From positions 1 to 64,000 of the forward strand of contig CALWSL010000014.1 of NCBI GenBank assembly GCA_944384205.1: a stretch of 64,000 bases of DNA. The letters are read 5' to 3'. The notes under the pieces are model-generated. The model ran no database searches and had not been told where the DNA came from. It saw only the letters and a program-made list of their open reading frames with translations. The stretch is from an uncultured Acetatifactor sp. (GTDB lineage Bacteria; Bacillota; Clostridia; Lachnospirales; Lachnospiraceae). This document shows, one piece after another, positions 1-64,000 of the stretch (positions are counted from its first letter, which is position 1; every line of letters starts with the position of its first letter). The translations under genes were made by a program, and so were the position numbers.

Positions 1-82
1 AAAAAACACGAATTCTCTGGGATTGCCTCTTCCTCTCATATCAAGGGTTAAAAATCGGTATTAACCGACACCCCCCTGTCAA

Positions 83-1295
83 TCAGGGTAGGGGAATAAT
101 TATTTTTAAAGAAAAAATACCGTTTTCTGTCCGGATACTGCATTGTCCGCCATATTTTTCTGCGGTTTTTTGAATATTGGGGATACCAAATCCATGCAGA
201 AAGGCGTCCTCCTTTGTTGTTCCCTTTTTTCCCGGCATATCCGGCAGCATATTGTTTTCTATGACGATTACCAGCATGTCCCGGATATGATCTGCTTTGA
301 CGGTAATCAGCCGTTGCTCCTCCGGAAGCTTTTCGCTGGCTTCGATGGCGTTGTCGATAGCGTTTCCGAATATAGTGCTGATATCCAGCGGTTCCAGAAA
401 CGAATCGGTGTCCATATGGATAATTGCATTAAAATCAATCTGCTTTTCCTTTGCCATTCTGCTCTTGTCCCGGATGATTACATCGAGATACTCATTGCCT
501 GTATGAATATAGTTCTCATATCCCGCAATCTGTTCGCGCAGCTTCTTTGCCATTTCGCGGGTTTCCGGCATTCCCTGATGACCTTCCAGAATCAGCAGAT
601 GGTTTTTCAAATCATGATAGATGCTTCTGACCCGCTCCTCCTCTGTGATACGCTCTTTATAATAATTGCGCTGCGTTTCCATTTCCTGCATACGGTAAGA
701 GGTCTGCATGGAATCGTAAATATAGGAAGCAAGATACATACAGCCGAAGCTGGAAAATATGGATGCTCCACAAATCGGATACACAATTGCCGTGTCCTCC
801 GGCATAAAATAGATAATCGTAAAAATCGCCACAAAGGAAGCCAGAATCAGCATATCAATAATCAGCCACATCCGGGTATTCAGATGGGACGTGATTTTTG
901 ACAGAAACCTCCGCAGGATTAACCATGCGCCAATCCAAAACAAAAGCCGCAGGAACAAGGAAAAGGTATGGATTGCAGTGCTGATGGTCATCAGCCTTGG
1001 GGACGCCAGCGCTTCCGTAAAACCTGCTTGGGTCACGGCGTAAAATGTCCGTGCTCCGATATCCAGCATCAAATAGTTGATGGCGATTAAAGCCGGATAG
1101 AAAACCAGAAGCACCGATACTTTTTCCATAAAGGTCCCACAATAAAAGAGAAGAATATAGGTAAAGAACAGTGCCATGGTACCAAGCAGCCCAAATCATT
1201 GGAATATATAATGGAATCCGCCAGATAACCGCATACAAGGAACGCAGCAATCTTACAAAGCCGGTTTTTCCGCAGCGGAAGAAAGGCTTTGATAA
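83..1295 (-). pseudogene. GHKL sensor histidine kinase, N-terminally truncated and frameshifted
   Basis: This is the sensor partner of the upstream response regulator, of the AgrC/VirS-like GHKL type. The open part (83-1177, 364 aa from an internal ATG) has about five hydrophobic segments, a dimerisation/phosphoacceptor helix with HDLKNHL, an N box NAIDNAIEAS and a G box HGFGIPNI. Reading upstream of that ATG, a second frame (about 1178-1295) encodes family-like sequence (FLPLRKNRL, then a hydrophobic stretch ending SNDLG) that joins the kinase frame only if one base is restored near 1188-1192. The usual start of the protein is missing and abuts the truncated regulator. I infer a deletion plus a frameshift. 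A short product starting at 1177 could still be made. Confidence 0.75.
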
Positions 1296-1868
1296 TCAGG
1301 AAAAATTACAGCGCACAAAATTTTTATCCTGCAATTCCTTTTCCATTTCCTTCATGCTCTTGTAGCAGATGATATTTTCCTGTTCGGTATGAAACATCAA
1401 ATTACGGTTGAAGGTTTCGATATAACGGATGGATTTGAGGGGAACCTTGTACTTTCCGGTATCGTTGGTAATAAACAAAGAGGGGGTTTCTTCTTTTTGA
1501 CGGCGTGCAACAAATTTGTCCATTTCTGATTTCAGCCGGACATATTTCAGGGGCTTAATAATATAATTGGTTGCCTGATACTTATATCCTTCAAGCCCAT
1601 ACTGGGTGAGGGTAGTAAGAAAAATAATTCCCACGTTTTCATCCATCTGCCGGATGCGTTCGGCAGTATGTAAGCCATCCATCAGTTTCATTTGAATATC
1701 AAGGAAAATCAGGTCAATGGAGGTATCATATTTCCCAACCAGCTCCATGCCGTCATAATAGGCGGTAATCTTGATATCTTTGCCTGTTTCCCTGCTGTAT
1801 TGATTCAATAAATCAGTCAGATATTGAACAAAATTTTTTTCATCATCACAAATTGCTATGTGCAACAT
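1296..1868 (-). CDS. LytTR-family response regulator, C-terminally truncated
   Basis: The receiver domain spans about residues 1-120 (acidic CDDEK, phosphoacceptor in LIFLDIQM, Lys in IIKPL) and is followed by the first half of a LytTR DNA-binding domain (about 131-188). The reading frame stops after FVRCNFS at 190 aa, whereas relatives run to about 235-240 aa. The missing half of LytTR carries base-contacting residues in AgrA, so DNA binding is probably lost. The start at 1868 has an AAGAGGTG ribosome-binding site. The gene precedes the kinase on the same strand, the usual regulator–kinase order. Its last codons sit directly at the apparent deletion junction. Confidence 0.8.
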   Translation of the reverse strand: MLHIAICDDEKNFVQYLTDLLNQYSRETGKDIKITAYYDGMELVGKYDTSIDLIFLDIQMKLMDGLHTAERIRQMDENVGIIFLTTLTQYGLEGYKYQATNYIIKPLKYVRLKSEMDKFVARRQKEETPSLFITNDTGKYKVPLKSIRYIETFNRNLMFHTEQENIICYKSMKEMEKELQDKNFVRCNFS

Positions 1869-2000
1869 AAAAGCACCTCTTTTTTCATTATATCAAAATT
1901 TGCATGAAGGCACAAACAAAACCTCTATTGCCTTTTAGCAGTTCTCTATACTATAATAAACTAAGATAAATTTTTTTAAAGTACGGTAGGAAGGTGGTGT

Positions 2001-2903
2001 ATGCCAATGTATAATCCTCAGCTTGAGACGTTTATTCGTGTAGCGGATGCCGGAAGTTTTAACAAGGCTGCAGAACAGTCATATATTACCCCAACAGCAG
2101 TGATTAAGCAAATCAATCTGCTGGAAGCAGATTTAGGCGTGAAATTATTTGAGCGTACCCATCGGGGGCTTTCCCTTACAAAGGCAGGAATGTCCCTTTA
2201 CAAAGATACAAAATATATTATTCAGTACTGCCGGGATTCGGTAATTCGGGCGAAGAACGCCATGCAGGAGGATGAGAACGTAATCCGCATCGGAACCTCT
2301 CCTATGACGCCGGCAGGAGTTCTTGTGGAGCTGTGGCCGAAAATCCATGTGTTGTGCCCGGAAATCAAATTCCAACTGATTCCATTTGAAAACACGCCGG
2401 AAAATGCCAGAGAGATTCTCAGAAATCTGGGACAGAATATTGATGTGGTGGCGGGCATCTTTGACGATACCATGCTGAATGTAAGAAACTGCGCAGGCTT
2501 TGAAATTTCCAGACAACCCCTTTGCTGTGCAGTGTCTATTCATCATCATCTTGCGGACAAGAATCTGCTGACGATACAGGACTTATATGGTGAAAACCTG
2601 ATGCTGATGCACCGGAATTGGAGCCATTATGTGGACCGCCTTCGGGACGACATCTGGAAGAACCACAGTCAGATTCATATTGTCGATTTTGATTTTTACA
2701 GCGTGGAGGTTTTCAACCGCTGCGAAAACAGCAACGATATTTTAATGGCTGTCCAGGTTTGGGATAATGTGCATCCGTTATTAAAGGTCATACCTGTGAC
2801 ATGGGAGCATACCATACCGTATGGTCTGCTGCATTCCCCGACGCCCTCCGAAACGGTAAAACGTTTCCTTTCTGCCATTCAGACCGTACTGCAGGAAAGT
2901 TAA
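2001..2903 (+). CDS. LysR-family transcriptional regulator
   Basis: A 300-aa LysR-type regulator. The N-terminal winged helix-turn-helix (about residues 5-65) has the family signature GSFNKAAEQSYITPTAV followed by LEADLGVKLFERTHRGLSLT. The rest is a periplasmic-binding-like effector domain. The ATG at 2001 is preceded by AGGAAGG at 6 nt. It lies upstream of, and in the same direction as, the alcohol dehydrogenase/aldo-keto reductase genes, and is separated from them by a hairpin and by a palindrome centred about 64 nt before a predicted start point, the position LysR proteins usually occupy. It is probably the local regulator of these redox genes. The inducer is unknown. Confidence 0.9.
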   Translation: MPMYNPQLETFIRVADAGSFNKAAEQSYITPTAVIKQINLLEADLGVKLFERTHRGLSLTKAGMSLYKDTKYIIQYCRDSVIRAKNAMQEDENVIRIGTSPMTPAGVLVELWPKIHVLCPEIKFQLIPFENTPENAREILRNLGQNIDVVAGIFDDTMLNVRNCAGFEISRQPLCCAVSIHHHLADKNLLTIQDLYGENLMLMHRNWSHYVDRLRDDIWKNHSQIHIVDFDFYSVEVFNRCENSNDILMAVQVWDNVHPLLKVIPVTWEHTIPYGLLHSPTPSETVKRFLSAIQTVLQES

Positions 2904-2908
2904 AATTT

Positions 2909-2978
2909 AGTTATAACTTATAAGTATAAACTGGTAAACGAAACGAGACTTCTGCGGAAGTCTTGTTTTTTTTATACT
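2909..2978 (+). promoter_or_regulatory. Promoter module, copy A (upstream of alcohol dehydrogenase)
   Basis: An imperfect 24-bp palindrome (2909-2932; outer arms AGTT/AACT, core ACTTATAAGT) is followed at offset 35 by CGAGACTTCT and at offset 64 by a -10-like TATACT (2973-2978). The same elements occur at identical offsets in the copy at 6357-6426. The palindrome centre is about 64 nt before the expected transcription start. This fits a LysR recognition site; assignment to the adjacent LysR protein is inference. Confidence 0.55.
2946..2973 (+). terminator. Rho-independent terminator after lysR gene
   Basis: A 7-bp stem AGACTTC/GAAGTCT with a 4-nt loop is followed by a run of eight T. It ends lysR transcription but overlaps the predicted -35/-10 spacer of the next promoter, so it may have a double role. 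Confidence 0.6.
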
Positions 2979-3014
2979 ACAGATAAAGAGAAATAACAGG
3001 AAAGGAGAAGCACA

Positions 3015-4184
3015 ATGAATAACTTTATTTTTGAGAATGCAACAAAGACGTTTTTCGGCAAGGGCTGTGTGAAGGAATATCTGACCTGTCTCACAAGTCA
3101 TTATGGAGAAAATGTGATGTTGGCTTATGGCGGCGGCTCCATTAAAAAGAACGGTATTTACGAGGAGGTGATGGAAAGTCTGAAAAAAGCCGGAAAAAAT
3201 GTTATCGAGTTTTCCGGCATCATGGCAAATCCTACTTATGCTAAAGTAATGGAGGGTGCAAGGCTTGCGCGGGAAAACAAGGTGGATTTGATTCTCGGTG
3301 TAGGCGGCGGCAGCGTCATGGACTGCTGTAAGGCTGTCTCTCTGGCGGCAGTTTATGAAGGCGATGTTTGGACAGACTTCTGGGCAAGTCCCGGTTTTGT
3401 TGACTTTGAGCCGCTGCCTCTGGGCGTGATTGTTACGGTTGCGGGAACCGGAAGTGAAATGAACGGCGGCGCTGTCATTACCAATGAGGCGTTGAAAATC
3501 AAGACCGGACGGGACTATCCGAAATGCAACCCCCAATTTGCATTGATGGATCCCACCTATACCTACAGCGTACCGGAAAAGCAGATGGTGTCCGGCGGTT
3601 TTGATATCCTCTCTCATATTATGGAGACTTATTTCAGCGAACCGGATGAAGATAATGTTTCCGATGATATTTCAGAAGCGTTGATGCGGGGCGTAATCCG
3701 CGACCTTCGTGCAGCAATTCAGAATCCTCGGGATTATACGGCAAGAAGTAATCTCATGTGGGAATCTGCTATGGCAGAGAACCGCATAATCAAGCTGGGC
3801 AAGCGGACGGACTTTGAATGCCACCAGATGGAGCACCAGTTGGGAGCTTATACTGACTGCAATCACGGTGCCGGACTGGCAGTACTGCATCCGGTGTACT
3901 ATCGACATATTTACAAGAACGGTCTTTCCAAGTTTCAAAGGTTTGCCGTAAATGTGTGGGGCATCTCTCCCAATGGAAAAAGCGGGGAAGAGCTGGCGCT
4001 TGCCGGAGTGGAGGCACTGGCGGATTTCATCAGGGAGATTGGACTTCCCACCTCTCTGCGGGCGTTGGGGGTTAAGGAATCCACGGATTTGAAAGCCATT
4101 GCCGACTCCTGCAACCTTGTTCCCGGCAGTTACAGGCAAATGACCCACGAAGAGATTCTGGAAATCTTCAAGGAATGTTATTGA
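3015..4184 (+). CDS. Iron-containing alcohol dehydrogenase (YqhD/BdhA type)
   Basis: A cytoplasmic NAD(P)H-dependent alcohol/aldehyde oxidoreductase, 389 aa, full length for group III metal-dependent dehydrogenases. Visible are the nucleotide-binding GVGGGSVMD (95-103), the AGTGSEMN loop (143-150) and metal ligands corresponding to E. coli YqhD: D197 and H201 (FDILSH), H270, and H284 (DCNHGAG). The start is preceded by AGGAAAGGAG. It is the first gene of an apparent operon with the aldo/keto reductase 28 nt downstream and a lipoprotein esterase. It is likely to detoxify or reduce aldehydes; the specific substrate is not readable. Confidence 0.9.
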   Translation: MNNFIFENATKTFFGKGCVKEYLTCLTSHYGENVMLAYGGGSIKKNGIYEEVMESLKKAGKNVIEFSGIMANPTYAKVMEGARLARENKVDLILGVGGGSVMDCCKAVSLAAVYEGDVWTDFWASPGFVDFEPLPLGVIVTVAGTGSEMNGGAVITNEALKIKTGRDYPKCNPQFALMDPTYTYSVPEKQMVSGGFDILSHIMETYFSEPDEDNVSDDISEALMRGVIRDLRAAIQNPRDYTARSNLMWESAMAENRIIKLGKRTDFECHQMEHQLGAYTDCNHGAGLAVLHPVYYRHIYKNGLSKFQRFAVNVWGISPNGKSGEELALAGVEALADFIREIGLPTSLRALGVKESTDLKAIADSCNLVPGSYRQMTHEEILEIFKECY

Positions 4185-4212
4185 GCAGAAAGGTTAAGAA
4201 AAGAGGTAAAAA

Positions 4213-5211
<999 letters not shown>

Positions 5212-5260
5212 GCAGACGGACCGGAATGCAGAAATGCAGGTCTGAAAGAGGAAATATGAA

Positions 5261-6358
5261 ATGAAACGAAAAAAAGTGGTAATTGGCTTTGTTCTAACGG
5301 CAATCTTTTTAACGGGCTGTGGTTCAGAAACCATTCAGAATTCCGGCTATGAATCGGAACAGGAAACAGAGAGTGATAGTGTGGAAAGCAGAGATAACGA
5401 CGGAGATGTAAGGGAAGGAACATCATCTGATACGATAGGGACGCCGGAGGACTTTCCGGAAGAATATTATTACGGAAGCGGCAGGATCAGCGGCTGGACA
5501 GGAGAAGAGATGCTTAGAAAGACGCCGCAACCGCAAGGGAATGAAACCGTTCTGAATACTGCTGCGGATCCGGCCAACATTCAGGTTCTTTATCTATGGG
5601 AAGAAGGGAATGCGCCGGCTGTGACCGAATTTACAGAGGATATGGACAGATATTTTGACGCATGGGATTTTCGCCCCTATGTGACGGCGATTCCTGTAAG
5701 AGAAGGAGTGGAGCCGAAAGGGGCGGTTGTCCTTATGGCAGGCGGCGCGTATCAGTTCCGCGGCAATTATACGGATTCGCTGCCCACTGCGGCGGCTTTG
5801 CGGGAATACGGCTTTCAGACCTTTATTGTAGATTACCGCCTGCACCCGTATAATCAGGAGGAAGGCGCATTGGATGTGGCAAGGGCGGTCCGGTTTATTC
5901 GCAAAAATGCGGATATATATGGAATTGATCCGGATAATATAGCAGTGATGGGTTTTTCGGCAGGCGGAATTCAGGCAGGAGAATTTCTGATGCACTATGA
6001 TGAAGAGGTAAACCCGACGGTTTTGGATTCTTCTTTTATCCCCGATGAGCTGGATGAAATCCCGGCACATGCCTCGGCTGCCGGAATGATTTATTCCTTT
6101 TACGGAAGGCTCAGTGTGGGTAATATGGATCCCGAATGGCTTGCAGACGGTAATCTGCCTCCCACCTTTTATGTGTACGGCACGGAGGACCCGTTTTACA
6201 ATCAGTTTGAGCGGCAGTATGACGTAATCCGTAGCATGGGGATTCAGACAGGAAGGATTGTGCTGAACGAATGGCCCCATGGCTTCGGCTCAGACGGCGG
6301 CTGGGTAGAGGATTATGCAGACTGGTTGGAGAAAATATTTAAAGAGGAACACGCATAG
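5261..6358 (+). CDS. Lipoprotein alpha/beta hydrolase (esterase)
   Basis: A 365-aa surface lipoprotein. A short basic and hydrophobic signal peptide ends in lipobox LTGC (Cys20), followed by an acidic/Ser-rich linker to about residue 60. The hydrolase domain has an oxyanion-loop motif GGAYQFRGNY (161-170), nucleophile elbow GFSAGG (Ser233), Asp310 (GTEDP) and His340 (WPHGFG), so the catalytic triad is complete. It resembles BD-FAE/acetyl-esterase-like enzymes; the substrate is unknown. The stop codon overlaps the start of promoter module copy B. Confidence 0.85.
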   Translation: MKRKKVVIGFVLTAIFLTGCGSETIQNSGYESEQETESDSVESRDNDGDVREGTSSDTIGTPEDFPEEYYYGSGRISGWTGEEMLRKTPQPQGNETVLNTAADPANIQVLYLWEEGNAPAVTEFTEDMDRYFDAWDFRPYVTAIPVREGVEPKGAVVLMAGGAYQFRGNYTDSLPTAAALREYGFQTFIVDYRLHPYNQEEGALDVARAVRFIRKNADIYGIDPDNIAVMGFSAGGIQAGEFLMHYDEEVNPTVLDSSFIPDELDEIPAHASAAGMIYSFYGRLSVGNMDPEWLADGNLPPTFYVYGTEDPFYNQFERQYDVIRSMGIQTGRIVLNEWPHGFGSDGGWVEDYADWLEKIFKEEHA

Positions 6359-6426
6359 TTATAACTGGCGGGTATAAACCGATAAACAAACCGAGACTTC
6401 TCCCCGGACTTCGGTTTATTTATAAT
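6357..6426 (+). promoter_or_regulatory. Promoter module, copy B (upstream of second aldo/keto reductase)
   Basis: This repeats the module at 2909-2978 with identical spacing: AGTTATAACT at offset 0, GTATAAAC at offset 15, CGAGACTTCT at offset 35 and -10 TATAAT at offset 64. The palindrome is less symmetric than in copy A. A 7-bp hairpin AAACCGA/TCGGTTT spans 6388-6417. The module begins inside the esterase stop codon. Confidence 0.55.
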
Positions 6427-6464
6427 AAGGATGTAAGAAAAAAGCGGAACAGAAAGAAAGGAAA

Positions 6465-7322
6465 ATGATTATGGAATTTGCAATGTTAAACAATGGAGTA
6501 AAAATGCCGATGGAGGGATTTGGTGTATTTCAGGTTCCCGACCCTGCAGTGTGCGAACAGGCTGTTTTGGACGCCATCGCCAGCGGCTATCGTCTGATTG
6601 ATACGGCGGCTGCTTATATGAATGAGGAAGCAGTCGGAGCTGCAATTAAAAAATGCGGAATTCCCCGTGAGGAGTTGTTTATTACCACAAAACTGTGGGT
6701 ACAGGATTCCAGCTATGAGGGCGCCAAAAAAGCAGTGCAGACCTCTCTGGATAAGCTGGGACTGGAATATCTGGATCTCTATCTGCTGCATCAGCCCATG
6801 GGTGATTATCATGGAGCTTACCGTGCATTGGAAGAATTATATAAGGAAGGTGTGCTTCGTGCCATCGGCGTTTGCAACTGTTATCCTCATGTTCTTGCAG
6901 ATTTGTGTGAAACCGCAGAAGTTATTCCCGCAGTCAATCAGGTAGAGCTGCATCCCTTCTTCCAGCAGGAGGATGCGCTGGCACTGATGAAAGAGTATGG
7001 TGTTTGTCCGGAAGCATGGGGACCGTTTGCAGAAGGAAAGCACGGTATCTTTACCCATCCGGTATTGACGGCTATCGGTGAAAAATACGGCAAGAGCGCC
7101 GCACAGGTTGCCCTTCGCTGGAATGTACAGAGGGGAGTTGTTGTCATTCCCAAATCTATCCATAAAGACAGAATGGAACAAAACATGGATATCTGGGATT
7201 TCACGCTTTCAGAAGAAGATATGAACGAGATTGCAAAGCTGGACATCGGACACAGCGAGATTGTAAATCATTATGACCCTGCTTTTGTAAAGATGCTTCA
7301 CAGCATGAAAATTCATTCATAA
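6465..7322 (+). CDS. Aldo/keto reductase (2,5-diketogluconate reductase-like)
   Basis: A 285-aa AKR5-type reductase. The tetrad is D46 and Y51 (LIDTAAAY), K76 (ITTKLW) and H109 (YLLHQP). The NADPH-binding end has VVIPKSIHKDRMEQN. Two ATGs (6465, 6471) share one AAAGGAAA ribosome-binding site, and the second has the better spacing, so the protein may start two residues later. It has its own copy of the 70-bp promoter module, suggesting co-regulation with the dehydrogenase operon. The 3' end overlaps the convergent tcdA by 10 bp. Confidence 0.9.
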   Translation: MIMEFAMLNNGVKMPMEGFGVFQVPDPAVCEQAVLDAIASGYRLIDTAAAYMNEEAVGAAIKKCGIPREELFITTKLWVQDSSYEGAKKAVQTSLDKLGLEYLDLYLLHQPMGDYHGAYRALEELYKEGVLRAIGVCNCYPHVLADLCETAEVIPAVNQVELHPFFQQEDALALMKEYGVCPEAWGPFAEGKHGIFTHPVLTAIGEKYGKSAAQVALRWNVQRGVVVIPKSIHKDRMEQNMDIWDFTLSEEDMNEIAKLDIGHSEIVNHYDPAFVKMLHSMKIHS

Positions 7323-8077
7323 TGCAGACCGCATAGATCCTTTATAACCTCTCCTGCAATAATCAGTCCTGCGACCGCAGGAACAAATGCGGTACTTCCC
7401 GGTATGTCGCGTCTCTCCGTACATTTATGCTCCGCACCGGGAGGGCAGATGCAGTTTGTCCGGCAGCTGATTGTCATATCATCAGCAGGTCGGATGGGCT
7501 GTTCATCGGAATACACTACTTTTAATTTATCAATTCCTCTTTTTTTCAACTCTCTCCGCATGACCCTGGCAAGGGGACAAACACGGGTTTCATAAATATC
7601 AGCTACGCGAAATCTGGTTGCATCCAGCTTATTTCCCGCACCCATGGCGCTGATAATCGGGATATTCTGCTTTTTTGCCCTCATAATAAGCTCCAGCTTG
7701 GCGGTAACGGTATCCACGGCATCCACGATATAATCGTATTCTTCAAAAGGAAAATCATCCGCGTTTTCAGGCAGAAAAAAACACTTATGAGTGCGCACAT
7801 CAACAGAAGGATTGATTTCCAGCATCCGGGCTTTCATCACGTCCGTTTTATATTGTCCCACGGTTTTTTGCGTGGCGATAATTTGTCTGTTTAAATTTGT
7901 CAGACATACCTTATCATCATCTATTAAATCGAATGCGCCCACACCGCTGCGCACCAATGCCTCACACACATAGCCGCCGACGCCGCCAATTCCGAATACT
8001 GCAACTCTTGATTGGCTTAAGACCTCCATAGCCGTTTTTCCCAATAATAATTCCGTTCTGGAAAACTGATTTAACAT
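7313..8077 (-). CDS. tcdA: tRNA threonylcarbamoyladenosine dehydratase
   Basis: TcdA/CsdL-type E1-like enzyme that cyclises t6A37 in ANN-decoding tRNAs to ct6A using ATP. The ThiF fold starts with GIGGVGGYVCEALVRSG, followed by DDDKV, NLNRQI and DAVDTV. I chose the ATG at 8077 (254 aa, starting MLNQFSRTELLLG as in family members) with GGAGG 10 nt upstream, rather than the longer frame opening at 8179. It is divergent from the leuA fusion and convergent with the aldo/keto reductase. Confidence 0.92.
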   Translation of the reverse strand: MLNQFSRTELLLGKTAMEVLSQSRVAVFGIGGVGGYVCEALVRSGVGAFDLIDDDKVCLTNLNRQIIATQKTVGQYKTDVMKARMLEINPSVDVRTHKCFFLPENADDFPFEEYDYIVDAVDTVTAKLELIMRAKKQNIPIISAMGAGNKLDATRFRVADIYETRVCPLARVMRRELKKRGIDKLKVVYSDEQPIRPADDMTISCRTNCICPPGAEHKCTERRDIPGSTAFVPAVAGLIIAGEVIKDLCGLHYE

Positions 8078-8200
8078 GCAATCATGACCTCCGAATTTAA
8101 TAGCGATATCATATATCATAATGCCTGGTTCGTCAAGGGATTTTAAAATGAAACAATATATTATATTAAAATAAATCAATTAAAATAATAATACAAATCC

Positions 8201-8229
8201 TTGTAATGCCGGAATTGGCGTGATAATAT
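8201..8229 (+). promoter_or_regulatory. Predicted sigma-A promoter of the leuA–araC fusion
   Basis: TTGTAA at 8201-8206, a 17-nt spacer and TAATAT at 8224-8229 lie about 70 nt before the gene start. The spacer holds an imperfect dyad around GGAATT. No T-box or leucine-rich leader peptide is visible in the 220-nt tcdA–leuA interval, so leucine control would need another route, such as the fused DNA-binding domain. Confidence 0.45.
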
Positions 8230-8298
8230 GGTTAAATCAAATCAAGAGTGAAAGGAAAATTTACACAGAAATGGATGTGAATATTGAGGAGGCGTATT

Positions 8299-10302
8299 AT
8301 GAGAAATGAAACTGTAAAAATAAGTGAGAAGTACGGAAAGACCTATTTCCTTCCCCCGGAAATAACGTATGACTGGGTGAAGAAGGACAGCATCGCAAAA
8401 GCGCCCATCTGGTGCAGTGTGGATTTGAGAGACGGCAATCAGGCGCTGGTAGAGCCGATGGGTTTAGAGGAGAAGCTGGAATTTTTTAAGATGCTGGTGA
8501 AAATCGGTTTTAAGGAGATTGAAGTGGGATTTCCTGCATCCTCCGATACGGAATATAATTTTATCAGAACATTGATTGAGCGCAATATGATTCCCGATGA
8601 CGTGACGATTCAGGTGCTGACACAGGCGAGAGAGCATATTATCCGCAAGACCTTTGATGCGGTAAAGGGTGCGCCCCATGCAGTGATTCATCTGTACAAT
8701 TCCACTTCCGTGGAGCAGAGAGAACAGGTTTTCAAAAAGGATAAGGAAGCCATCAAACAGCTTGCCGTTGACGGCGCGGCGATGTTAAAGAAGCTGGCGG
8801 AGGAGACAGAAGGAAGCTTTACGTTCGAGTACAGTCCTGAGAGCTTTTCCCAGACGGAGGTGGATTATGCTCTGGAGGTATGCAATGCGGTGCTGGATGT
8901 CTGGCAGCCCGATGCAGAGCATAAGGCGATTATCAATCTGCCGACCACCGTACAGGTGGCGATGCCCCATGTGTTTGCATGTCAGGTAGAGTATATGCAC
9001 AAGCATTTGAACTATCGTGACAATGTGGTTCTCAGTGTTCATCCCCATAATGACAGAGGCTGCGGAATCAGCGATGCAGAGTTTGGCGTACTGGCAGGCG
9101 CTGACAGAGTGGAGGGTACGCTGTTTGGCAACGGTGAGCGCACGGGAAATGTGGATTTGGTAACGGTTGCCATGAATCTGGTTTGTCATGGCGTGGAAAG
9201 CGGACTTGATTTTTCCCGAATCATGGAAATCCGGGAAGCCTATGAGCGCTTTACGGGAATGAAGGTGCATGAGCGTACCCCTTATGCGGGCGACTTGGTA
9301 TTTACCGCTTTTTCCGGCTCTCATCAGGATGCTATCAGCAAGGGCATGACCTGGTTAAAAGAAGGCAGAAGCGGCAAAAGATGGGATGTGCCGTATCTTC
9401 CCATTGACCCTGCGGATGTGGGAAGAGAGTATGAATCGGATGTAATCCGTATCAACAGTGTTTCCGGCAAGGGCGGTGTGGCTTTTGTGCTGAAACAGCA
9501 ATTCGGATTTTCCCTGCCTGCCGCTATGAAGGAGGAGGTAGGATATCTGATTAAGGGAGTGTCTGACAAGAGGCATCAGGAGCTTTTGCCGAAAGAAATT
9601 TACGCTATTTTTGAGGAAAATTATATTCACCCAAGGAGCATTTTTAATATTCCTGAATGTCATTTCAAGCAGGAAAACGGCATTCAGGCTGAGGTAACGA
9701 TTGAACAGTACGGGGAGAAAAGAGTGATTTGTACCTTTGGAAACGGCAGACTGGATGCAGTCAGCAATGCCATTAAGACCTATTTTGGCATTGATTACGA
9801 ATTGTCCGTGTATGAGGAACATGCCATTTCCAAAGGCTCTGCCTCGAAAGCTGCGGCATATGTGGAAATTATGCAGGACGGCAAAGCTTACTGGGGCGTC
9901 GGTGTGGATGAGGATATCATTAAAAGCTCGATTGCCGCACTGGTATCCGCCGCCAATAAGCTTGCCGGGGAGCAGCATATCACCGCAGGGCGGGAGCAGC
10001 GGATTATAGAGATTATCAGCTTTATCCAGAAAAAATACGTGGACGTGACATTGGACGCCTTGTCGGAACATTTCCACCTTTCCAAGCCGTATCTTTCTAA
10101 ATATATTAAGGAAAAAGCAGGAAAGACCTTTCAGGAGGTTGTAAAGGAAGAGCGCATGAAAAAGGCAAAAAACATGCTGAAGCAGACAAACAGTACCGTG
10201 GAAACCATTGCCGCCAATGTAGGTTATGAAAATGTAGAGCACTTTAACAGACTGTTTAAACGTTCCTTTGGCGTAACGCCTGTTCAATACCGGAAAAATT
10301 AA
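8299..10302 (+). CDS. leuA: 2-isopropylmalate synthase fused to C-terminal AraC-type DNA-binding domain
   Basis: The first step of leucine synthesis: acetyl-CoA plus 2-ketoisovalerate to 2-isopropylmalate. Residues about 30-310 form the catalytic TIM barrel, with DLRDGNQ (42-48) and the metal-binding HPHND (248-252), in the order typical of type-2 LeuA. Residues about 440-558 match the LeuA C-terminal dimer/allosteric domain (GNGRLDAVSNAI, SKGSASKAAAYVE). Residues about 567-667 are a complete two-helix-turn-helix AraC domain (LDALSEHFHLSKPYLSKYIK; ETIAANVGYENVEHFNRLF, then GVTPVQYRK). The frame is uninterrupted. I chose ATG 8299, with AGGAGG at 6 nt; an upstream TTG at 8284 lies inside that ribosome-binding site. 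A linked leucine-sensing and DNA-binding role is inference. Confidence 0.92.
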   Translation: MRNETVKISEKYGKTYFLPPEITYDWVKKDSIAKAPIWCSVDLRDGNQALVEPMGLEEKLEFFKMLVKIGFKEIEVGFPASSDTEYNFIRTLIERNMIPDDVTIQVLTQAREHIIRKTFDAVKGAPHAVIHLYNSTSVEQREQVFKKDKEAIKQLAVDGAAMLKKLAEETEGSFTFEYSPESFSQTEVDYALEVCNAVLDVWQPDAEHKAIINLPTTVQVAMPHVFACQVEYMHKHLNYRDNVVLSVHPHNDRGCGISDAEFGVLAGADRVEGTLFGNGERTGNVDLVTVAMNLVCHGVESGLDFSRIMEIREAYERFTGMKVHERTPYAGDLVFTAFSGSHQDAISKGMTWLKEGRSGKRWDVPYLPIDPADVGREYESDVIRINSVSGKGGVAFVLKQQFGFSLPAAMKEEVGYLIKGVSDKRHQELLPKEIYAIFEENYIHPRSIFNIPECHFKQENGIQAEVTIEQYGEKRVICTFGNGRLDAVSNAIKTYFGIDYELSVYEEHAISKGSASKAAAYVEIMQDGKAYWGVGVDEDIIKSSIAALVSAANKLAGEQHITAGREQRIIEIISFIQKKYVDVTLDALSEHFHLSKPYLSKYIKEKAGKTFQEVVKEERMKKAKNMLKQTNSTVETIAANVGYENVEHFNRLFKRSFGVTPVQYRKN

Positions 10303-10306
10303 AACC

Positions 10307-10343
10307 GTAACAGTTCAGTCTGCGCCTATGGCTGAACTGTTAC
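10307..10343. repeat. Short inverted repeat sharing ends with the 59.7-kb element
   Basis: A 12-bp perfect stem (GTAACAGTTCAG / CTGAACTGTTAC) with a 13-nt loop lies five bases after the leuA stop codon. The same arm sequences bound the larger structured element at 59731-59916. There is no good T-run downstream, so it is not a classic terminator, though it may act as a transcript 3' end. Confidence 0.7.
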
Positions 10344-10372
10344 TTAAAATCTTGAAAATTATGTGAAATAAC

Positions 10373-10401
10373 TTCACATTTGAGCTGAAATACTGTAAAA
10401 T
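10373..10401 (+). promoter_or_regulatory. Predicted sigma-A promoter of foldase gene
   Basis: TTCACA (10373-10378), a 17-nt spacer and TAAAAT (10396-10401), with the gene start about 90 nt downstream. The -35 is non-canonical. Confidence 0.35.
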
Positions 10402-10491
10402 AAGTCAGTGTGCAATTGCATATTCGGCTCTGTTTGAGGTTAGGGATTTTTTGATATTCACAGAGAATTTAGGGAAGGAGACAGTTTTATC

Positions 10492-12111
10492 ATGTCTAAA
10501 AAGGAAAAAGTTACAGAACAGAAGGAACAAAAAGAACAAAAGGTTATGACGAAGTATGACCTGAAAATGCAGAAACGGCAGAAACAAAAAGAAAAGGAGA
10601 AGAAACAGCGGCGTATTGAAAAGGTGGTAGGGGTTGTAGTCATTCTGGCTTTGATATGCCTGATTGCTTCTTTCCCCATCCGTTCTTATCTGGCAGCACA
10701 TGACACGGTTGTCATAATTAACGGTGAGGATGTTTCCCAAATAGAATTTGATTACAATTATAACGTTGTAAAAAATAATTACTTCAACCAATACGGCAGC
10801 TATCTGTCATTGTTCGGTCTGGACACATCGGCGGATTTATCAACACAGATGTATTCGGACACCTTATCCTGGAATGATTATTTTGAACAGCAGGCGGTTG
10901 ACAGTATCGTCCGCGGAAAAGCGCTGAGGATTGAGGCGGAAGCCGAGGGCTTTACCTATGACGTGACGGAGGACTATGAGGATTACAAGGAAGGTATCAA
11001 AGAGGTTGCAGAATCATTAGGTGTTTCTACAAAAGAATATATTCAGCAGGCATATGGCTCCTATGCTACTATGGGAAGAGTGGAAGAATATATCAAGGAT
11101 TCTCTTTTTGTAAATGCTTATTATGATAAGATAAGCGAAGAGAATGCCCCCTCTGATGATGAAATCCAGGCACATTATGAAGCGGATACGGATTCTTATG
11201 ATTCGGTTGATTATTATTTAACGACGGTGGAAGCAGAGCTTCCTACCGAGCCTACGGAACTGGCTGACCCTGTTGAGGAAACAGAAGAAACAGAAAGTAC
11301 GGACGGTACGGAATCTGCTGAGGAGGAAGCATATGAGCCTTCCGAGGCAGAAATTGAAAAAGCTATGGCAGACGCCAAAGTATTGGCAGATGCAGCAGTG
11401 GATACCGTTACCACGGACGGTGAGTTAGAAGAGAATATGCAGTATACCGATATCACCAGTCTGCTGCGCGAATGGCTTTTTGATGAAGCCAGAACGGAAG
11501 GTGATACAACCGTTATTGAAGATACAACAAATAACAGATATTATGTTTTATCGTTTGTAAGACGTTATCTGGACGAAACCCCTTCCGCAAACGCCCGCAT
11601 TATCATGACGGCAGACGGAATCGCTGATGAGATTCTCGAAGAGTGGAAGAGCGGAGAGGCTACCGGGGAAAGCTTCGGCGTACTTGCTGATAAGTACAAC
11701 GAAGGAACCTCCTTTACTCTGGAAGGCGGCTATTATGAAGCAATTACTGCTGACGGCACACAGGAGGCCATGGCTGAATGGCTGTTTGATGAAAGCCGCG
11801 CAGCAGGCGACACCACCGTTGTGGACACAGGTGACGGAAACGCTTATGTATTATATTATGTAGGTCCTAACGATCCGGAGTGGAAATTAACTGTCAGAGA
11901 TGAAATTCTCGGCGAAACACTGGAAAATTATCTGCAGGAAATCAGCGCGAATATTCCGGTAGAAGATCCCGAAGGGAACTTGGATTACATCGCAATTTTA
12001 GAAGCTGAGGAGGCAGCAGCAGAGAGTGAAGCTGCTGAAACGGATACTGCTGAGACAGACACCTCCGAGACAGAGCCTGCTGACGCAACAGAGAGTACAG
12101 AAGGGGAATAA
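10492..12111 (+). CDS. Membrane-anchored peptidyl-prolyl isomerase/foldase (SurA/PrsA-like)
   Basis: A 539-aa extracytoplasmic protein. A highly charged Lys/Gln/Glu N-terminus (1-42) precedes a single membrane segment (about 45-67), then a SurA-N-like helical region (about 75-220) and a PpiC-related region. An acidic Glu/Thr-rich insertion lies at about 250-285 and another acidic tail at about 505-539. The motif EWLFDE(A/S)R..GDTTV, then YVL, occurs twice (near residues 326 and 428), indicating two tandem PpiC-like halves. The ribosome-binding site is GAAGGAG. It probably assists folding of secreted proteins; isomerase activity itself is not certain. Confidence 0.75.
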   Translation: MSKKEKVTEQKEQKEQKVMTKYDLKMQKRQKQKEKEKKQRRIEKVVGVVVILALICLIASFPIRSYLAAHDTVVIINGEDVSQIEFDYNYNVVKNNYFNQYGSYLSLFGLDTSADLSTQMYSDTLSWNDYFEQQAVDSIVRGKALRIEAEAEGFTYDVTEDYEDYKEGIKEVAESLGVSTKEYIQQAYGSYATMGRVEEYIKDSLFVNAYYDKISEENAPSDDEIQAHYEADTDSYDSVDYYLTTVEAELPTEPTELADPVEETEETESTDGTESAEEEAYEPSEAEIEKAMADAKVLADAAVDTVTTDGELEENMQYTDITSLLREWLFDEARTEGDTTVIEDTTNNRYYVLSFVRRYLDETPSANARIIMTADGIADEILEEWKSGEATGESFGVLADKYNEGTSFTLEGGYYEAITADGTQEAMAEWLFDESRAAGDTTVVDTGDGNAYVLYYVGPNDPEWKLTVRDEILGETLENYLQEISANIPVEDPEGNLDYIAILEAEEAAAESEAAETDTAETDTSETEPADATESTEGE

Positions 12112-12135
12112 TATATTAAAAAAGTATTTTATGTA

Positions 12136-12180
12136 GGAGACGGTGTAACCCCGTAAAAAGGGATGCACCGTTTCCTTTTG
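12136..12180 (+). terminator. Rho-independent terminator of foldase gene
   Basis: A 10-bp stem GGAGACGGTG/CACCGTTTCC (one G-T pair) with an inner CCC/GGG pairing, followed by TTTTG. Confidence 0.8.
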
Positions 12181-12227
12181 TTATGAAAAAGGCATGAAAG
12201 ATAAATTACGTGTAAAAATATAGATAT

Positions 12228-12282
12228 CTTTCACAATATTTTAGATGTGAAAGTGGAATTTTAACAGTCAACATGTTAAAAT
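12228..12282 (+). promoter_or_regulatory. Two operator-like inverted repeats before the AlbA_2 remnant
   Basis: CTTTCACA/TGTGAAAG (12228-12253) and ATTTTAACA/TGTTAAAAT (12258-12282, 7-nt centre) lie one after the other 45 nt before the start of the broken regulator. They look like operator or hairpin sites; the binding protein is unknown. Confidence 0.4.
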
Positions 12283-12326
12283 TGATTTGCTGATTTTTGC
12301 AGGAAATGCGGAAGGGAGTAAACAGG

Positions 12327-13443
12327 TTGAACGAAAAAGAATTGCTGGAGCTTATTGGTAAGGGAGAGTGTCATACAACTGAGTTCAAGAAATCCACAAC
12401 AGATATTACAAAGGATGTATATGAGAGTATCTGCGCATTTTCTAATAGAGATGGCGGTCATGTTTTCTTGGGTGTGAAGGATAATGGAGAGATACTTGGC
12501 ATAGATCAGAATTGTATTGAGAAAATGAAGAAAGAGTTTGTATCCGCAATTAATAATGCGAACAAAATGTATCCGCCGCTATTTTTAACGCCGGCAGAAT
12601 ACGAACTTCAGGGGAAAAAATTCTGCACATCTATGTGCCTATTGGTACACAGGTAAGCAGATGTTCCGGACGAATTTATGATAGAAATTCAGAGTGCAGA
12701 ATTTGGATAGATACGATGATAGAGATGTAATTGTTACTAATTTGCTGGACAGCTATGGTAGGATGAATGCGTTTGCTAAAAAGCATCTGAATGATCCGTT
12801 TGTCTTAGATGGAATGCAGTCTGTTAGTGCCAGAGATGCAATTTTAAGAGAGATTATATCTAATAGCTTAGCACATCGGGATTATTCAAGTGGATATGTT
12901 GCAAAAATGGTAATTGAAAAAGAACGCATATTTGCAGAAAACAGTAATAGAATACACGGACATGGAAATTTAAATTTGAATACATTTCAGCCATTTTCCA
13001 AGAATCCCGCAATTTCTAAGGTGTTTAGAGAAATAGGACTTGCAGATGAGTTGGGTTCAGGAATGAGGAATACTTATAAATTTACAAAATTGTATTCAGG
13101 AGGAGTTCCTCAGTTCGTAGAAGGGGATATTTTTAAAACGGTAATACCATTGAATGATACCGCTACAATGAAGTCGGGTCCAAAGATTAGTGACCAAGTC
13201 AGTGACCAAGTTAGTGACCAAGTCAGTGACCAAGTTGGAAATGGTGATGTCATACAACAAAAGATACTTGTATTTTGCAAAACAGCCAGAACAAAAAAAG
13301 AAATTGCAGAACACATAGGTTATAGGAATCTAACCTATATGACGCGAACATTTCTGAAGCCATTATTGGAGAGTAATAGGCTGGGATATACAATACCGGA
13401 GAAACCACAGAGCAGGTTACAGAAGTATATAACGAAGCAATAA
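12327..13443 (+). pseudogene. AlbA_2/Schlafen-type ATP-binding regulator, broken by deletion and frameshifts
   Basis: The N-terminal part (12327-12656, TTG start after GAAGGGAG) is an AlbA_2 domain: ECHTTEFKKS and ICAFSNRDGGHVFLGV. The C-terminal part (12694-13443) is the ATPase-like/winged-helix half: SVSARDAILREIISNSLAHRDYSS cut by my reading at the conserved Asn, then IGLADELGSG. Between them the frame changes after GKK near 12615; the alternate frame continues family-like sequence (HIYVPIGTQ, GRIYDRNSE) to about 12700. Relatives have roughly 100 more residues there, so a deletion is also inferred. The C-terminal half has four SDQV repeats. Confidence 0.8.
13189..13236 (+). repeat. Four tandem 12-bp repeats encoding SDQV
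   Basis: Four head-to-tail copies of AGTGACCAAGT(C/T), with T and C alternating at the last base. Each copy encodes Ser-Asp-Gln-Val, so copy-number change would keep the frame. It lies in the linker of the broken AlbA_2 regulator. Confidence 0.95.
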
Positions 13444-13458
13444 ATGACTGGAATCAAG

Positions 13459-13493
13459 CCTCTAAATCCTCAAAGATTTGGAGGTTTTCTTTT
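13459..13493 (+). terminator. Rho-independent terminator after AlbA_2 remnant
   Basis: CCTCTAAATC / GATTTGGAGG (one mismatch) with a 6-nt loop and a T-rich tail. Confidence 0.75.
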
Positions 13494-13592
13494 GTGTGGT
13501 TTTATTGGAAAATTAATTATGAAATAAAAAGGGTGTAAACCCCGTTAAAATGTGCTATACTAAGCGGAGACTGACACAGAAGAGGAATTATT

Positions 13593-14402
13593 ATGAAAGA
13601 AAAAGTTTTGGTATTGGATATAGACGGAACGCTGACTAATTCAGAGAAGGAAATCACGCCTGCCACGAAGCGGGGAATTCAGTCAGTTATGGAGAGAGGT
13701 CATAAGGTTATTTTGGCATCGGGTAGACCCACGCCCGGTATGCGCCGTTACGAGGAGGAGCTGGAGCTGAAAAAATATGGGGGCTATCTGTTGTCCTTCA
13801 ACGGCGGACGCATTATCGACTGTCAGAGCGGTGAAATTATTTATCAGCGCATTCTGCCTTCCGTGGCGGTTCCCGAATTGTATGACTTTGCAAAGAAGAA
13901 TAGCTGCGGATTAATTACCTATGAGGGCGACTGCATTATTTCCGCTTTCGAGCCTGATGAATACGTGGAACTGGAATCCCGTATTAATGGTCTGGAAATT
14001 AAGGTGGTAGATAATTTCAAGGAATATGTGGATTTCGATGTAAATAAATGTCTGATCACTGCACCGGTGGAAAATGCGCCGGGATTTGAGGAGCAGCTCC
14101 GACAGAAATATAGTGACACCTTAAGTATTTACCGTTCCGAACCCTTTTTTATAGAAATAATGCCGCAGAATGTGGACAAGGCAGCTTCTTTGGACAGAAT
14201 GCTGGAGGCTATCGGTCTGACAAAGGAGGACGCCATCTGCTGTGGAGACGGCTTTAATGATATCTCCATGATAAAGTATGCTGGAGTAGGCGTTGCCATG
14301 GGAAATGCCCAGCCTGCCGTAAAGGAAGCTGCGGACTATATCACCGCCACCAATGATGAGGACGGACTGGTGCAGGTAATTGACAACTTTATTTTGAATT
14401 AG
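13593..14402 (+). CDS. Cof-type HAD-superfamily phosphatase
   Basis: A 269-aa HAD-IIB hydrolase. Motif I is LDIDGTLT (nucleophile D9, acid D11). Motif II is LASGRPTPG. Motif IV is CGDGFNDISMIKYAGVGVAM, followed by a typical C-terminal NDEDGL. Such enzymes dephosphorylate sugar phosphates, flavin precursors or other small phosphates; the substrate cannot be told. The ribosome-binding site is AGAGGAA. It is followed 17 nt later by cca and probably co-transcribed. Confidence 0.92.
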   Translation: MKEKVLVLDIDGTLTNSEKEITPATKRGIQSVMERGHKVILASGRPTPGMRRYEEELELKKYGGYLLSFNGGRIIDCQSGEIIYQRILPSVAVPELYDFAKKNSCGLITYEGDCIISAFEPDEYVELESRINGLEIKVVDNFKEYVDFDVNKCLITAPVENAPGFEEQLRQKYSDTLSIYRSEPFFIEIMPQNVDKAASLDRMLEAIGLTKEDAICCGDGFNDISMIKYAGVGVAMGNAQPAVKEAADYITATNDEDGLVQVIDNFILN

Positions 14403-14419
14403 TATGAGTGAGGAATTGA

Positions 14420-15760
14420 ATGAAGGTAGAATTGCCTGAAAAAGCAAAATATATTATAGACACTATCACGCAGGCAGGATACGAGGCATATATTGTGGGA
14501 GGATGCGTCCGCGATGTAATTCTGGGAAGAACGCCGGAGGACTGGGACATCACTACCTCCGCAAAACCGGAGCAGGTGAAAGCTCTGTTTCGCCGCACCA
14601 TTGATACCGGTATTCAGCATGGAACGGTTACGGTTATGCTGGATAAGGAGGGCTTTGAGATTACGACCTATCGGATTGACGGCAAATATGAGGACAGCAG
14701 GCACCCAAAGGAAGTAACCTTCACACCCAATCTTGCGGAGGATTTGAAGCGCAGGGATTTTACGATAAATGCTATGGCATATAATGAGGAAGCAGGACTG
14801 ATTGATCTGTTTGGGGGCATGGAGGATATCGAGCGGAAGATGATTCGCTGTGTCGGCGATGCGAGGGAACGCTTCCGCGAAGACGCTCTTCGGATGATGC
14901 GAGCGATTCGCTTTTCCGCCCAGTTGGGATATACGATAGAAGAACAAACAAAAGAGGCAATACGGGAGCTTGCCCCCAATTTAAAGAATATCAGCGCGGA
15001 GAGAATTCAGGTAGAGCTGGTAAAGCTGCTTGTTTCCCCTCACCCTGATTATTTAAGAATTGCTTATGACACGGGCGTCACAAAAGTGATTTTCCCGGAA
15101 TTTGATAAAGCCATGGAAACGCCGCAGAATCATCCCCACCACCAATATAATGTAGGAGAGCATACCCTGCGCTCCCTAAGCTGCGTAGAACCCGACAAAC
15201 ATCTGCGTCTGGCGATGCTGTTTCATGATATCGGAAAGCCCGGGACTTTGACGGTGGATGCGGAGGGAATTACCCATTTCCACAATCATGCGGCAGTTGG
15301 CGAGGAGCTTACAAAGTCTGTTTTAAGACGTTTGAAATTTGACAACGACACGGTTGATACGGTAAGCAAATTAGTGCGTTATCATGATTACGGAAACGGC
15401 GTGAACCCGGACATGCGGATAGTACGCCGTGCAATGAACAAAATAGGCGAGGATATTTTTCCGATGCTTTTTCCGGTAAAATATGCTGACCTGATGGCGC
15501 AGAGCGCTTACAAAAGGCAGGAAAAAACTGATATGCTGGAGAAATGGAAGGCGCTGTATGAGCAAATTGTAGCGCAGAACCAGTGTGTGTCCCTGAAGAC
15601 TATGGCTGTCACGGGCAGCGACTTGATTGCGGCCGGAATGAAGCCCGGCAGGGAGCTTGGCATCATGCTGAATACACTGCTTGATCTGGTGCTGGAAAAT
15701 CCGCAGAATAATACAAAAGAATTCCTTTTATCGGAAGTAAAAAAGCGTTTGAAGTCCTAA
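14420..15760 (+). CDS. cca: CCA tRNA nucleotidyltransferase with HD domain
   Basis: A 446-aa class II nucleotidyltransferase. The head has GGCVRDVILG (27-36) and the catalytic Asp pair in EDWDI (40-44), followed by RRDFTINAMAY and RFREDALRMMRAIRF. A C-terminal HD domain has LFHDIGKP and HFHNHAAVG. Neither bounded tRNA gene at 61.9-62.1 kb encodes its CCA end, consistent with a need for this enzyme. A poly(A) polymerase role cannot be excluded from sequence alone, but the HD-containing architecture favours CCA addition. Confidence 0.92.
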   Translation: MKVELPEKAKYIIDTITQAGYEAYIVGGCVRDVILGRTPEDWDITTSAKPEQVKALFRRTIDTGIQHGTVTVMLDKEGFEITTYRIDGKYEDSRHPKEVTFTPNLAEDLKRRDFTINAMAYNEEAGLIDLFGGMEDIERKMIRCVGDARERFREDALRMMRAIRFSAQLGYTIEEQTKEAIRELAPNLKNISAERIQVELVKLLVSPHPDYLRIAYDTGVTKVIFPEFDKAMETPQNHPHHQYNVGEHTLRSLSCVEPDKHLRLAMLFHDIGKPGTLTVDAEGITHFHNHAAVGEELTKSVLRRLKFDNDTVDTVSKLVRYHDYGNGVNPDMRIVRRAMNKIGEDIFPMLFPVKYADLMAQSAYKRQEKTDMLEKWKALYEQIVAQNQCVSLKTMAVTGSDLIAAGMKPGRELGIMLNTLLDLVLENPQNNTKEFLLSEVKKRLKS

Positions 15761-15856
15761 CATACTTTTCTTTCTTAACACATAAGATAGGGTAGGATAA
15801 TCGTTAAAAAAGCCGGAAGGCTGGGAACGGTTCTTAATGTGTTAGGAGGAGAAAAG

Positions 15857-16843
15857 GTGAATGATAGATCAGTCGGTTTATTGGAACAGTACGAAATAGA
15901 AGTATTTCGTACCCGTAAGGGAAGGGGCGCCATCATATGTGATACCAATCTGGGATGCCTGATATTCAAGGAATATACAGGCAATGAAGATAGAGTCGCT
16001 TTGCAGAACAAGGTGCTTTCCCATATCGCACAGGTGAGCCGGGTAGCAGTGGAAGCCATCATTCCAAATAAAGAAGGCGCGCTGTTTGTCAAGGACAATG
16101 ATGGTGTGAAATATATTCTCAAAACCTATTATGAAGGCAGAGAATGTAATATTTTCGACAAGGCGGAATGTGTGGAAGCCGTAAAGGTGCTGGCACGTCT
16201 TCACGAAGCAATGGAGCTTCCGGAAGAGCTTGTGGAATCGGTTCCCGTTTTCTCCAAGGAAAAGGAATATGAAAAACATAACAGGGAACTTAAGAAGGTT
16301 CGCAAATATTTGCAGCAGAGAAGCCAGAAAACCTGGTTTGAAATCTGCCTGCTGAATACCTTTGATTATTTTCTGGAGCAGGCATTTGCCGTCACTGAGG
16401 AGTGGAATCAGTACAGGGAAGTGAAGGAAAAGGGCGGTAAACAGGAGTGTAACTGCTTTTGCCATGGCGACTATCAGTATCATAATATTTTGCGTTATGA
16501 GAAGGATTGGTTTATTATTAATTTTGAGAAATGCCTGCGGGATGATCCAATCAGGGATTTGTACTTGCTGCTGCGCAAGCTGCTTGAGAAAAGCAACTGG
16601 TCTGTTTCTCTGGGGAAGGAGCTTCTGGCAGCATATGAGGAGGAAAGACCCATATCCGCAATCAGCCGCATAGATTTGTACTATCGGCTGGCGTATCCCG
16701 AAAAGTTCTGGAAGATTGCAAATTTCTATTATAATTCGGGAAAGGCATGGATACCGGACCGCAATCGCGAGAAGTTAGAAAAGCTGTTGGTACAGGAAAA
16801 GGAAAAGCAGCAATTTTTGGATGAAGTGTTCCGCAAGGTATAA
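15857..16843 (+). CDS. CotS-family spore coat kinase-like protein
   Basis: A 328-aa protein-kinase-like fold of the CotS/YsxE group. Features seen are the N-terminal lobe motif LIFKEYTG, the catalytic-loop CHGDYQYHNIL and the following FIINFEKC (Glu replaces the usual metal Asp), then DDPIRDLYLLLRK. It starts at GTG 15857 with AGGAGG 7 nt upstream; an earlier in-frame GTG at 15839 lies before that ribosome-binding site. Relatives associate with the spore coat. The altered metal-binding residue leaves catalytic activity open. Confidence 0.8.
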   Translation: MNDRSVGLLEQYEIEVFRTRKGRGAIICDTNLGCLIFKEYTGNEDRVALQNKVLSHIAQVSRVAVEAIIPNKEGALFVKDNDGVKYILKTYYEGRECNIFDKAECVEAVKVLARLHEAMELPEELVESVPVFSKEKEYEKHNRELKKVRKYLQQRSQKTWFEICLLNTFDYFLEQAFAVTEEWNQYREVKEKGGKQECNCFCHGDYQYHNILRYEKDWFIINFEKCLRDDPIRDLYLLLRKLLEKSNWSVSLGKELLAAYEEERPISAISRIDLYYRLAYPEKFWKIANFYYNSGKAWIPDRNREKLEKLLVQEKEKQQFLDEVFRKV

Positions 16844-16872
16844 AAGAACTAATATTATAGCGAGGAGTAAAT

Positions 16873-18321
16873 GTGAAGAAACAAAAGAGACAAAGACCAA
16901 TAAGTAACTTTGGAAAATTAAGTCGGATGGGTATACTTATATTACTGACATTATTGTCATTAACTGCATGTTCACTGCCGGCTTTTATAACGGGTAATAG
17001 CGGAAATCAGGATCCTCAGGGAAATGCAGGGTCCGGGGATAATTCCGGCACACAGCTTACAGATACCGGATTTATACTGACAGGACCGGACAGCTACGAC
17101 TCTGCGGACACTCCGGTTGTCGTGGATATTGATGAAGATGACAATACTGTCACTTTTTTAAATCTGGAGCTCGGAAGGAAGTATACGCTTTCCATGGACG
17201 GCACCACAAAGCTGTATGATAAATATGGCGAGAGTATTTCCCTGAAGCAGATAAAAGAGGGCGATATTGTAGATGTGAAATTTCTGAAATCCAAAAAGCA
17301 TCTTACCACGATGCAGCTTTCTTCGGCAGCATGGAGCTACAGCAATGTTGAGCGCTATGAGATTAATACTGTAAAGGGAGAAGTTACCATTGGGGAAGAG
17401 GTCTACAAGCTTGGCAGTAATATACAGTATTTTTCAGAAGGCAGAGCCATTGACGGGATGGATTTGAATGCTGCGGATATTCTTACCTTTCAGGGAATTG
17501 ATAAAGAGATTTTATCTGTTAATGTAGAAAAAGGACACGGGTATCTGCGTCTGGCAAACGATGAAAATTTCATCGGCGGCTGGATTGAGATTGGGCAGAC
17601 GCTTATAAAGCAAATTACGGAGGATATGCTTCTGACGGTTCCGGAGGGAAGCTATCAGGTTAATATCAGCTATAAAGGCAGCGGCGGAACCAAGAGCGTA
17701 ACGATTAACCGCAACGAGGAAACTACTCTGGATATCGGTGATTTAAAGATTGAAGAACCGAAATACGGAACAATATTGTTTTCTGTTACACCTACTACTG
17801 CCAATATCTATATAGACGGGGCGTTGGTAGATGCTTCCCAGCCCGTTTCGCTGCAATATGGCATTCACCAGCTCATTGCAAAAGCGGACGGTTATCAGAC
17901 CATTACCCGATATCTGCGCGTAGGTGAAGAATCCGCAGGGATTGACGTGGTACTGGATGCCGTTGATACGGATACGGAGGAGGACGAAGATAGCAGCAGT
18001 GCTTCTGATGAAAGCAGTGCTGCTGACAAAAGCACAGAAAGTACGGAAAGCAGTGCTTCCGATGAAAACAGCTCTTCCGGGACGGACGCCGTTACCAGCT
18101 ATGACAAGGTTTATATTGACGCCCCTCTTGGGGTGGAGGTATATCTGAACGGCAATTATGTGGGAATTACACCATGCAGCTTCCGCAAGGAGGAGGGAAC
18201 GCATGTGATTACCTTGCGCTCAGACGGCTATGAGACCAGAAGCTATACGATTTATGTCAGCGATGAGGATAAGGATTTCTCCTTCTCCTTTGCAGATTTG
18301 GAGGCAACATCACAGGAATGA
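16873..18321 (+). CDS. PEGA-domain lipoprotein
   Basis: A 482-aa surface lipoprotein starting at GTG 16873 after GAGGAG. A hydrophobic signal ends in lipobox LTAC. The middle region (about 65-295) is beta-rich and of unknown fold. Two PEGA repeats follow (about 296-358, with TTANIYIDGALV; about 413-478, with GVEVYLNGNYVG), separated by a Ser/Glu/Asp-rich linker of about 45 residues. PEGA domains are thought to act as envelope-binding modules. Its stop overlaps the mazG start by 4 nt, so translation is probably coupled. Confidence 0.82.
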   Translation: MKKQKRQRPISNFGKLSRMGILILLTLLSLTACSLPAFITGNSGNQDPQGNAGSGDNSGTQLTDTGFILTGPDSYDSADTPVVVDIDEDDNTVTFLNLELGRKYTLSMDGTTKLYDKYGESISLKQIKEGDIVDVKFLKSKKHLTTMQLSSAAWSYSNVERYEINTVKGEVTIGEEVYKLGSNIQYFSEGRAIDGMDLNAADILTFQGIDKEILSVNVEKGHGYLRLANDENFIGGWIEIGQTLIKQITEDMLLTVPEGSYQVNISYKGSGGTKSVTINRNEETTLDIGDLKIEEPKYGTILFSVTPTTANIYIDGALVDASQPVSLQYGIHQLIAKADGYQTITRYLRVGEESAGIDVVLDAVDTDTEEDEDSSSASDESSAADKSTESTESSASDENSSSGTDAVTSYDKVYIDAPLGVEVYLNGNYVGITPCSFRKEEGTHVITLRSDGYETRSYTIYVSDEDKDFSFSFADLEATSQE

Positions 18322-19028
18322 GTAAGAAATATACCTTTGAAGAATTTTTGGACATTATTAAAACACTGCGCAGCGAAAACGGCTGCCCTTGGGACAGGGA
18401 GCAGACCCATTCCAGTTTAAAGCCCTGCATGACGGAAGAGGCAGCAGAGGTTCTGGCGGCAATCCGTATTTTTGAACAGACCGGAAATTATGAGAATCTT
18501 ATAGAAGAGCTGGGAGATGTACTGCTGCAGGTAGTCATGCACTCTCAGATTGCCAGGGAAGAGGGGTTGTTTACCATAGAAGATGTAATATCCGATGTGG
18601 CGGAAAAGATGGTCCGGCGGCATCCCCATGTGTTCGGGGAGGCAAAAGCCGATAATTCCGAGCAGGTGTTAATCAACTGGGAGGATATCAAGAAACAGGA
18701 GAAAGAGGGTAAGACCCATATGGATTCCCCTTTGCGGGAAATCCCCAGAGAGCTGCCGGCGCTGACCCGAGCCCAAAAGGTGCTGAAAAAGGCGGACAAG
18801 CTCTATGAGCCGGCGCAGGATTATGCTTCCGCAGCTGCAAAGCTGAAAGAGGCGGCAGAGAAGCTTTCCGAAAAAACGCCCGTAGCTTATGATTCGGATA
18901 TACAGAATCTGGTGGGAGACATTCTGATGGCAGTATCTGATGTATCCCGCATCTGCAAGCTGTCTCAGGAGCAGATATTAACTGACAGAATTGATGATTT
19001 GATTGATTATTACGAAAATGAACAATAA
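18318..19028 (+). CDS. mazG: MazG nucleoside triphosphate pyrophosphohydrolase
   Basis: A 236-aa housecleaning enzyme hydrolysing NTPs to NMP and PPi. The N-terminal MazG motif is CPWDREQTH, then EEAAEVLAAI and EELGDVLLQVV with the metal-binding acidic residues in place. A second, weaker MazG half follows. The ATG overlaps the preceding TGA. It is the first gene of the block shared with Bacillus (mazG, rqcP, yabP, yabQ, divIC, spoIIE, tilS, hpt, ftsH). Confidence 0.93.
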   Translation: MSKKYTFEEFLDIIKTLRSENGCPWDREQTHSSLKPCMTEEAAEVLAAIRIFEQTGNYENLIEELGDVLLQVVMHSQIAREEGLFTIEDVISDVAEKMVRRHPHVFGEAKADNSEQVLINWEDIKKQEKEGKTHMDSPLREIPRELPALTRAQKVLKKADKLYEPAQDYASAAAKLKEAAEKLSEKTPVAYDSDIQNLVGDILMAVSDVSRICKLSQEQILTDRIDDLIDYYENEQ

Positions 19029-19095
19029 TTATTATCCGCCTGTTTATATATAGCGTATTCTGCGGCGTAAAAAGCCGTAAATATGGGAAAATACC

Positions 19096-19124
19096 TTGAC
19101 AAAGTCTTTAAAAACAGATATATA
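19096..19124 (+). promoter_or_regulatory. Strong sigma-A promoter of the HU gene
   Basis: Consensus TTGACA (19096-19101), a 17-nt spacer and TATATA (19119-19124), with the HU start about 70 nt downstream. Confidence 0.8.
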
Positions 19125-19196
19125 TATGTATAGATGTTTCAAAGAAATATCTGCGAAAAATACAAAATAGAAAACCTATTACAGGAGGAGTTCAAT

Positions 19197-19472
19197 ATGA
19201 ACAAAACAGAATTAGTTGCAGCTATGGCTGATCAGGCTGGTATCTCTAAAAAAGACGCAGAGAAAGCATTAAAAGCTTTTACAGATGTTGTTGCTGAAGA
19301 ATTAAAGAAAGACGGAAAAGTTCAGTTAGTAGGCTTTGGTACTTTTGAAGTTACCAAGAGAGCTGAAAGAGAAGGAAGAAATCCTCAGAGTGGCGAGCCT
19401 ATGAAGATTGCAGCTTCCAAAGCTCCTAAATTCAAAGCTGGTAAGGCTTTAAAGGATATGGTTAACGCTTAA
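19197..19472 (+). CDS. hup: HU family DNA-binding protein
   Basis: A 91-aa nucleoid protein. Signature GFGTFEVTKRAEREGRNP lies at about residues 46-63 in the DNA-binding arm. The ATG at 19197 is preceded by AGGAGG; a longer in-frame opening at 19134 is not used. It is monocistronic, lying between a consensus promoter and a terminator, consistent with high expression. Confidence 0.95.
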   Translation: MNKTELVAAMADQAGISKKDAEKALKAFTDVVAEELKKDGKVQLVGFGTFEVTKRAEREGRNPQSGEPMKIAASKAPKFKAGKALKDMVNA

Positions 19473-19491
19473 TCGTTATCATTGATTACTT

Positions 19492-19520
19492 CAGAGAACC
19501 TGTAAGGGTTCTCTGTTTTT
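19492..19520 (+). terminator. Rho-independent terminator of HU gene
   Basis: CAGAGAACC / GGTTCTCTG stem with a 6-nt loop and TTTTT. Confidence 0.9.
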
Positions 19521-19536
19521 ATGTAAGGAGAGTATC

Positions 19537-19776
19537 ATGAGATTAGATAAATACTTGAAGGTATCCAGACTGATTAAACGCCGGACGGTTGCCAATGAAG
19601 CCTGCGACAGCGGGCGTGTCCTGATAAACGATAAGCCGGCGAAGGCATCCGCCAACGTGAAAAAGGGTGATATTATCACCATATCCTTTGGCAACAAGGA
19701 GGTTAAGGTAGAAGTTCTTGATGTGCAGGATACGGTGAAAAAGGAAGAAGCCGGGGAATTGTTCCGCTATTTATAA
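19537..19776 (+). CDS. rqcP: S4-domain ribosome-associated quality control protein RqcP
   Basis: A 79-aa RNA-binding protein made almost entirely of one S4 domain (MRLDKYLKVSRLIKRRTVAN, then GRVLINDKPAK). In Bacillus, RqcP (YabO) binds obstructed 50S subunits with RqcH and supports poly-alanine tailing of stalled chains. The neighbourhood is the same as in Bacillus. The ribosome-binding site is AAGGAG. Confidence 0.9.
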   Translation: MRLDKYLKVSRLIKRRTVANEACDSGRVLINDKPAKASANVKKGDIITISFGNKEVKVEVLDVQDTVKKEEAGELFRYL

Positions 19777-19794
19777 ACTATCCAAAGGCTAAAG

Positions 19795-19823
19795 GCATTT
19801 TTTATGGTTCTTCCCCATACAAT
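19795..19823 (+). promoter_or_regulatory. Sigma-E-type promoter of yabP–yabQ
   Basis: GCATTTT (19795-19801), a 14-nt spacer and CATACAAT (19816-19823) closely match the mother-cell sigma-E consensus and lie about 60 nt before the yabP start. Confidence 0.7.
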
Positions 19824-19884
19824 TTAGTGTAAGGAAAAAACTGTGTGCCATATTGTGGTACACGGGGCGGCAGAGGAGGAACAT

Positions 19885-20172
19885 ATGGAGGATTTGAATG
19901 GCGGCGCGCGCACACATAAGGTGACAATGACCAACCGGAGGACATGTACCATTAACGGAGTGAATGATGTACTGTCCTTTGATATACATGAAATTCTTCT
20001 GGAGACAGAGCAGGGGATGCTGATGATTAAAGGAGACGATCTGCATGTTAACAGACTTACGCTGGATAAGGGAGAGGTGGACGTGGACGGCAAGATAGAC
20101 AGCTTTACCTATTCAGACGTGGCTCCGGGCGGTCATCAGAATGAATCATTCTTTGCAAAGCTGTTCCGATAA
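19885..20172 (+). CDS. yabP: Sporulation protein YabP
   Basis: A 95-aa YabP/YqfC-like protein starting at ATG 19885 with GAGGAGG just upstream. The characteristic core reads NRRTCTINGVNDVLSFD followed by LLETEQGMLMIKG. In Bacillus it acts in the mother cell during cortex/engulfment stages with YabQ. A sigma-E promoter is present, and yabQ follows 11 nt later. Confidence 0.92.
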   Translation: MEDLNGGARTHKVTMTNRRTCTINGVNDVLSFDIHEILLETEQGMLMIKGDDLHVNRLTLDKGEVDVDGKIDSFTYSDVAPGGHQNESFFAKLFR

Positions 20173-20183
20173 AGGAGCAGTTT

Positions 20184-20654
20184 ATGGAAAATGAAAATAT
20201 TTTTCTTTTATATGCCCTGCTCATGGGCATTTTTATTACCTTTGTGTACGACATACTGCGTATCTTCCGAAGGGTAGTTGCGCATGGTAATTTTCTCATA
20301 TCGCTGGAGGATATCGGATTCTGGATTTATTGCGCCGCAAAGGTATTTATGCTGATGTATCATGAAAGCAACGGAACGCTTCGCTGGTTCGCCGTGCTGG
20401 GAGCGCTTCTGGGAATGTTTCTTTACAAAAAGCTGGTAAGTCCTTTTTTTGTAAAATACACAACCTTTGTCCTAAAAAAGCTGATAGGGATATTGGGTAA
20501 ATTTGTAAAATTTGTATGCAAGCCTCTCATTTTTGCCGCAAGTAAGGCAAAAAATGCCGCAAACACAACAAAAAGCAGGGTTTCGCGCAGGAGAAGCCAT
20601 CTGAAATGGTTCTTGAAAAAGAAGTTGACGTTCCTGCAGAAAATGTTAAAATAA
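20184..20654 (+). CDS. yabQ: Spore cortex biosynthesis protein YabQ
   Basis: A 156-aa membrane protein with N-terminal hydrophobic helices (about 5-25, 40-60, 70-88) and a very basic C-terminal tail (about 115-156). The family motif YDILRIFRR occurs near residue 25. In Bacillus it is needed for the spore cortex and localises to the forespore membrane. The ribosome-binding site is AAAGGAG. It shares the sigma-E promoter of yabP. Confidence 0.9.
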   Translation: MENENIFLLYALLMGIFITFVYDILRIFRRVVAHGNFLISLEDIGFWIYCAAKVFMLMYHESNGTLRWFAVLGALLGMFLYKKLVSPFFVKYTTFVLKKLIGILGKFVKFVCKPLIFAASKAKNAANTTKSRVSRRRSHLKWFLKKKLTFLQKMLK

Positions 20655-20698
20655 AAATGTGAATAAATTTACAGATTTCACATCAGGGAGAACACACA

Positions 20699-21007
20699 AT
20701 GGCGAGAAGGAAGATTGCATACCGCAAGAGAAATCAGAACAGATTCAGTATGATTCTGGTGTCAATGGTAGTTATTATGATTACCATTGTTGTTGCGGTG
20801 AAAAGCGTTGAATTGAGACAGAAGATAGATGTTGTTGCCGAGAAGGAAGCATTGCTGAATGAGCAGATTGCGGCGGAAGAGAAGAGAGCGGATGAAATAG
20901 AAGAATACCGCAAGGAGGTACAGACCAAGGGTTATATCGAGGAGGTTGCCAAGGATAAGCTTGGGCTGGTCTATGAAGGTGAGATTGTTTTTAAGGAAGA
21001 AGATTAA
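20699..21007 (+). CDS. divIC: Septum formation initiator (FtsB/DivIC)
   Basis: A 102-aa bitopic division protein. A basic cytoplasmic N-terminus (1-18) precedes one membrane helix (about 19-38), then a heptad coiled coil rich in Glu/Lys (about 43-75) and the short conserved end YIEEVAKDKLGLVYEGEI. It acts with DivIB/FtsQ and FtsL in the divisome. A hairpin with a T-run follows directly. Confidence 0.92.
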   Translation: MARRKIAYRKRNQNRFSMILVSMVVIMITIVVAVKSVELRQKIDVVAEKEALLNEQIAAEEKRADEIEEYRKEVQTKGYIEEVAKDKLGLVYEGEIVFKEED

Positions 21008-21034
21008 GCGGGGATTTGTTTCCCTGCTTTTTTT
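21007..21034 (+). terminator. Rho-independent terminator after divIC
   Basis: AGCGGGGA / TCCCTGCT stem, short loop and a run of seven T. The T-run leads straight into the 0A-like box of the next promoter. Confidence 0.8.
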
Positions 21035-21099
21035 GTCGCAAAAAATGAAGGGAAATGCTCCTTATTTTGACAAAAAATGAAAACGCCTCTCTTTATAAT
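21034..21099 (+). promoter_or_regulatory. Spo0A-type long-spacer promoter of spoIIE
   Basis: TTGACA (21067-21072) and TATAAT (21094-21099) are separated by 21 nt, too long for ordinary sigma-A use but the spacing known for the Bacillus spoIIE promoter (21) and close to spoIIG (22), both activated by Spo0A~P. 0A-like boxes (consensus TGTCGAA) are TGTCGCA at 21034-21040 and TGACAAA at 21068-21074, the second overlapping the -35. Confidence 0.6.
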
Positions 21100-21130
21100 C
21101 TAGTGCAGTGCAGGAAAGGGAGGAGAAATT

Positions 21131-22318
21131 ATGGTACTGACGTCAAGGATTGAGAGGCAGAGGAAAGAACAGATAGTACAGGTGAGCGATTTGTGCAGAC
21201 AAAAGCTGCTGGGGTATGCGGAGAGTTTTCAGGAGCTTGCCAGAAGCTTTGATGATAAATTTGTAGCGGACAGTAAGGACAGGCAGAGCGTTTTGGAGCA
21301 GAAAAGGATTTGGGAAAATCGAAAAACCATTTGCGACAATCTGAGCGAAGTGGCGCATATTATGGAGAAGGTGGCGGAGGAAGAATTCCGTTATCTGCCG
21401 ATAGAAAACAGATATGAGAGGGCAATTAATAAAATTCTGCGGGAAGAGGAAATTTATGCCGATAATCTCTGTTATCTGCCCTGCGAAAACGGGCAGCAGG
21501 CGGTTGGAATGACATTGTGGACAACGCGGAGGGGTGGGATACCTGCGTTGGAGATTGCTGATTTACTATCGGTTGTGCTGCACAAGCAGATGCAGATATC
21601 GGCAGTCAGTCCCTGTCTGGTAGATGAAAAAAACAGAAGCTTTATTTTCGTGGAGGAGGCAAACTATATTGCCCTTACAGGATTCGCCAGAGTGGTACGG
21701 GAGAACGAACCGGTGTCCGGGGATAATTATGCCATTTTAGAGTCGGAAAAGGGGAAAATGACCGTTCTTTTGTCAGACGGGACAGGTTCGGGAGAAAAGG
21801 CGAACCGGGACAGCGACAAGGTGCTTGATTTAATGGAAAAAATGCTGGAAGCGGGCTATAGTATCAAAACAGCGTTAAATCTTATTAATTCCGCGTTGTA
21901 TGTGAAGGAGGAGGACAACAACCATCCTACCATTGACGTGTGCAATCTTGACTTATATCAGGGAAAATGTGAATTTTACAAGGTAGGCGGCGCCGTATCC
22001 TTTCTGAAAAGAGGCGAAGAGGTGGAAGCGGTTTCGGTGGGAAGTCTGCCGCTGGGAATTTTCCGGAATATCGAGGCGGAGCGTATTTCGAGGACGCTGA
22101 AGGACGGGGATTATCTGATTATGATGTCGGACGGTGTGCTGGATGCCTTTGGCGAAGATGATGACGAGGATACTCTGCGCCATGCCATCAGCGAGATTAC
22201 CGAACAGAATCCCGGCGAAATTGCTGAAAAGCTGCTCCATCTGGCAATTCATGCCTGTGAGGGGCATATTGGAGACGATATGACAATTATTGTGGTGGGT
22301 GTGTGGGAAAACAGTTGA
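21131..22318 (+). CDS. spoIIE: SpoIIE-type serine phosphatase lacking the membrane domain
   Basis: A 395-aa soluble PP2C phosphatase. Residues about 1-100 are helical and about 205-392 form the SpoIIE catalytic domain: LLSDGTGSGEKA, LDLYQGKCEFYKVGGA, IMMSDGVLDAF and GDDMTIIVVG hold the metal-binding Asp residues. In Bacillus, SpoIIE (about 820 aa) carries ten membrane helices before this part and dephosphorylates SpoIIAA to free sigma-F. Here none exist, yet a GGGAGGAG ribosome-binding site and a dedicated promoter lie right in front, so this is not a simple truncation. Position between divIC and tilS supports the SpoIIE assignment. Confidence 0.82.
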   Translation: MVLTSRIERQRKEQIVQVSDLCRQKLLGYAESFQELARSFDDKFVADSKDRQSVLEQKRIWENRKTICDNLSEVAHIMEKVAEEEFRYLPIENRYERAINKILREEEIYADNLCYLPCENGQQAVGMTLWTTRRGGIPALEIADLLSVVLHKQMQISAVSPCLVDEKNRSFIFVEEANYIALTGFARVVRENEPVSGDNYAILESEKGKMTVLLSDGTGSGEKANRDSDKVLDLMEKMLEAGYSIKTALNLINSALYVKEEDNNHPTIDVCNLDLYQGKCEFYKVGGAVSFLKRGEEVEAVSVGSLPLGIFRNIEAERISRTLKDGDYLIMMSDGVLDAFGEDDDEDTLRHAISEITEQNPGEIAEKLLHLAIHACEGHIGDDMTIIVVGVWENS

Positions 22319-22322
22319 ATTG

Positions 22323-22351
22323 TTGACTTTTTTTGGCATTTAGGATACATT
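22323..22351 (+). promoter_or_regulatory. Possible sigma-A promoter directly before tilS
   Basis: TTGACT (22323-22328), a 17-nt spacer and TACATT (22346-22351). The expected start point is at or next to the tilS ATG (22359), which has no clear ribosome-binding site, so a leaderless transcript is conceivable. Read-through from spoIIE is the alternative. Confidence 0.3.
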
Positions 22352-22358
22352 TATTCAT

Positions 22359-23900
22359 ATGAATACAAGGTGGAAGACAGAGGAAAAAGTGTTTTCTTTT
22401 ATAGAAGAACACCATATGCTGAAAGCGAATGACAGAATTGTGGCAGGTATCTCGGGAGGGGCAGACTCCGTTTGCCTCTTATTTGTGTTGCTGGAATACA
22501 GGAAGCGGATGCCGTTCTCTCTGGCTGCGGTGCATGTCAATCACGGTATCCGTGCGGAGGCGGAGCAAGACGCCCGTTACGTGGAGATGCTTTGCAGGAA
22601 CTACGACATTCCTTTTTATCCTTTTACCGTGGATGTACGAGAGCTGGCGAAGCGGGAGAAATGCTCCGAGGAGGAGGCAGGGCGTAATGCCAGATATCGG
22701 GCGTTTGCACAGGCGGCGCAGGAATTTCGGGCGGACAAAATCGCTGTGGCGCACAACTGCAATGACCGGAGCGAAACCATGCTGTTCCATCTGTTCCGCG
22801 GAAGCGGAATCAAAGGTCTTTGCAGTATCCGTCCTGTGCGGGACGATATTATACGCCCGATTCTCTGTCTGGAACGGAGAGAAGTGGAAGCCTACTTAAA
22901 TGACAGGGGAATTTCCTATTGTCAGGATGCCACCAACGAAAAGGATGATTACACCAGAAACCGTATCCGTCATCATATTCTGCCTTATGCCGAGAAGGAA
23001 ATTGTCTCAGGCTGTGTGTCACATATGGCGCAGACTGCGGATATGCTTTCCGAAACGGAGGATTATCTGAAGCAGCAGACAAAAGCAGCAATGCAGGAAT
23101 GTGTGCGGAGGATTTTGCAGCAAAATCATGAGGATACCGAAAGGATTAGGTATTTTGAAATTAATACAGAGGTTTTTTTGAAGCAGCACAAGGTGATTCA
23201 GCAGAGGATTTTGTATGAAGCAGTTGCATCCCTGACAGCGTCCCGAAGGGATATCTCCAATGTGCATATCAGGGAGCTGCTTTCTTTGTTTATGGAGCAG
23301 GGAAACCGGAGTGTGAATCTTCCTTTTGGCATTGTGGGAAGACGGCAGTATGAAAAGGTGATTCTGGAACCTGCCAGGACGGTGGATAAACTGTGGGAAA
23401 CGACAGGCTTTTGTGGAAAAATAATAAAATTTCCTGACAATGGCGACAGTTTTTTCTACAGAATTTCCCTGAATAAGAACGAAGCGCTGGAGCTGCAATT
23501 ATTGTCTCCCGGGATTATTTTTCCAAATTTTCCTACAAACCGGTATACGAAATGGTTTGATTATGATAAAATAATAAATTGTTTAGAATTGAGAACGCGA
23601 CGGACCGGCGATTATCTGACCATTGCGGGGAAGGACGGGGAACTGTCCCATAAGTCCCTTAAGGACTATATGATAACGGAAAAGATTCCCCGGAATGACA
23701 GGGAACGGATTTTGCTTCTTGCTGAGGGGCAGCATGTAGTATGGCTCATCGGATATCGAATCAGTGAATATTACAAAATCAGCAGGAATACAAAACGTAT
23801 TTTACAGGTACAACTAATAGGAAGAGGCGGCAGCAGCGAAACGGAGGAGAAAAATGGCGGAACATGTCAGAGTACTTTTAACGGAGGAAGAGGTCGATAA
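22359..23900 (+). CDS. tilS: tRNA(Ile)-lysidine synthetase
   Basis: A 513-aa ATP-pyrophosphatase that converts C34 of the CAU-anticodon tRNA-Ile to lysidine. The PP-loop SGGADS is at 32-37, with HVNHGIR, the RYRAF segment and HNCNDRSETMLFHLFRGSG following. A substrate-binding middle and a C-terminal TilS domain (LRTRRTGDYLTI, LKDYMITEKIP) follow. The 3' end overlaps hpt by 47 nt, indicating translational coupling. Confidence 0.95.
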   Translation: MNTRWKTEEKVFSFIEEHHMLKANDRIVAGISGGADSVCLLFVLLEYRKRMPFSLAAVHVNHGIRAEAEQDARYVEMLCRNYDIPFYPFTVDVRELAKREKCSEEEAGRNARYRAFAQAAQEFRADKIAVAHNCNDRSETMLFHLFRGSGIKGLCSIRPVRDDIIRPILCLERREVEAYLNDRGISYCQDATNEKDDYTRNRIRHHILPYAEKEIVSGCVSHMAQTADMLSETEDYLKQQTKAAMQECVRRILQQNHEDTERIRYFEINTEVFLKQHKVIQQRILYEAVASLTASRRDISNVHIRELLSLFMEQGNRSVNLPFGIVGRRQYEKVILEPARTVDKLWETTGFCGKIIKFPDNGDSFFYRISLNKNEALELQLLSPGIIFPNFPTNRYTKWFDYDKIINCLELRTRRTGDYLTIAGKDGELSHKSLKDYMITEKIPRNDRERILLLAEGQHVVWLIGYRISEYYKISRNTKRILQVQLIGRGGSSETEEKNGGTCQSTFNGGRGR

Positions 23901-24378
23901 GCGGATTCAGGAAATTGGCGACCAGATTAGCAAAGATTATGCCGGCAAACAGATACATCTCATTTGTGTATTAAAGGGCGGCAGCTTTTTTATGTGTGAG
24001 CTGGCAAAAAGAATTACGGTTCCTGTATCCCTTGATTTTATGTCTGTATCCAGTTACGGCAAGGATACCAAGTCAAGCGGCGTTGTAAAAATCGTGAAGG
24101 ATTTGGATGAATCTATCAGGGATAAGGATGTGCTTGTGGTGGAGGACATTGTGGACAGCGGCAGAACCTTAAGTTATCTTATGGAAATGCTTCGTGACAG
24201 AGGACCGAAATCTTTACGTCTGTGTACCCTGTTGGATAAACCTGACAGGCGTGTCATAGATGTGAATGTAAATTATACAGGATTTGCCATACCGGATAAA
24301 TTTGTAGTAGGATACGGTTTGGACTACGACCAAAAGTATCGTAATCTGCCTTATATCGGTATTGTTGAATTTGATTAA
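23854..24378 (+). CDS. hpt: Hypoxanthine phosphoribosyltransferase
   Basis: A 174-aa purine salvage enzyme converting hypoxanthine/guanine plus PRPP to IMP/GMP. The PRPP-binding motif [11 protein letters not shown] is at 95-105, and the flexible-loop [11 protein letters not shown] lies near 66-76. ATG 23854 has GGAGG upstream, inside the tilS reading frame. The tilS–hpt–ftsH order is conserved in Firmicutes. Confidence 0.95.
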
Positions 24379-24398
24379 TATTATTAGGAGGCCAAAAA

Positions 24399-26216
24399 TT
24401 GAAACAGAACGGCAGAAATACTTTTAATTCTTATTTTTTCTTAATTATTCTGTTAGGCTTAGGAATCTGGGGAATCCGTATTATCAGTAATATTGAGGAA
24501 GAGGATTATACCCGGACAGAATTTGTGGCGGACATGGAAGCCGGCAATATAGAAAGAATCTATATTTGTCCCAACAGCGAGGCGCCCACGGGGTATGTGG
24601 ATGTGGAGCTGAAAAACGGTGCGAACAAAAGACTTTATGCGACGGATATTACGGAGCTGGAGCAGTTAATCAGGGATTACGGCTTAGACCCCAGGGTCAA
24701 CGATGTGGAGAGAGAGAGCTGGGTGTTTACAACGCTGCTTCCCATGCTGATTGTACTGGCTGTGGGCGTTTTTTTGTTCATGATGTTTAATGCCCAGAAC
24801 GCGGCAGGCAGCGGCAACAGCAAAATGATGAATTTCGGAAAGAGCCGCGCCAGATTGTCAAACGGCGATAAATCAATCACCTTTGAACAGGTAGCGGGTC
24901 TGAAGGAGGAAAAGGAAGAGCTGGCAGAAATCGTCGATTTCTTAAAGGAGCCGGGCAAATTTACCAAAGTGGGCGCAAGAATCCCCAAAGGTGTATTGTT
25001 AGACGGACCGCCCGGAACCGGTAAAACCCTGCTTGCAAAAGCAATTGCCGGAGAAGCGGGCGTTCCCTTCTTTAGTATTTCCGGTTCTGATTTTGTGGAA
25101 ATGTTTGTTGGTGTGGGCGCTTCCCGCGTGCGCGATTTATTTGCGGAAGCGAAGAAAAATGCACCTTGTATCGTATTTATAGATGAGATTGATGCAGTTG
25201 CAAGACGCCGCGGTACCGGTATGGGCGGCGGTCATGACGAGAGAGAGCAGACGCTGAATCAGCTTTTGGTTGAGATGGACGGTTTTGGTGTCAATGAAGG
25301 TATTATTGTGATGGCGGCGACCAACCGTGTGGATATTCTGGATCCCGCTATTCTGCGTCCCGGACGCTTTGACCGTAAAGTAACCGTGGGTGTGCCCGAT
25401 GTGAGCGGCAGGGAAGAAATTCTTATGGTTCATGCAAAGAATAAGCCCCTTGCCGAGGATGTGGATTTAAAACAGATTGCACAGACCACAGCAGGCTTTA
25501 CCGGCGCGGATTTGGAGAACCTTATGAATGAGGCGGCTATCTGTGCCGCAAAAGAAGACAGAGGCTATGTAGTGCAGCAGGATATTAAAAAAGCCTTTAT
25601 CAAGGTGGGAATCGGTGCCGAGAAGAAGAGCCGTATTATTTCCGACAAGGAGAAAAAGATTACGGCATATCACGAAGCAGGTCATGCGATTCTGTTTCAT
25701 GTGCTTCCCGATGTGGGACCTGTATATACCGTTTCCATTATCCCCACGGGCAACGGAGCGGCAGGCTATACCATGCCTTTGCCGGAGAAGGACGAGATGT
25801 TCTTAACCAAGGGAAAGATGCTTCAGGATATTATGGTTTCTCTGGGCGGACGCATTGCCGAAGAAATTATTTTTAAGGATATTACCACAGGCGCTTCCAG
25901 CGATATCAAAAAAGCGACAAAAGTAGCGCGCAAAATGGTAACACGTTTTGGAATGTCGGAGAATATCGGTGTTATCTGCTATGATGATGACGATGAAGAA
26001 GTATTTATCGGACGTGATCTGGCACATACGAAAGCGCATAGCGAAGCTGTTTCCGGTGAAATTGATAAGGAAGTGAAGTCAATTATTGACGATTGTTATG
26101 CCAAAGCAAAAGCAATTATTATAGAGCATGAAAGCGTACTTCATAAATGCGCGGAGCTGCTTCTTGAGAAGGAGAAGATTACCCGTGAAGAATTTGAAGG
26201 ATTGTTTGCCGTATAG
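24399..26216 (+). CDS. ftsH: ATP-dependent zinc metalloprotease FtsH
   Basis: A 605-aa membrane protease. Two membrane helices (about 9-25 and 108-128) flank a small extracytoplasmic domain. The AAA module has Walker A GPPGTGKT (about 203-210), Walker [11 protein letters not shown] and second-region-of-homology RPGRFDRK. The zinc site is HEAGH (about 425-429). The start is TTG 24399, after AGGAGG at 8 nt. It degrades misfolded and regulatory membrane proteins. Confidence 0.96.
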
Positions 26217-26403
26217 ATTTTTTAGTACTATTTACCAAAGAAATTATAGAAAAAATGCACAAAAACATATTATTAAATTTGTGATATTTGTGAATTTTGA
26301 GAATAGTCAAAAAAGAACTGCCGTGCTATTATAATACTCGTAACCCCCCCAATACATTATATAGTTTTTTGCTATACCCCATAAGAAATACCTTCTCTAA
26401 AAA
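26217..26403. other. AT-rich intergenic stretch between ftsH and the GH13 gene
   Basis: No gene is seen from 26217 to 26534. It contains a TATAAT (26330-26335) without a convincing -35, a run of seven C near 26345 and the terminator listed next. A short RNA of about 90 nt is possible but weakly supported. Confidence 0.4.
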
Positions 26404-26430
26404 GGACAGCTTTAGAAAGCTGTCTTTTTT
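26404..26430 (+). terminator. Rho-independent terminator downstream of ftsH
   Basis: GGACAGCTTT / AAAGCTGTCT stem with a tiny loop and a T6 run. Confidence 0.9.
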
Positions 26431-26534
26431 ACTGTAAAAAAGTAGAAACGATTTTCGTAATTTATTCAGAAGTATTGAACATTTAGTCTATTTTGGATAA
26501 AATATAACAGGGAGAAAGTGAGGTTAAGTCGGGT

Positions 26535-28649
26535 ATGGATTACGAGAAGTTGCGTCAAGTAGAAAATAATCAGCAATATATATCCAGTATGCGCCCTGTA
26601 TTTAACAGGCGGGCACTGTTTACAGATACCACAGAGCAGTTTGTAACTCCGGCGGAGCCAACGCCATATGACTTGGTGACAATACGCTTCCGTACGGCAA
26701 AGAATAATGTTGACAGGGTATTTTTTGTCCATAAGGGGCAAAAGTATTTGATGAGCAAAGAGAAATCTACGGACGATTTTGATTTTTATGAGCATGAACT
26801 TCAATTGGAAAATGAAAAAGTGTGTTATCATTTTGAAATACAGGCGGGCAGACTGACAGGCTATTATGATGCAAGAGGTCTGGTGCAGGAATCAAACGAA
26901 TACTATGATATGGTAATCATCCCCGGCTTCAGGACACCGGACTGGGCAAAGGGCGCCGTGATGTATCAGATTTATGTGGATCGTTTCTGCAACGGCGACA
27001 CGACCAATGACGTACAGACGGGCGAGTACTGCTATATCGGCGAACAGGTAAATCATGTGGAGGACTGGAACCGCTATCCTGCACAGATGGATGTGCGTGA
27101 GTTTTATGGCGGAGATTTGCAGGGCGTTCTTGACAAAATGGACTATTTACAGGATTTGGGTGTGGAGGTTCTTTATTTTAATCCGCTGTTTGTATCCCCT
27201 TCCAATCACAGATATGATATTCAGGATTATGATTATATCGATCCCCATATCGGCAGGATTGTGGATGAGAGAGGGGAGCTTTTGCAGGATTGGCAGAAAG
27301 AAAATAAAGATGCTTCCAAATATATTAACCGCGTGACGAACAAGGTGAATCTGGAGGCGAGTAACCAATTATTCATAAAGGTAGTGGAGGAAGCCCACAG
27401 AAGGGGTATGCACGTTATCCTGGACGGCGTGTTCAATCACTGCGGTTCCTTTAACAAATGGATGGACAGAGAGCGCATTTATGAAAATGCGGAAGGGTAT
27501 GAAAAAGGCGCCTATATCAGCGCTGACAGTCCTTACAGAAGCTATTTTGATTTTCATGATGAAAATTCATGGCCCTACAACGGCTCCTATGACGGCTGGT
27601 GGGGACACGACACGCTTCCAAAGCTGAATTATGAAGGCTCTAAGGAATTAATGGACTATGTTTTGTATATTGCAAAAAAATGGGTTTCGCCGCCCTTTAA
27701 TGCAGATGGCTGGAGACTGGACGTGGCTGCCGATTTGGGTCACAGTCCGGAGTTTAACCACCATTTCTGGCAGCAATTCCGCCGTGCGGTAAAAGAGGCA
27801 AATCCCAATGCCATAATTCTGGCGGAGCATTACGGAAATACAAGAGACTGGCTGCAGGGCAACGAGTGGGATACCGTTATGAACTACGATGCGTTTATGG
27901 AGCCGGTAACCTGGTTTTTAACCGGAATGGAGAAGCATAGTGATGATTTCAGAGAGGATTTGCTGGGCAACGCGGAGAGCTTTTGGGGAGCCATGCGCCA
28001 CCATACGGCAAGCTTCTCCATGTCAAGCTGGCAGGTAGCGATGAATGAGCTGTCCAATCATGACCATTCCCGTTTCCTGACCCGCACCAATCATAAGGTG
28101 GGCAGAACCAATACTTTGGGACCCCAGGCGGCAGAGCAGGGCATTAATTATGCAGTGTTCCGCGAGGGTGTTGTGATGCAGATGACCTGGATGGGTGCAC
28201 CTACCATTTATTACGGAGACGAGGCGGGTGTCTGCGGATTTACTGACCCGGATAACCGGCGTACCTATCCATGGGGACATGAAAACAAGGAGCTGATTCA
28301 GTTCCATAAGGATATCATCAGACTTCGCAGGGAGAATGACGAGCTGCGCAGGGGCTCCATCAAGCAGGTGGACGGCGACTATAATTTCCTTGCGTACGGG
28401 CGTTTTCACGAGAAAGGGCAATGCCTGATTCTGATTAATAATAACGATTATTCTATTACAAAAGAGATAAACGTGTGGGAGTTGGGAACCCCTAAGAGGG
28501 GGAAAATGCAGATTATCTTACAGTCCCATGAAAACGGATATCTCCTGCAGGGGCAGGAATACGAGCTGTACGCAGGAAAAATCACAATCGAGATGCCGAA
28601 AACATCGGCAACTATTTTGAAATTTGTGAAGGAGTACAAAGCAGACTAA
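26535..28649 (+). CDS. GH13 alpha-glucan hydrolase (neopullulanase/cyclomaltodextrinase-like)
   Basis: A 704-aa enzyme without a signal peptide, so probably cytoplasmic. An N-terminal CBM34-like beta domain (about 20-125) precedes the catalytic barrel, which opens with VMYQIYVDRFCNGD. Conserved regions: I DGVFNH, II GWRLDVAADLG (nucleophile Asp near 396), III ILAEHYG (acid/base Glu near 430), IV NHDHSR (Asp near 510). It has a C-terminal beta domain. It likely degrades imported maltodextrins or cyclodextrins. The following membrane glycosyltransferase starts 23 nt later. Confidence 0.9.
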   Translation: MDYEKLRQVENNQQYISSMRPVFNRRALFTDTTEQFVTPAEPTPYDLVTIRFRTAKNNVDRVFFVHKGQKYLMSKEKSTDDFDFYEHELQLENEKVCYHFEIQAGRLTGYYDARGLVQESNEYYDMVIIPGFRTPDWAKGAVMYQIYVDRFCNGDTTNDVQTGEYCYIGEQVNHVEDWNRYPAQMDVREFYGGDLQGVLDKMDYLQDLGVEVLYFNPLFVSPSNHRYDIQDYDYIDPHIGRIVDERGELLQDWQKENKDASKYINRVTNKVNLEASNQLFIKVVEEAHRRGMHVILDGVFNHCGSFNKWMDRERIYENAEGYEKGAYISADSPYRSYFDFHDENSWPYNGSYDGWWGHDTLPKLNYEGSKELMDYVLYIAKKWVSPPFNADGWRLDVAADLGHSPEFNHHFWQQFRRAVKEANPNAIILAEHYGNTRDWLQGNEWDTVMNYDAFMEPVTWFLTGMEKHSDDFREDLLGNAESFWGAMRHHTASFSMSSWQVAMNELSNHDHSRFLTRTNHKVGRTNTLGPQAAEQGINYAVFREGVVMQMTWMGAPTIYYGDEAGVCGFTDPDNRRTYPWGHENKELIQFHKDIIRLRRENDELRRGSIKQVDGDYNFLAYGRFHEKGQCLILINNNDYSITKEINVWELGTPKRGKMQIILQSHENGYLLQGQEYELYAGKITIEMPKTSATILKFVKEYKAD

Positions 28650-28671
28650 GAGGAGAAAGGACAAAAGCGAA

Positions 28672-30519
28672 ATGCCGGCGATGGGATTGACACTGTTATT
28701 GCCCGTTTTTATGATTTTGATTGCAAAGGGCTGGGAAAAGGAAAGACATATAGGAAGGGGGGAGGCAATCCTCCGCTATCTTGTGTATCTGATACTGCTG
28801 CTCTTTGCATCCTCTATTATTATGGGATTTATGAGTGACGACAGCACGTCTTTCCTGGAAAAGATAACCCAGTCTGCGGAATTTGCCATAAAATATGCAG
28901 GCTTGCAGCTTGTAATGGCGGTTGGTATCGTTATCGGAGAATGGCTGTGCGTCCGCAAAGGTATGTTAAAGAAGCTTGCAGAAGTAAAATATCTGAATCA
29001 AAAGAGCGGTAACACGCTGTGGAAGCTATCCGGCTCTGTTTTGGTATATCTGCTGGCAGCGGTGGTCGTCGTGCTGAACGTGGCGTTGATGTTTGACAAT
29101 GTGCTTTGGGGAGACGAAGCATTCTCCGCCACCACCGCGCCCAAGTCTCTGTACGGTATCCTTCAGGTGCTTTACTTCTGGGATAACCATCCGCCTCTTT
29201 ATTACTATTGGCTGAAGCTGTTCGGCGAGCTGTTTGGCCATACGGTTCCCGTGTATCATCTGGCGTCTCTGGTGCCGTTTATCGGCGGCATCCTGTTGGC
29301 GCTGACCCTGTTTCGGAAACATTTTGGGAATATTCCGGCGGCATTTTTTGTCATTATCTCCGGTCTTAGCGCAAGCTGTATAGAATACAATCTGGAGGTA
29401 CGCATGTATGCCCTTGCCTTCTGTGGTGTGCTGGCGGCGTTTTACTGCTCCTACCGGGTTATCAGTACCGGAAAGAAATCTGCCTGGACCTTCATGGTAT
29501 TCTGGGCGCTGGTAGCCGCCTATTCCCACTATTACGCATTGGCGGCAGCGGGTATCCTGCTGTTCTGCACGGGAGTGGCTGTCTGGTTGAAGCATCGCGG
29601 CAGGACATGGCTGAAGGGTGTGGGAGCAATTGCAGTCTTTCTCTTAGCCTATACGCCATGGCTGTTCTTTTTGTTTACCGCGCTGAAAAACGTGAGCAAT
29701 TCCTGGTGGATGACGGATATCCTTAGTCTGGATAAAAGCCTGTTGATGGTTATGGGCGGCAGTGGCATGAGCAATATTATTTTTCCGCTGGTGCTTTTGC
29801 TGATAGCCATATTATTACTGACAGAATCGTCATTTTTTTGGTTTGAGAAAAAAGACGGACAGACAGAAGTTCAGATACATAAGCCTTCCGTAAAAGGCTG
29901 GTCGGATGAAACCTATTCCGTAGTGGTGGGTGCTTTTACGATTTTCGGTACCCTGCTTTTTGCCTACCTGCTGTGCTGGGTGATGGGTCCCATGCTGGCG
30001 GAGCGATATTTGTATCCTTTGAGCGCAGTTACTTTCTCCATGCTGGTGGCAGGCAGCAGCCGCGTGCTGGCGCTGGTGAAGCAATTCGGAGAAAAAAGGC
30101 AGCAGCTTTGTTGGGAAAAGCTGACGAAGGCGGCTTTTGTGGTAATTTTAGGTGTCCTTGTTCTTATCGGAGCAGGGAATTACCGAAGCTACAGCGCACT
30201 GGCATGGGAGCAATCGGAGAAAACGGATGCCACACTGGCACTTATCGGAGAGCCGCAGGAGGATGTGAAGCTTGTCACCAATGGCGTAAAGCATCTGGGA
30301 TGGACTGTATTGAGCTTTTACTTCCTGGAGAATGAGGTGGTAAACGGCAGTTATACGCAGGTGGACTGCGATGAATACTGGTTCTTTAACACGGTGGCAG
30401 TAGGAGAGGATGTGTTCTATGATTGGGAGCAGAGGGGTTATCAAGTAACCGATTACGGCGAAATGCAGCTTTCCCAGTATCCGTTCTACCTGTATCATTT
30501 GGAGAAAGTAGAAGAATAG
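28672..30519 (+). CDS. GT-C multipass glycosyltransferase (GT39/ArnT-like)
   Basis: A 615-aa integral membrane protein with roughly a dozen hydrophobic helices. The first large external loop has the GT-C acidic motif WGDEAFSA followed by NHPPLYYYW, as in polyprenol-phosphate-sugar-dependent transferases. A soluble C-terminal part (about 515-615) follows the last helix. It would move a sugar from polyprenyl phosphate to an external acceptor; sugar and acceptor are unknown. It is paralogous to the protein at 56567-58036 (W.DEA(F/Y)SA). Confidence 0.78.
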   Translation: MPAMGLTLLLPVFMILIAKGWEKERHIGRGEAILRYLVYLILLLFASSIIMGFMSDDSTSFLEKITQSAEFAIKYAGLQLVMAVGIVIGEWLCVRKGMLKKLAEVKYLNQKSGNTLWKLSGSVLVYLLAAVVVVLNVALMFDNVLWGDEAFSATTAPKSLYGILQVLYFWDNHPPLYYYWLKLFGELFGHTVPVYHLASLVPFIGGILLALTLFRKHFGNIPAAFFVIISGLSASCIEYNLEVRMYALAFCGVLAAFYCSYRVISTGKKSAWTFMVFWALVAAYSHYYALAAAGILLFCTGVAVWLKHRGRTWLKGVGAIAVFLLAYTPWLFFLFTALKNVSNSWWMTDILSLDKSLLMVMGGSGMSNIIFPLVLLLIAILLLTESSFFWFEKKDGQTEVQIHKPSVKGWSDETYSVVVGAFTIFGTLLFAYLLCWVMGPMLAERYLYPLSAVTFSMLVAGSSRVLALVKQFGEKRQQLCWEKLTKAAFVVILGVLVLIGAGNYRSYSALAWEQSEKTDATLALIGEPQEDVKLVTNGVKHLGWTVLSFYFLENEVVNGSYTQVDCDEYWFFNTVAVGEDVFYDWEQRGYQVTDYGEMQLSQYPFYLYHLEKVEE

Positions 30520-30619
30520 GTTTCAAATAAAACCCGGCAGTTGAAGGCTTAAAGTATTTTTAATTTGTTGCTGTAATTATATTCTCTCTTTCATAAAGAA
30601 CACGATTCGGGATAGGGAA

Positions 30620-31870
30620 TTAAATAATGTAATTATAGGGATTAATGTAATACAATCCGCTGAACAAATGCACGGATAACAAAATCCATCCCACAGAGAC
30701 AATGATTCGGTTTCGCAGGCGGTTATCCTCGGAAAAGGTGAGCTGTACCAGGCGGCTTCCCGCAATGACCCACAGCAGGAGCATGCCCGACATCATGGGC
30801 CATGAGAAATTCAGGTGTCCCAGCTTGTCGCCCGTTTCCACAAAGAAGGAAAATTCCAGCGTTCCCACACAGTATCCGAGAAGGCTCAGACGTCCCTCCA
30901 CGGATTTGATAAAGTATTTCAGATTTGTAACCACCATCCAAAGCGGGAAGCACATTCCCATGACAATGGAGGAGGGCACATCTGCGGAATAAAGATGCCA
31001 AGCCGTCAGAAAGGGATAAATAGCTACCTTTGCATCGGCATTGGTGCCGCCCCAGAAATAGAAAGCGGAATATTCCAGCAGAAGATAAATCAGGGAAGGG
31101 ATGCAGGCACATGCCAGCTTCCACATGAAATTCCAGGTCTTTTTCCAGGAGCCGTCCTTGTGAATCAGGCTGATTACCAGCTCAATCAGTACATAGATGA
31201 CGCCGGTGGGCAGCAGCATATAAAGGAAGGTTGGTTTTGTAAAGGTGGACAGAAACAGAAAAGTAGCAAATATCACATAAAGCCATTTCTGTGTTTTTTC
31301 TCCGGTAAAGAAAATGGTTTCTTTTCCTTTGTAGCGCAAAATCAAATCAATCGCCACAGCGAAGGCTAACAAGCCGAAGGGCTTCACCGCCATATGGGTG
31401 GGATTAAAAATCGGATTAATGGAAAACTGACCCTCGTACTGATAGCTGTTAATCCAGGGAATATAGAAAGCCGCCACAAAGGATAACATCATCGAAACTA
31501 CGGAAGAAATGATATAAGTATCCTTGTTCGTCACTTTTGCGGAAACCTTTTCTATCACCCAAAGACTGACATAATAGTTAAAAGCGGCAAAGCAGGCGCA
31601 GGTGCACGCGGAGGCGTGTACGGTGGGGAAAGAGAAAAATTTGATGAATCCCTTTACACACAAATGCCAGAAGATATAGGGTCTTTGGAGCCATGCCCCC
31701 CAGAAACGGTCTAAATATATGGATTCTGCAAGCTTCGTATGGTCCTTTAAATCGGCAAGACCATCCGTCTGCAAAACATTCAGACAATATTTGTATATAA
31801 TAACAAAAACAAGCACTGCCAGAAAGGCGGCAAAAGCGTATTTAGTCTGGTTTCTTTCTTTAGTATTCAT
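30620..31870 (-). CDS. Multipass membrane protein, paralogue of 49588-50859
   Basis: A 416-aa protein with about ten membrane helices. I chose ATG 31870 (MNTKERN) with GAGGGAA upstream instead of a longer opening at 31951. It shares with the protein at 49588-50859 the pattern NPxFNPTxMAxKPF, a TKP(T/S)F segment after the middle helices, NFSW near the C-terminus and a final GLYY. These look like GT-C-type envelope glycan proteins, but catalytic residues cannot be named. It is transcribed opposite to its neighbours. Confidence 0.65.
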   Translation of the reverse strand: MNTKERNQTKYAFAAFLAVLVFVIIYKYCLNVLQTDGLADLKDHTKLAESIYLDRFWGAWLQRPYIFWHLCVKGFIKFFSFPTVHASACTCACFAAFNYYVSLWVIEKVSAKVTNKDTYIISSVVSMMLSFVAAFYIPWINSYQYEGQFSINPIFNPTHMAVKPFGLLAFAVAIDLILRYKGKETIFFTGEKTQKWLYVIFATFLFLSTFTKPTFLYMLLPTGVIYVLIELVISLIHKDGSWKKTWNFMWKLACACIPSLIYLLLEYSAFYFWGGTNADAKVAIYPFLTAWHLYSADVPSSIVMGMCFPLWMVVTNLKYFIKSVEGRLSLLGYCVGTLEFSFFVETGDKLGHLNFSWPMMSGMLLLWVIAGSRLVQLTFSEDNRLRNRIIVSVGWILLSVHLFSGLYYINPYNYII

Positions 31871-32066
31871 AGTAATTCCCTCATAATATGTTTTTCTAAA
31901 AAATACCATATAGAATAGAGACAAGTCAAGGAGAACCCAAAAATTCGTCATATTTTGTATTGTGCCTAAACCTGACAGAACCAGATTAGAAGCGGTTCAT
32001 TGTTTATAAAAAATTTATTTGCCTTTTTCCAAATACTGTGATAATCTCCAAATATCATATAAGTTC

Positions 32067-32090
32067 TTTTCGACAAGCTCTGTCGGAAAA
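32067..32090 (+). promoter_or_regulatory. Inverted repeat with 0A-box-like halves
   Basis: TTTTCGACA and TGTCGGAAAA face each other across a 5-nt centre between divergent genes. One half is an exact reverse 0A box (TTCGACA, 32069-32075). The rest of 31871-32141 shows no gene. Spo0A binding is only a possibility. Confidence 0.3.
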
Positions 32091-32141
32091 TCCCGGTTTT
32101 ATTTTATTTAAAATTTGATAAGCACAGAGGAGGAAAAGTGT

Positions 32142-33191
32142 ATGCAAAACCGATTGAAGGAGTATTTCCCGCTCATCCGGGAGAGGAAGGAGGTACTTGC
32201 CGAGATTCAGGAAAATCCGCAGCTTTCACATATGTTTGACGGCTGGCGCAAAGAACAGCAGGAGGAATTTTTAAATTTCTGCACGGGCGTGCGAGGTGTG
32301 AAGCTGCTGTATGATTCCTTTTTTAAGGAAATCATGAACCCGGAATACGATGCGGAGCGGCTGGAGGAGTTTTTGTCGGAGCTGTTGAAGCAGCGGGTGA
32401 AAATCGTAAAAGTCCTGCCCAACGATTCCGTACGGATTGCCGCGGAAAACAGCCTGCTGATTACGGATCTGGTGGTGGAGCTGGCGGACGGCAGTCTCGC
32501 CAATCTTGAGATACAGAAGATAGGCTACCGGTTTCCGGGAGAGCGGGCGTCCTGCTATTCCGCGGACTTGCTTTTACGGCAGTACAAACGAATCCGGGAC
32601 GAGCGCAAAAAGAAATTCAGCTACAAGGACATCAAGCCCGTCTATACCATCGTTCTGTTTGAACAGAGTCCGGGGGAATTCCATCAATTCCCCGACATCT
32701 ACCTGCATTCTGTCGAGCCTAAGTCGGACAGCGGAATTTCGTTAAATTTAATTCAAAAATATCTCTTTATTCCCCTTGACATCTTCAAGAAAATTTATCA
32801 CAATAAGAGTATCATTAGTAAAGTTGACGCATGGCTGGCATTTCTGTGCATGGATGAGGCGGAGGATGTGATTCGCCTGATATCCGAATATCCCCGGTTT
32901 AAACCACTGTATGAGGAAGTGTACCGGCTGTGCCTGGATACGGAGAAGATTATGGGACTGTTTTCAAAGGAATTACAAATTTTAGATGAAAATACAGTGC
33001 AGTATATGATGGACGAGATGCAGGATACCATCAATGAACAGCAGAATACCATTGATGAGATGCGAGAGCAGCTAGGAGAAAAAGAAGTTATGATTGCGGA
33101 GAAAAACTATGTTATTGCAGATAAAGATGCCGCAATTCTGGCACTGCAAAAGCGGATAAAAGAGTTAGAATCAGAGCAAAAACAACTTTGA
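32142..33191 (+). CDS. Rpn/PD-(D/E)XK nuclease-family transposase-like protein
   Basis: A 349-aa protein from ATG 32142 after GAGGAGG. The N-terminal half resembles the PD-(D/E)XK transposase-like family: LYDSFFKEIMN, DSVRIAAE, LITDLVVELADGSLANLEIQ (the likely D...ExQ active site) and YYSADLLLRQY-type sequence. The C-terminal 60 residues are a heptad coiled coil (repeated INEQQ/IDEMREQ). Members called Rpn promote recombination, and many copies per genome are common in Lachnospiraceae. No terminal repeats are visible around it. Confidence 0.72.
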   Translation: MQNRLKEYFPLIRERKEVLAEIQENPQLSHMFDGWRKEQQEEFLNFCTGVRGVKLLYDSFFKEIMNPEYDAERLEEFLSELLKQRVKIVKVLPNDSVRIAAENSLLITDLVVELADGSLANLEIQKIGYRFPGERASCYSADLLLRQYKRIRDERKKKFSYKDIKPVYTIVLFEQSPGEFHQFPDIYLHSVEPKSDSGISLNLIQKYLFIPLDIFKKIYHNKSIISKVDAWLAFLCMDEAEDVIRLISEYPRFKPLYEEVYRLCLDTEKIMGLFSKELQILDENTVQYMMDEMQDTINEQQNTIDEMREQLGEKEVMIAEKNYVIADKDAAILALQKRIKELESEQKQL

Positions 33192-33226
33192 ATGAAAAAG
33201 AGAAAAGGAATTTAACAGAAGCGTAT

Positions 33227-35893
33227 ATGACGAAAAAAAACTGGCTATCGCGTTATAGCATCCTGTTTGTAATAACAGGTCTCATTGTGTATTCCCTGCA
33301 TGTTATCTATGGGAAATCCTTTATTTATGCCGGAAGCGGTATGGCGGGAGATGGATTGGTACAGCATTATACTGCACTGGCTTATTATGGAGACTGGTTA
33401 CGGACGGTCGTGAAAAATATTTTTGTGGAACATCGTTTCTCTATCCCTACATGGGACCTCAGCATAGGATTGGGCGGCGATGTTATTTCTACGCTGAATT
33501 ATTATGTTTTGGGAGACCCGCTGAACCTTTTAGCGGTGTTTGTTCCAGCACGTTATACGGAAATTTTGTATAATGCTCTTGTACTCGTAAGACTGTATCT
33601 GGCAGGGGTAGCATTCTTTTTATTCTGCAGACATAAGGGATATGAAGACAGTGGGATTCTGTTCGGATCATTGATTTATGTGTTTTCTTTTTATTCCATT
33701 GTAGTCTCAGTGCTGCATCCCTTTTTCTTAAACCCACTGATATATTTTCCGCTGGTTCTGTTAGGGGTTGACCTGATACTTGAGGGCAGAAAGCCTTTTG
33801 TCTTTATGGCGGTATGTGCGGTGTCAGCATTGAGCAATTTTTATTTCTTTTATATGATTTCTATCCTTATGGTAATTTACGCAGTGCTTCGCTATGTTGC
33901 CGGAAATAAGTCCAATTGGAGTTGGCGCCATTTTTTTAAGACAGCTGGTGCCTGCGTTATTTCCTATTTATGCAGTGTTATGATTGTCATGCCCATTTTT
34001 TTACCGTCGGCGATGGCGGTACTCGGTGGTGACAGAATACAGGCGGGGACTACCGTTCCTGTTTTTTATGAACTATCCTATTATTTGAAACTGGTAATCG
34101 CTTTTGTAAATGCCAGTGCGGATTATTACTCGGCGCTGGGATATACCTCGTTTGGCGTTCTTGCTGTTTTTGCTTTGTTTTTTGGAACGAAGCGAAAGGA
34201 AAAGCCGATTTTGAAACTGACCTTTATACTCGGAACGATTTTTCTTTGTTTCCCGGTCTTCGGACATATTCTGAACGGTTTCAGTTATGTAATAAACCGA
34301 TGGGTGTGGGCATACTGTCTGGTGGTATCGGTTATAATTGCGGACAGGATGCCGCAGCTTTTTGAGAAAGCAAGACGGACAAAATGGCTGGCAATGGTGA
34401 TTACGATTTGTTTCGCCGTTCCGACTTTCGTATTCCGTGCAATCGGTGATGCGGAGAAGCTGGCATCAGCGGGAATCCTTTTAGGCAGCATAACCCTTGC
34501 CCTGATAGTATTTCTGGTATTGTGCAGTCGGAAAAAAGTAAAAGCGGAATATACGTTTATGGGAATTCTTCTGGTGAATCTTTTTCTGAATGCTTATGGT
34601 TTTTATTCGGTCTCTTCGGGTGGAGATATAGAGAATCATGCGGACAGGGGTCTTGCATATCAGGAACGAATGGACAATTTCTATGATTTATTGACGGAAA
34701 ACAGCGTGGATACAGAAACGGTCCGGGTTGATACGGCGAATCTGGGATTTGAAGGAGTGAAAATTAATTCCGCTATGCTGAAGGACGTGAACGGAACCTC
34801 TTTTTATTTCAGTGTAGTCAATGAAAATACAAAGAAGTTCATACGGGATATGCAGCTTCCTGTCAGTTCAGACAATATTTATGCCGATATGGATTCCAGG
34901 GCAATTGTCGATACCTTACTGGGAAGCCGTTTTTATGTGGTAAAAGCGGGAGAAGAAAGGTATCTTCCCTATGGTTATGATATATTGGCTGCGGAAGGAA
35001 ACGGTTATCGAATGTATGAGAATGAGGGAGTGCTTCCTCTGGTATATGCGTACGGCAATTATATGGCGCAGGAGGAGTATGAAAATCTGTCTGCAGTGCA
35101 GAAACAGCAGGCGTTATTGCAGACCTGTATTATGGAGGAAGCAGAGGAGTTTGACATTCGCAGGACGGAGGCATCAGAGTTAGATTTCTGCGATTGGATA
35201 TCGGAGTATCAGATTGTAAATGCAGAGGAAGGCATCATACTGGAGGAAAATAAGATTATTGTAGAAACCGCAGGCGCTGCGCTCACACTGCATACGGAGA
35301 CGGCAAACGAGGCGGAACGGTATGTCGTGCTGCGGAATCTGTGGTACAGTGGCGGCAATACTGCATATATCAGTATTTCTGATGGACAGACAGCCAGAAA
35401 TTTTACTGTGCGAAGCGTGGAAGACCGTGTATATTCGGATATACATGATTTTGTCTGCAATATGGGTTACAGGCAGGAGCATGGGACGGATTATGTCATC
35501 CGGTTTGAGAAAGAAGGTGTCTATACTTTTGACGCTATTGAAATTGTGAATCAGCCGGTTGCGCAGATAAGTCAGGCAGTTGCCGATTTGACAGAAGATT
35601 CGATAGAATATGTGTGGGGAGAAGACTGCATCAGCATGGATGTTGTGATGAAGCGGGATAAAATTGTGTATCTGGCGATACCCTATAGTACAGGCTGGAG
35701 CGCGTTTATAGACGGCGAAAAAAAAGAAGCTGTCTGTGTCAATAACTTCGGTATTGGTATTGCGGTAGAAGAGGGCGCCCATCACATTGAACTGTGTTAT
35801 CATACGCCATATATGGGAATTGGAGTGTTGTTTATGATAGCGGGAATCGGACTGCTGGGAATAATTCTGTTTCAATATAAAAAACAGATATGA
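33227..35893 (+). CDS. YfhO-family membrane glycosyltransferase
   Basis: An 888-aa (from ATG 33227) GT-C-like protein. The N-terminal membrane part has about 13 helices with the family signature GMAGDGLVQHY in the first loop and GLGGDVISTLNYY after it. A long extracytoplasmic region (about 480-855) is followed by a final helix. In Bacillus, YfhO adds GlcNAc to lipoteichoic acid using undecaprenyl-phosphate-GlcNAc made by the GT2 enzyme CsbB. A TTG at 33188, overlapping the preceding stop, would give 13 more residues. A lipid kinase follows 64 nt downstream. Confidence 0.82.
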   Translation: MTKKNWLSRYSILFVITGLIVYSLHVIYGKSFIYAGSGMAGDGLVQHYTALAYYGDWLRTVVKNIFVEHRFSIPTWDLSIGLGGDVISTLNYYVLGDPLNLLAVFVPARYTEILYNALVLVRLYLAGVAFFLFCRHKGYEDSGILFGSLIYVFSFYSIVVSVLHPFFLNPLIYFPLVLLGVDLILEGRKPFVFMAVCAVSALSNFYFFYMISILMVIYAVLRYVAGNKSNWSWRHFFKTAGACVISYLCSVMIVMPIFLPSAMAVLGGDRIQAGTTVPVFYELSYYLKLVIAFVNASADYYSALGYTSFGVLAVFALFFGTKRKEKPILKLTFILGTIFLCFPVFGHILNGFSYVINRWVWAYCLVVSVIIADRMPQLFEKARRTKWLAMVITICFAVPTFVFRAIGDAEKLASAGILLGSITLALIVFLVLCSRKKVKAEYTFMGILLVNLFLNAYGFYSVSSGGDIENHADRGLAYQERMDNFYDLLTENSVDTETVRVDTANLGFEGVKINSAMLKDVNGTSFYFSVVNENTKKFIRDMQLPVSSDNIYADMDSRAIVDTLLGSRFYVVKAGEERYLPYGYDILAAEGNGYRMYENEGVLPLVYAYGNYMAQEEYENLSAVQKQQALLQTCIMEEAEEFDIRRTEASELDFCDWISEYQIVNAEEGIILEENKIIVETAGAALTLHTETANEAERYVVLRNLWYSGGNTAYISISDGQTARNFTVRSVEDRVYSDIHDFVCNMGYRQEHGTDYVIRFEKEGVYTFDAIEIVNQPVAQISQAVADLTEDSIEYVWGEDCISMDVVMKRDKIVYLAIPYSTGWSAFIDGEKKEAVCVNNFGIGIAVEEGAHHIELCYHTPYMGIGVLFMIAGIGLLGIILFQYKKQI

Positions 35894-35957
35894 CTATCTG
35901 TTGAAAACGGATAATATCTCAAGTATAATAACGATATATATCCAGAGGAGAATAGGA

Positions 35958-36845
35958 ATGCACAATCTGTTAATATATAACCCCGTATCGGGAAGGGCAA
36001 ATTTCAAGACAGAACAGTTGGGTAAAATTATTTATGAGCTCACCTGTAAGGGGGATGAACTTACAGTGTATCAGACCCAGAGCAAAGGAGACGCCAGAAG
36101 ATATCTTTCCGGAATATCACCGGAGCAGTATGATAAGATTATTTGTCGCGGCGGGGATGGTACGTTACATGAAATGGTGAATGGATTGATGGAGAATCAT
36201 TTGGATATGCCGCTGGGTTATATTCCGTCCGGATCCACCAATGACTATGCAAAAAATCTGGGAATCAACCCGCGTAATGCAGTCCAATGTATCCGGCAGG
36301 CGTATGTTCACAGAATCGATATCGGAAATTTTAACGGTGAATTTTTTAATTATGTGGCGGCTTTCGGTGCATTTACCAATGTGTCTTTTATGACTTCACA
36401 AAAGGTAAAGAATTCGTTGGGATATCTTGCGTATCTGTTGGAAGGAGTCAAACATCTTTCAGACATTAAGCCGTATCACGTCAAATGTCAGTTGGATGAC
36501 AAAATGATTGAGGATGATGTGGTTGTTGGGATGATTACCAATGCTTTTTCGGTGGCAGGCGTGAAAAATAAGAACGACGGAAAGACCAGGCTGGATGATG
36601 GTCTCATGGAATACATTTTTATTAAGATGCCCAAAAATATTATGGATTTGCAAACGATGGTGACGTCGCTTGTAAATTCTGAGGTGCATGAAGGACTTAT
36701 GTATTTTGGACATTCAAAAAGTTTCCGGATTCAGTCGGATGAAATGGCATGGACTTTGGATGGGGAAGCAGGCGGCGTCTTTGAAGATGTAGAGATTCAT
36801 ACTCATCAGCAGGCTTTAAAAATGATAGTTAAAAATCCTAATTAA
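35958..36845 (+). CDS. Diacylglycerol/lipid kinase (YegS/BmrU/DgkB family)
   Basis: A 295-aa soluble lipid kinase from ATG 35958 with GAGGAG upstream. NPVSGRAN is near residue 8, the nucleotide-binding GGDGTLHE near 70, and PSGSTNDYAKNLG near 93. A C-terminal beta domain has LDDGLMEY. DgkB recycles diacylglycerol released during lipoteichoic acid synthesis, which suits its place behind a YfhO-like gene. A strong terminator follows. Confidence 0.9.
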   Translation: MHNLLIYNPVSGRANFKTEQLGKIIYELTCKGDELTVYQTQSKGDARRYLSGISPEQYDKIICRGGDGTLHEMVNGLMENHLDMPLGYIPSGSTNDYAKNLGINPRNAVQCIRQAYVHRIDIGNFNGEFFNYVAAFGAFTNVSFMTSQKVKNSLGYLAYLLEGVKHLSDIKPYHVKCQLDDKMIEDDVVVGMITNAFSVAGVKNKNDGKTRLDDGLMEYIFIKMPKNIMDLQTMVTSLVNSEVHEGLMYFGHSKSFRIQSDEMAWTLDGEAGGVFEDVEIHTHQQALKMIVKNPN

Positions 36846-36861
36846 TCTTTTTTAAAAACAG

Positions 36862-36918
36862 CGAGAGTATCCCCAAACTATGACTCAGAAGTATCGTTTG
36901 AGAATACTCTCGTTTTTT
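36862..36918. terminator. Bidirectional terminator between convergent genes
   Basis: CGAGAGTAT / ATACTCTCG outer stem with a further CCAAAC/GTTTG(A)G pairing inside. T6 follows on the plus side and A-rich sequence precedes, so it can serve both convergent transcripts. Confidence 0.85.
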
Positions 36919-36928
36919 CATGCCGTAT

Positions 36929-37396
36929 TTATTGGATAAACAAGGAATCCATAGCAAATGCAATGGCAATTCCCAAAGCTCCGCCGACTAATACCTGCAG
37001 GGGAGTATGTCCCACAAATTCCTTCAGCTTGTCCTGTGCGGACAGCTCCTTATGTCCCATTTTTTCAAAGGTTTCTATAATCTCGTTCAGTACTTTAGCC
37101 TGAATGCCGGTTTCTCTCCGCACACCCATAGCGTCATACATGACAATGAGGGACAGGATTAATGAGATGGCAAATTCAAAGCTGCCGGCGCCGTACTCAA
37201 GGCAGGCAGCGGTTGAAAGAGCACATACAGTCGCAGAATGGGAGCTGGGCATACCGCCGCTTCCCACCATACGTTCCGCAACAAATTTTTTATTGAGAAA
37301 TAGGTGAATCAGCGTTTTCAGTATCTGTGCAATAAACCAGCCGGATGCAGCGGATAAGAAAACGATATTGCCGCCTAATTCACTGAAAAAACTCAT
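36929..37396 (-). CDS. Divergent PAP2 family protein (YuiD-like)
   Basis: A 155-aa membrane protein of the DUF212/YuiD family with about four hydrophobic helices. The phosphatase-like motif GGMPSSHSAT is near residues 47-56 and VMYDAMGVRRETGIQA is the second family signature. I chose ATG 37396 (AAAAGG upstream) over the TTG at 37408. It could act on a lipid phosphate such as undecaprenyl pyrophosphate, but the family lacks a proven reaction. It is last in the manC–manA–pseB direction. Confidence 0.85.
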   Translation of the reverse strand: MSFFSELGGNIVFLSAASGWFIAQILKTLIHLFLNKKFVAERMVGSGGMPSSHSATVCALSTAACLEYGAGSFEFAISLILSLIVMYDAMGVRRETGIQAKVLNEIIETFEKMGHKELSAQDKLKEFVGHTPLQVLVGGALGIAIAFAMDSLFIQ

Positions 37397-37419
37397 AGTA
37401 TTAACCAAACCTTTTATCT

Positions 37420-38415
37420 TTATTTTTCTAAATCCACAGTTTTTAATAACTGCTGGATTTCCTCTACGCTAAGCCATTCGGTGTTGTTTCCTGAGCTGTA
37501 GGAGAAGCCCTCTGCCACGCGTTTGCCGGTGGGAGCAGCTTTTTTGCTCTCGCTCCATACCATCTGAGGGTATACAATGAAATGTTTATTATATTCATAG
37601 GTATTTGGGGAATCTTCCACCGTTACCATTATCTCATGAAGCTTTTCGCCTTCACGGATACCGATTTCAGGCATCTTGCATCCGGGCAGCATGGCCTGTG
37701 CCAAATCAGTTACCTTAAAGGAAGGAATTTTGGAGATAAAGGTTTCGCCGCCCCTTGATTCCTCCAATGCTTTGATTACAAGCTCCACACCCTGACGAAG
37801 ACTAATCCAGAAACGGGTCATACGGTAATCGGTAATCGGAAGCTCCGTTCCGCCGTTTTTGATAATGTTATGGAAGAAAGGAATAACAGAGCCGCGGCTT
37901 CCTGCCACGTTGCCGTAACGAACAATGGAAAAACAAATATCCTTGCTGCCGGCGTAAGCGTTTGCTGCGATAAACAGCTTATCGGAAACAAGCTTTGTGC
38001 CGCCGTAAAGGTTCACGGGGTTTACTGCCTTGTCGGTGGAAAGCGCCACAACCTTTTTCACACCGGTATCCAGTGCCGCGTCAATAACGTTCTGTGCACC
38101 GTTGATGTTGGTCTTAATCGCTTCCGCAGGGTTGTATTCACAGGCGGGAACCTGCTTTAACGCTGCCGCATGAATCACATAATCCACACCCTCCAGGGCA
38201 CGTGTCAGTCGTTCCTTGTCACGGACGTCTCCGATAAAGAAGCGAAGTCTGTCTGCATATTGTTTGAATTCATTCTGCATGATGAATTGTTTAAATTCAT
38301 CTCTGGAATAAATGATAATTTTTTTGGGGTCATAATTTTCCAAAACGTATTTCGTAAACGCTTTTCCAAAGCTTCCGGTTCCTCCGGTAATCAGAATGGA
38401 TTGATTGTTTAACAT
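37420..38415 (-). CDS. pseB: UDP-GlcNAc 4,6-dehydratase (5-inverting), PseB-like
   Basis: A 331-aa short-chain dehydrogenase/reductase converting UDP-GlcNAc to UDP-2-acetamido-2,6-dideoxy-beta-L-arabino-hexos-4-ulose. The nucleotide-binding GGTGSFG is at 11-17; the active site STDKAVNP has D128/K129, and Y137...K141 lies in LYGGTK. A C-terminal WLSVEEIQQLL is typical. ATG 38415 has GTGAGGA upstream; the longer opening at 38502 is not preferred. It has its own promoter. The partner PseC-like aminotransferase lies 4.7 kb away at 43098. Confidence 0.88.
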   Translation of the reverse strand: MLNNQSILITGGTGSFGKAFTKYVLENYDPKKIIIYSRDEFKQFIMQNEFKQYADRLRFFIGDVRDKERLTRALEGVDYVIHAAALKQVPACEYNPAEAIKTNINGAQNVIDAALDTGVKKVVALSTDKAVNPVNLYGGTKLVSDKLFIAANAYAGSKDICFSIVRYGNVAGSRGSVIPFFHNIIKNGGTELPITDYRMTRFWISLRQGVELVIKALEESRGGETFISKIPSFKVTDLAQAMLPGCKMPEIGIREGEKLHEIMVTVEDSPNTYEYNKHFIVYPQMVWSESKKAAPTGKRVAEGFSYSSGNNTEWLSVEEIQQLLKTVDLEK

Positions 38416-38463
38416 AATGTCCTCACTTTCAGGTCCCCACTGATGGGGACGCTTATCTTCACT

Positions 38464-38492
38464 ATCATAGCATATTATGTGTAAAAACGCAA
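38464..38492 (-). promoter_or_regulatory. Sigma-A promoter of pseB
   Basis: Read on the minus strand: TTGCGT (38492-38487), a 17-nt spacer and TATGAT (38469-38464). The transcript leader contains a hairpin GTCCCC/GGGGAC at 38433-38450. Confidence 0.55.
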
Positions 38493-38495
38493 TTC

Positions 38496-39503
38496 TTAGC
38501 ACTCCACTTTTAATAACTGCGCCTTCCCGTGAAGCTTCATGGGAACAGAAGCCGCCGGTATGAAAATGCAGTCTCCCCGGAAAAAGGGAATGGGTTCACC
38601 GCCTTCGGGGAAAAGTACGCCGCAGCCCTCTGTGCAGAGAAAAACCTGAAAGGAGAGCGCCGTGGACTGACAGGAGGTCATTTCCCGCTGGCGTTCTGTG
38701 TTGATAAGCATACGCTCCACCTGAAAATACCTGCATCGGTACAAAAGCTCTGTGGCACAGCCTTTTTGGTAGCGCAGGACACGCATAGGTTGTCTGGGCT
38801 CGGCGCTGCTTTTTGTATTTACCACATCCAAAGCCTTATCAATATGCAGTTCTCTGGGTTGTCCGTTTTTGTCAAGACGTCCGTAATCATACAGACGGTA
38901 AGTCAGGTTGGAATTTTCCTGAATTTCTGCAATCAGCGCACCGGAGCCGACTGCGTGAACCTGTCCGGGTTCAATATAAAATACGTCATTCTTTTTGATA
39001 GGGACATATTGCAGATATTTTTCAATTGTTCCCTGCAGTATGCTTGTTCTTAGTATTTCTCTGTCAATATCCCGGTTAAACCCGTAAATCAGACGAGCGT
39101 CTTTGGCAGCGTCCAGAACATACCACATTTCGGTCTTTCCAAGAGAGCCGTTTTCCTTTTCACGGGCATAGGAATCATCGGGATGTACCTGTACCGATAA
39201 GTCCTGTTTGGCGTCAATCAGTTTAATTAAGATGGGAAAATCGCCGTTCGGCAGCAGGGTTTTGCCGGCAAATTCGGGATGCTCGGCGAGAACGCTCTGC
39301 AGCGTCCATCCGTCAAACGCACCGCCGGATACCGTACTCAGACCGGCAGGGTGGGTTGAGCATTCCCAGGTTTCGGCTAACGGCGTCATATCGATATTTT
39401 TGGAAAAATCGTCATTGAGACGGCTTCCGCCCCAGAGATAGTCTTTTCCTGCCGGTTTTAATAGAAACGGCTGGTTATTCCAGCGCAAATTTTTGTTTGT
39501 CAT
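38496..39503 (-). CDS. manA: Mannose-6-phosphate isomerase, class I
   Basis: A 335-aa zinc enzyme interconverting fructose-6-P and mannose-6-P. Features: LWGGSRLND near the N-terminus, VQVHPDD (zinc ligands), GKTEMWYVLD, and EPGQVHAVG. It starts at ATG 39503 or GTG 39509, sharing one AAGGAG. Its 5' end overlaps manC by 29 nt, so the two are coupled and together feed GDP-mannose. Confidence 0.92.
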   Translation of the reverse strand: MTNKNLRWNNQPFLLKPAGKDYLWGGSRLNDDFSKNIDMTPLAETWECSTHPAGLSTVSGGAFDGWTLQSVLAEHPEFAGKTLLPNGDFPILIKLIDAKQDLSVQVHPDDSYAREKENGSLGKTEMWYVLDAAKDARLIYGFNRDIDREILRTSILQGTIEKYLQYVPIKKNDVFYIEPGQVHAVGSGALIAEIQENSNLTYRLYDYGRLDKNGQPRELHIDKALDVVNTKSSAEPRQPMRVLRYQKGCATELLYRCRYFQVERMLINTERQREMTSCQSTALSFQVFLCTEGCGVLFPEGGEPIPFFRGDCIFIPAASVPMKLHGKAQLLKVEC

Positions 39504-40788
39504 GGACACTAATCTCCTTGCCTAACTGCACTTCCATGATTTTTAATTCTGTTTCGGCAATAATGGTGTGTCTGCAGCCTGCCTGCATGGTAATCACATC
39601 CCCTGCCTGAACAATCTGTTCCATGCCGTCTATAATGGTTCTGCCCCTGCCGGAAATAATGGTCCACATCTCATCGCGTCTCTCATGACTGTGGTAGTTC
39701 ATGCGGTGCCCCGGATTCAGCGTAACCTTGATTGTCAGGCTTTCGTCCTCCACATCAAGCACGCGGAAGCTTCCCCAGGATTTGTCGGCAAACATAATCG
39801 GTTTATTAAGCTTATCCACAAAAGGCTTGATATAGCTGGATTGTTCCTTGTCGGATACCAGAATCCCTTCGGGACTGGCGGATACCACTACATCCTTTAA
39901 GCCCATGCAGAGGATGGGCATGTCCAGTTCATTGATAACGTGTACATTGTCGCAGGTTTCGTTCAGGATGGCGTTTCCGATAACAGTTTCGTCCATTGCC
40001 TCCGTCAGAGTATTCCAGGTACCAAGGTCTTTCCATTCGCCTGCAAAACGAAGCACTTGAATATCGGATTCTTTTTCTACAACGGCATAGTCAAAGCTGA
40101 TTTTAGTCAACGTATCATATTTGGAAAACAAATCCTGATAATCGGTAAAGTCAATCAGTTCATGGGCGCGGTCCAAAACATATTTTAACTGATAGGCAAA
40201 AACACCGCCGTTCCAGAGAGCGCCCTGACGGATGTATTCTTTTGCGGTTTCAGCGTCAGGCTTTTCCTTGAAGGTAACTACTTTGCTGACCGGTTCCGTA
40301 TCGGAGGGAATGATGTAGCCGTATTTTTCGCTGGGGTATGTGGGCTGGATTCCCAGTAGCGCAAGGTTAGCGCCGCCTTTGGCGGCTAAATCGTCTAAGT
40401 CTTTCAGCGCCTTGAAGTAATTTTCGTCCACATAAGGGTCTACCGGGCATACCACAACCGTTTCTTCTGCAGGAATTCCCTGTACATCATGCAGATAGGC
40501 GGTAGCCAGCGCAATGGCAGGGAAGGTATCCCGCCTGCAGGGCTCCACACAGATATTTACATTTTCTCCCAACTGGTTTTGGATGGAAGAAACCTGTGAT
40601 TTTGAGGTGGCGATGGTAATCGTGGCGTCAGCATCTACAGAACGAATCTGACGGAATACCCGCTGTACCATGGATTCGTATTCGCCGTTTTCCTTTTTAA
40701 ATAATTTTATAAATTGTTTGGAGCGGACGTCGTTGGACAAAGGCCATAGACGCTTTCCCGAGCCGCCTGACAGTAAGATGATATTCAT
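39475..40788 (-). CDS. manC: Mannose-1-phosphate guanylyltransferase/type II mannose-6-phosphate isomerase
   Basis: A 437-aa bifunctional-type protein making GDP-mannose. The nucleotidyltransferase part has LSGGSGKRLWPLS at the start, CPVDPYV and FKEKPDAETA. The C-terminal cupin part (about 340-437) has NYHSHERRDEMW and GDVITMQAGCRHTI. ATG 40788 follows GGAGA. It is first in the manC–manA unit, behind a good sigma-A promoter. Confidence 0.92.
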   Translation of the reverse strand: MNIILLSGGSGKRLWPLSNDVRSKQFIKLFKKENGEYESMVQRVFRQIRSVDADATITIATSKSQVSSIQNQLGENVNICVEPCRRDTFPAIALATAYLHDVQGIPAEETVVVCPVDPYVDENYFKALKDLDDLAAKGGANLALLGIQPTYPSEKYGYIIPSDTEPVSKVVTFKEKPDAETAKEYIRQGALWNGGVFAYQLKYVLDRAHELIDFTDYQDLFSKYDTLTKISFDYAVVEKESDIQVLRFAGEWKDLGTWNTLTEAMDETVIGNAILNETCDNVHVINELDMPILCMGLKDVVVSASPEGILVSDKEQSSYIKPFVDKLNKPIMFADKSWGSFRVLDVEDESLTIKVTLNPGHRMNYHSHERRDEMWTIISGRGRTIIDGMEQIVQAGDVITMQAGCRHTIIAETELKIMEVQLGKEISVHDKQKFALE

Positions 40789-40820
40789 AATCGTTCTCCG
40801 TTTTAATAGCATTATTTAGT

Positions 40821-40849
40821 ATCATAACACATTCGGAAAAGGGATGCAA
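40821..40849 (-). promoter_or_regulatory. Sigma-A promoter of manC–manA
   Basis: On the minus strand: TTGCAT (40849-40844), a 17-nt spacer and TATGAT (40826-40821). Confidence 0.6.
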
Positions 40850-40855
40850 TGAAAA

Positions 40856-40881
40856 GGCACCTCTGAAATTTCAGAGGTGCC
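40856..40881 (-). terminator. Terminator of the blaR1 transcript
   Basis: A perfect 26-bp palindrome (13-bp arms, GGCACCTCTGAAA) followed on the minus strand by TTTT. It separates the blaR1 unit from the manC promoter. Confidence 0.8.
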
Positions 40882-40914
40882 GCATGTAATATCGTTCTTT
40901 ATGCAGTCCCTTTA

Positions 40915-41163
40915 TTACAAATCACAGACATAAATCCAGTCCGTAACCCAGACGCAGGCTGTGGTATTATATAACCTTTTATAAAGCTTGCCGTTTTCCT
41001 CCTTAAAACGCCACTCCAGCACATCCGAGCAGGGGGCGACGGTCTCCGTGCCGGCAGCCGCTTCCGCGGTCAGCGTACAGGCAGGGGAGAACAGTGCAGC
41101 AAAGCTGAAGGTCGCAATGCCTGCCAGAGTGATACATTTTTTCCATGTGTTACGGTTTTTCAT
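40915..41163 (-). CDS. Small secreted protein coupled to blaR1
   Basis: An 82-aa protein with a basic N-terminus, a hydrophobic signal segment (about 12-30) and a cleavage-like AEAAA site near 33-37. The mature part is about 45 residues, with three cysteines in total after the signal region and several Trp/Tyr (EWRFKEENGKLYKRLYN). AAGGAG lies 8 nt before the ATG. It overlaps the blaR1 end by 14 nt, so it should be co-translated with it. I do not recognise the family; it may be a partner or ligand of the BlaR1-like sensor. Confidence 0.7.
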   Translation of the reverse strand: MKNRNTWKKCITLAGIATFSFAALFSPACTLTAEAAAGTETVAPCSDVLEWRFKEENGKLYKRLYNTTACVWVTDWIYVCDL

Positions 41164-42307
41164 TTAAAAACTCCTTTTCTGTATATATAGGGATTTCTGA
41201 GGAATAACATTCCAGAGAATCCGTATTCTCTATAAAATAACCATTATAGTACACATCATAAGTGCCGTCTTCCTTCAGAACGGCATAGCTGTTTTCTTCG
41301 GTTGCCCTATGAGTGTTTTCCTCAATTTCATCAGGAATATAGCTTCCCTCGTAAATATACAAATAGGACCAGACAAATAATCCCGCCGCCAATAGAAACG
41401 CAGCAATGTTCAGGAGCTTTTTTTTCTTTTCCTTCGCGCCTGTCAGCATCGAAAAGCGTTCATTCATCAGAACCATATCAATTCCGATAATTTTTCCGGT
41501 CAAAGGGTTTTTAATTGACTTTTCCATCGCCTGATTCATTAAACCCATGAGACAATTCAGATAATTGTAAACCATTTGTGGATTGGAAAAAGTGATTTTG
41601 TCATCAACGTGCATTTCCAGCACACTGTTTGCTTTCCGTTTCAGTATGTAACACATCGGGTTCCACCAGTACACAATCGAAATCAGAGCGATGCAGTGCT
41701 TGACAATGAGATCGTGATGAAAATGATGCGACGATTCGTGAGAAAAGACGTAGTACAAATCTTCATCCGTAAATTCCATATATTCAGGCAGCATAATCAC
41801 CGGTTTAAATACACCGCTTGCCATGGGCGATATAATGCCTGTTGTTTCCAGAATCCGGAAATTGTTTTTCTTTTTCCGCTCCTTGCAAACCTGATTCAAT
41901 ATTCTCTGGTACTGTTCATTGTCTGTGACGTCAAGACTGCTTGTCATGATTTTGTAGTTAGATCTTTTGTAATTTAACAAATATAAGAATATACCAACCA
42001 TAATGCCAATGACCCAGATAACCTGCAGGATTGTCCAAACGGAAATATCATATCCGGCAAATGTCGAAAAAGGATGACGTATCCGAACGATTATTAAAGA
42101 AAGCCATTCGGGTAATACAACCCTGATTACAAAAGGAAACTCAAAGGGCAGCAGAAACCGTAAGAAGCAAAAGCCTATAAAAATTGCCAGAAGCTTATAC
42201 CCCATGTTAATCATAATTTTTTTGTTTAAAAAAAATAAAGCAATTAAAATAAGTAAAATGTTGGAACTGATTATCGCCATATAAACGGTAGAAAATGAAT
42301 ATTGCAC
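41150..42307 (-). CDS. blaR1: BlaR1/MecR1-type M56 membrane metalloprotease sensor
   Basis: A 385-aa signal transducer. Three hydrophobic segments (about 5-28, 36-55, 90-112) precede the cytoplasmic M56 zinc protease with HESSH (190-194) and FKPVIMLPEYM. A further membrane segment (about 303-320) is followed by only about 65 extracytoplasmic residues, so the penicillin-binding sensor domain of classical BlaR1 is absent. On signal it should cleave the BlaI repressor. The start is GTG 42307, after GATGAGG. It has its own operator-bearing promoter. Confidence 0.85.
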   Translation of the reverse strand: MQYSFSTVYMAIISSNILLILIALFFLNKKIMINMGYKLLAIFIGFCFLRFLLPFEFPFVIRVVLPEWLSLIIVRIRHPFSTFAGYDISVWTILQVIWVIGIMVGIFLYLLNYKRSNYKIMTSSLDVTDNEQYQRILNQVCKERKKKNNFRILETTGIISPMASGVFKPVIMLPEYMEFTDEDLYYVFSHESSHHFHHDLIVKHCIALISIVYWWNPMCYILKRKANSVLEMHVDDKITFSNPQMVYNYLNCLMGLMNQAMEKSIKNPLTGKIIGIDMVLMNERFSMLTGAKEKKKKLLNIAAFLLAAGLFVWSYLYIYEGSYIPDEIEENTHRATEENSYAVLKEDGTYDVYYNGYFIENTDSLECYSSEIPIYTEKEFLNEKP

Positions 42308-42338
42308 TATGATTACCTCATCTTTGTGTTTTTCTTAT

Positions 42339-42370
42339 TACATTATATGTAAAAATTTGGAAAAAGTCAA
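42339..42370 (-). promoter_or_regulatory. BlaI-type operator and promoter of blaR1
   Basis: On the minus strand: TTGACT (42370-42365), a 17-nt spacer and TATAAT (42347-42342). The -10 lies inside the dyad TACATATAATGTA (42351-42339), which matches the TACA/TGTA core of Bla/Mec operators. Confidence 0.7.
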
Positions 42371-42472
42371 TCAAAAGTCATTAATATTCGACAACGTTAT
42401 TACAGCAGTGTGGCAAATTAATGCAATGTAGAAATAGAAAAAGGAAAAATGAACAGATTATTCAACGAAATA

Positions 42473-42511
42473 AAAGGGCGAAAAATATTTTTCTGATACT
42501 TTTCGCCCTTT
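42473..42511 (-). terminator. Terminator of blaI
   Basis: AAAGGGCGAAAA / TTTTCGCCCTTT, a 12-bp perfect stem followed on the minus strand by TTATTT. It separates blaI from blaR1. Confidence 0.8.
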
Positions 42512-42561
42512 ATCATTGCCTTGAGTTTGTGATATAGAAATATGCGGTACCGGACTAATGT

Positions 42562-42957
42562 CTATTTAAGACTCTTCTCGTATTCGGAAAGCATACTTTT
42601 TAATTTTTTAATTTCTGCTTTGGCTTTTTCGGGAGTCTTGTTACCGGTTAAAATAGCGGCGCATAAGGTGGATTCATTAATCACATTGCTGAAGCTGTTG
42701 TAGCTTTCCGTGAAATCCTGTAAAATGATATCGCGGGATGCTTCGGTAGGGCGGTAGGTTCTGCTTAATACTCTTCCGCTGTGAGTAATGCCTACTACTT
42801 CTACTAAATTTTCATTTAATAATTTTCTCAGAACTGCGGTTACCGTACTCTGGGTCAGTCCTGTCTTTGCGTTGACAATGTCCGTAGCCATCATCGGCTC
42901 ATCGGATTTCCATAAAATGTCCAGTACATCTAATTCTCTGGGGTTCATTTGTGTCAT
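42562..42957 (-). CDS. blaI: BlaI/MecI/CopY family repressor
   Basis: A 131-aa winged-helix repressor: MNPRELDVLDILWKSDEP and GLTQSTVTAVLRKLL form the DNA-binding domain (about 1-75), with a helical dimerisation C-terminus. GGAGG lies 9 nt before the ATG. An operator-like dyad covers its own transcription start, indicating autorepression, and a second controls blaR1. Confidence 0.9.
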   Translation of the reverse strand: MTQMNPRELDVLDILWKSDEPMMATDIVNAKTGLTQSTVTAVLRKLLNENLVEVVGITHSGRVLSRTYRPTEASRDIILQDFTESYNSFSNVINESTLCAAILTGNKTPEKAKAEIKKLKSMLSEYEKSLK

Positions 42958-42986
42958 TGCACTTGCCTCCTTTAATAATTAACCTT

Positions 42987-43029
42987 TACAATGTATTTTT
43001 ATTATAAAGGATAGGATTTCATAAGTCAA
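42987..43029 (-). promoter_or_regulatory. Promoter and operator of blaI
   Basis: On the minus strand: TTGACT (43029-43024), a 17-nt spacer and TATAAT (43006-43001), with the palindrome TACATTGTA (42995-42987) at the expected start point. The core matches the one at the blaR1 promoter. Confidence 0.7.
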
Positions 43030-43097
43030 CAAAATGTCGACAAGCGATAGGATAAAGTGTTATAATTTATCCAGTATTTTCAAGGAGGTTGTTGCAA

Positions 43098-44297
43098 ATG
43101 GAGGAATTGGCAATATTTGGCGGCATCCCTGTACGGGAGAAACCCATTCATTACGGAAGACAATGTATTGAACAGGATGATATAGATGCGGTTGTGGAAA
43201 CATTAAAAAGCGACGTCATTACCTGCGGACCGAAAATTGAGGAATTAGAAAAAAAACTGTGCGAGGTGACAGGCGCAAAATATGCAGTGGCAGTCTGCAA
43301 CGGCACTGCTGCGCTTCATCTGGCGGCAATAGCGGCGGGTCTGAAAGAGGGGGATGAGGTAATTGTCAGTTCCATCACCTTTGCCGCATCGGCTAACTGC
43401 GTGCGCTATTGCGGAGCCAGACCGGTTTTTGCAGACATAAAACCGGATACCTATAATATTGATCCGGATTCCATCCGCAGGCTGATTACGCCTGCGACTA
43501 AGGCGGTTGTGGCAGTGGACTTTACGGGACAGGCGGTGGAGCTGGATGAAATATGCGCAATCTGTAAAGAGCATAATCTGCTGCTGATAGAGGATGCAGC
43601 TCATGCAATCGGCACAAAATATAAGGATAAGCCTGTTGGCAGCATTGCGGATATGACCTGCTTTAGTTTTCATCCGGTAAAAACCGTTACATCCGGCGAG
43701 GGCGGCGCCATTACCACCAATGATGAAGCGCTTTACCGCAGACTTGTCCGTCTGCGCGCCCACGGAATTACCCGCAGTCAGGAAGAAATGGTGCATCCCA
43801 CCGATGCGCGTTGGTATAATGAACAGGTGGAATTGGGATATAATTATCGTATGACGGATTTTCAGGCGGCGCTTCTGTGCAGTCAGTTAAAGAAATTGGG
43901 GAAATTCTCAGCGCGCAGAAAAGAAATTGCGGAAAAATATAACGAAGCCTTTGCAGAAATGCCCGAATTGATGATACAGAGAGAGATTCCTGAGTCAGAA
44001 ACCACAAGGCATCTGTATATTTTAAGACTGAATCCGGAAAAACTTACCTGTGACAGAAGACAGTTCTTTGATGCCCTGTATGCGGAAAATATTTGTCCTC
44101 AGGTGCATTATCTTCCGGTGTATTGGCATTCTTATTATGAGAAGCTGGGATATCAGAAAGGAATCTGTCCGAATGCAGAAAAATTTTATAACGAGGTGAT
44201 GAGTCTTCCGTTGTACTATATGTTGTCAGATTCAGATGTAGAGGACGTCATCCGTGCGGTAAAAAAAGTAGTTGCTTACTATAAAAAGCAGTCCTAA
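43098..44297 (+). CDS. pseC: PLP-dependent sugar aminotransferase, PseC-like (DegT/DnrJ family)
   Basis: A 399-aa aminotransferase. The substrate/PLP motif CNGTAALHLA is near 68, IEDAAHA (Asp166) contacts the PLP nitrogen, and the Schiff-base Lys195 lies in FHPVKTVTSGEGG. PseC converts the PseB product to UDP-4-amino-4,6-dideoxy-N-acetyl-L-altrosamine. The ATG at 43098 follows AAGGAGG. Assignment to PseC rather than another DegT-type enzyme rests on overall similarity and on the PseB-like gene nearby. Confidence 0.82.
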   Translation: MEELAIFGGIPVREKPIHYGRQCIEQDDIDAVVETLKSDVITCGPKIEELEKKLCEVTGAKYAVAVCNGTAALHLAAIAAGLKEGDEVIVSSITFAASANCVRYCGARPVFADIKPDTYNIDPDSIRRLITPATKAVVAVDFTGQAVELDEICAICKEHNLLLIEDAAHAIGTKYKDKPVGSIADMTCFSFHPVKTVTSGEGGAITTNDEALYRRLVRLRAHGITRSQEEMVHPTDARWYNEQVELGYNYRMTDFQAALLCSQLKKLGKFSARRKEIAEKYNEAFAEMPELMIQREIPESETTRHLYILRLNPEKLTCDRRQFFDALYAENICPQVHYLPVYWHSYYEKLGYQKGICPNAEKFYNEVMSLPLYYMLSDSDVEDVIRAVKKVVAYYKKQS

Positions 44298-44415
44298 ACC
44301 ATTGCAAAATCGAATAAAAAGTGTATGATTAACATAGTATTATAGAACAAGATAATACAAAAAACAGCAAAAAAAGTAAAATATTCGATGGCATTCGAGA
44401 AAGGATTAAATAAGA

Positions 44416-45768
44416 ATGGGAAAATATTTTGGAACGGACGGTTTCCGTGGAGAAGCAAACATTACGCTGACAGCAGACCATGCGTATAAGATTGGGCGTT
44501 TTCTTGGCTGGTATTATCAACATAAGGATAAAGATGAGAAATGCAAAATTGTGATCGGAAAGGATACCAGACGTTCTTCTTATATGTTTGAGTATGCACT
44601 GGCGGGAGGGCTTACCGCTTCGGGAGCGGATGTTTATCTGCTGCATGTTACCACAACCCCCAGCGTGTCTTATGTGGCGAGAACAGAGGATTTTGACTGC
44701 GGTATTATGATTTCTGCAAGCCATAATCCGTATTTTGACAACGGAATCAAGCTGGTAAACCAAAATGGCGAAAAGATGGATGAAGAAACCATTCTGAAAA
44801 TAGAAGAGTATCTGGACGGCAAAATTCCTGAGGTTCCTTTTGCAGAGAGGGATAAAATCGGCTGTACCGTGGATTATGCCGCAGGAAGGAACCGTTACAT
44901 CGGCTATCTGATTTCCCTTGCTACCAGATCCTACCGCGACAAGAAGGTGGGACTTGACTGTGCGAACGGAAGCGCTTGGATGATTGCCAAGAGTGTGTTT
45001 GATGCCCTGGGGGCAAAAACCTATGTGATGAGCAATCAGCCAAACGGTCTTAATATCAATGTGGACTGCGGTTCCACCCATATAGAGGGACTGCAGAAAT
45101 TTGTGGTGGATAACGGATTGGATGTGGGATTTGCCTTTGACGGGGATGCGGACAGATGTCTCTGCGTGGATGAAAACGGAAATCTGGTGGACGGAGATGC
45201 GATTATCTACATCTATGGATGTTATCTGAAGGAGCGGGGCAAGCTGTACGGCAACAAGGTCGTTACCACGATTATGTCAAACTTCGGCTTATATAAGGCG
45301 CTGGATGACGCCGGAATCGAATATGAAAAAACGGCGGTGGGCGATAAGTATGTGTATGAAAATATGTCGCAGAACGGTTATCGTCTGGGCGGCGAGCAGT
45401 CGGGGCATATCATTTTCAAGAAATATGCCACAACCGGAGACGGTATCCTGACGGCAATTAAAATGATGGAGGTTATGCTGGAGAAAAAAATGACTCTGGG
45501 CGAGCTGGCAGCATCCTATAAAGCATATCCTCAGGTGCTTGAGAATGTCCGTGTGGCAGACAAAGCCGCTGTCAGAGAGGACGCAGAAGTGCAGTCTGCC
45601 GTTGCAGAGATTACAAAAGAACTTGGCAATGACGGACGGATTCTGCTCCGGGAGAGCGGCACGGAGCCTGTGATGCGTGTCATGGTGGAAGCGGGAGATA
45701 CCCAAACCTGCCGGAAATATGTAGACAGAGTGGTTGGGTTGATAAAAGCGAAGGGTTATTGTGTATAA
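44416..45768 (+). CDS. glmM: Phosphoglucosamine mutase
   Basis: A 450-aa enzyme converting GlcN-6-P to GlcN-1-P for UDP-GlcNAc. It has the phosphoserine loop ISASHNPYFDNGIKL (Ser102), metal loop FAFDGDADR, sugar loop GGEQSGHI and phosphate-binding RESGTEPVMRVM. The N-terminus YFGTDGFRGEAN is typical of GlmM. It is followed by glmS after 31 nt. Confidence 0.95.
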   Translation: MGKYFGTDGFRGEANITLTADHAYKIGRFLGWYYQHKDKDEKCKIVIGKDTRRSSYMFEYALAGGLTASGADVYLLHVTTTPSVSYVARTEDFDCGIMISASHNPYFDNGIKLVNQNGEKMDEETILKIEEYLDGKIPEVPFAERDKIGCTVDYAAGRNRYIGYLISLATRSYRDKKVGLDCANGSAWMIAKSVFDALGAKTYVMSNQPNGLNINVDCGSTHIEGLQKFVVDNGLDVGFAFDGDADRCLCVDENGNLVDGDAIIYIYGCYLKERGKLYGNKVVTTIMSNFGLYKALDDAGIEYEKTAVGDKYVYENMSQNGYRLGGEQSGHIIFKKYATTGDGILTAIKMMEVMLEKKMTLGELAASYKAYPQVLENVRVADKAAVREDAEVQSAVAEITKELGNDGRILLRESGTEPVMRVMVEAGDTQTCRKYVDRVVGLIKAKGYCV

Positions 45769-45799
45769 TATGGCTGCAGAATAAAAAGGAGAAAAGAAA

Positions 45800-47629
45800 A
45801 TGTGCGGAATTGTTGGATATGTAGGAACCCAGATGGCTGCTCCGATTCTGTTGAACGGTTTGGCAAAGCTGGAATACAGGGGATATGACTCTGCAGGAAT
45901 CGCCATTGAGAATCCTGACAGTAAGATTGAAGTAATCAAGGCGAAGGGACGCCTGAGCGTTCTGGCGGACATGACGGACAACGGCAACGCCGTAAAGGGC
46001 TGCTGCGGTATCGGTCATACCAGATGGGCTACTCACGGCGAGCCTTCCAGCGCAAACGCCCATCCCCATATCAGTAACGATAAGACCGTTGCGGTGGTAC
46101 ATAACGGTATTATTGAGAATTATCTGGAACTGAGAGAGAAGATGATAAAAAACGGCGCTTCCTTTGTGTCCGAGACGGATACGGAGGTAGTGGCGCATAT
46201 GCTGCATTATTATTATAACGGAAATCCGTTGGAGACTATTACGAAGGTGATGATGCGTATGCGGGGTTCCTATGCGCTGGGCATATTGTTTATGGACAGA
46301 CCGGGCGAGATTTATGCGGTGCGCAAGGACAGTCCGTTGATTGTAGGACAGTCCGCGCAGGGAAACTTTATTGCATCTGACGTCCCTGCGATTCTGGAAT
46401 ATACCAGAGATGTGTATTACATTCAGAATATGGAAATCGCGAAGCTGACAAAGGATGCCATCTCCTTTTATAATATTGATCAGGAGGAAGTCACCAAGGA
46501 ATTACAGCATATAGAGTGGGATGCCAAGGCTGCCGAGAAGGAAGGCTTTGAGCATTACATGATGAAGGAAATTTATGAGCAGCCCAAAGCAATCCATGAT
46601 ACGATTACGCCCAGAATCAAGGAGGGCAAAATTGTACTGGAAGAGCTGGGAATGGATGAGGAGGAGCTTGGGAAAATCGGCAGTATCATTATTTTAGGCT
46701 GCGGATCCGCGTACCATGTAGGCATGAATGTCAAATATGTGCTGGAGACCCTGACCAGAATCCCTGTCAATGTGGAGCTGGCTTCCGAGTTCCGCTACAG
46801 AGACCCCATTGTAGCGCCTGACACGCTGGTAATTGTAATCAGTCAGTCCGGCGAGACTGCCGATTCTCTGGCGGCTTTGCGGGAAGCGCAGAGCAGAGGG
46901 GCGAAAGTGCTTGGCGTTGTAAACGTGGTGGGAAGCTCCATCGCAAGAGAAGCGGATGCCTGCATTTATACCTGGGCGGGTCCTGAGATTTCCGTGGCTA
47001 CCACCAAGGCATACAGTACACAGATGGTAGTGATGTATATGATTGGAATGGTGCTGGCAGAGGCAAGGGGGCTGATTACGGAGGAGAGATACACAGAATT
47101 GTTAAATGAGCTACAGACTCTTCCCGATAAGATTACCCGTATTCTGAATGAGAAAGAGCGCATCCAGTGGTTTGCCCACAAGTATGCCTCTGCAAAGGAT
47201 ATTTTCTTTATCGGGCGGGGACTGGATTACGCGGCATGTATGGAAGGATCTCTGAAATTAAAGGAGATTTCCTATATCCATTCTGAAAGCTATGCCGCAG
47301 GTGAGCTGAAGCACGGAACCATTTCTCTGATTGAGGACAATATTCTGGTGGTTGCGCTGGCTACCCAGTCGGCATTGTACGGCAAGATGGTCAGCAATAT
47401 TGTGGAGGTAAAGAGCCGGGGAGCTTTTGTATTCGGCATCACCTCTTATGGCAATTACACCATGGAGGATGTGGCGGACTTTACCGTCTATGTTCCCAAG
47501 ACGGATGACCTGTTTATGACCTCATTAACGGTAATACCCATGCAGTTGTTTGCATACTATGTGTCCGTTGCAAAGGGTCTGGATGTAGATAAACCCCGTA
47601 ATCTGGCGAAGTCCGTTACAGTGGAGTAA
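45800..47629 (+). CDS. glmS: Glutamine–fructose-6-phosphate aminotransferase (isomerizing)
   Basis: A 609-aa enzyme that makes GlcN-6-P. The N-terminal glutaminase domain begins at Cys2 (MCGIVGYVG), with HTRWATHGEPS. Two SIS domains follow (GCGSAYHVG; SQSGETADS; SYAAGELKHGT) and the C-terminus ends PRNLAKSVTVE. Only 31 nt separate it from glmM, leaving no room for the glmS ribozyme usual in Firmicutes. Confidence 0.96.
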   Translation: MCGIVGYVGTQMAAPILLNGLAKLEYRGYDSAGIAIENPDSKIEVIKAKGRLSVLADMTDNGNAVKGCCGIGHTRWATHGEPSSANAHPHISNDKTVAVVHNGIIENYLELREKMIKNGASFVSETDTEVVAHMLHYYYNGNPLETITKVMMRMRGSYALGILFMDRPGEIYAVRKDSPLIVGQSAQGNFIASDVPAILEYTRDVYYIQNMEIAKLTKDAISFYNIDQEEVTKELQHIEWDAKAAEKEGFEHYMMKEIYEQPKAIHDTITPRIKEGKIVLEELGMDEEELGKIGSIIILGCGSAYHVGMNVKYVLETLTRIPVNVELASEFRYRDPIVAPDTLVIVISQSGETADSLAALREAQSRGAKVLGVVNVVGSSIAREADACIYTWAGPEISVATTKAYSTQMVVMYMIGMVLAEARGLITEERYTELLNELQTLPDKITRILNEKERIQWFAHKYASAKDIFFIGRGLDYAACMEGSLKLKEISYIHSESYAAGELKHGTISLIEDNILVVALATQSALYGKMVSNIVEVKSRGAFVFGITSYGNYTMEDVADFTVYVPKTDDLFMTSLTVIPMQLFAYYVSVAKGLDVDKPRNLAKSVTVE

Positions 47630-47644
47630 TGAGGAGAAGAAAAG

Positions 47645-49546
47645 ATGTACCTTTTACCACAGCCTGAGAAAGCCGTATGGCAGGACGGAAAATTTTTCCT
47701 GCGTTATAAAGCTGGTATTGTCATTGATACGAGGATTTGCGGGGCGGAAAGTGCGTATGTGTATGAGTATGCGAAGCTGCTGCAGCAAGAGATAGAAGCA
47801 GATACAGGATTTACGTTGGGAATCCGACGGGAAAAAGCCACGGCGGACGGCGGGGATATTTTTCTTACCTGCGACACAGAGAAAATGAGTGCGGATAAAG
47901 CGGCAATGGAGGCATATTCCCTTCAAATCAGCGAGACGGGCGTCAGGATATCGGCAGGCGCACCGGCGGGAATCCTTTACGGTGTGCAAACTTTGAGACA
48001 GATTATCAGACAGGCGGGTGCGGTGCTTCCCCGGGTGGAGATTACCGATGCACCGAAGATTGCAGACAGAGGTTTGTCCTATGATGTGACAAGGGGCAGG
48101 ATACCAACGCTGGCAGAGCTGAAAAGGCAGGCGGACGTTTGCAGCTTTTTCAAAATGAATCAGTTGCAGCTATATGTGGAGCACAGCTACATGTTCCGGG
48201 AGTTCAGCGAGGTGTGGAGATACAACACGCCGCTGACAGCGGAGGACATTCTGGAGCTGGATGCTTATTGCAGAAAACGGAATATTGAGCTGGTTCCGTC
48301 TCTGGCAAGCTTTGGACATCTGTATGAGGTGCTGCATACCAAAACCTACTCTCACCTGTGTGAGCTGGAAAATTCCGACAAGGAAGAATATTCTCTGGTT
48401 GGCAGAATGGCGCATCATACGGTGGATGTGTCCAATGAGGAAAGCTTTGCCATGGTGGCAGGAAGAATCGAAGAGTTTATGGGGCTTTTTTCTTCAAAAT
48501 ATTTTAATATCTGCGCGGACGAGACCTTTGATTTATGTAAGGGAAGAAGCAAGGCATTGGGAGAAGAAAAGGGAGTCAAGAGAGTTTATCTGGACTTCTT
48601 AAAAAAGTTATGCGATTTTGTCATGGAAAAGGGCAGAATTCCGATGTTCTGGGGAGATGTTCTTCTGGAAAAGCCGGAGTTGATTTCCGAGCTGCCGGAG
48701 AACGCTGTCTGCCTGAATTGGGAATATTGGTCCGGAGTAACGGAAGATAACGTGAAGAAGCTGACGGAAGCCGGCGTGAAAAATCTGTATCTGTGCCCCG
48801 GCGTGCAGAGTTGGAATCATCTGATTAACAGACATTCAGACGCTTATCAGAATATTTCCAGGATGTGCCGCAATGCCCACAAATATCACGCAAGAGGTGT
48901 GCTGAATACGGAGTGGGGCGACCTGGGGCATATAGCCCATCCTGAGTTTTCTACCATCGGGCAGATTTACGGTGCTGCATTTTCCTGGAGCGATAAACCC
49001 ATGGAGGAGGAAGAAATCAACCGTGCCATTTCCATATTGCAGTACGGGGACGTCAAGGGAGAGCTTGTATCCCTGTTCCGTGATTTGGCGGATACAGAGT
49101 GCGTCAACTGGTGGCACGCGGTGGAATACAAGGAAAAATGTCAAAAGGATAGTGACACATGTGGCATAAACAGAATTATTTTTGCCAATGCGGAGGATTC
49201 CGAGGAGGACAGGGACGAGAGAATCGAGAGAAATCTGAACCGCAATCAGGAAATATTGGATTGTTTGTATGAAAAACTGGGCGGGCTTCCCCGGTGTGCG
49301 AGAAAGGATGTAAGCGCCTATATTCTGATGGGCGAGGGACAGAAGCTGCTCACCATGGTGGGCAAGGTTCTTTATGAAGTAGCCCAAAAACGCAGTCCGT
49401 CCTATGACGGCAAAGAGCTGGCGGTGAAGCTGGAATACTGGCTGGCAGAATACAGTAAGCTTTGGAGGAGCGCCGCCAGGGAAAGCGAGCTGTTCCGCAT
49501 TGTGGAAGTAATTTCCTGGTATGCCGACAGACTTCGGGAGTTATAG
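47645..49546 (+). CDS. GH20 beta-N-acetylhexosaminidase
   Basis: A 633-aa enzyme lacking a signal peptide, so probably cytoplasmic. A GH20b-like N-terminal domain (about 1-130) precedes the barrel, which starts RGLSYDVTRGRIPTL. The catalytic Asp-Glu pair is in NICADETFDL (about 291-292). W-rich substrate-binding residues are in MFWGDVLL and NWEYW. It follows glmS by 15 nt, which suggests recycling of GlcNAc from imported or internal glycans into the same amino-sugar pool. Confidence 0.87.
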   Translation: MYLLPQPEKAVWQDGKFFLRYKAGIVIDTRICGAESAYVYEYAKLLQQEIEADTGFTLGIRREKATADGGDIFLTCDTEKMSADKAAMEAYSLQISETGVRISAGAPAGILYGVQTLRQIIRQAGAVLPRVEITDAPKIADRGLSYDVTRGRIPTLAELKRQADVCSFFKMNQLQLYVEHSYMFREFSEVWRYNTPLTAEDILELDAYCRKRNIELVPSLASFGHLYEVLHTKTYSHLCELENSDKEEYSLVGRMAHHTVDVSNEESFAMVAGRIEEFMGLFSSKYFNICADETFDLCKGRSKALGEEKGVKRVYLDFLKKLCDFVMEKGRIPMFWGDVLLEKPELISELPENAVCLNWEYWSGVTEDNVKKLTEAGVKNLYLCPGVQSWNHLINRHSDAYQNISRMCRNAHKYHARGVLNTEWGDLGHIAHPEFSTIGQIYGAAFSWSDKPMEEEEINRAISILQYGDVKGELVSLFRDLADTECVNWWHAVEYKEKCQKDSDTCGINRIIFANAEDSEEDRDERIERNLNRNQEILDCLYEKLGGLPRCARKDVSAYILMGEGQKLLTMVGKVLYEVAQKRSPSYDGKELAVKLEYWLAEYSKLWRSAARESELFRIVEVISWYADRLREL

Positions 49547-49587
49547 AGGAATCAGAAGAACTTAAATCAGACAGAGGAATCGGGAGT

Positions 49588-50859
49588 ATGGAAATGAATC
49601 AGAAAATACAGAAAAGAGACAAGTGGATAGATATTGTCGTATTTGTGATATTGCTTTTCATTGCGTCAGCTGTTTTTTTCACACTCTTTTACAGGCAGAC
49701 CTATGGCAGTCCCCAGACGGGATATCATTCCGACATGAAGGCGTATATTAAGGAAATGCAGGGCATTGACAGCGGTTACAGTTTTACGTATCCCATATTT
49801 TTCAAAATATCCGCATTTATCCATCTGTTTGTAGGACCGGAGCTTGCGGTTGCACTGGCGACGACTTTGTTAAACAGTTTGTCAATCGTGCTGATGAAGC
49901 TGCTTTTGAATCATCTGACAGGAAAAGCGTTTGCTGATTCTTTTGTCTCCCACAAATGGCGGGCGGGCGTAATCATCAGTCTGGTATCTGTTTCCCTGTT
50001 TTTTGTGTCCATGCTGTACCTGCCCTTTGACATTTTTATTGCAGGAGTTTATCACCGGTATCTGGGCGTATTCAGTCCCAATCCGTTTCACAATGCAACC
50101 TATATGGCGGCGCGTCCCTTTGCGATTCTGGCATTTTACTGGTACGCAAAGCTGCTGACGAATTATGAGCAGGGCTATGGCGGCAAGTGGAAGCATTCCG
50201 AAAAAGGTGTAGATATGCGGGATTATGTGCTGTTTTCTGTCTTTCTGCTGGCGGCGACGATGACGAAGCCCAGTTTTACCATTGTGCTTGTAGGCGCGGC
50301 GGGACTGATTATGGTGTACCGCATGATTTGCAGCAGATTTCGGAATTTCCTGCCGACGATACAGTTGGGACTGTGTTTTATTCCTACCTTTGTGGACTTG
50401 CTGTACCAGTATAGGGGAGTGTTTGTTCCCGCGGAAGGGGAAGAGGGCGGCATAGGCTTTACCTTCGGCGAGATATGGGGGCTTTATTGCTTAAATATTC
50501 CGCTGGGAATCTGTTATGCCATCGGTTTCCCCCTACTGGTATTATTACTGAATTTCAAAGAACTTAAGGAAAACACCATATATCGTTTTTCCTGGCAGAT
50601 TTTCGGTATGGGTTTTGCAATGGCATTTTTCTTATACGAAAAAGGTTTCCGGGAACCGGATTTTAATTTTTCCTGGGGATATATGTACGGTATCTTCTTT
50701 GCCTTTGTGGGAGCCCTGATTGTGCTGCTTCAGGCAACGGCGGACAGGAAAAAGAAAAAGCCGCTGCTTCTTGCGTTGCAGTGGCTTGGTTATCTGGCGC
50801 ATGTTGTGTGCGGCTTATACTATTTTTGGGGCATTTTTCAGGGGCAGATGTATTACTGA
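49588..50859 (+). CDS. Multipass membrane protein, paralogue of 30620-31870
   Basis: A 423-aa protein with about ten membrane helices. It shares NPFxNATYMAxRPF, TKPSF, NFSWGYMYG and GLYYFW with its paralogue. ATG 49588 (or 49594) follows GAGGAATCGGGAG; the longer opening at 49462 overlaps the hexosaminidase and is rejected. It is probably a GT-C-like or polymer-handling protein of the glycan system; the function is unproven. Confidence 0.65.
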   Translation: MEMNQKIQKRDKWIDIVVFVILLFIASAVFFTLFYRQTYGSPQTGYHSDMKAYIKEMQGIDSGYSFTYPIFFKISAFIHLFVGPELAVALATTLLNSLSIVLMKLLLNHLTGKAFADSFVSHKWRAGVIISLVSVSLFFVSMLYLPFDIFIAGVYHRYLGVFSPNPFHNATYMAARPFAILAFYWYAKLLTNYEQGYGGKWKHSEKGVDMRDYVLFSVFLLAATMTKPSFTIVLVGAAGLIMVYRMICSRFRNFLPTIQLGLCFIPTFVDLLYQYRGVFVPAEGEEGGIGFTFGEIWGLYCLNIPLGICYAIGFPLLVLLLNFKELKENTIYRFSWQIFGMGFAMAFFLYEKGFREPDFNFSWGYMYGIFFAFVGALIVLLQATADRKKKKPLLLALQWLGYLAHVVCGLYYFWGIFQGQMYY

Positions 50860-50863
50860 AATT

Positions 50864-52354
50864 TCAGTCAATCTGTGCGCTGTCAATTTGCGCTATAACG
50901 TGCTCTGCCAGCAGGAAGCGTCCTGTTTCATTTAAGTGACAGCCATCCGCAAGATAGGTGTCTGCGGTGTTTTCATTAATTCCTAAGTCATCGTAGTTGT
51001 TCATGCAAATCACATTTGTTTCCTCAGCAACCTGCAGGGCGGCTTCCACGTACTCCGTGAGAATGCCGCCTTTTTCGGACAAAGATTCCGTTCCGTTGTT
51101 GAAATAAACGGTAAAGGTGGGCGTCATCAGAAGAATCAGGGCGTCGGGATAAGCGCTCTGTAATTTGGAGATGCCCACCCGTAAGGCGCCCGCATAAGTG
51201 GCGGTGTCGTAAGTGTTTTCCGCATTGTCTACGGGATGACCGCCGAAGTAGTCGTTTAGGCCGAAGTTCAGTACAAAGCAAAGTTTTTTTCCGGTATGGT
51301 CCTCCTGCAGATATTCCTCCATGGAAGCCCGGAAGGGTCCGTCCCCCGGTATCCCGTCCGCCTTCTGTGCGATAAAGTAATCTACGGAGGAGGGGAAGGA
51401 CAGCGCACAGTCCGGGTCAACGCAGGCAGGTGTTCCGCCTTGGGCGCAGTTGTAGGTTTTGGCGCCGGAAAGACCTGCTGTTACGCCGGGAACGGAAAAG
51501 CTTCCTGTATAGTTGCCGATAATGCTGTCGCCGAAAAATACCACATCCCATGATGAGAGGTCAGGATATTCCGTGGGAGAGCTATGCTCCCTTACAATCT
51601 GACTGCGCAAAGTCTCCAATGCAGCGGAAGCATTTTCCGCATTTACCTGAAATTCGTGGTCGCAGAAGGTGAACAGCATCAGTTTTTGGGAAATCACTTC
51701 ATTGGTGGTCTGCACATCGGTGTAATTGGCGGGGTTGGCAATCAGCCAGTGCTCGCCGCCCATAAAATAAGTCGTAATATTGCCGGAGGACGACAGACTG
51801 CTGATTAAGGTCCGGTAGAGGGTCAGCGTTTCTTCCAGCTCCTTTGCGTCCAGGTTTATCCAGTATTCCAGCGAAGGGGCAGGCAGCAGCACCTCAAAGG
51901 TTACTTCGGGATGTGCGGAAGCGTGGAAAAGAATGTCCTCGTTGATGGAGGCAGTCCATTTTTCGGTATTTTTGCGGGAGGAATTCCAGATTTGCACAGG
52001 GTCCAGTCCCAGATAGATATTCTCTATGGTATTGCCGGAGGCGAATGCCGCTTCCAGATATTCGCTTACATCCGCAGTGCTGCGAAGCGTCGTATCCAGT
52101 TTTACCGTGTGGAAGCCGCGGTAGGTGAGAAAGTCCTCCTCGGCAAAATTTTCAATTGAATACAGGGAACAGAAGATACTGTTGTATTCTGCGGCGGAAA
52201 GTCTCTCTAAGTCGGTTTCCTTTTGTCTGCGGTATTGCGTGCTGCCGGATAAAAGAACAAACATCAATACAGCAATCAGAACGAGTACAAAAAGAATCGC
52301 TGAGATAAATATCATTTTTTTTCCGGAACGTCTGCTTTGAGATTTGGAAAGCAT
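50864..52354 (-). CDS. Membrane-anchored SGNH/GDSL hydrolase
   Basis: A 496-aa protein: basic N-terminus, one membrane anchor (about 14-35), then an extracytoplasmic region of about 250 residues without recognised domain and a C-terminal SGNH hydrolase with VFFGDSIIGN (Ser nucleophile), FGLNDYF (Gly/Asn blocks) and DGCHLNETG (Asp-His). Possible roles include deacetylation or acyl transfer on surface glycans. Its end nearly meets that of the convergent membrane protein (4 nt). Confidence 0.82.
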   Translation of the reverse strand: MLSKSQSRRSGKKMIFISAILFVLVLIAVLMFVLLSGSTQYRRQKETDLERLSAAEYNSIFCSLYSIENFAEEDFLTYRGFHTVKLDTTLRSTADVSEYLEAAFASGNTIENIYLGLDPVQIWNSSRKNTEKWTASINEDILFHASAHPEVTFEVLLPAPSLEYWINLDAKELEETLTLYRTLISSLSSSGNITTYFMGGEHWLIANPANYTDVQTTNEVISQKLMLFTFCDHEFQVNAENASAALETLRSQIVREHSSPTEYPDLSSWDVVFFGDSIIGNYTGSFSVPGVTAGLSGAKTYNCAQGGTPACVDPDCALSFPSSVDYFIAQKADGIPGDGPFRASMEEYLQEDHTGKKLCFVLNFGLNDYFGGHPVDNAENTYDTATYAGALRVGISKLQSAYPDALILLMTPTFTVYFNNGTESLSEKGGILTEYVEAALQVAEETNVICMNNYDDLGINENTADTYLADGCHLNETGRFLLAEHVIAQIDSAQID

Positions 52355-52513
52355 ATCAGGTTCTCCTTTTAAGCATTTTTCAAATCTATTATTTCTAAAT
52401 TTACCGGATATGTCAATGTTTTTCAGCTTTTAGCGGAATCTTTATAAAAACATTGGCTCATATGCAGGAAACGTGATAAAATGGTAATATTATATGTGAA
52501 AGGAAATTTCTCT

Positions 52514-53452
52514 ATGGATAAGATAGCAGTATTGATTCCCTGCTATAATGAAGCGCAGACCATTGCAAAGGTAGTGCGGGATGTAAAACAGGCTTTGCCG
52601 GAGGCAGTGGTGTACGTGTATGATAACAATTCCACTGACCGTACCGTGGAGCTTGCGGGAGAGGCAGGAGCGATTGTCAGATATGAATACCGGCAGGGAA
52701 AGGGAAATGTGATTCGCAGAATGTTCCGGGAGATTGATGCGGAATGTTATTTAATGATAGACGGTGATGATACCTATCCTCTGGATTGTGCCAGGGAAAT
52801 GGTGGGAAGAGTGCTGGAACGCCATGCCGACATGGTAGTTGGGGACAGGCTTTCTTCCACTTATTTTACGGAAAACAAACGCCCCTTTCATAATTTCGGA
52901 AACAGTCTGATGCGATTTGGCATTAACAGTCTGTTTTACTCCGATATCAAGGATATTATGACGGGGTACCGTGCGTTTGGCTATGAATTCGTAAAGACGT
53001 TCCCGGTGTTTTCACAGGGATTTGAAATAGAGACGGAAATGACGATTCACGCAGTAAATCATAATATGCAGGTGGAAAATGTGGTGGTGGAATACCGTGA
53101 CCGCCCCGAGGGCAGTGTATCAAAGTTAAATACCTTTCGTGACGGAATGCGTGTCATCCGCAAAATGTTCCAGTTGTACAAGTATTACAGACCGATGCGC
53201 TTCTTTGGCACGCTTTGTTTTGCTTTGGTGCTTGTGGCGGCAGTGCTGATGATTCCCATTGTCAGTGTGTACCTGCAGACAGGACTTGTTCCCAGATTTC
53301 CCACCTTATTTGTCTGCGGATTTATGGTGCTGGCGGGGGTACAATCCTTCTTTGCGGGAATGATACTGGAAGTGATTGCGGCAAAGGAGAGGAAGGATTT
53401 TGAGTATCGCCTGTCCTGTGTGCACAGAGATAAATCAATTTTACAAAAATAA
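52514..53452 (+). CDS. GT2 polyprenol-phosphate glycosyltransferase (CsbB/DPM1-like)
   Basis: A 312-aa protein from ATG 52514 after AAAGGAAA. The GT2 A-fold domain has IPCYNEAQTI, YVYDNNSTDRT and the DXD-type IDGDDTYP, plus QGFEIETEMT. Two C-terminal membrane helices (about 235-258 and 265-290) anchor it. It would load a nucleotide sugar onto polyprenyl phosphate for the GT-C proteins nearby. Confidence 0.82.
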   Translation: MDKIAVLIPCYNEAQTIAKVVRDVKQALPEAVVYVYDNNSTDRTVELAGEAGAIVRYEYRQGKGNVIRRMFREIDAECYLMIDGDDTYPLDCAREMVGRVLERHADMVVGDRLSSTYFTENKRPFHNFGNSLMRFGINSLFYSDIKDIMTGYRAFGYEFVKTFPVFSQGFEIETEMTIHAVNHNMQVENVVVEYRDRPEGSVSKLNTFRDGMRVIRKMFQLYKYYRPMRFFGTLCFALVLVAAVLMIPIVSVYLQTGLVPRFPTLFVCGFMVLAGVQSFFAGMILEVIAAKERKDFEYRLSCVHRDKSILQK

Positions 53453-53484
53453 TAATACAGAAATAATAGGGCAGGATTTACAGT

Positions 53485-54015
53485 ATGAGAGAATATCGCG
53501 ATGAGAGAGCAGGAATTTACCTGCGGCTGATGACGGATAAGGATACGGATTCGATTGTGGCATGGCGGAACAGTGACGCTGTGCGGCGTAATTTTATTTA
53601 TCAGGAATTATTTACAAGAGAGAGCCACGAGCATTGGATCCGGACAAAGGTGGAAACGGGCGAGGCAGTACAGATGATTATCTGTGATACAAAAACGGAT
53701 ACGCCGTTAGGCTCCGTGTATATCAGAGATATTGACCGGAAGCATAACAAAGCCGAATACGGTATTTTTATCGGGGAAGCCTCTGCGAGAGGGAGAGGCG
53801 TCGGAACTGCGGCGGCGGGGCTGATGCTTCGCTATTGTTTTGAAGAAGAAAAACTGCACAGGGTATATCTGCGCGCACTTTCGGGAAATCTGGCGGCAAT
53901 ACGCAGTTATGAGAAGGCTGGTTTTGTCAGGGAAGGATATCTGAAGGATGATGTTTGCCTGAACGGGCAGTACTGTGATATTGTATGGATGGCGGCTTTG
54001 AATCCGCAGGACTGA
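53485..54015 (+). CDS. GNAT acetyltransferase (RimJ/RimL or PseH-like)
   Basis: A 176-aa N-acetyltransferase. WRNSDAVRRNFIYQ near residue 26 and HEHWI resemble sugar-nucleotide N-acetyltransferases of the PseH type. The acetyl-CoA site is SARGRGVGTAAAGLML, followed by ALSGNLAAIRSYEKAGF. It lies between two GT2 genes. With pseB and pseC in the window, acetylation of the 4-amino sugar is a reasonable guess, but PseF, PseG and PseI are not present here. Confidence 0.75.
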   Translation: MREYRDERAGIYLRLMTDKDTDSIVAWRNSDAVRRNFIYQELFTRESHEHWIRTKVETGEAVQMIICDTKTDTPLGSVYIRDIDRKHNKAEYGIFIGEASARGRGVGTAAAGLMLRYCFEEEKLHRVYLRALSGNLAAIRSYEKAGFVREGYLKDDVCLNGQYCDIVWMAALNPQD

Positions 54016-54040
54016 AAAATAAAGTGGAGATAAATGAAAG

Positions 54041-55000
54041 ATGAAAAAGGTAAGTTTTGTCATACCCTGTTATCGTTCCGAGCATACGCTGGAGCATGTG
54101 GTGGCAGAGATTGAAGAAAAAATGGAGCGGATGGAACCGTATGAATACGATATTTTTCTGATAAATGACTGTTCCCCCGACGGCACGCTCTCTGTCATCC
54201 GCAGGCTTTGTGAGGAGCATGAGAATATAAAGGGTATCAGCTTCGCAAGAAATTTCGGTCAGCATTCGGCCCTGATGGCGGGACTGCGCCATGCGGACGG
54301 CGATTATGTGGTATGTCTGGACGACGACGGACAGACCCCTGCGGATGAGGTGGACAAGCTGCTCGAAAAGCTGGAGGAGGGCTATGATGCGGTGTATGCA
54401 AAATACGAGCATAAGCAGCACTCTGTCTTCCGCAATATCGGAAGCAAAATGAACGATCTGATGACCCGGGTCATGCTGGATAAGCCTGCGGATTTGGCTA
54501 TTTCCAGTTATTTTGCGGCAAGGCGTTTTGTAGTGGAAGATATGATCCGCTATGAAAATTCCTATCCCTATGTGATTGGTCTGGTGCTTCGCGCTACGAA
54601 GAATATTACCAATGTAGTGGTGCAGCACAGAGAGCGGGAGGAGGGAAGCTCCGGTTATACGCTGAAAAAACTGATGGGGTTATGGCTGAATGGTTTTACG
54701 GCGTTCTCTGTAAAGCCGCTCAGAATCGCTACGGCGGTGGGAGGATGCAGCGCCTGTGCCGGCTTCCTGTATGGTCTTTACACCGTTATCAAGCGTCTGG
54801 TGAATCCGGATGTACCTATGGGCTTTAGCTCCCTTATGTCCGCTATTGTGTTTTTCGGCGGCATGATTATGGTAATGCTGGGACTGATTGGCGAATATGT
54901 GGGACGTATTTATATCAGTCTGAATAATTCTCCCCAGTATGTCATTCGGGAAAAAATTAACATAGCTGATAAACAGTCGGAAAGGAATAAGACTTTTTGA
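54041..55000 (+). CDS. GT2 polyprenol-phosphate glycosyltransferase (GtrB/ArnC-like)
   Basis: A 319-aa protein. SFVIPCYRSEHTLE opens the GT2 domain; NDCSPDGT, FARNFGQHSALMAGL and LDDDGQTP (DXD) are the donor-site motifs of the GtrB/ArnC group. Two membrane helices lie at about 230-250 and 265-288, followed by the typical EYVGRIYI. The stop overlaps the next start by one base (TGATG), indicating coupling to the membrane protein downstream. Confidence 0.87.
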   Translation: MKKVSFVIPCYRSEHTLEHVVAEIEEKMERMEPYEYDIFLINDCSPDGTLSVIRRLCEEHENIKGISFARNFGQHSALMAGLRHADGDYVVCLDDDGQTPADEVDKLLEKLEEGYDAVYAKYEHKQHSVFRNIGSKMNDLMTRVMLDKPADLAISSYFAARRFVVEDMIRYENSYPYVIGLVLRATKNITNVVVQHREREEGSSGYTLKKLMGLWLNGFTAFSVKPLRIATAVGGCSACAGFLYGLYTVIKRLVNPDVPMGFSSLMSAIVFFGGMIMVMLGLIGEYVGRIYISLNNSPQYVIREKINIADKQSERNKTF

Positions 55001-56598
55001 TGGATAGATTAAAAAACTGGTGGAAAGAGGATAACCGATACCTGACAATGATAAAGGCAGTGCTGATGGCGTTACTGCCCATTTTGTGCTGCCTGATACA
55101 CTGCGGAATGCAGGGAAAGAGTATCGGGGATGTATATCTGCCGGCTTCCGAGTGGAACGATGAGCTGTTTTACTTCAAACAGGTAGAGGGAATTGTAAAC
55201 TATGGTTATCCGCAGGGATATTTCGGATTTAATGAAAGTCATGCGCTGAAGCTTTCCTTTGCGGCGTGGAGCCCTGTACTGGTGTACCCGTGGATTTTAT
55301 GGGGACTTTTGTTTGGCTGGAATCTGATGTCTCCGATTATCTGTAATATTGTGCTGCTTACGCTGGCTGTTTTTCTGTTCGTATGGCTGGTAAAGCCAAC
55401 CTGGAAGCAGCTTGGCATTCTGACATTGTTATTCTGTCTTTTTACCCCCTTCGCGCGCTACATGCTTTCCGGTATGCCGGAAATTATCTGCTTCAGTATG
55501 CTGATTGTATTTTACGGACTGGCAATCAATTATCTTGAGCGGGAAAAGGGTTATAAGCTGGCATTGCTTTTCGTAATATCGGGGTTACTTACGCTGATGA
55601 GACCGTATATGCTGTTGTTTTTGCTGCTGCCCATGTATCTGTGGGTGCGGAAAAGCAAATGGAAGGGATTTGCAGGTTCCATGGCAGTGCTGGGTATTGT
55701 GGGAGTAAGCTATGTCCTGATTAAGCATTATCTTGGCGCGGAATATTTTGCGCCGTTATTCTTCACGGACTGGATTACTACCTTCTTTGACGAGGGAATC
55801 GGTGCGGGAATCCATAATTTCTTCGGAACACTTTACTATATGGGAAAGGATTTTATCAATCATACAGTGAGGGGTTTTCGGGAAGGGCTTGCGTCGGGAG
55901 CTTTTTTCGGCGGCTATCTGGTGATGACGGCAATTCTGTTGTGGCAGAGCGTTTCGGACTGGCGCAGGATGCGCAGAGAGAAAAAGACGGCGCAGGAAAC
56001 AGGGGAAGACGCCCGTCTTATTGTGGAAGTCCATCTCGCCCTATGCTTTGTGGGAATGCTGTTTGCACTGCTTTTGATGTATAAGCTGACGGAAGGAAGC
56101 AAGCACTTGCTGACCTTTCTGGCAGCGGGTATTTTTGTAGTCAGCCTGATGCGGACCAGAACATATAAGAAAGCGGTTCTGCTTGGCGCGGTATTTGCGT
56201 ACCTGTACAGCTATATGGCGGTGGATCCCTATGATTATCAGATTCCCTTTGTGGAAGAAAAAGAGGTGGAACAGCTTGCATATTGGAGCGCTGTTTTTGA
56301 TGGGAATCTGGAGCTTGTGAAGGAGAATGCGCCGAATTTCGACAATGTGGTGGTCTGGGTATTCAGTGATACGACGGAGGAAGGAAACAGAAATGCAAAA
56401 TGGCAGATTTTTTATGAACTGCCGAAGGGGTTCGGCATTAGCTGCTGTATGCCCGATTATGTAACCGGGAATCTGGAAAATATGGAGAGCCGTTATATTG
56501 CTACCGTTTCGGGCGGAAGCATTGACAGTATGTGTAAAGAGTTATCCTACAGGGAGCTGGGAAGAGATGGGGATATGGTATTATATGAGAGATATTAA
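55000..56598 (+). CDS. GT-C-like multipass membrane protein
   Basis: A 532-aa protein starting at ATG 55000, one base overlapping the preceding stop. About ten membrane helices are followed by a soluble C-terminus (about 420-532). The first external loop carries an acidic WNDELFYF motif in the place of the GT-C catalytic Asp. Coupling to a GtrB-like enzyme suggests it uses that enzyme's polyprenyl-linked sugar. Confidence 0.68.
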   Translation: MDRLKNWWKEDNRYLTMIKAVLMALLPILCCLIHCGMQGKSIGDVYLPASEWNDELFYFKQVEGIVNYGYPQGYFGFNESHALKLSFAAWSPVLVYPWILWGLLFGWNLMSPIICNIVLLTLAVFLFVWLVKPTWKQLGILTLLFCLFTPFARYMLSGMPEIICFSMLIVFYGLAINYLEREKGYKLALLFVISGLLTLMRPYMLLFLLLPMYLWVRKSKWKGFAGSMAVLGIVGVSYVLIKHYLGAEYFAPLFFTDWITTFFDEGIGAGIHNFFGTLYYMGKDFINHTVRGFREGLASGAFFGGYLVMTAILLWQSVSDWRRMRREKKTAQETGEDARLIVEVHLALCFVGMLFALLLMYKLTEGSKHLLTFLAAGIFVVSLMRTRTYKKAVLLGAVFAYLYSYMAVDPYDYQIPFVEEKEVEQLAYWSAVFDGNLELVKENAPNFDNVVVWVFSDTTEEGNRNAKWQIFYELPKGFGISCCMPDYVTGNLENMESRYIATVSGGSIDSMCKELSYRELGRDGDMVLYERY

Positions 56599-58036
56599 GG
56601 TAGCAGGAGAGAAGAGAGAAAATATCATCTGGCATGCACTGCCTGTCATCGCCATGCTTGTATGGGGAGCCTTGTGTATCACAAATAATCTGTGGTATGA
56701 CGAGGCTTATTCCGCTTCCATGGTATCGCTCCCCTGGAAACGGTTACTCTATATTACGGCAGTGGACGCCCATTCTCCCTTTTATTATGGCATTTTAAAA
56801 CTGGTTTATCATTTATTCGGAGGCGGTACCCATTATCAAAGTCTGAAATTTTTGTCCCTGCTGTTTATGCTGGGCTACATGCTTTTGGGAAAATACTATG
56901 TGAGAAAGCTGTTTAACCAAAAAATATCCATTTACTTTATGCTGTTTTCCCTGCTGATGCCGAGTATGGCGGTGCAGGCGGGAAATGTGCGGATGTATGC
57001 CTTTGCGCTGTTTTTTATGACGCTGACGGGGCTTCTTGCCTATGATATCTATATGAATGCCACAAGAAAAAAGTGGATTCTGTTCTGTCTTGCCAGTATT
57101 TGTACGATGTACTGTCATACCTTTGCCATGATACATACTTTCTGGCTGTATCTGCTGTTTCTGGGAGCCTTGGCGTACAGTAAGCAGTATCAAAAGCTAA
57201 AGCATTGCCTGGGCTGCGGCATTGTGGCGGCGCTGGCATTTTCGCCATGGCTGGTGGTCACCTGTATGCAGATGGCGCTGCGGATGCGATATGATGCGGG
57301 CAGCGTGAATGAGCGGGCAACCCTGTATTCCTTTATGGATTATTGTAAGGAGTGGTTTTCTGCATTGGAGACCCCTATCGGAATTGTGGTGTTTTTGGGA
57401 ATGGCAATCGCCATCGTGCTGGGATATTTTGCGGTGGACTGGATGCGGGAGAACCGTAATTACGCCCCCGCTGTCGGTGTGGGCGCACTGGGACTTACCG
57501 TGCTTACCGGGGGACTGATATCTGTCTATATCAATAACTGCTTTTTGGGCAGATATGTGTTTCCGGGTTTCGGATTCCTGATGCTGTTTTATGCGGTGGG
57601 AATGTGTAAGCTGGACGGCAAAAAGCTGAAAATTGCCATACTTGGGGCGGCATTTGTCTGTTTTCTGCTGCAGTACCGTTCCGAGCTTGCCCTGGAGTAT
57701 GATAAGGGGCTGGATACCTATGAGAAGTTTGTGGAAGAGCAGATGACAGGGGAGGATGTGATTATCGTTCCCACCACCCATCCGCTGTTTTTAAATGTAT
57801 ATCATCCCGATATGCAGTATTATGTCAGTATGTACAAGTCCTACAAGCTTCCCTTCGTGAATACGGATGCGTTGACGGACTACAGTCAGTTGCATACGGC
57901 AGAGGGAAATATCTGGTATCTTTGTTTTGCGGGAGGCAGTCCAGAGAGCATGGCAGATGCCTTTGACTATGAGGAAGTATTGAGCTTCCATTATATGTAT
58001 TATGATTTTGTGATTTATAAATTGCGTTGGAAATAG
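56567..58036 (+). CDS. GT-C glycosyltransferase (GT39-like), paralogue of 28672-30519
   Basis: About 489 aa from ATG 56567 (AGGGAG at 10 nt); ATG 56585 is an alternative six residues later, and the longer opening at 56498 lies mostly inside the upstream gene. About eleven membrane helices. The external loop has LWYDEAYSAS and AHSPFYYG, equivalent to WGDEAFSA/NHPPLYY in the 28.7-kb protein. A short soluble C-terminus follows. It overlaps the upstream gene by 32 nt. Confidence 0.72.
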   Translation: MGIWYYMRDIKVAGEKRENIIWHALPVIAMLVWGALCITNNLWYDEAYSASMVSLPWKRLLYITAVDAHSPFYYGILKLVYHLFGGGTHYQSLKFLSLLFMLGYMLLGKYYVRKLFNQKISIYFMLFSLLMPSMAVQAGNVRMYAFALFFMTLTGLLAYDIYMNATRKKWILFCLASICTMYCHTFAMIHTFWLYLLFLGALAYSKQYQKLKHCLGCGIVAALAFSPWLVVTCMQMALRMRYDAGSVNERATLYSFMDYCKEWFSALETPIGIVVFLGMAIAIVLGYFAVDWMRENRNYAPAVGVGALGLTVLTGGLISVYINNCFLGRYVFPGFGFLMLFYAVGMCKLDGKKLKIAILGAAFVCFLLQYRSELALEYDKGLDTYEKFVEEQMTGEDVIIVPTTHPLFLNVYHPDMQYYVSMYKSYKLPFVNTDALTDYSQLHTAEGNIWYLCFAGGSPESMADAFDYEEVLSFHYMYYDFVIYKLRWK

Positions 58037-58045
58037 GGTTAGCGT

Positions 58046-59734
58046 ATGAAAAAATGGAAGGAAAATTTCGCATATTTTTATAAGAATAAAATATATATGC
58101 TTTTGCTTGGTCTGACAGCGGTCTGCAGCTATGGCTTTGTTGTGACGCATTCCGCCATTGGAATCGATGATACGCCCTATGCGTATTATTTCGAGGAAGG
58201 ACTGGCGGCAATCGTGGGCAGATGGGTTTTGTTTGTGCTGAACAAATTTTTGCACATCTCGGATTTTGCCCCCTTTCTGACGGATTTTGCAGGAGTGCTT
58301 CTGCTGATGGCGGCGGTGACGGTATGGGCGGCGCTGTTCCGTTCTGTCTTGGGAGAAAAAGTTCCGAAGTACGGTTACTTCTTCTTTGCCTGTATCTGTC
58401 TGTCCTGTCCGTTAATCAGTGAAGTTTATACTTATTATCTGCACAACGGCATCGGTATCGGATATCTGTGCTGCGGACTCAGTCTTTGCTGCTTCCGGGA
58501 GGGAATGGATTTTCTGCATAGGGATAAGAAGTGTCATTGGCTGCAAAAATGTATACCCTTTGCCGGGGCTGCGGTTTTTCTGTGGATTGCGCTGGGCTGC
58601 TATGAATCTTTTATGATTGTATGGCTGCTTGGTGTGTGTCTGGTGCTTTTGACAAAACGGTTTGCAGATGAGCGGAAAGGCGTCTTCCGGGCGCTGTGCG
58701 CGGCTGCCGGAATCGCGCTGGCGGGACTTGTGCTTCGCAGTATAATGATTGCACTGGTTACAAAGATTTTCGGACTGGAATATCTGAAGGAGGAAGCGGT
58801 GCAGCGTTCCATTACCGAGATGGCAGGCTGGCTGTTGGAAGCGGATGCAGTAAGTAATTTCGGTATGATTTTGAAACGGATATTTGTGATGTACGGCGTG
58901 TTTGCCTATGCTTATTATCCGATTAAGATATTCGTACTGGCAGCAGCGTTTATGCTGTGTTTTGGTGTCTGGAGGAGTATTCGCCGGAGGGACGGATGGA
59001 TTTTTCTTCTGACCATAGGAAGCATTCTTGTGTGTTTCCTGCTTGTGATAGTAGAGGGAAAAGCGACCTTGTACCGCTCTGCCCAATTCCTTCCGATAGT
59101 GTGCGGCTATGGTGCGCTGCTTGCGGTGTATGCAGTGAGCGGACTTGGCAGGAAAACCGGGAAAGCAGAGAAGATGTGGACGAAGGCGTCAGGGCTTTGC
59201 CGCGGGCTGGTAATTCTTGTGCTTTGTGCGATTCTCTGGAATCAGTGCGAGGATATGAACAAATGGTTTTATGTGGACTATGCAAAGTATGAGAATGCCA
59301 AAGAATATACGAACCAGATTGCCTATGAGCTGGAGAAAAATTTTGATACCTCCAAGCCGGTAGTGTTTACCGGGGTCTATGAAATCCCACAGAGTATTGT
59401 GAAGGATGCCTATGTGGAATTTGGAACGGAAACCTTCTTTCAAATAAAGCGTATCACGGATTTGGTGGACGAGCATCTGTTGGAGAAGTTTTACAGAACA
59501 GACGGCGTATGGGTGGCGCAGACGCCTGCTCTGTCCGTTATTTCCTGGGGGAAATATGCGTTTGACGATGATTCGGAGCTGGTGCGTTTCTTTGAGATGC
59601 ACGGGCATGATTTGGTTCCGCAGACGGATACCGGAGTGTATGAGGAGGCGGAGCAGTATGCCCTTTCCCTTCCGCATTTCCCCGAGGAAGGCTCCATTGT
59701 GGATATGGGAGAGTATATTATTGTAAATTTGTAA
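58046..59734 (+). CDS. GtrII-like membrane glucosyltransferase domain protein
   Basis: A 562-aa protein with about eleven membrane helices and an extracytoplasmic C-terminal region (about 415-562). THSAIGIDDTPYAYYFE in the first loop and YYLHNGIGIGYLCC match the O-antigen glucosyltransferase GtrII family in Gram-positive relatives. Its TAA stop lies inside the left end of the structured repeat at 59731. No strong ribosome-binding site is seen before ATG 58046. Confidence 0.75.
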   Translation: MKKWKENFAYFYKNKIYMLLLGLTAVCSYGFVVTHSAIGIDDTPYAYYFEEGLAAIVGRWVLFVLNKFLHISDFAPFLTDFAGVLLLMAAVTVWAALFRSVLGEKVPKYGYFFFACICLSCPLISEVYTYYLHNGIGIGYLCCGLSLCCFREGMDFLHRDKKCHWLQKCIPFAGAAVFLWIALGCYESFMIVWLLGVCLVLLTKRFADERKGVFRALCAAAGIALAGLVLRSIMIALVTKIFGLEYLKEEAVQRSITEMAGWLLEADAVSNFGMILKRIFVMYGVFAYAYYPIKIFVLAAAFMLCFGVWRSIRRRDGWIFLLTIGSILVCFLLVIVEGKATLYRSAQFLPIVCGYGALLAVYAVSGLGRKTGKAEKMWTKASGLCRGLVILVLCAILWNQCEDMNKWFYVDYAKYENAKEYTNQIAYELEKNFDTSKPVVFTGVYEIPQSIVKDAYVEFGTETFFQIKRITDLVDEHLLEKFYRTDGVWVAQTPALSVISWGKYAFDDDSELVRFFEMHGHDLVPQTDTGVYEEAEQYALSLPHFPEEGSIVDMGEYIIVNL

Positions 59735-59916
59735 CAGTTCAGCGATGCAGAAATGATTGTACAATATGTCCGTGGGAGTTTACTCTCTAAGGGCATGTTG
59801 CACAATCATTTCTATAGGGCGGACGCCCGACATGAAATAAGTTGGCGGCTTTAACCATATTTGAAAGTAAAAATGTGCATTCCGCCAACTTATGAATGGC
59901 ATGGCTGAACTGTTAC
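59731..59916. repeat. Structured repeat element (MITE-like or RNA-forming)
   Basis: It is bounded by 13-bp perfect inverted repeats (GTAACAGTTCAGC, 59731-59743; GCTGAACTGTTAC, 59904-59916). Inside are three hairpins: AGAAATGATTGT/ACAATCATTTCT (59749-59760 with 59802-59813), GGGC/GCCC (59817-59828) and ATAAGTTGGCGG/CCGCCAACTTAT (59837-59848 with 59882-59893). It encodes no protein. Its arms recur at 10307-10343. Confidence 0.8.
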
Positions 59917-59951
59917 GTGAATTTTTAAGGGTGCAAGGAAAGGTAAACAAT

Positions 59952-61814
59952 ATGGACACTTACAAGTATGCCGGGGTAATCAATGGTAAGAAAATTTGTG
60001 AAATGATTTTGACAATCTATGCCACATGCAGCATGAGCTATGTGCTGAATCTGATGACAGCGGGCAGTGGGTTTAGTCAGAGTGCGTTCAGTATTTTATT
60101 ATTTCTGCTTTTATTTGCCGGGGTGCATTATGTGATTGATAAATTGGCACGGATAGAGGACGGAAAGCAGAGAAGAAGGCGAATTGGTTATGTCTTTGTG
60201 ACAGGTTTCCTTTTGGGACTTGCATTTGTGATGGGATACCAGCTCCGTATGCAGGGCATGACTTTACTTGGAGTAAAAGGAAAATTGCTGATTCTGTTAG
60301 CCGCAGGGGGGATAAGTGTGGCGCTTTCCCCTTTTGTCAGCGGGTGGTTTGCGCTGCTCGACGGGCGGAAATCTACGGATGCACAGGAAGCGGCAGCAAC
60401 CGGGGCAAAAGCCATGCACGGCGGTAAAGTGTTTCTGATTAGCATGGCTGTAATTTTTTGTTGCTGGATACCTGTATTTCTGGCGTATTACCCCGCCATT
60501 ATGTCTTATGATTTTAACCGTCAGTCCATTTGGGCGTATCAGGGGTATATCTGGTTTACCACCCATCACCCACTGATACATACCTTTCTGATTAAGTGCT
60601 TTTTTGATTTGGGAAAAACGATTGGCTCCTACGAAATTGCCATGGCTTTGTTTAGTCTGATGCAAATGCTTATTTTATCAGCGGTATATGCCTATTCCTG
60701 TAGTATGATTGGGCGCCTGACGCGCAAAAAATGGACGGTTGCAGTGACGGTGCTTTTCTTTGCACTGCTTCCGCTGCATTCTGTCATGGTGCTGTGCATG
60801 ACAAAGGATGTGCTGTTTGGCGCATTTTTTCTTTTGTTCCTGCTTCTGCTTTTGGAAAGAAAAATGTGTGCCGGCAGACGGCTTTTGCCGGATATCGCGT
60901 TAGTGTTTACAGGGATTCTGATGCTTTTGTTCCGCAACAATGCGGTGTATGCCTTTGTGGTGTTTGCGCTGTTTTGGCTGCTTTGGTCCAAAAAGGAGCG
61001 GATTTCCGTTCTTGTACTGTGTGTGCTGATTACCGCAGGAGGCATAGGCGTGAATGCGGGGATGAAAGCCGTCATGGGTGCGGGAGAGGGCAGCGAAGCG
61101 GAAAAATACAGTGTGTTTATGCAGCAGATGTGCAGAACTGCGCGGAATCATGAAAATACGCTGACGGAAGAGGAATGGGCAATTTTAAATTACTATGTAC
61201 CCTGTGAATACTGGCATGATTACAACCCCGCCATAGCGGACAGTATTAAGGGGAATGTTACGGTTACCGCTTTTCAGAACTGGAAGGATGACATCCCACA
61301 GATGCTAAAAGACTGGGCAAAAATCGGACTGCGCTATCCCAATGATTATATTGATGCGTTTTTGGAATTGACAATGGGCTACTGGTTTCCCGATGATGTG
61401 TCCCATGCGGAGGTTTTGGGCTATGGGGAGGATTCCCATTACGGATTGATTTATACCTTTAATGCTTCGGCGAGTGAAGTTTTTGAGGGAGTGGAAAGTC
61501 ATTCCTACCTGCCGGGACTGCAGAAATGGTATCAGAAAATCGTAAATGGAAACGCTTATTATGATATGCCTGTGCTTTCCAATTTATTTAAACCGGCATT
61601 TTATTGCTGGGTGCTGGTACTTGTTATGATTTCCTTTATTTACCGCAGACAGAAAGGGAAACTGGTGCTGTGTATGCTGCCGTTCTGGTATCTTATGACG
61701 CTGTTTCTTGGTCCGGTGGTAAATATCAGATATGTGTATCCGATTATTGCGGCGGTTCCCCTTCTGCTTTCCTGGCTGTTTGGCAGTGAGGACAGTTTTG
61801 AACGGAAAAAATAA
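59952..61814 (+). CDS. Large multipass membrane protein (DUF6020-like)
   Basis: About 620 aa from ATG 59952, with AAGGAAAGG upstream. A longer in-frame opening at 59892 would be translated out of the repeat element and is rejected. About 13 membrane helices. YYPAIMSYDFNRQ and TTHHPLIHTF in the first large loop and a C-terminal external segment before two last helices resemble DUF6020 proteins found in Lachnospiraceae glycan loci. The function is unknown; GT-C-like chemistry is plausible. Confidence 0.7.
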   Translation: MDTYKYAGVINGKKICEMILTIYATCSMSYVLNLMTAGSGFSQSAFSILLFLLLFAGVHYVIDKLARIEDGKQRRRRIGYVFVTGFLLGLAFVMGYQLRMQGMTLLGVKGKLLILLAAGGISVALSPFVSGWFALLDGRKSTDAQEAAATGAKAMHGGKVFLISMAVIFCCWIPVFLAYYPAIMSYDFNRQSIWAYQGYIWFTTHHPLIHTFLIKCFFDLGKTIGSYEIAMALFSLMQMLILSAVYAYSCSMIGRLTRKKWTVAVTVLFFALLPLHSVMVLCMTKDVLFGAFFLLFLLLLLERKMCAGRRLLPDIALVFTGILMLLFRNNAVYAFVVFALFWLLWSKKERISVLVLCVLITAGGIGVNAGMKAVMGAGEGSEAEKYSVFMQQMCRTARNHENTLTEEEWAILNYYVPCEYWHDYNPAIADSIKGNVTVTAFQNWKDDIPQMLKDWAKIGLRYPNDYIDAFLELTMGYWFPDDVSHAEVLGYGEDSHYGLIYTFNASASEVFEGVESHSYLPGLQKWYQKIVNGNAYYDMPVLSNLFKPAFYCWVLVLVMISFIYRRQKGKLVLCMLPFWYLMTLFLGPVVNIRYVYPIIAAVPLLLSWLFGSEDSFERKK

Positions 61815-61818
61815 AATG

Positions 61819-61847
61819 TTGCAATTTGTGTAAACTTATGCTACAAT
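61819..61847 (+). promoter_or_regulatory. Sigma-A promoter of the tRNA operon
   Basis: TTGCAA (61819-61824), a 17-nt spacer and TACAAT (61842-61847), about 26 nt before the tRNA-Tyr gene. Confidence 0.7.
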
Positions 61848-61872
61848 TTATCATTGTCAGAGTAATCTGTAT

Positions 61873-61954
61873 GGATGGATTCCCGAGTGGCCAAAGGGGA
61901 CAGACTGTAAATCTGCTGCAAATTGCTTCGGTGGTTCGAATCCACCTCCATCCA
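61873..61954 (+). tRNA. tRNA-Tyr (GTA)
   Basis: A class II tRNA with acceptor stem GGATGGA/TCCATCC, anticodon GTA at 61907-61909 in ACTGTAAAT, a long variable arm and T-loop GGTTCGAATCC. The 3' CCA is not encoded. Confidence 0.95.
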
Positions 61955-62022
61955 TTCGCGTTGATGAGGCTAATAGAACAGTGCTTAGCGCGTAAGTCTA
62001 TGTAATCAGCTATAACGCGTCC

Positions 62023-62106
62023 GCTGGTGTGGCGGAATAGGCAGACGCAAGGGACTTAAAATCCCTCGGGGGCAACCCCGTGCCGGTTCAAGTCCGGCCA
62101 CCAGCA
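62023..62106 (+). tRNA. tRNA-Leu (TAA)
   Basis: A class II tRNA with acceptor stem GCTGGTG/CACCAGC, anticodon TAA at 62057-62059, variable arm TCGGGGGCAACCCCGT and T-arm CCGGTTCAAGTCCGG. The 3' CCA is not encoded. It shares a promoter with tRNA-Tyr. Confidence 0.95.
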
Positions 62107-62110
62107 GTAT

Positions 62111-62459
62111 TTAGAGAATAGAGAAAACACTGATAAATTCGATGTTTTCTCTATTTTTTTGCTTTTTAGGAAATTCCGATTTTGGATAAGGAAAAAAGAA
62201 GCCTTGTTTATGTTGGCTGTAACATTTCGCCTTTACTTTTTTAAAAGAAGGCCCGATCCTGTCTCCGAGTTCATTGAGAAGAGCCGTGCGGAAAGCATTG
62301 CGCAGATAGTTGTAGTTAAAGTGTTTTACATGGCGCCAGAAGCCGTCATCACTGTAACCACCTTCGGTAAGGAGGCAGTGGATGTGAGGATTCCATTTGA
62401 GATTCTTGCCAAAAGTATGCAGGACCATGATATAGCCGGGAATGAAATTTTTTGCATGG
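62111..62459 (-). mobile_element. IS91-family transposase fragment
   Basis: About 115 residues of the Y2-transposase domain, including HTFGKNLKWNPHIHC (catalytic HxH region), TEGGYSDDGFW and FNYNYLRNAFRTALL. It lacks both the N-terminal zinc part and the C-terminal half with the catalytic tyrosines. The open frame runs upstream as far as 62524 but that part is the toxin gene in another frame. The fragment ends within a few bases of the tRNA-Leu 3' end. Confidence 0.8.
62117..62160 (+). terminator. Rho-independent terminator of the tRNA operon
   Basis: A 13-bp perfect stem AATAGAGAAAACA/TGTTTTCTCTATT and T7. Confidence 0.92.
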
Positions 62460-62705
62460 TTCATCAATGCGGAAAATGGTGATATAATTATCAACCAGTA
62501 ACTGACAGTAGCCTTTTCCGGCATATCTGCCCTCGTTACGCTCTCGATGGGACTGTGGAAACGTGTCCAGGCTTAAAATAGACTTCTTAATTCTGTCAAC
62601 CTGTCCTTTGGCATTTTCAGGAGCCAATTTCTCATTTGCGATATATTCGTAAATGTGGTCTAATTCACGGATTGCTCTGGGGTTGACTTTTACCTTATAG
62701 AGTGA
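62460..62705 (-). pseudogene. RelE/ParE-type toxin fragment
   Basis: Residues VKVNPRAIRELDHIYEYI, then DRIKKSILSLDTFPQSHRER, GRYAGKGYCQLLVDNY and ITIFRID match RelE/ParE toxins almost to their end. At about 62460 the frame changes into IS91 transposase sequence, removing the last residues of the toxin. No antitoxin gene is seen upstream (62706-62777 is noncoding). It is a remnant of an addiction module. Confidence 0.72.
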
Positions 62706-62777
62706 AAGATTTGAAAAATAATTGTTGACACATGAATTAATTTACTGTATCACGATAATATATATATCAAAGGCTAG

Positions 62778-63023
62778 GAAGAGAAGAAAACTCTACTCAA
62801 TTTATTTATTGCTATTTCAAAGCTGCAGTCAGAGTTAGAAGCACTGGTTGAAAATCATCCTGAGTGGCGCAAAAATGCCATTGCATTTACAAAGCATGCT
62901 TTTTCTGAGTTATGGGGAGAAGCATGGCATTTACCAGACCAGATTGTGTCCAGCGAGTATTTAACTTTGGAAGACAGGGGGCATTCTCTCTTTGTGTCTC
63001 TGAAATTGTGTTTTAGGGCATAA
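62778..63023 (+). pseudogene. Unrecognised coding remnant
   Basis: An 81-codon open stretch without a start codon: it follows an in-frame TAG and ends at TAA 63021-63023. The composition looks protein-like (LQSELEALVENHPEWRK, AFSELWGEAWHLPDQ). I do not recognise the family. It probably represents the 3' end of a gene lost at the accessory junction. Confidence 0.4.
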
Positions 63024-63050
63024 ATGGCAACAAGTTGATAATAAGGGTTT

Positions 63051-63092
63051 AAAAGCAGGAAATCTTAATTGCGGTAAGAAGTCCTGCTTTTT
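63051..63092 (+). terminator. Terminator-like hairpin before the small membrane protein locus
   Basis: AAAAGCAGGA / TCCTGCTTTT arms around a 21-nt loop, with T-rich sequence in the 3' arm. Confidence 0.55.
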
Positions 63093-63234
63093 GTGTTTAA
63101 GGTATGGCAGGTAAAATCAGTTAAGAGCTGCAAAAAATAATGTATATTATGTAAGAAGATGTGATATGCTCCCTTCTAGGTAAATCTTAATGAAATCTGG
63201 TAATTCTTATTAAATTTTTTAATGTTTTAAAATA

Positions 63235-63263
63235 TTGAGTTAACAATCAATATATGTTAATAT
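63235..63263 (+). promoter_or_regulatory. Predicted promoter of the small membrane/secreted protein locus
   Basis: TTGAGT (63235-63240), a 17-nt spacer and TAATAT (63258-63263). The region is very AT-rich, so chance matches are likely. Confidence 0.4.
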
Positions 63264-63293
63264 TATATATATAAAATCTGAAGGAGGGATTAT

Positions 63294-63509
63294 ATGTTCA
63301 ATGTTATGATAAGCGTATTTTTCCTAGTCGGCGTTGCAGTATGTATTTGTGTGATTGGTTTCATATATTGTAAAAAGGAGAAAAAACGGGAAGAGAGACA
63401 GATGAAAGAAAAAAGTAGTGGTGAGAATCAAAATTCGGATGCTGCTGTAACTAAATTAGCAATGCATAATCAATATAATGGTCTTAATAACAGGGGGCGA
63501 ATTAATTAA
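63294..63509 (+). CDS. Small single-span membrane protein
   Basis: A 71-aa protein with one hydrophobic helix (about 4-25, ending GFIYC) followed by a Lys/Glu-rich cytoplasmic segment (26-42) and a polar Asn-rich tail. AAGGAGG lies directly upstream. No known family is recognised. It is followed 27 nt later by a secreted protein gene with the same kind of ribosome-binding site, so they form a likely operon. Confidence 0.65.
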   Translation: MFNVMISVFFLVGVAVCICVIGFIYCKKEKKREERQMKEKSSGENQNSDAAVTKLAMHNQYNGLNNRGRIN

Positions 63510-63536
63510 AAAAGTTATTACACTAGGAGGAATTAA

Positions 63537-64000
63537 TTGATAAAAAAGTACTTTAAGAAAATAACTGCTATACCTATTGCTTGTTTAATATTATTCGTTA
63601 ATTCATTAAATGTTTTGGCAGCAAAAGGAGAGATACAAACACATTTATTAGTTAATAACTTTGAGGGTATAGAAATTCAAGATGTAGAATTGTTAATTCA
63701 AAGGGCTGAGCTTGGTATTGATGAGTTTAAAGAGAATACGGGTATGAACTTTCAAATTGACAATGAAATAATGGATATGAATCTTCCCGCTACAACTGTG
63801 GAATTATGTTCTGAGAGAGAATATAACCTCAAAACATACCAAACCTCACAATATTTAGGTAAAATTGTAAATGAACAAGGTAGATTGGATGACGTATATG
63901 CGATACATGGTATTTCTGTTTATAGTGATACAACTGTAAGTGATACAGATACCAATGGGGGATGTACAATTACAACTACTTTGTATATACAATGGGGAAC
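63537..64000 (+). CDS. Secreted protein, incomplete at window end
   Basis: It starts at TTG 63537, 6 nt after AGGAGG, and stays open to the window edge (154 codons). The N-terminus LIKKYFKKITAIPIACLIL followed by FVNSLNVLAAKG is a signal peptide with a likely cleavage after LAA. The mature part is Asn/Thr/Ile-rich, with two cysteines seen so far and a TVSDTDTNGGC stretch. No family is recognised. Composition is clearly more AT-rich than the core genes, suggesting horizontal acquisition. Confidence 0.65.
   Translation, partial: MIKKYFKKITAIPIACLILFVNSLNVLAAKGEIQTHLLVNNFEGIEIQDVELLIQRAELGIDEFKENTGMNFQIDNEIMDMNLPATTVELCSEREYNLKTYQTSQYLGKIVNEQGRLDDVYAIHGISVYSDTTVSDTDTNGGCTITTTLYIQWG

Follow-up and report, generated by a model that had tools for sequence, protein, structure and literature searches.

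The window, by which we mean the whole 64-kb (64,000-nucleotide) stretch of DNA analysed, carries on its forward strand a leuA–araC fusion gene (8299–10302), a single open frame of 667 amino acids whose ATG at 8299 is preceded by a ribosome-binding site, GAGGAGG (8286–8292). Pfam finds the domains HMGL-like, IPMS_D2, LeuA_dimer, HTH_18 and HTH_AraC in that order: the catalytic TIM barrel of 2-isopropylmalate synthase (residues 36–313, positions 8404–9237; E 2.7e-69), the post-catalytic IPMS_D2 domain with H342 and Y378 (residues 332–399, 9292–9495), the LeuA_dimer allosteric (leucine) domain (residues 429–555, 9583–9963; E 9e-28) and an AraC-type double helix-turn-helix (HTH; HTH_18, residues 588–666, 10060–10296; E 1.2e-21), within which HTH_AraC matches residues 627–666, all on the same strand. 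Between enzyme and HTH, conservation and an AlphaFold2 model place a linker (residues 556–569), less conserved than the four domains compared with it, and a first helix ahead of the HTH_18 match (together 9964–10059). The HTH_18 score of 77.2 bits, against a gathering cut-off of 33.6, places the double HTH among AraC/XylS-type factors, and NCBIfam PRK03739 (2-isopropylmalate synthase) matches residues 22–554 with 792 bits against a cut-off of 455; NCBIfam models label the fusion solely as 2-isopropylmalate synthase. Pfam and NCBIfam thus bear out what an earlier note on this DNA had read from the letters, that LeuA barrel, leucine domain and an intact double HTH share one 667-codon frame: an intact enzyme and an intact DNA-binding domain in a single chain, the arrangement of a PutA-like enzyme–regulator fusion or 'trigger enzyme'.

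Built on 62 fused homologues, the AlphaFold2 model reaches a mean pLDDT of 83 and a pTM of 0.62 over the whole chain, with the AraC-type helices at 567–666 well folded (block-mean pLDDT 84–90) and some loops (46–50, 327–337 and 375–389) below 50. Its best PDB matches by Foldseek are Mycobacterium tuberculosis LeuA (E 7e-52), with a TM of 0.45 and an rmsd of 17 Å over the chain, so the model's domain arrangement is not trustworthy, and neither that arrangement nor the dimer can be read from it. Elsewhere in the window, at 12297–13443, an AlbA-like gene is by eye seemingly split into two frames (119 and 249 amino acids), the second with SDQV repeats.

Distribution of the fusion

The fusion occurs in 16 of 24 other genomes sampled from the same genus (15 with a single full match; G012 with two matches, in one open frame). 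Two further genomes (G002 and G017) have the same LeuA, 76–77% identical, without the HTH, three (G001, G009 and G022) have a stand-alone LeuA alone, 50–52% identical, and three (G008, G020 and G023) gave no LeuA match at E 1e-40. Counting by eye the matches that reach residue 665 or beyond, we find the fusion in at least 89 of 397 Lachnospiraceae genomes, its own included. A sample of 294 genomes of the order, each at least 90% complete, holds at least 44 fusions, those listed all in Lachnospiraceae; among the matches listed, those from other families end at residue 587 or earlier. In a scan of named genomes the best 80 of 363 relatives all reach residue 664 or beyond, under titles including Acetatifactor sp., [Clostridium] symbiosum, Claveliimonas bilis and Mediterraneibacter sp. 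Because the architecture recurs in this way across the family genomes and these best 80 relatives, the fusion is no assembly artefact of a single genome, a danger that the earlier note had raised when it proposed a search for LeuA_dimer–HTH architectures; such architectures prove widespread in both the genus and the family sample.

On a LeuA tree the HTH state changes nine times, four of the changes being forced by starred branches, and since HTH-less genes sit among fused ones, the HTH may have been lost several times. A tree of the HTH with five other AraC domains of its own genome has long branches. In two loci, L150 (G101) and L160 (G118), a frame change right after the leuA stop separates the HTH from LeuA and leaves the HTH frame intact; at L160, where the change lies near a run of eight A, slippage or an error in sequencing may be the cause. 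For both loci the alternatives are a split pair of genes, frameshifting and a sequencing indel.

An operator-like repeat at the promoter

Ahead of the fused gene, on the forward strand, a core promoter (8201–8229) combines a weak −35, TTGTAA (8201–8206), a 17-bp spacer and an extended −10, TGaTAATAT (8221–8229). Abutting the −35 is a putative operator (8165–8204), a direct repeat whose TNAAAATNATCA-like half-sites are spaced by 22 bp and whose PWM score of 38.0 is the highest in the window on either strand. Fused genes commonly share the pattern ATTAAAATAAATCAAT-N6-GATTAAAAT-N3-CACTTG directly ahead of the promoter core. The matrix, trained on fused genes, predicts a 40-bp operator (score above 14) in 101 of 105 distinct fused upstreams of 700 nt, the exceptions being L055, L106, L126 and L132, whereas 0 of 30 upstreams of HTH-less homologues score above 0; shuffled sequences (400-nt windows) gave a maximum of 14.0 in 2140 draws and a 99th percentile of 4.2. 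The pairing of HTH with own-promoter operator that marks a trigger enzyme is seen here by this co-occurrence only. Three HTH-bearing genes outside the training set score 34.5 (contig-cut L149), 24.2 (split L150) and 6.5 (split L160). A matrix trained on one clade recognizes fused genes of the other above the 99% shuffle level in 30 of 37 distant and 52 of 60 genus-like cases, against 0 of 30 and 1 of 30 unfused controls, respectively, fused genes of 0.78–0.80 core identity being in neither training set; the genus-trained matrix missed split gene L160 (−3.7).

The geometry of these sites is nearly fixed. Among direct-repeat shifts of 8–29 bp, self-similarity is positive at 22 bp alone, and ATCAA lies 44–46 bp from the extended −10 in 96 of 110 genes, near-identical ones included, 12 of the 110 showing no −10 by the pattern used; at the promoter of our gene the distance from ATCAA to TG is 46. 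Where a TRnTAnnAT −10 stands at the expected position, as in 82 promoters, TG precedes it in 79, and the −35 matches at most three of six positions in 53. A direct repeat at about two helical turns, held at a near-fixed distance from the −10, is what AraC/XylS-type factors use, and the leuA promoter appears to be regulated. Class-II AraC activators (AraC, RhaS and SoxS) likewise occupy a direct repeat touching a poor −35 at a near-fixed distance from the −10.

A second half-site-like element, GTTAAATCAAATCAA, lies just 3′ of the −10 on the same strand (8231–8245) and is the second-best PWM place in the window (6.3). Within 12 nt after the −10, AATC occurs in 27 of 53 genus-like and 1 of 29 distant promoters, and CAA-N3-7-TTGAT follows the −10 in 20 of 29 distant and 0 of 53 genus-like ones, against shuffled expectations per sequence of 0.02 and 0.00, respectively, for patterns picked after inspection of the sequences. 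These elements may be repressor or looping sites, and their conservation suggests repression as well. They are also what speaks for an autorepressor, a leucine-bound fusion that would bind the same operators and block its own promoter, as in PutA-like autogenous repression. The main, near-universal site, however, sits directly upstream of a poor −35, its spacing to an extended −10 fixed, where a class-II activator would bind, and we hold pure autorepression to be possible but doubtful; by analogy with known activators, activation would be our first choice and autorepression the second.

The putative operator tracks the HTH

Whether clades are compared, split genes or losses within the genus, operator and HTH keep company. 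After removal of near-identical sequences 95 rows remain, and in 92 of them the presence of an operator (score above 6) matches that of the HTH (62 with both, 30 with neither, three with the HTH only; Fisher 1e-21), a value that overstates the case, because relatedness leaves nine independent contrasts for HTH state on all branches and four on starred ones. Over the four starred contrasts, too few for a sign test to reach 0.05, operator and HTH change together 3.8 times on average and never in opposition.

The HTH itself is under purifying selection: over 71 close pairs its dN/dS is 0.035, about as constrained as the barrel (0.030; IPMS_D2 0.031, LeuA_dimer 0.063). The two recognition helices, which by analogy we take to span about 595–606 and 645–656, are among the best-conserved HTH stretches, with P597 at 99%, Y598 and S600 at 100% and K601 at 98% in the first, and V646 at 99%, E647 and R651 at 100% and N650 at 96% in the second. 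Such conservation and the low dN/dS rule out a decayed HTH, and the AraC part keeps its presumed DNA-binding residues, whose lack was one of the flaws by which the earlier note had thought its proposal might fail.

These data also bear on whether the fusion reads the operator at all. The HTH might merely tether or store the enzyme, or contact protein or RNA, while another regulator binds the repeat; such a regulator, if inherited along with the fusion, could show the same distribution, and there are few independent contrasts. That the motif follows the HTH through clades, split genes and losses within the genus, that a 22-bp direct repeat fits an AraC-type dimer and that both recognition helices are so well kept nevertheless make such a division of labour unlikely.

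Signs of function in the enzyme

None of 110 distinct fused proteins, and none of 33 others (30 HTH-less and three split or contig-cut), departs from R44, D45, H248, H250, H342 or Y378; we take the metal-binding and catalytic roles of these residues to be those of M. tuberculosis R80, D81, H285, H287, H379 and Y410. E177, which aligns with E218 of M. tuberculosis LeuA, is E in 95 of the fused proteins, ours included, and Q in 15. The invariant residues and the low dN/dS of the barrel rule out a decayed enzyme. In 13 of 15 good genomes, nine of those 13 single-contig, the fused gene is the only LeuA_dimer gene; the exceptions, our own genome (G000) and G062, have a LeuA paralogue as well.

The paralogue in our genome, a stand-alone LeuA 51% identical to the fusion (C4:146671–148284, within the locus 146620–148302; L002, L286), has no operator by PWM and no T-box by Rfam. 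It adjoins, by eye, a YbbR/CdaR-like gene, and its relative is the only LeuA match at E 1e-40 in G001, G009 and G022. A second LeuA would be expected if the LeuA part of the fusion were a pure sensor making no isopropylmalate, an enzyme turned regulator in the manner of BzdR; given six metal and catalytic residues without exception, strong constraint on the barrel and so many genomes with no other LeuA_dimer gene, we regard this as very improbable. By the sequence signs tested, the LeuA part would be a functional 2-isopropylmalate synthase. A neutral read-through fusion with a useless HTH tail, to which repeated loss of the HTH would be congenial, has next to no chance in view of the HTH's dN/dS and its survival as a separate intact frame in both split genes.

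T-box leaders in relatives with and without the HTH

Rfam returns no match up to E 1 between 7000 and 11000, and so no T-box of the kind found before leuA, and inspection by eye of the stretch from the −10 to the ATG shows no run of Leu codons; neither a T-box nor a Leu-codon leader is thus found on the fused gene, in agreement with the earlier note, which saw no T-box or leader peptide upstream. By Rfam, the T-box (RF00230) is found at 13 of 18 HTH-less loci, among them L025 and L026 of the same genus, versus 2 of 19 fused loci (L022 and L023); the two split-HTH loci have none by Rfam. By a short motif, T-box marks occur in 17 of 30 HTH-less versus 10 of 65 HTH-bearing rows (Fisher 7e-5). Since just 1.2 of the four starred contrasts show the T-box following the HTH, the exchange of one for the other is a tendency and no rule, and its direction is something we infer.

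Genes of the C. symbiosum-like group have the operator ahead of the T-box. An operator at the promoter together with a T-box or T-box-like mark between promoter and gene is seen at the fused loci L022, L023, L040, L114, L115, L117, L123, L133, L134 and L138. Fused genes with both are perhaps under double control.

Candidate targets beyond leuA

The exact half-site core TTAAAATAAATCAA occurs once in the genome, at the fused leuA. With two mismatches allowed, the half-site has 113 places there versus 71 for the reversed pattern, a mild enrichment, and in 35 fused genomes a degenerate half-site has 45 places versus five for the reversed control. Fourteen of 44 half-site places scored in fused genomes lie ahead of leuA; several others (L202, L207 and L217, scores 22–23) have no evident link. 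A full-strength operator (PWM 37.2) stands at L225 (G231:C1:2055074) ahead of a gene that by eye, from its protein sequence, we take to encode a BASS-family transporter, possibly a further target.

Within the genus, leuC is a further candidate. Ahead of our own leuC, behind which leuD follows, stands a site with a score of 12.6 at the customary distance of 46 from the −10, and a site (shuffle p below 0.05; nine at 0.015 or less, the next at 0.055) precedes leuC in 9 of 16 fused genomes, ours included, versus 0 of 8 unfused ones (Fisher p 0.009); these counts come from 27 matches less G009 (cut) and G196 (another genus, 45% identical), hence 25, with G015 (fused, with a T-box, p 0.055) set apart. 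The nine sites are weaker than the leuA operators (−7.3 to 17.7), and their distances to the −10 are 45–46 in our genome and G007, 34, one turn closer, in five and 40 in G618, none fitting in G006; seven of the 16 fused genomes have no site at leuC.

At ilvN (best locus per genome, 20 fused and 10 unfused), scores above 6 on the gene strand are confined to G006 (33.9), G322 (12.1) and the unfused G326 (10.1, 1.4 kb upstream), with 13.8 on the opposite strand in G196; nearly all scanned loci lack an operator, and we mostly reject ilvN as a general target. At ilvB the operator is strong in two of eight fused genomes scored (G231, 29.1; G272, 22.6) and absent from the other six, and it is strong in neither of the two unfused genomes scored, four more loci without an ilvB start having been dropped; in G301 and G144 ilvB has a half-site only. 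A near-identical element, AACAGAACGCACTCTGTTTT, just after the −10 of an ilvN-like (ACT) gene, recurs in eight genomes, seven fused and one unfused (L259–L263, L266, L268 and L269), and looks like the operator or leader of another regulator. In our genome two tandem ilvN-like ACT-domain genes lie between ilvB-like and ilvC-like genes (G000:C1:212931–214010; L285), with an apparent promoter between the tandem pair.

Discussion

Intact domains, their conservation, purifying selection on the HTH, the operator, its geometry and its co-occurrence with the HTH are the computed basis on which we think it likely that a leucine-responsive LeuA activates its own gene in the class-II AraC manner, and partly leuC(D) as well, in place of a T-box. 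From these we infer binding, activation and leucine as the signal. The fusion would be a functional, leucine-responsive 2-isopropylmalate synthase that also recognizes specific DNA sites as a transcription factor, regulating its own gene and, in some members of the clade, leuC(D). Two AraC-type HTH modules, paired by a LeuA dimer (LeuA being a dimer in M. tuberculosis structures), would bind the 22-bp-spaced direct repeat; so placed, the protein would abut the weak −35 of the extended −10 promoter and activate it as a class-II AraC activator does. Leucine in the LeuA_dimer domain might then switch activation off or shift the protein to the downstream element, and leucine scarcity would lead to more enzyme synthesis. 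In most fused genes inspected this circuit would replace the T-box leader of HTH-less leuA genes.

The earlier note had imagined a one-protein circuit in which leucine or substrate occupancy of the enzyme controls transcription. Its DNA side has gained substance, with an AraC-like direct-repeat operator at the gene's own promoter, present with the HTH, absent without it and often found before leuC. Gating of DNA binding by leucine or substrate is plausible, given an intact leucine domain placed immediately before the HTH. All told, the fused enzyme probably acts directly on its own gene, turning it on and off. In the fullest version the AraC-like switch would be self-contained: the enzyme of the first committed step towards leucine would sense leucine and, bound to DNA at paired upstream and downstream operators, activate or repress leuC and its own gene, the T-box having been displaced in a large clade of gut Lachnospiraceae and being swapped back on loss of the HTH. 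For this version the balance is tipped slightly in favour.

Enzyme–transcription factor fusions that keep both jobs are, to our knowledge, few. This one opens the questions of whether one allosteric site can set both enzyme activity and gene expression, and of how a lineage swaps an RNA leader for a protein–DNA circuit; its HTH-less, split and doubly controlled relatives form a ready comparison set.

Members of the AraC/XylS family (AraC, MarA, SoxS and RhaS) have, like the fusion, a C-terminal double HTH and a direct-repeat operator abutting the −35, whereas in the fusion a complete LeuA enzyme takes the place of the sensing and dimerization domain. M. tuberculosis LeuA (PDB 1SR9; leucine-bound, 3FIG) resembles that enzyme closely (phmmer E 5.7e-147), with aligned catalytic residues and an allosteric domain, but lacks a DNA-binding domain. 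The T-box of HTH-less relatives presumably does the same job, control of leuA by amino-acid starvation; it is, however, an RNA leader that reads tRNA, and is absent from our gene and from 17 of 19 fused loci tested.

We found no publication on a LeuA–AraC fusion, with or without its operator, in the open-licence literature searched. The principle of an enzyme fused to a DNA-binding domain that controls its own pathway is known from PutA, and BzdR exemplifies the enzyme-to-sensor route. In BzdR an HTH is joined to a shikimate-kinase-like domain, an enzyme fold that serves as sensor as LeuA may here, and kinase activity has been lost (PMC3602430); the LeuA part, by contrast, retains the six catalytic residues tested. 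Trifunctional PutA is likewise an intact metabolic enzyme with a DNA-binding domain, in its case an N-terminal RHH on a proline catabolic enzyme, that regulates its own pathway autogenously, as a repressor switching to a membrane-associated enzyme (PMC5293562). The fusion differs in its C-terminal AraC double HTH, its activator-like operator geometry and the allosteric domain beside the HTH; and whereas PutA is catabolic, it is biosynthetic, an enzyme under allosteric control that takes the first step of its pathway and is common in gut Lachnospiraceae.
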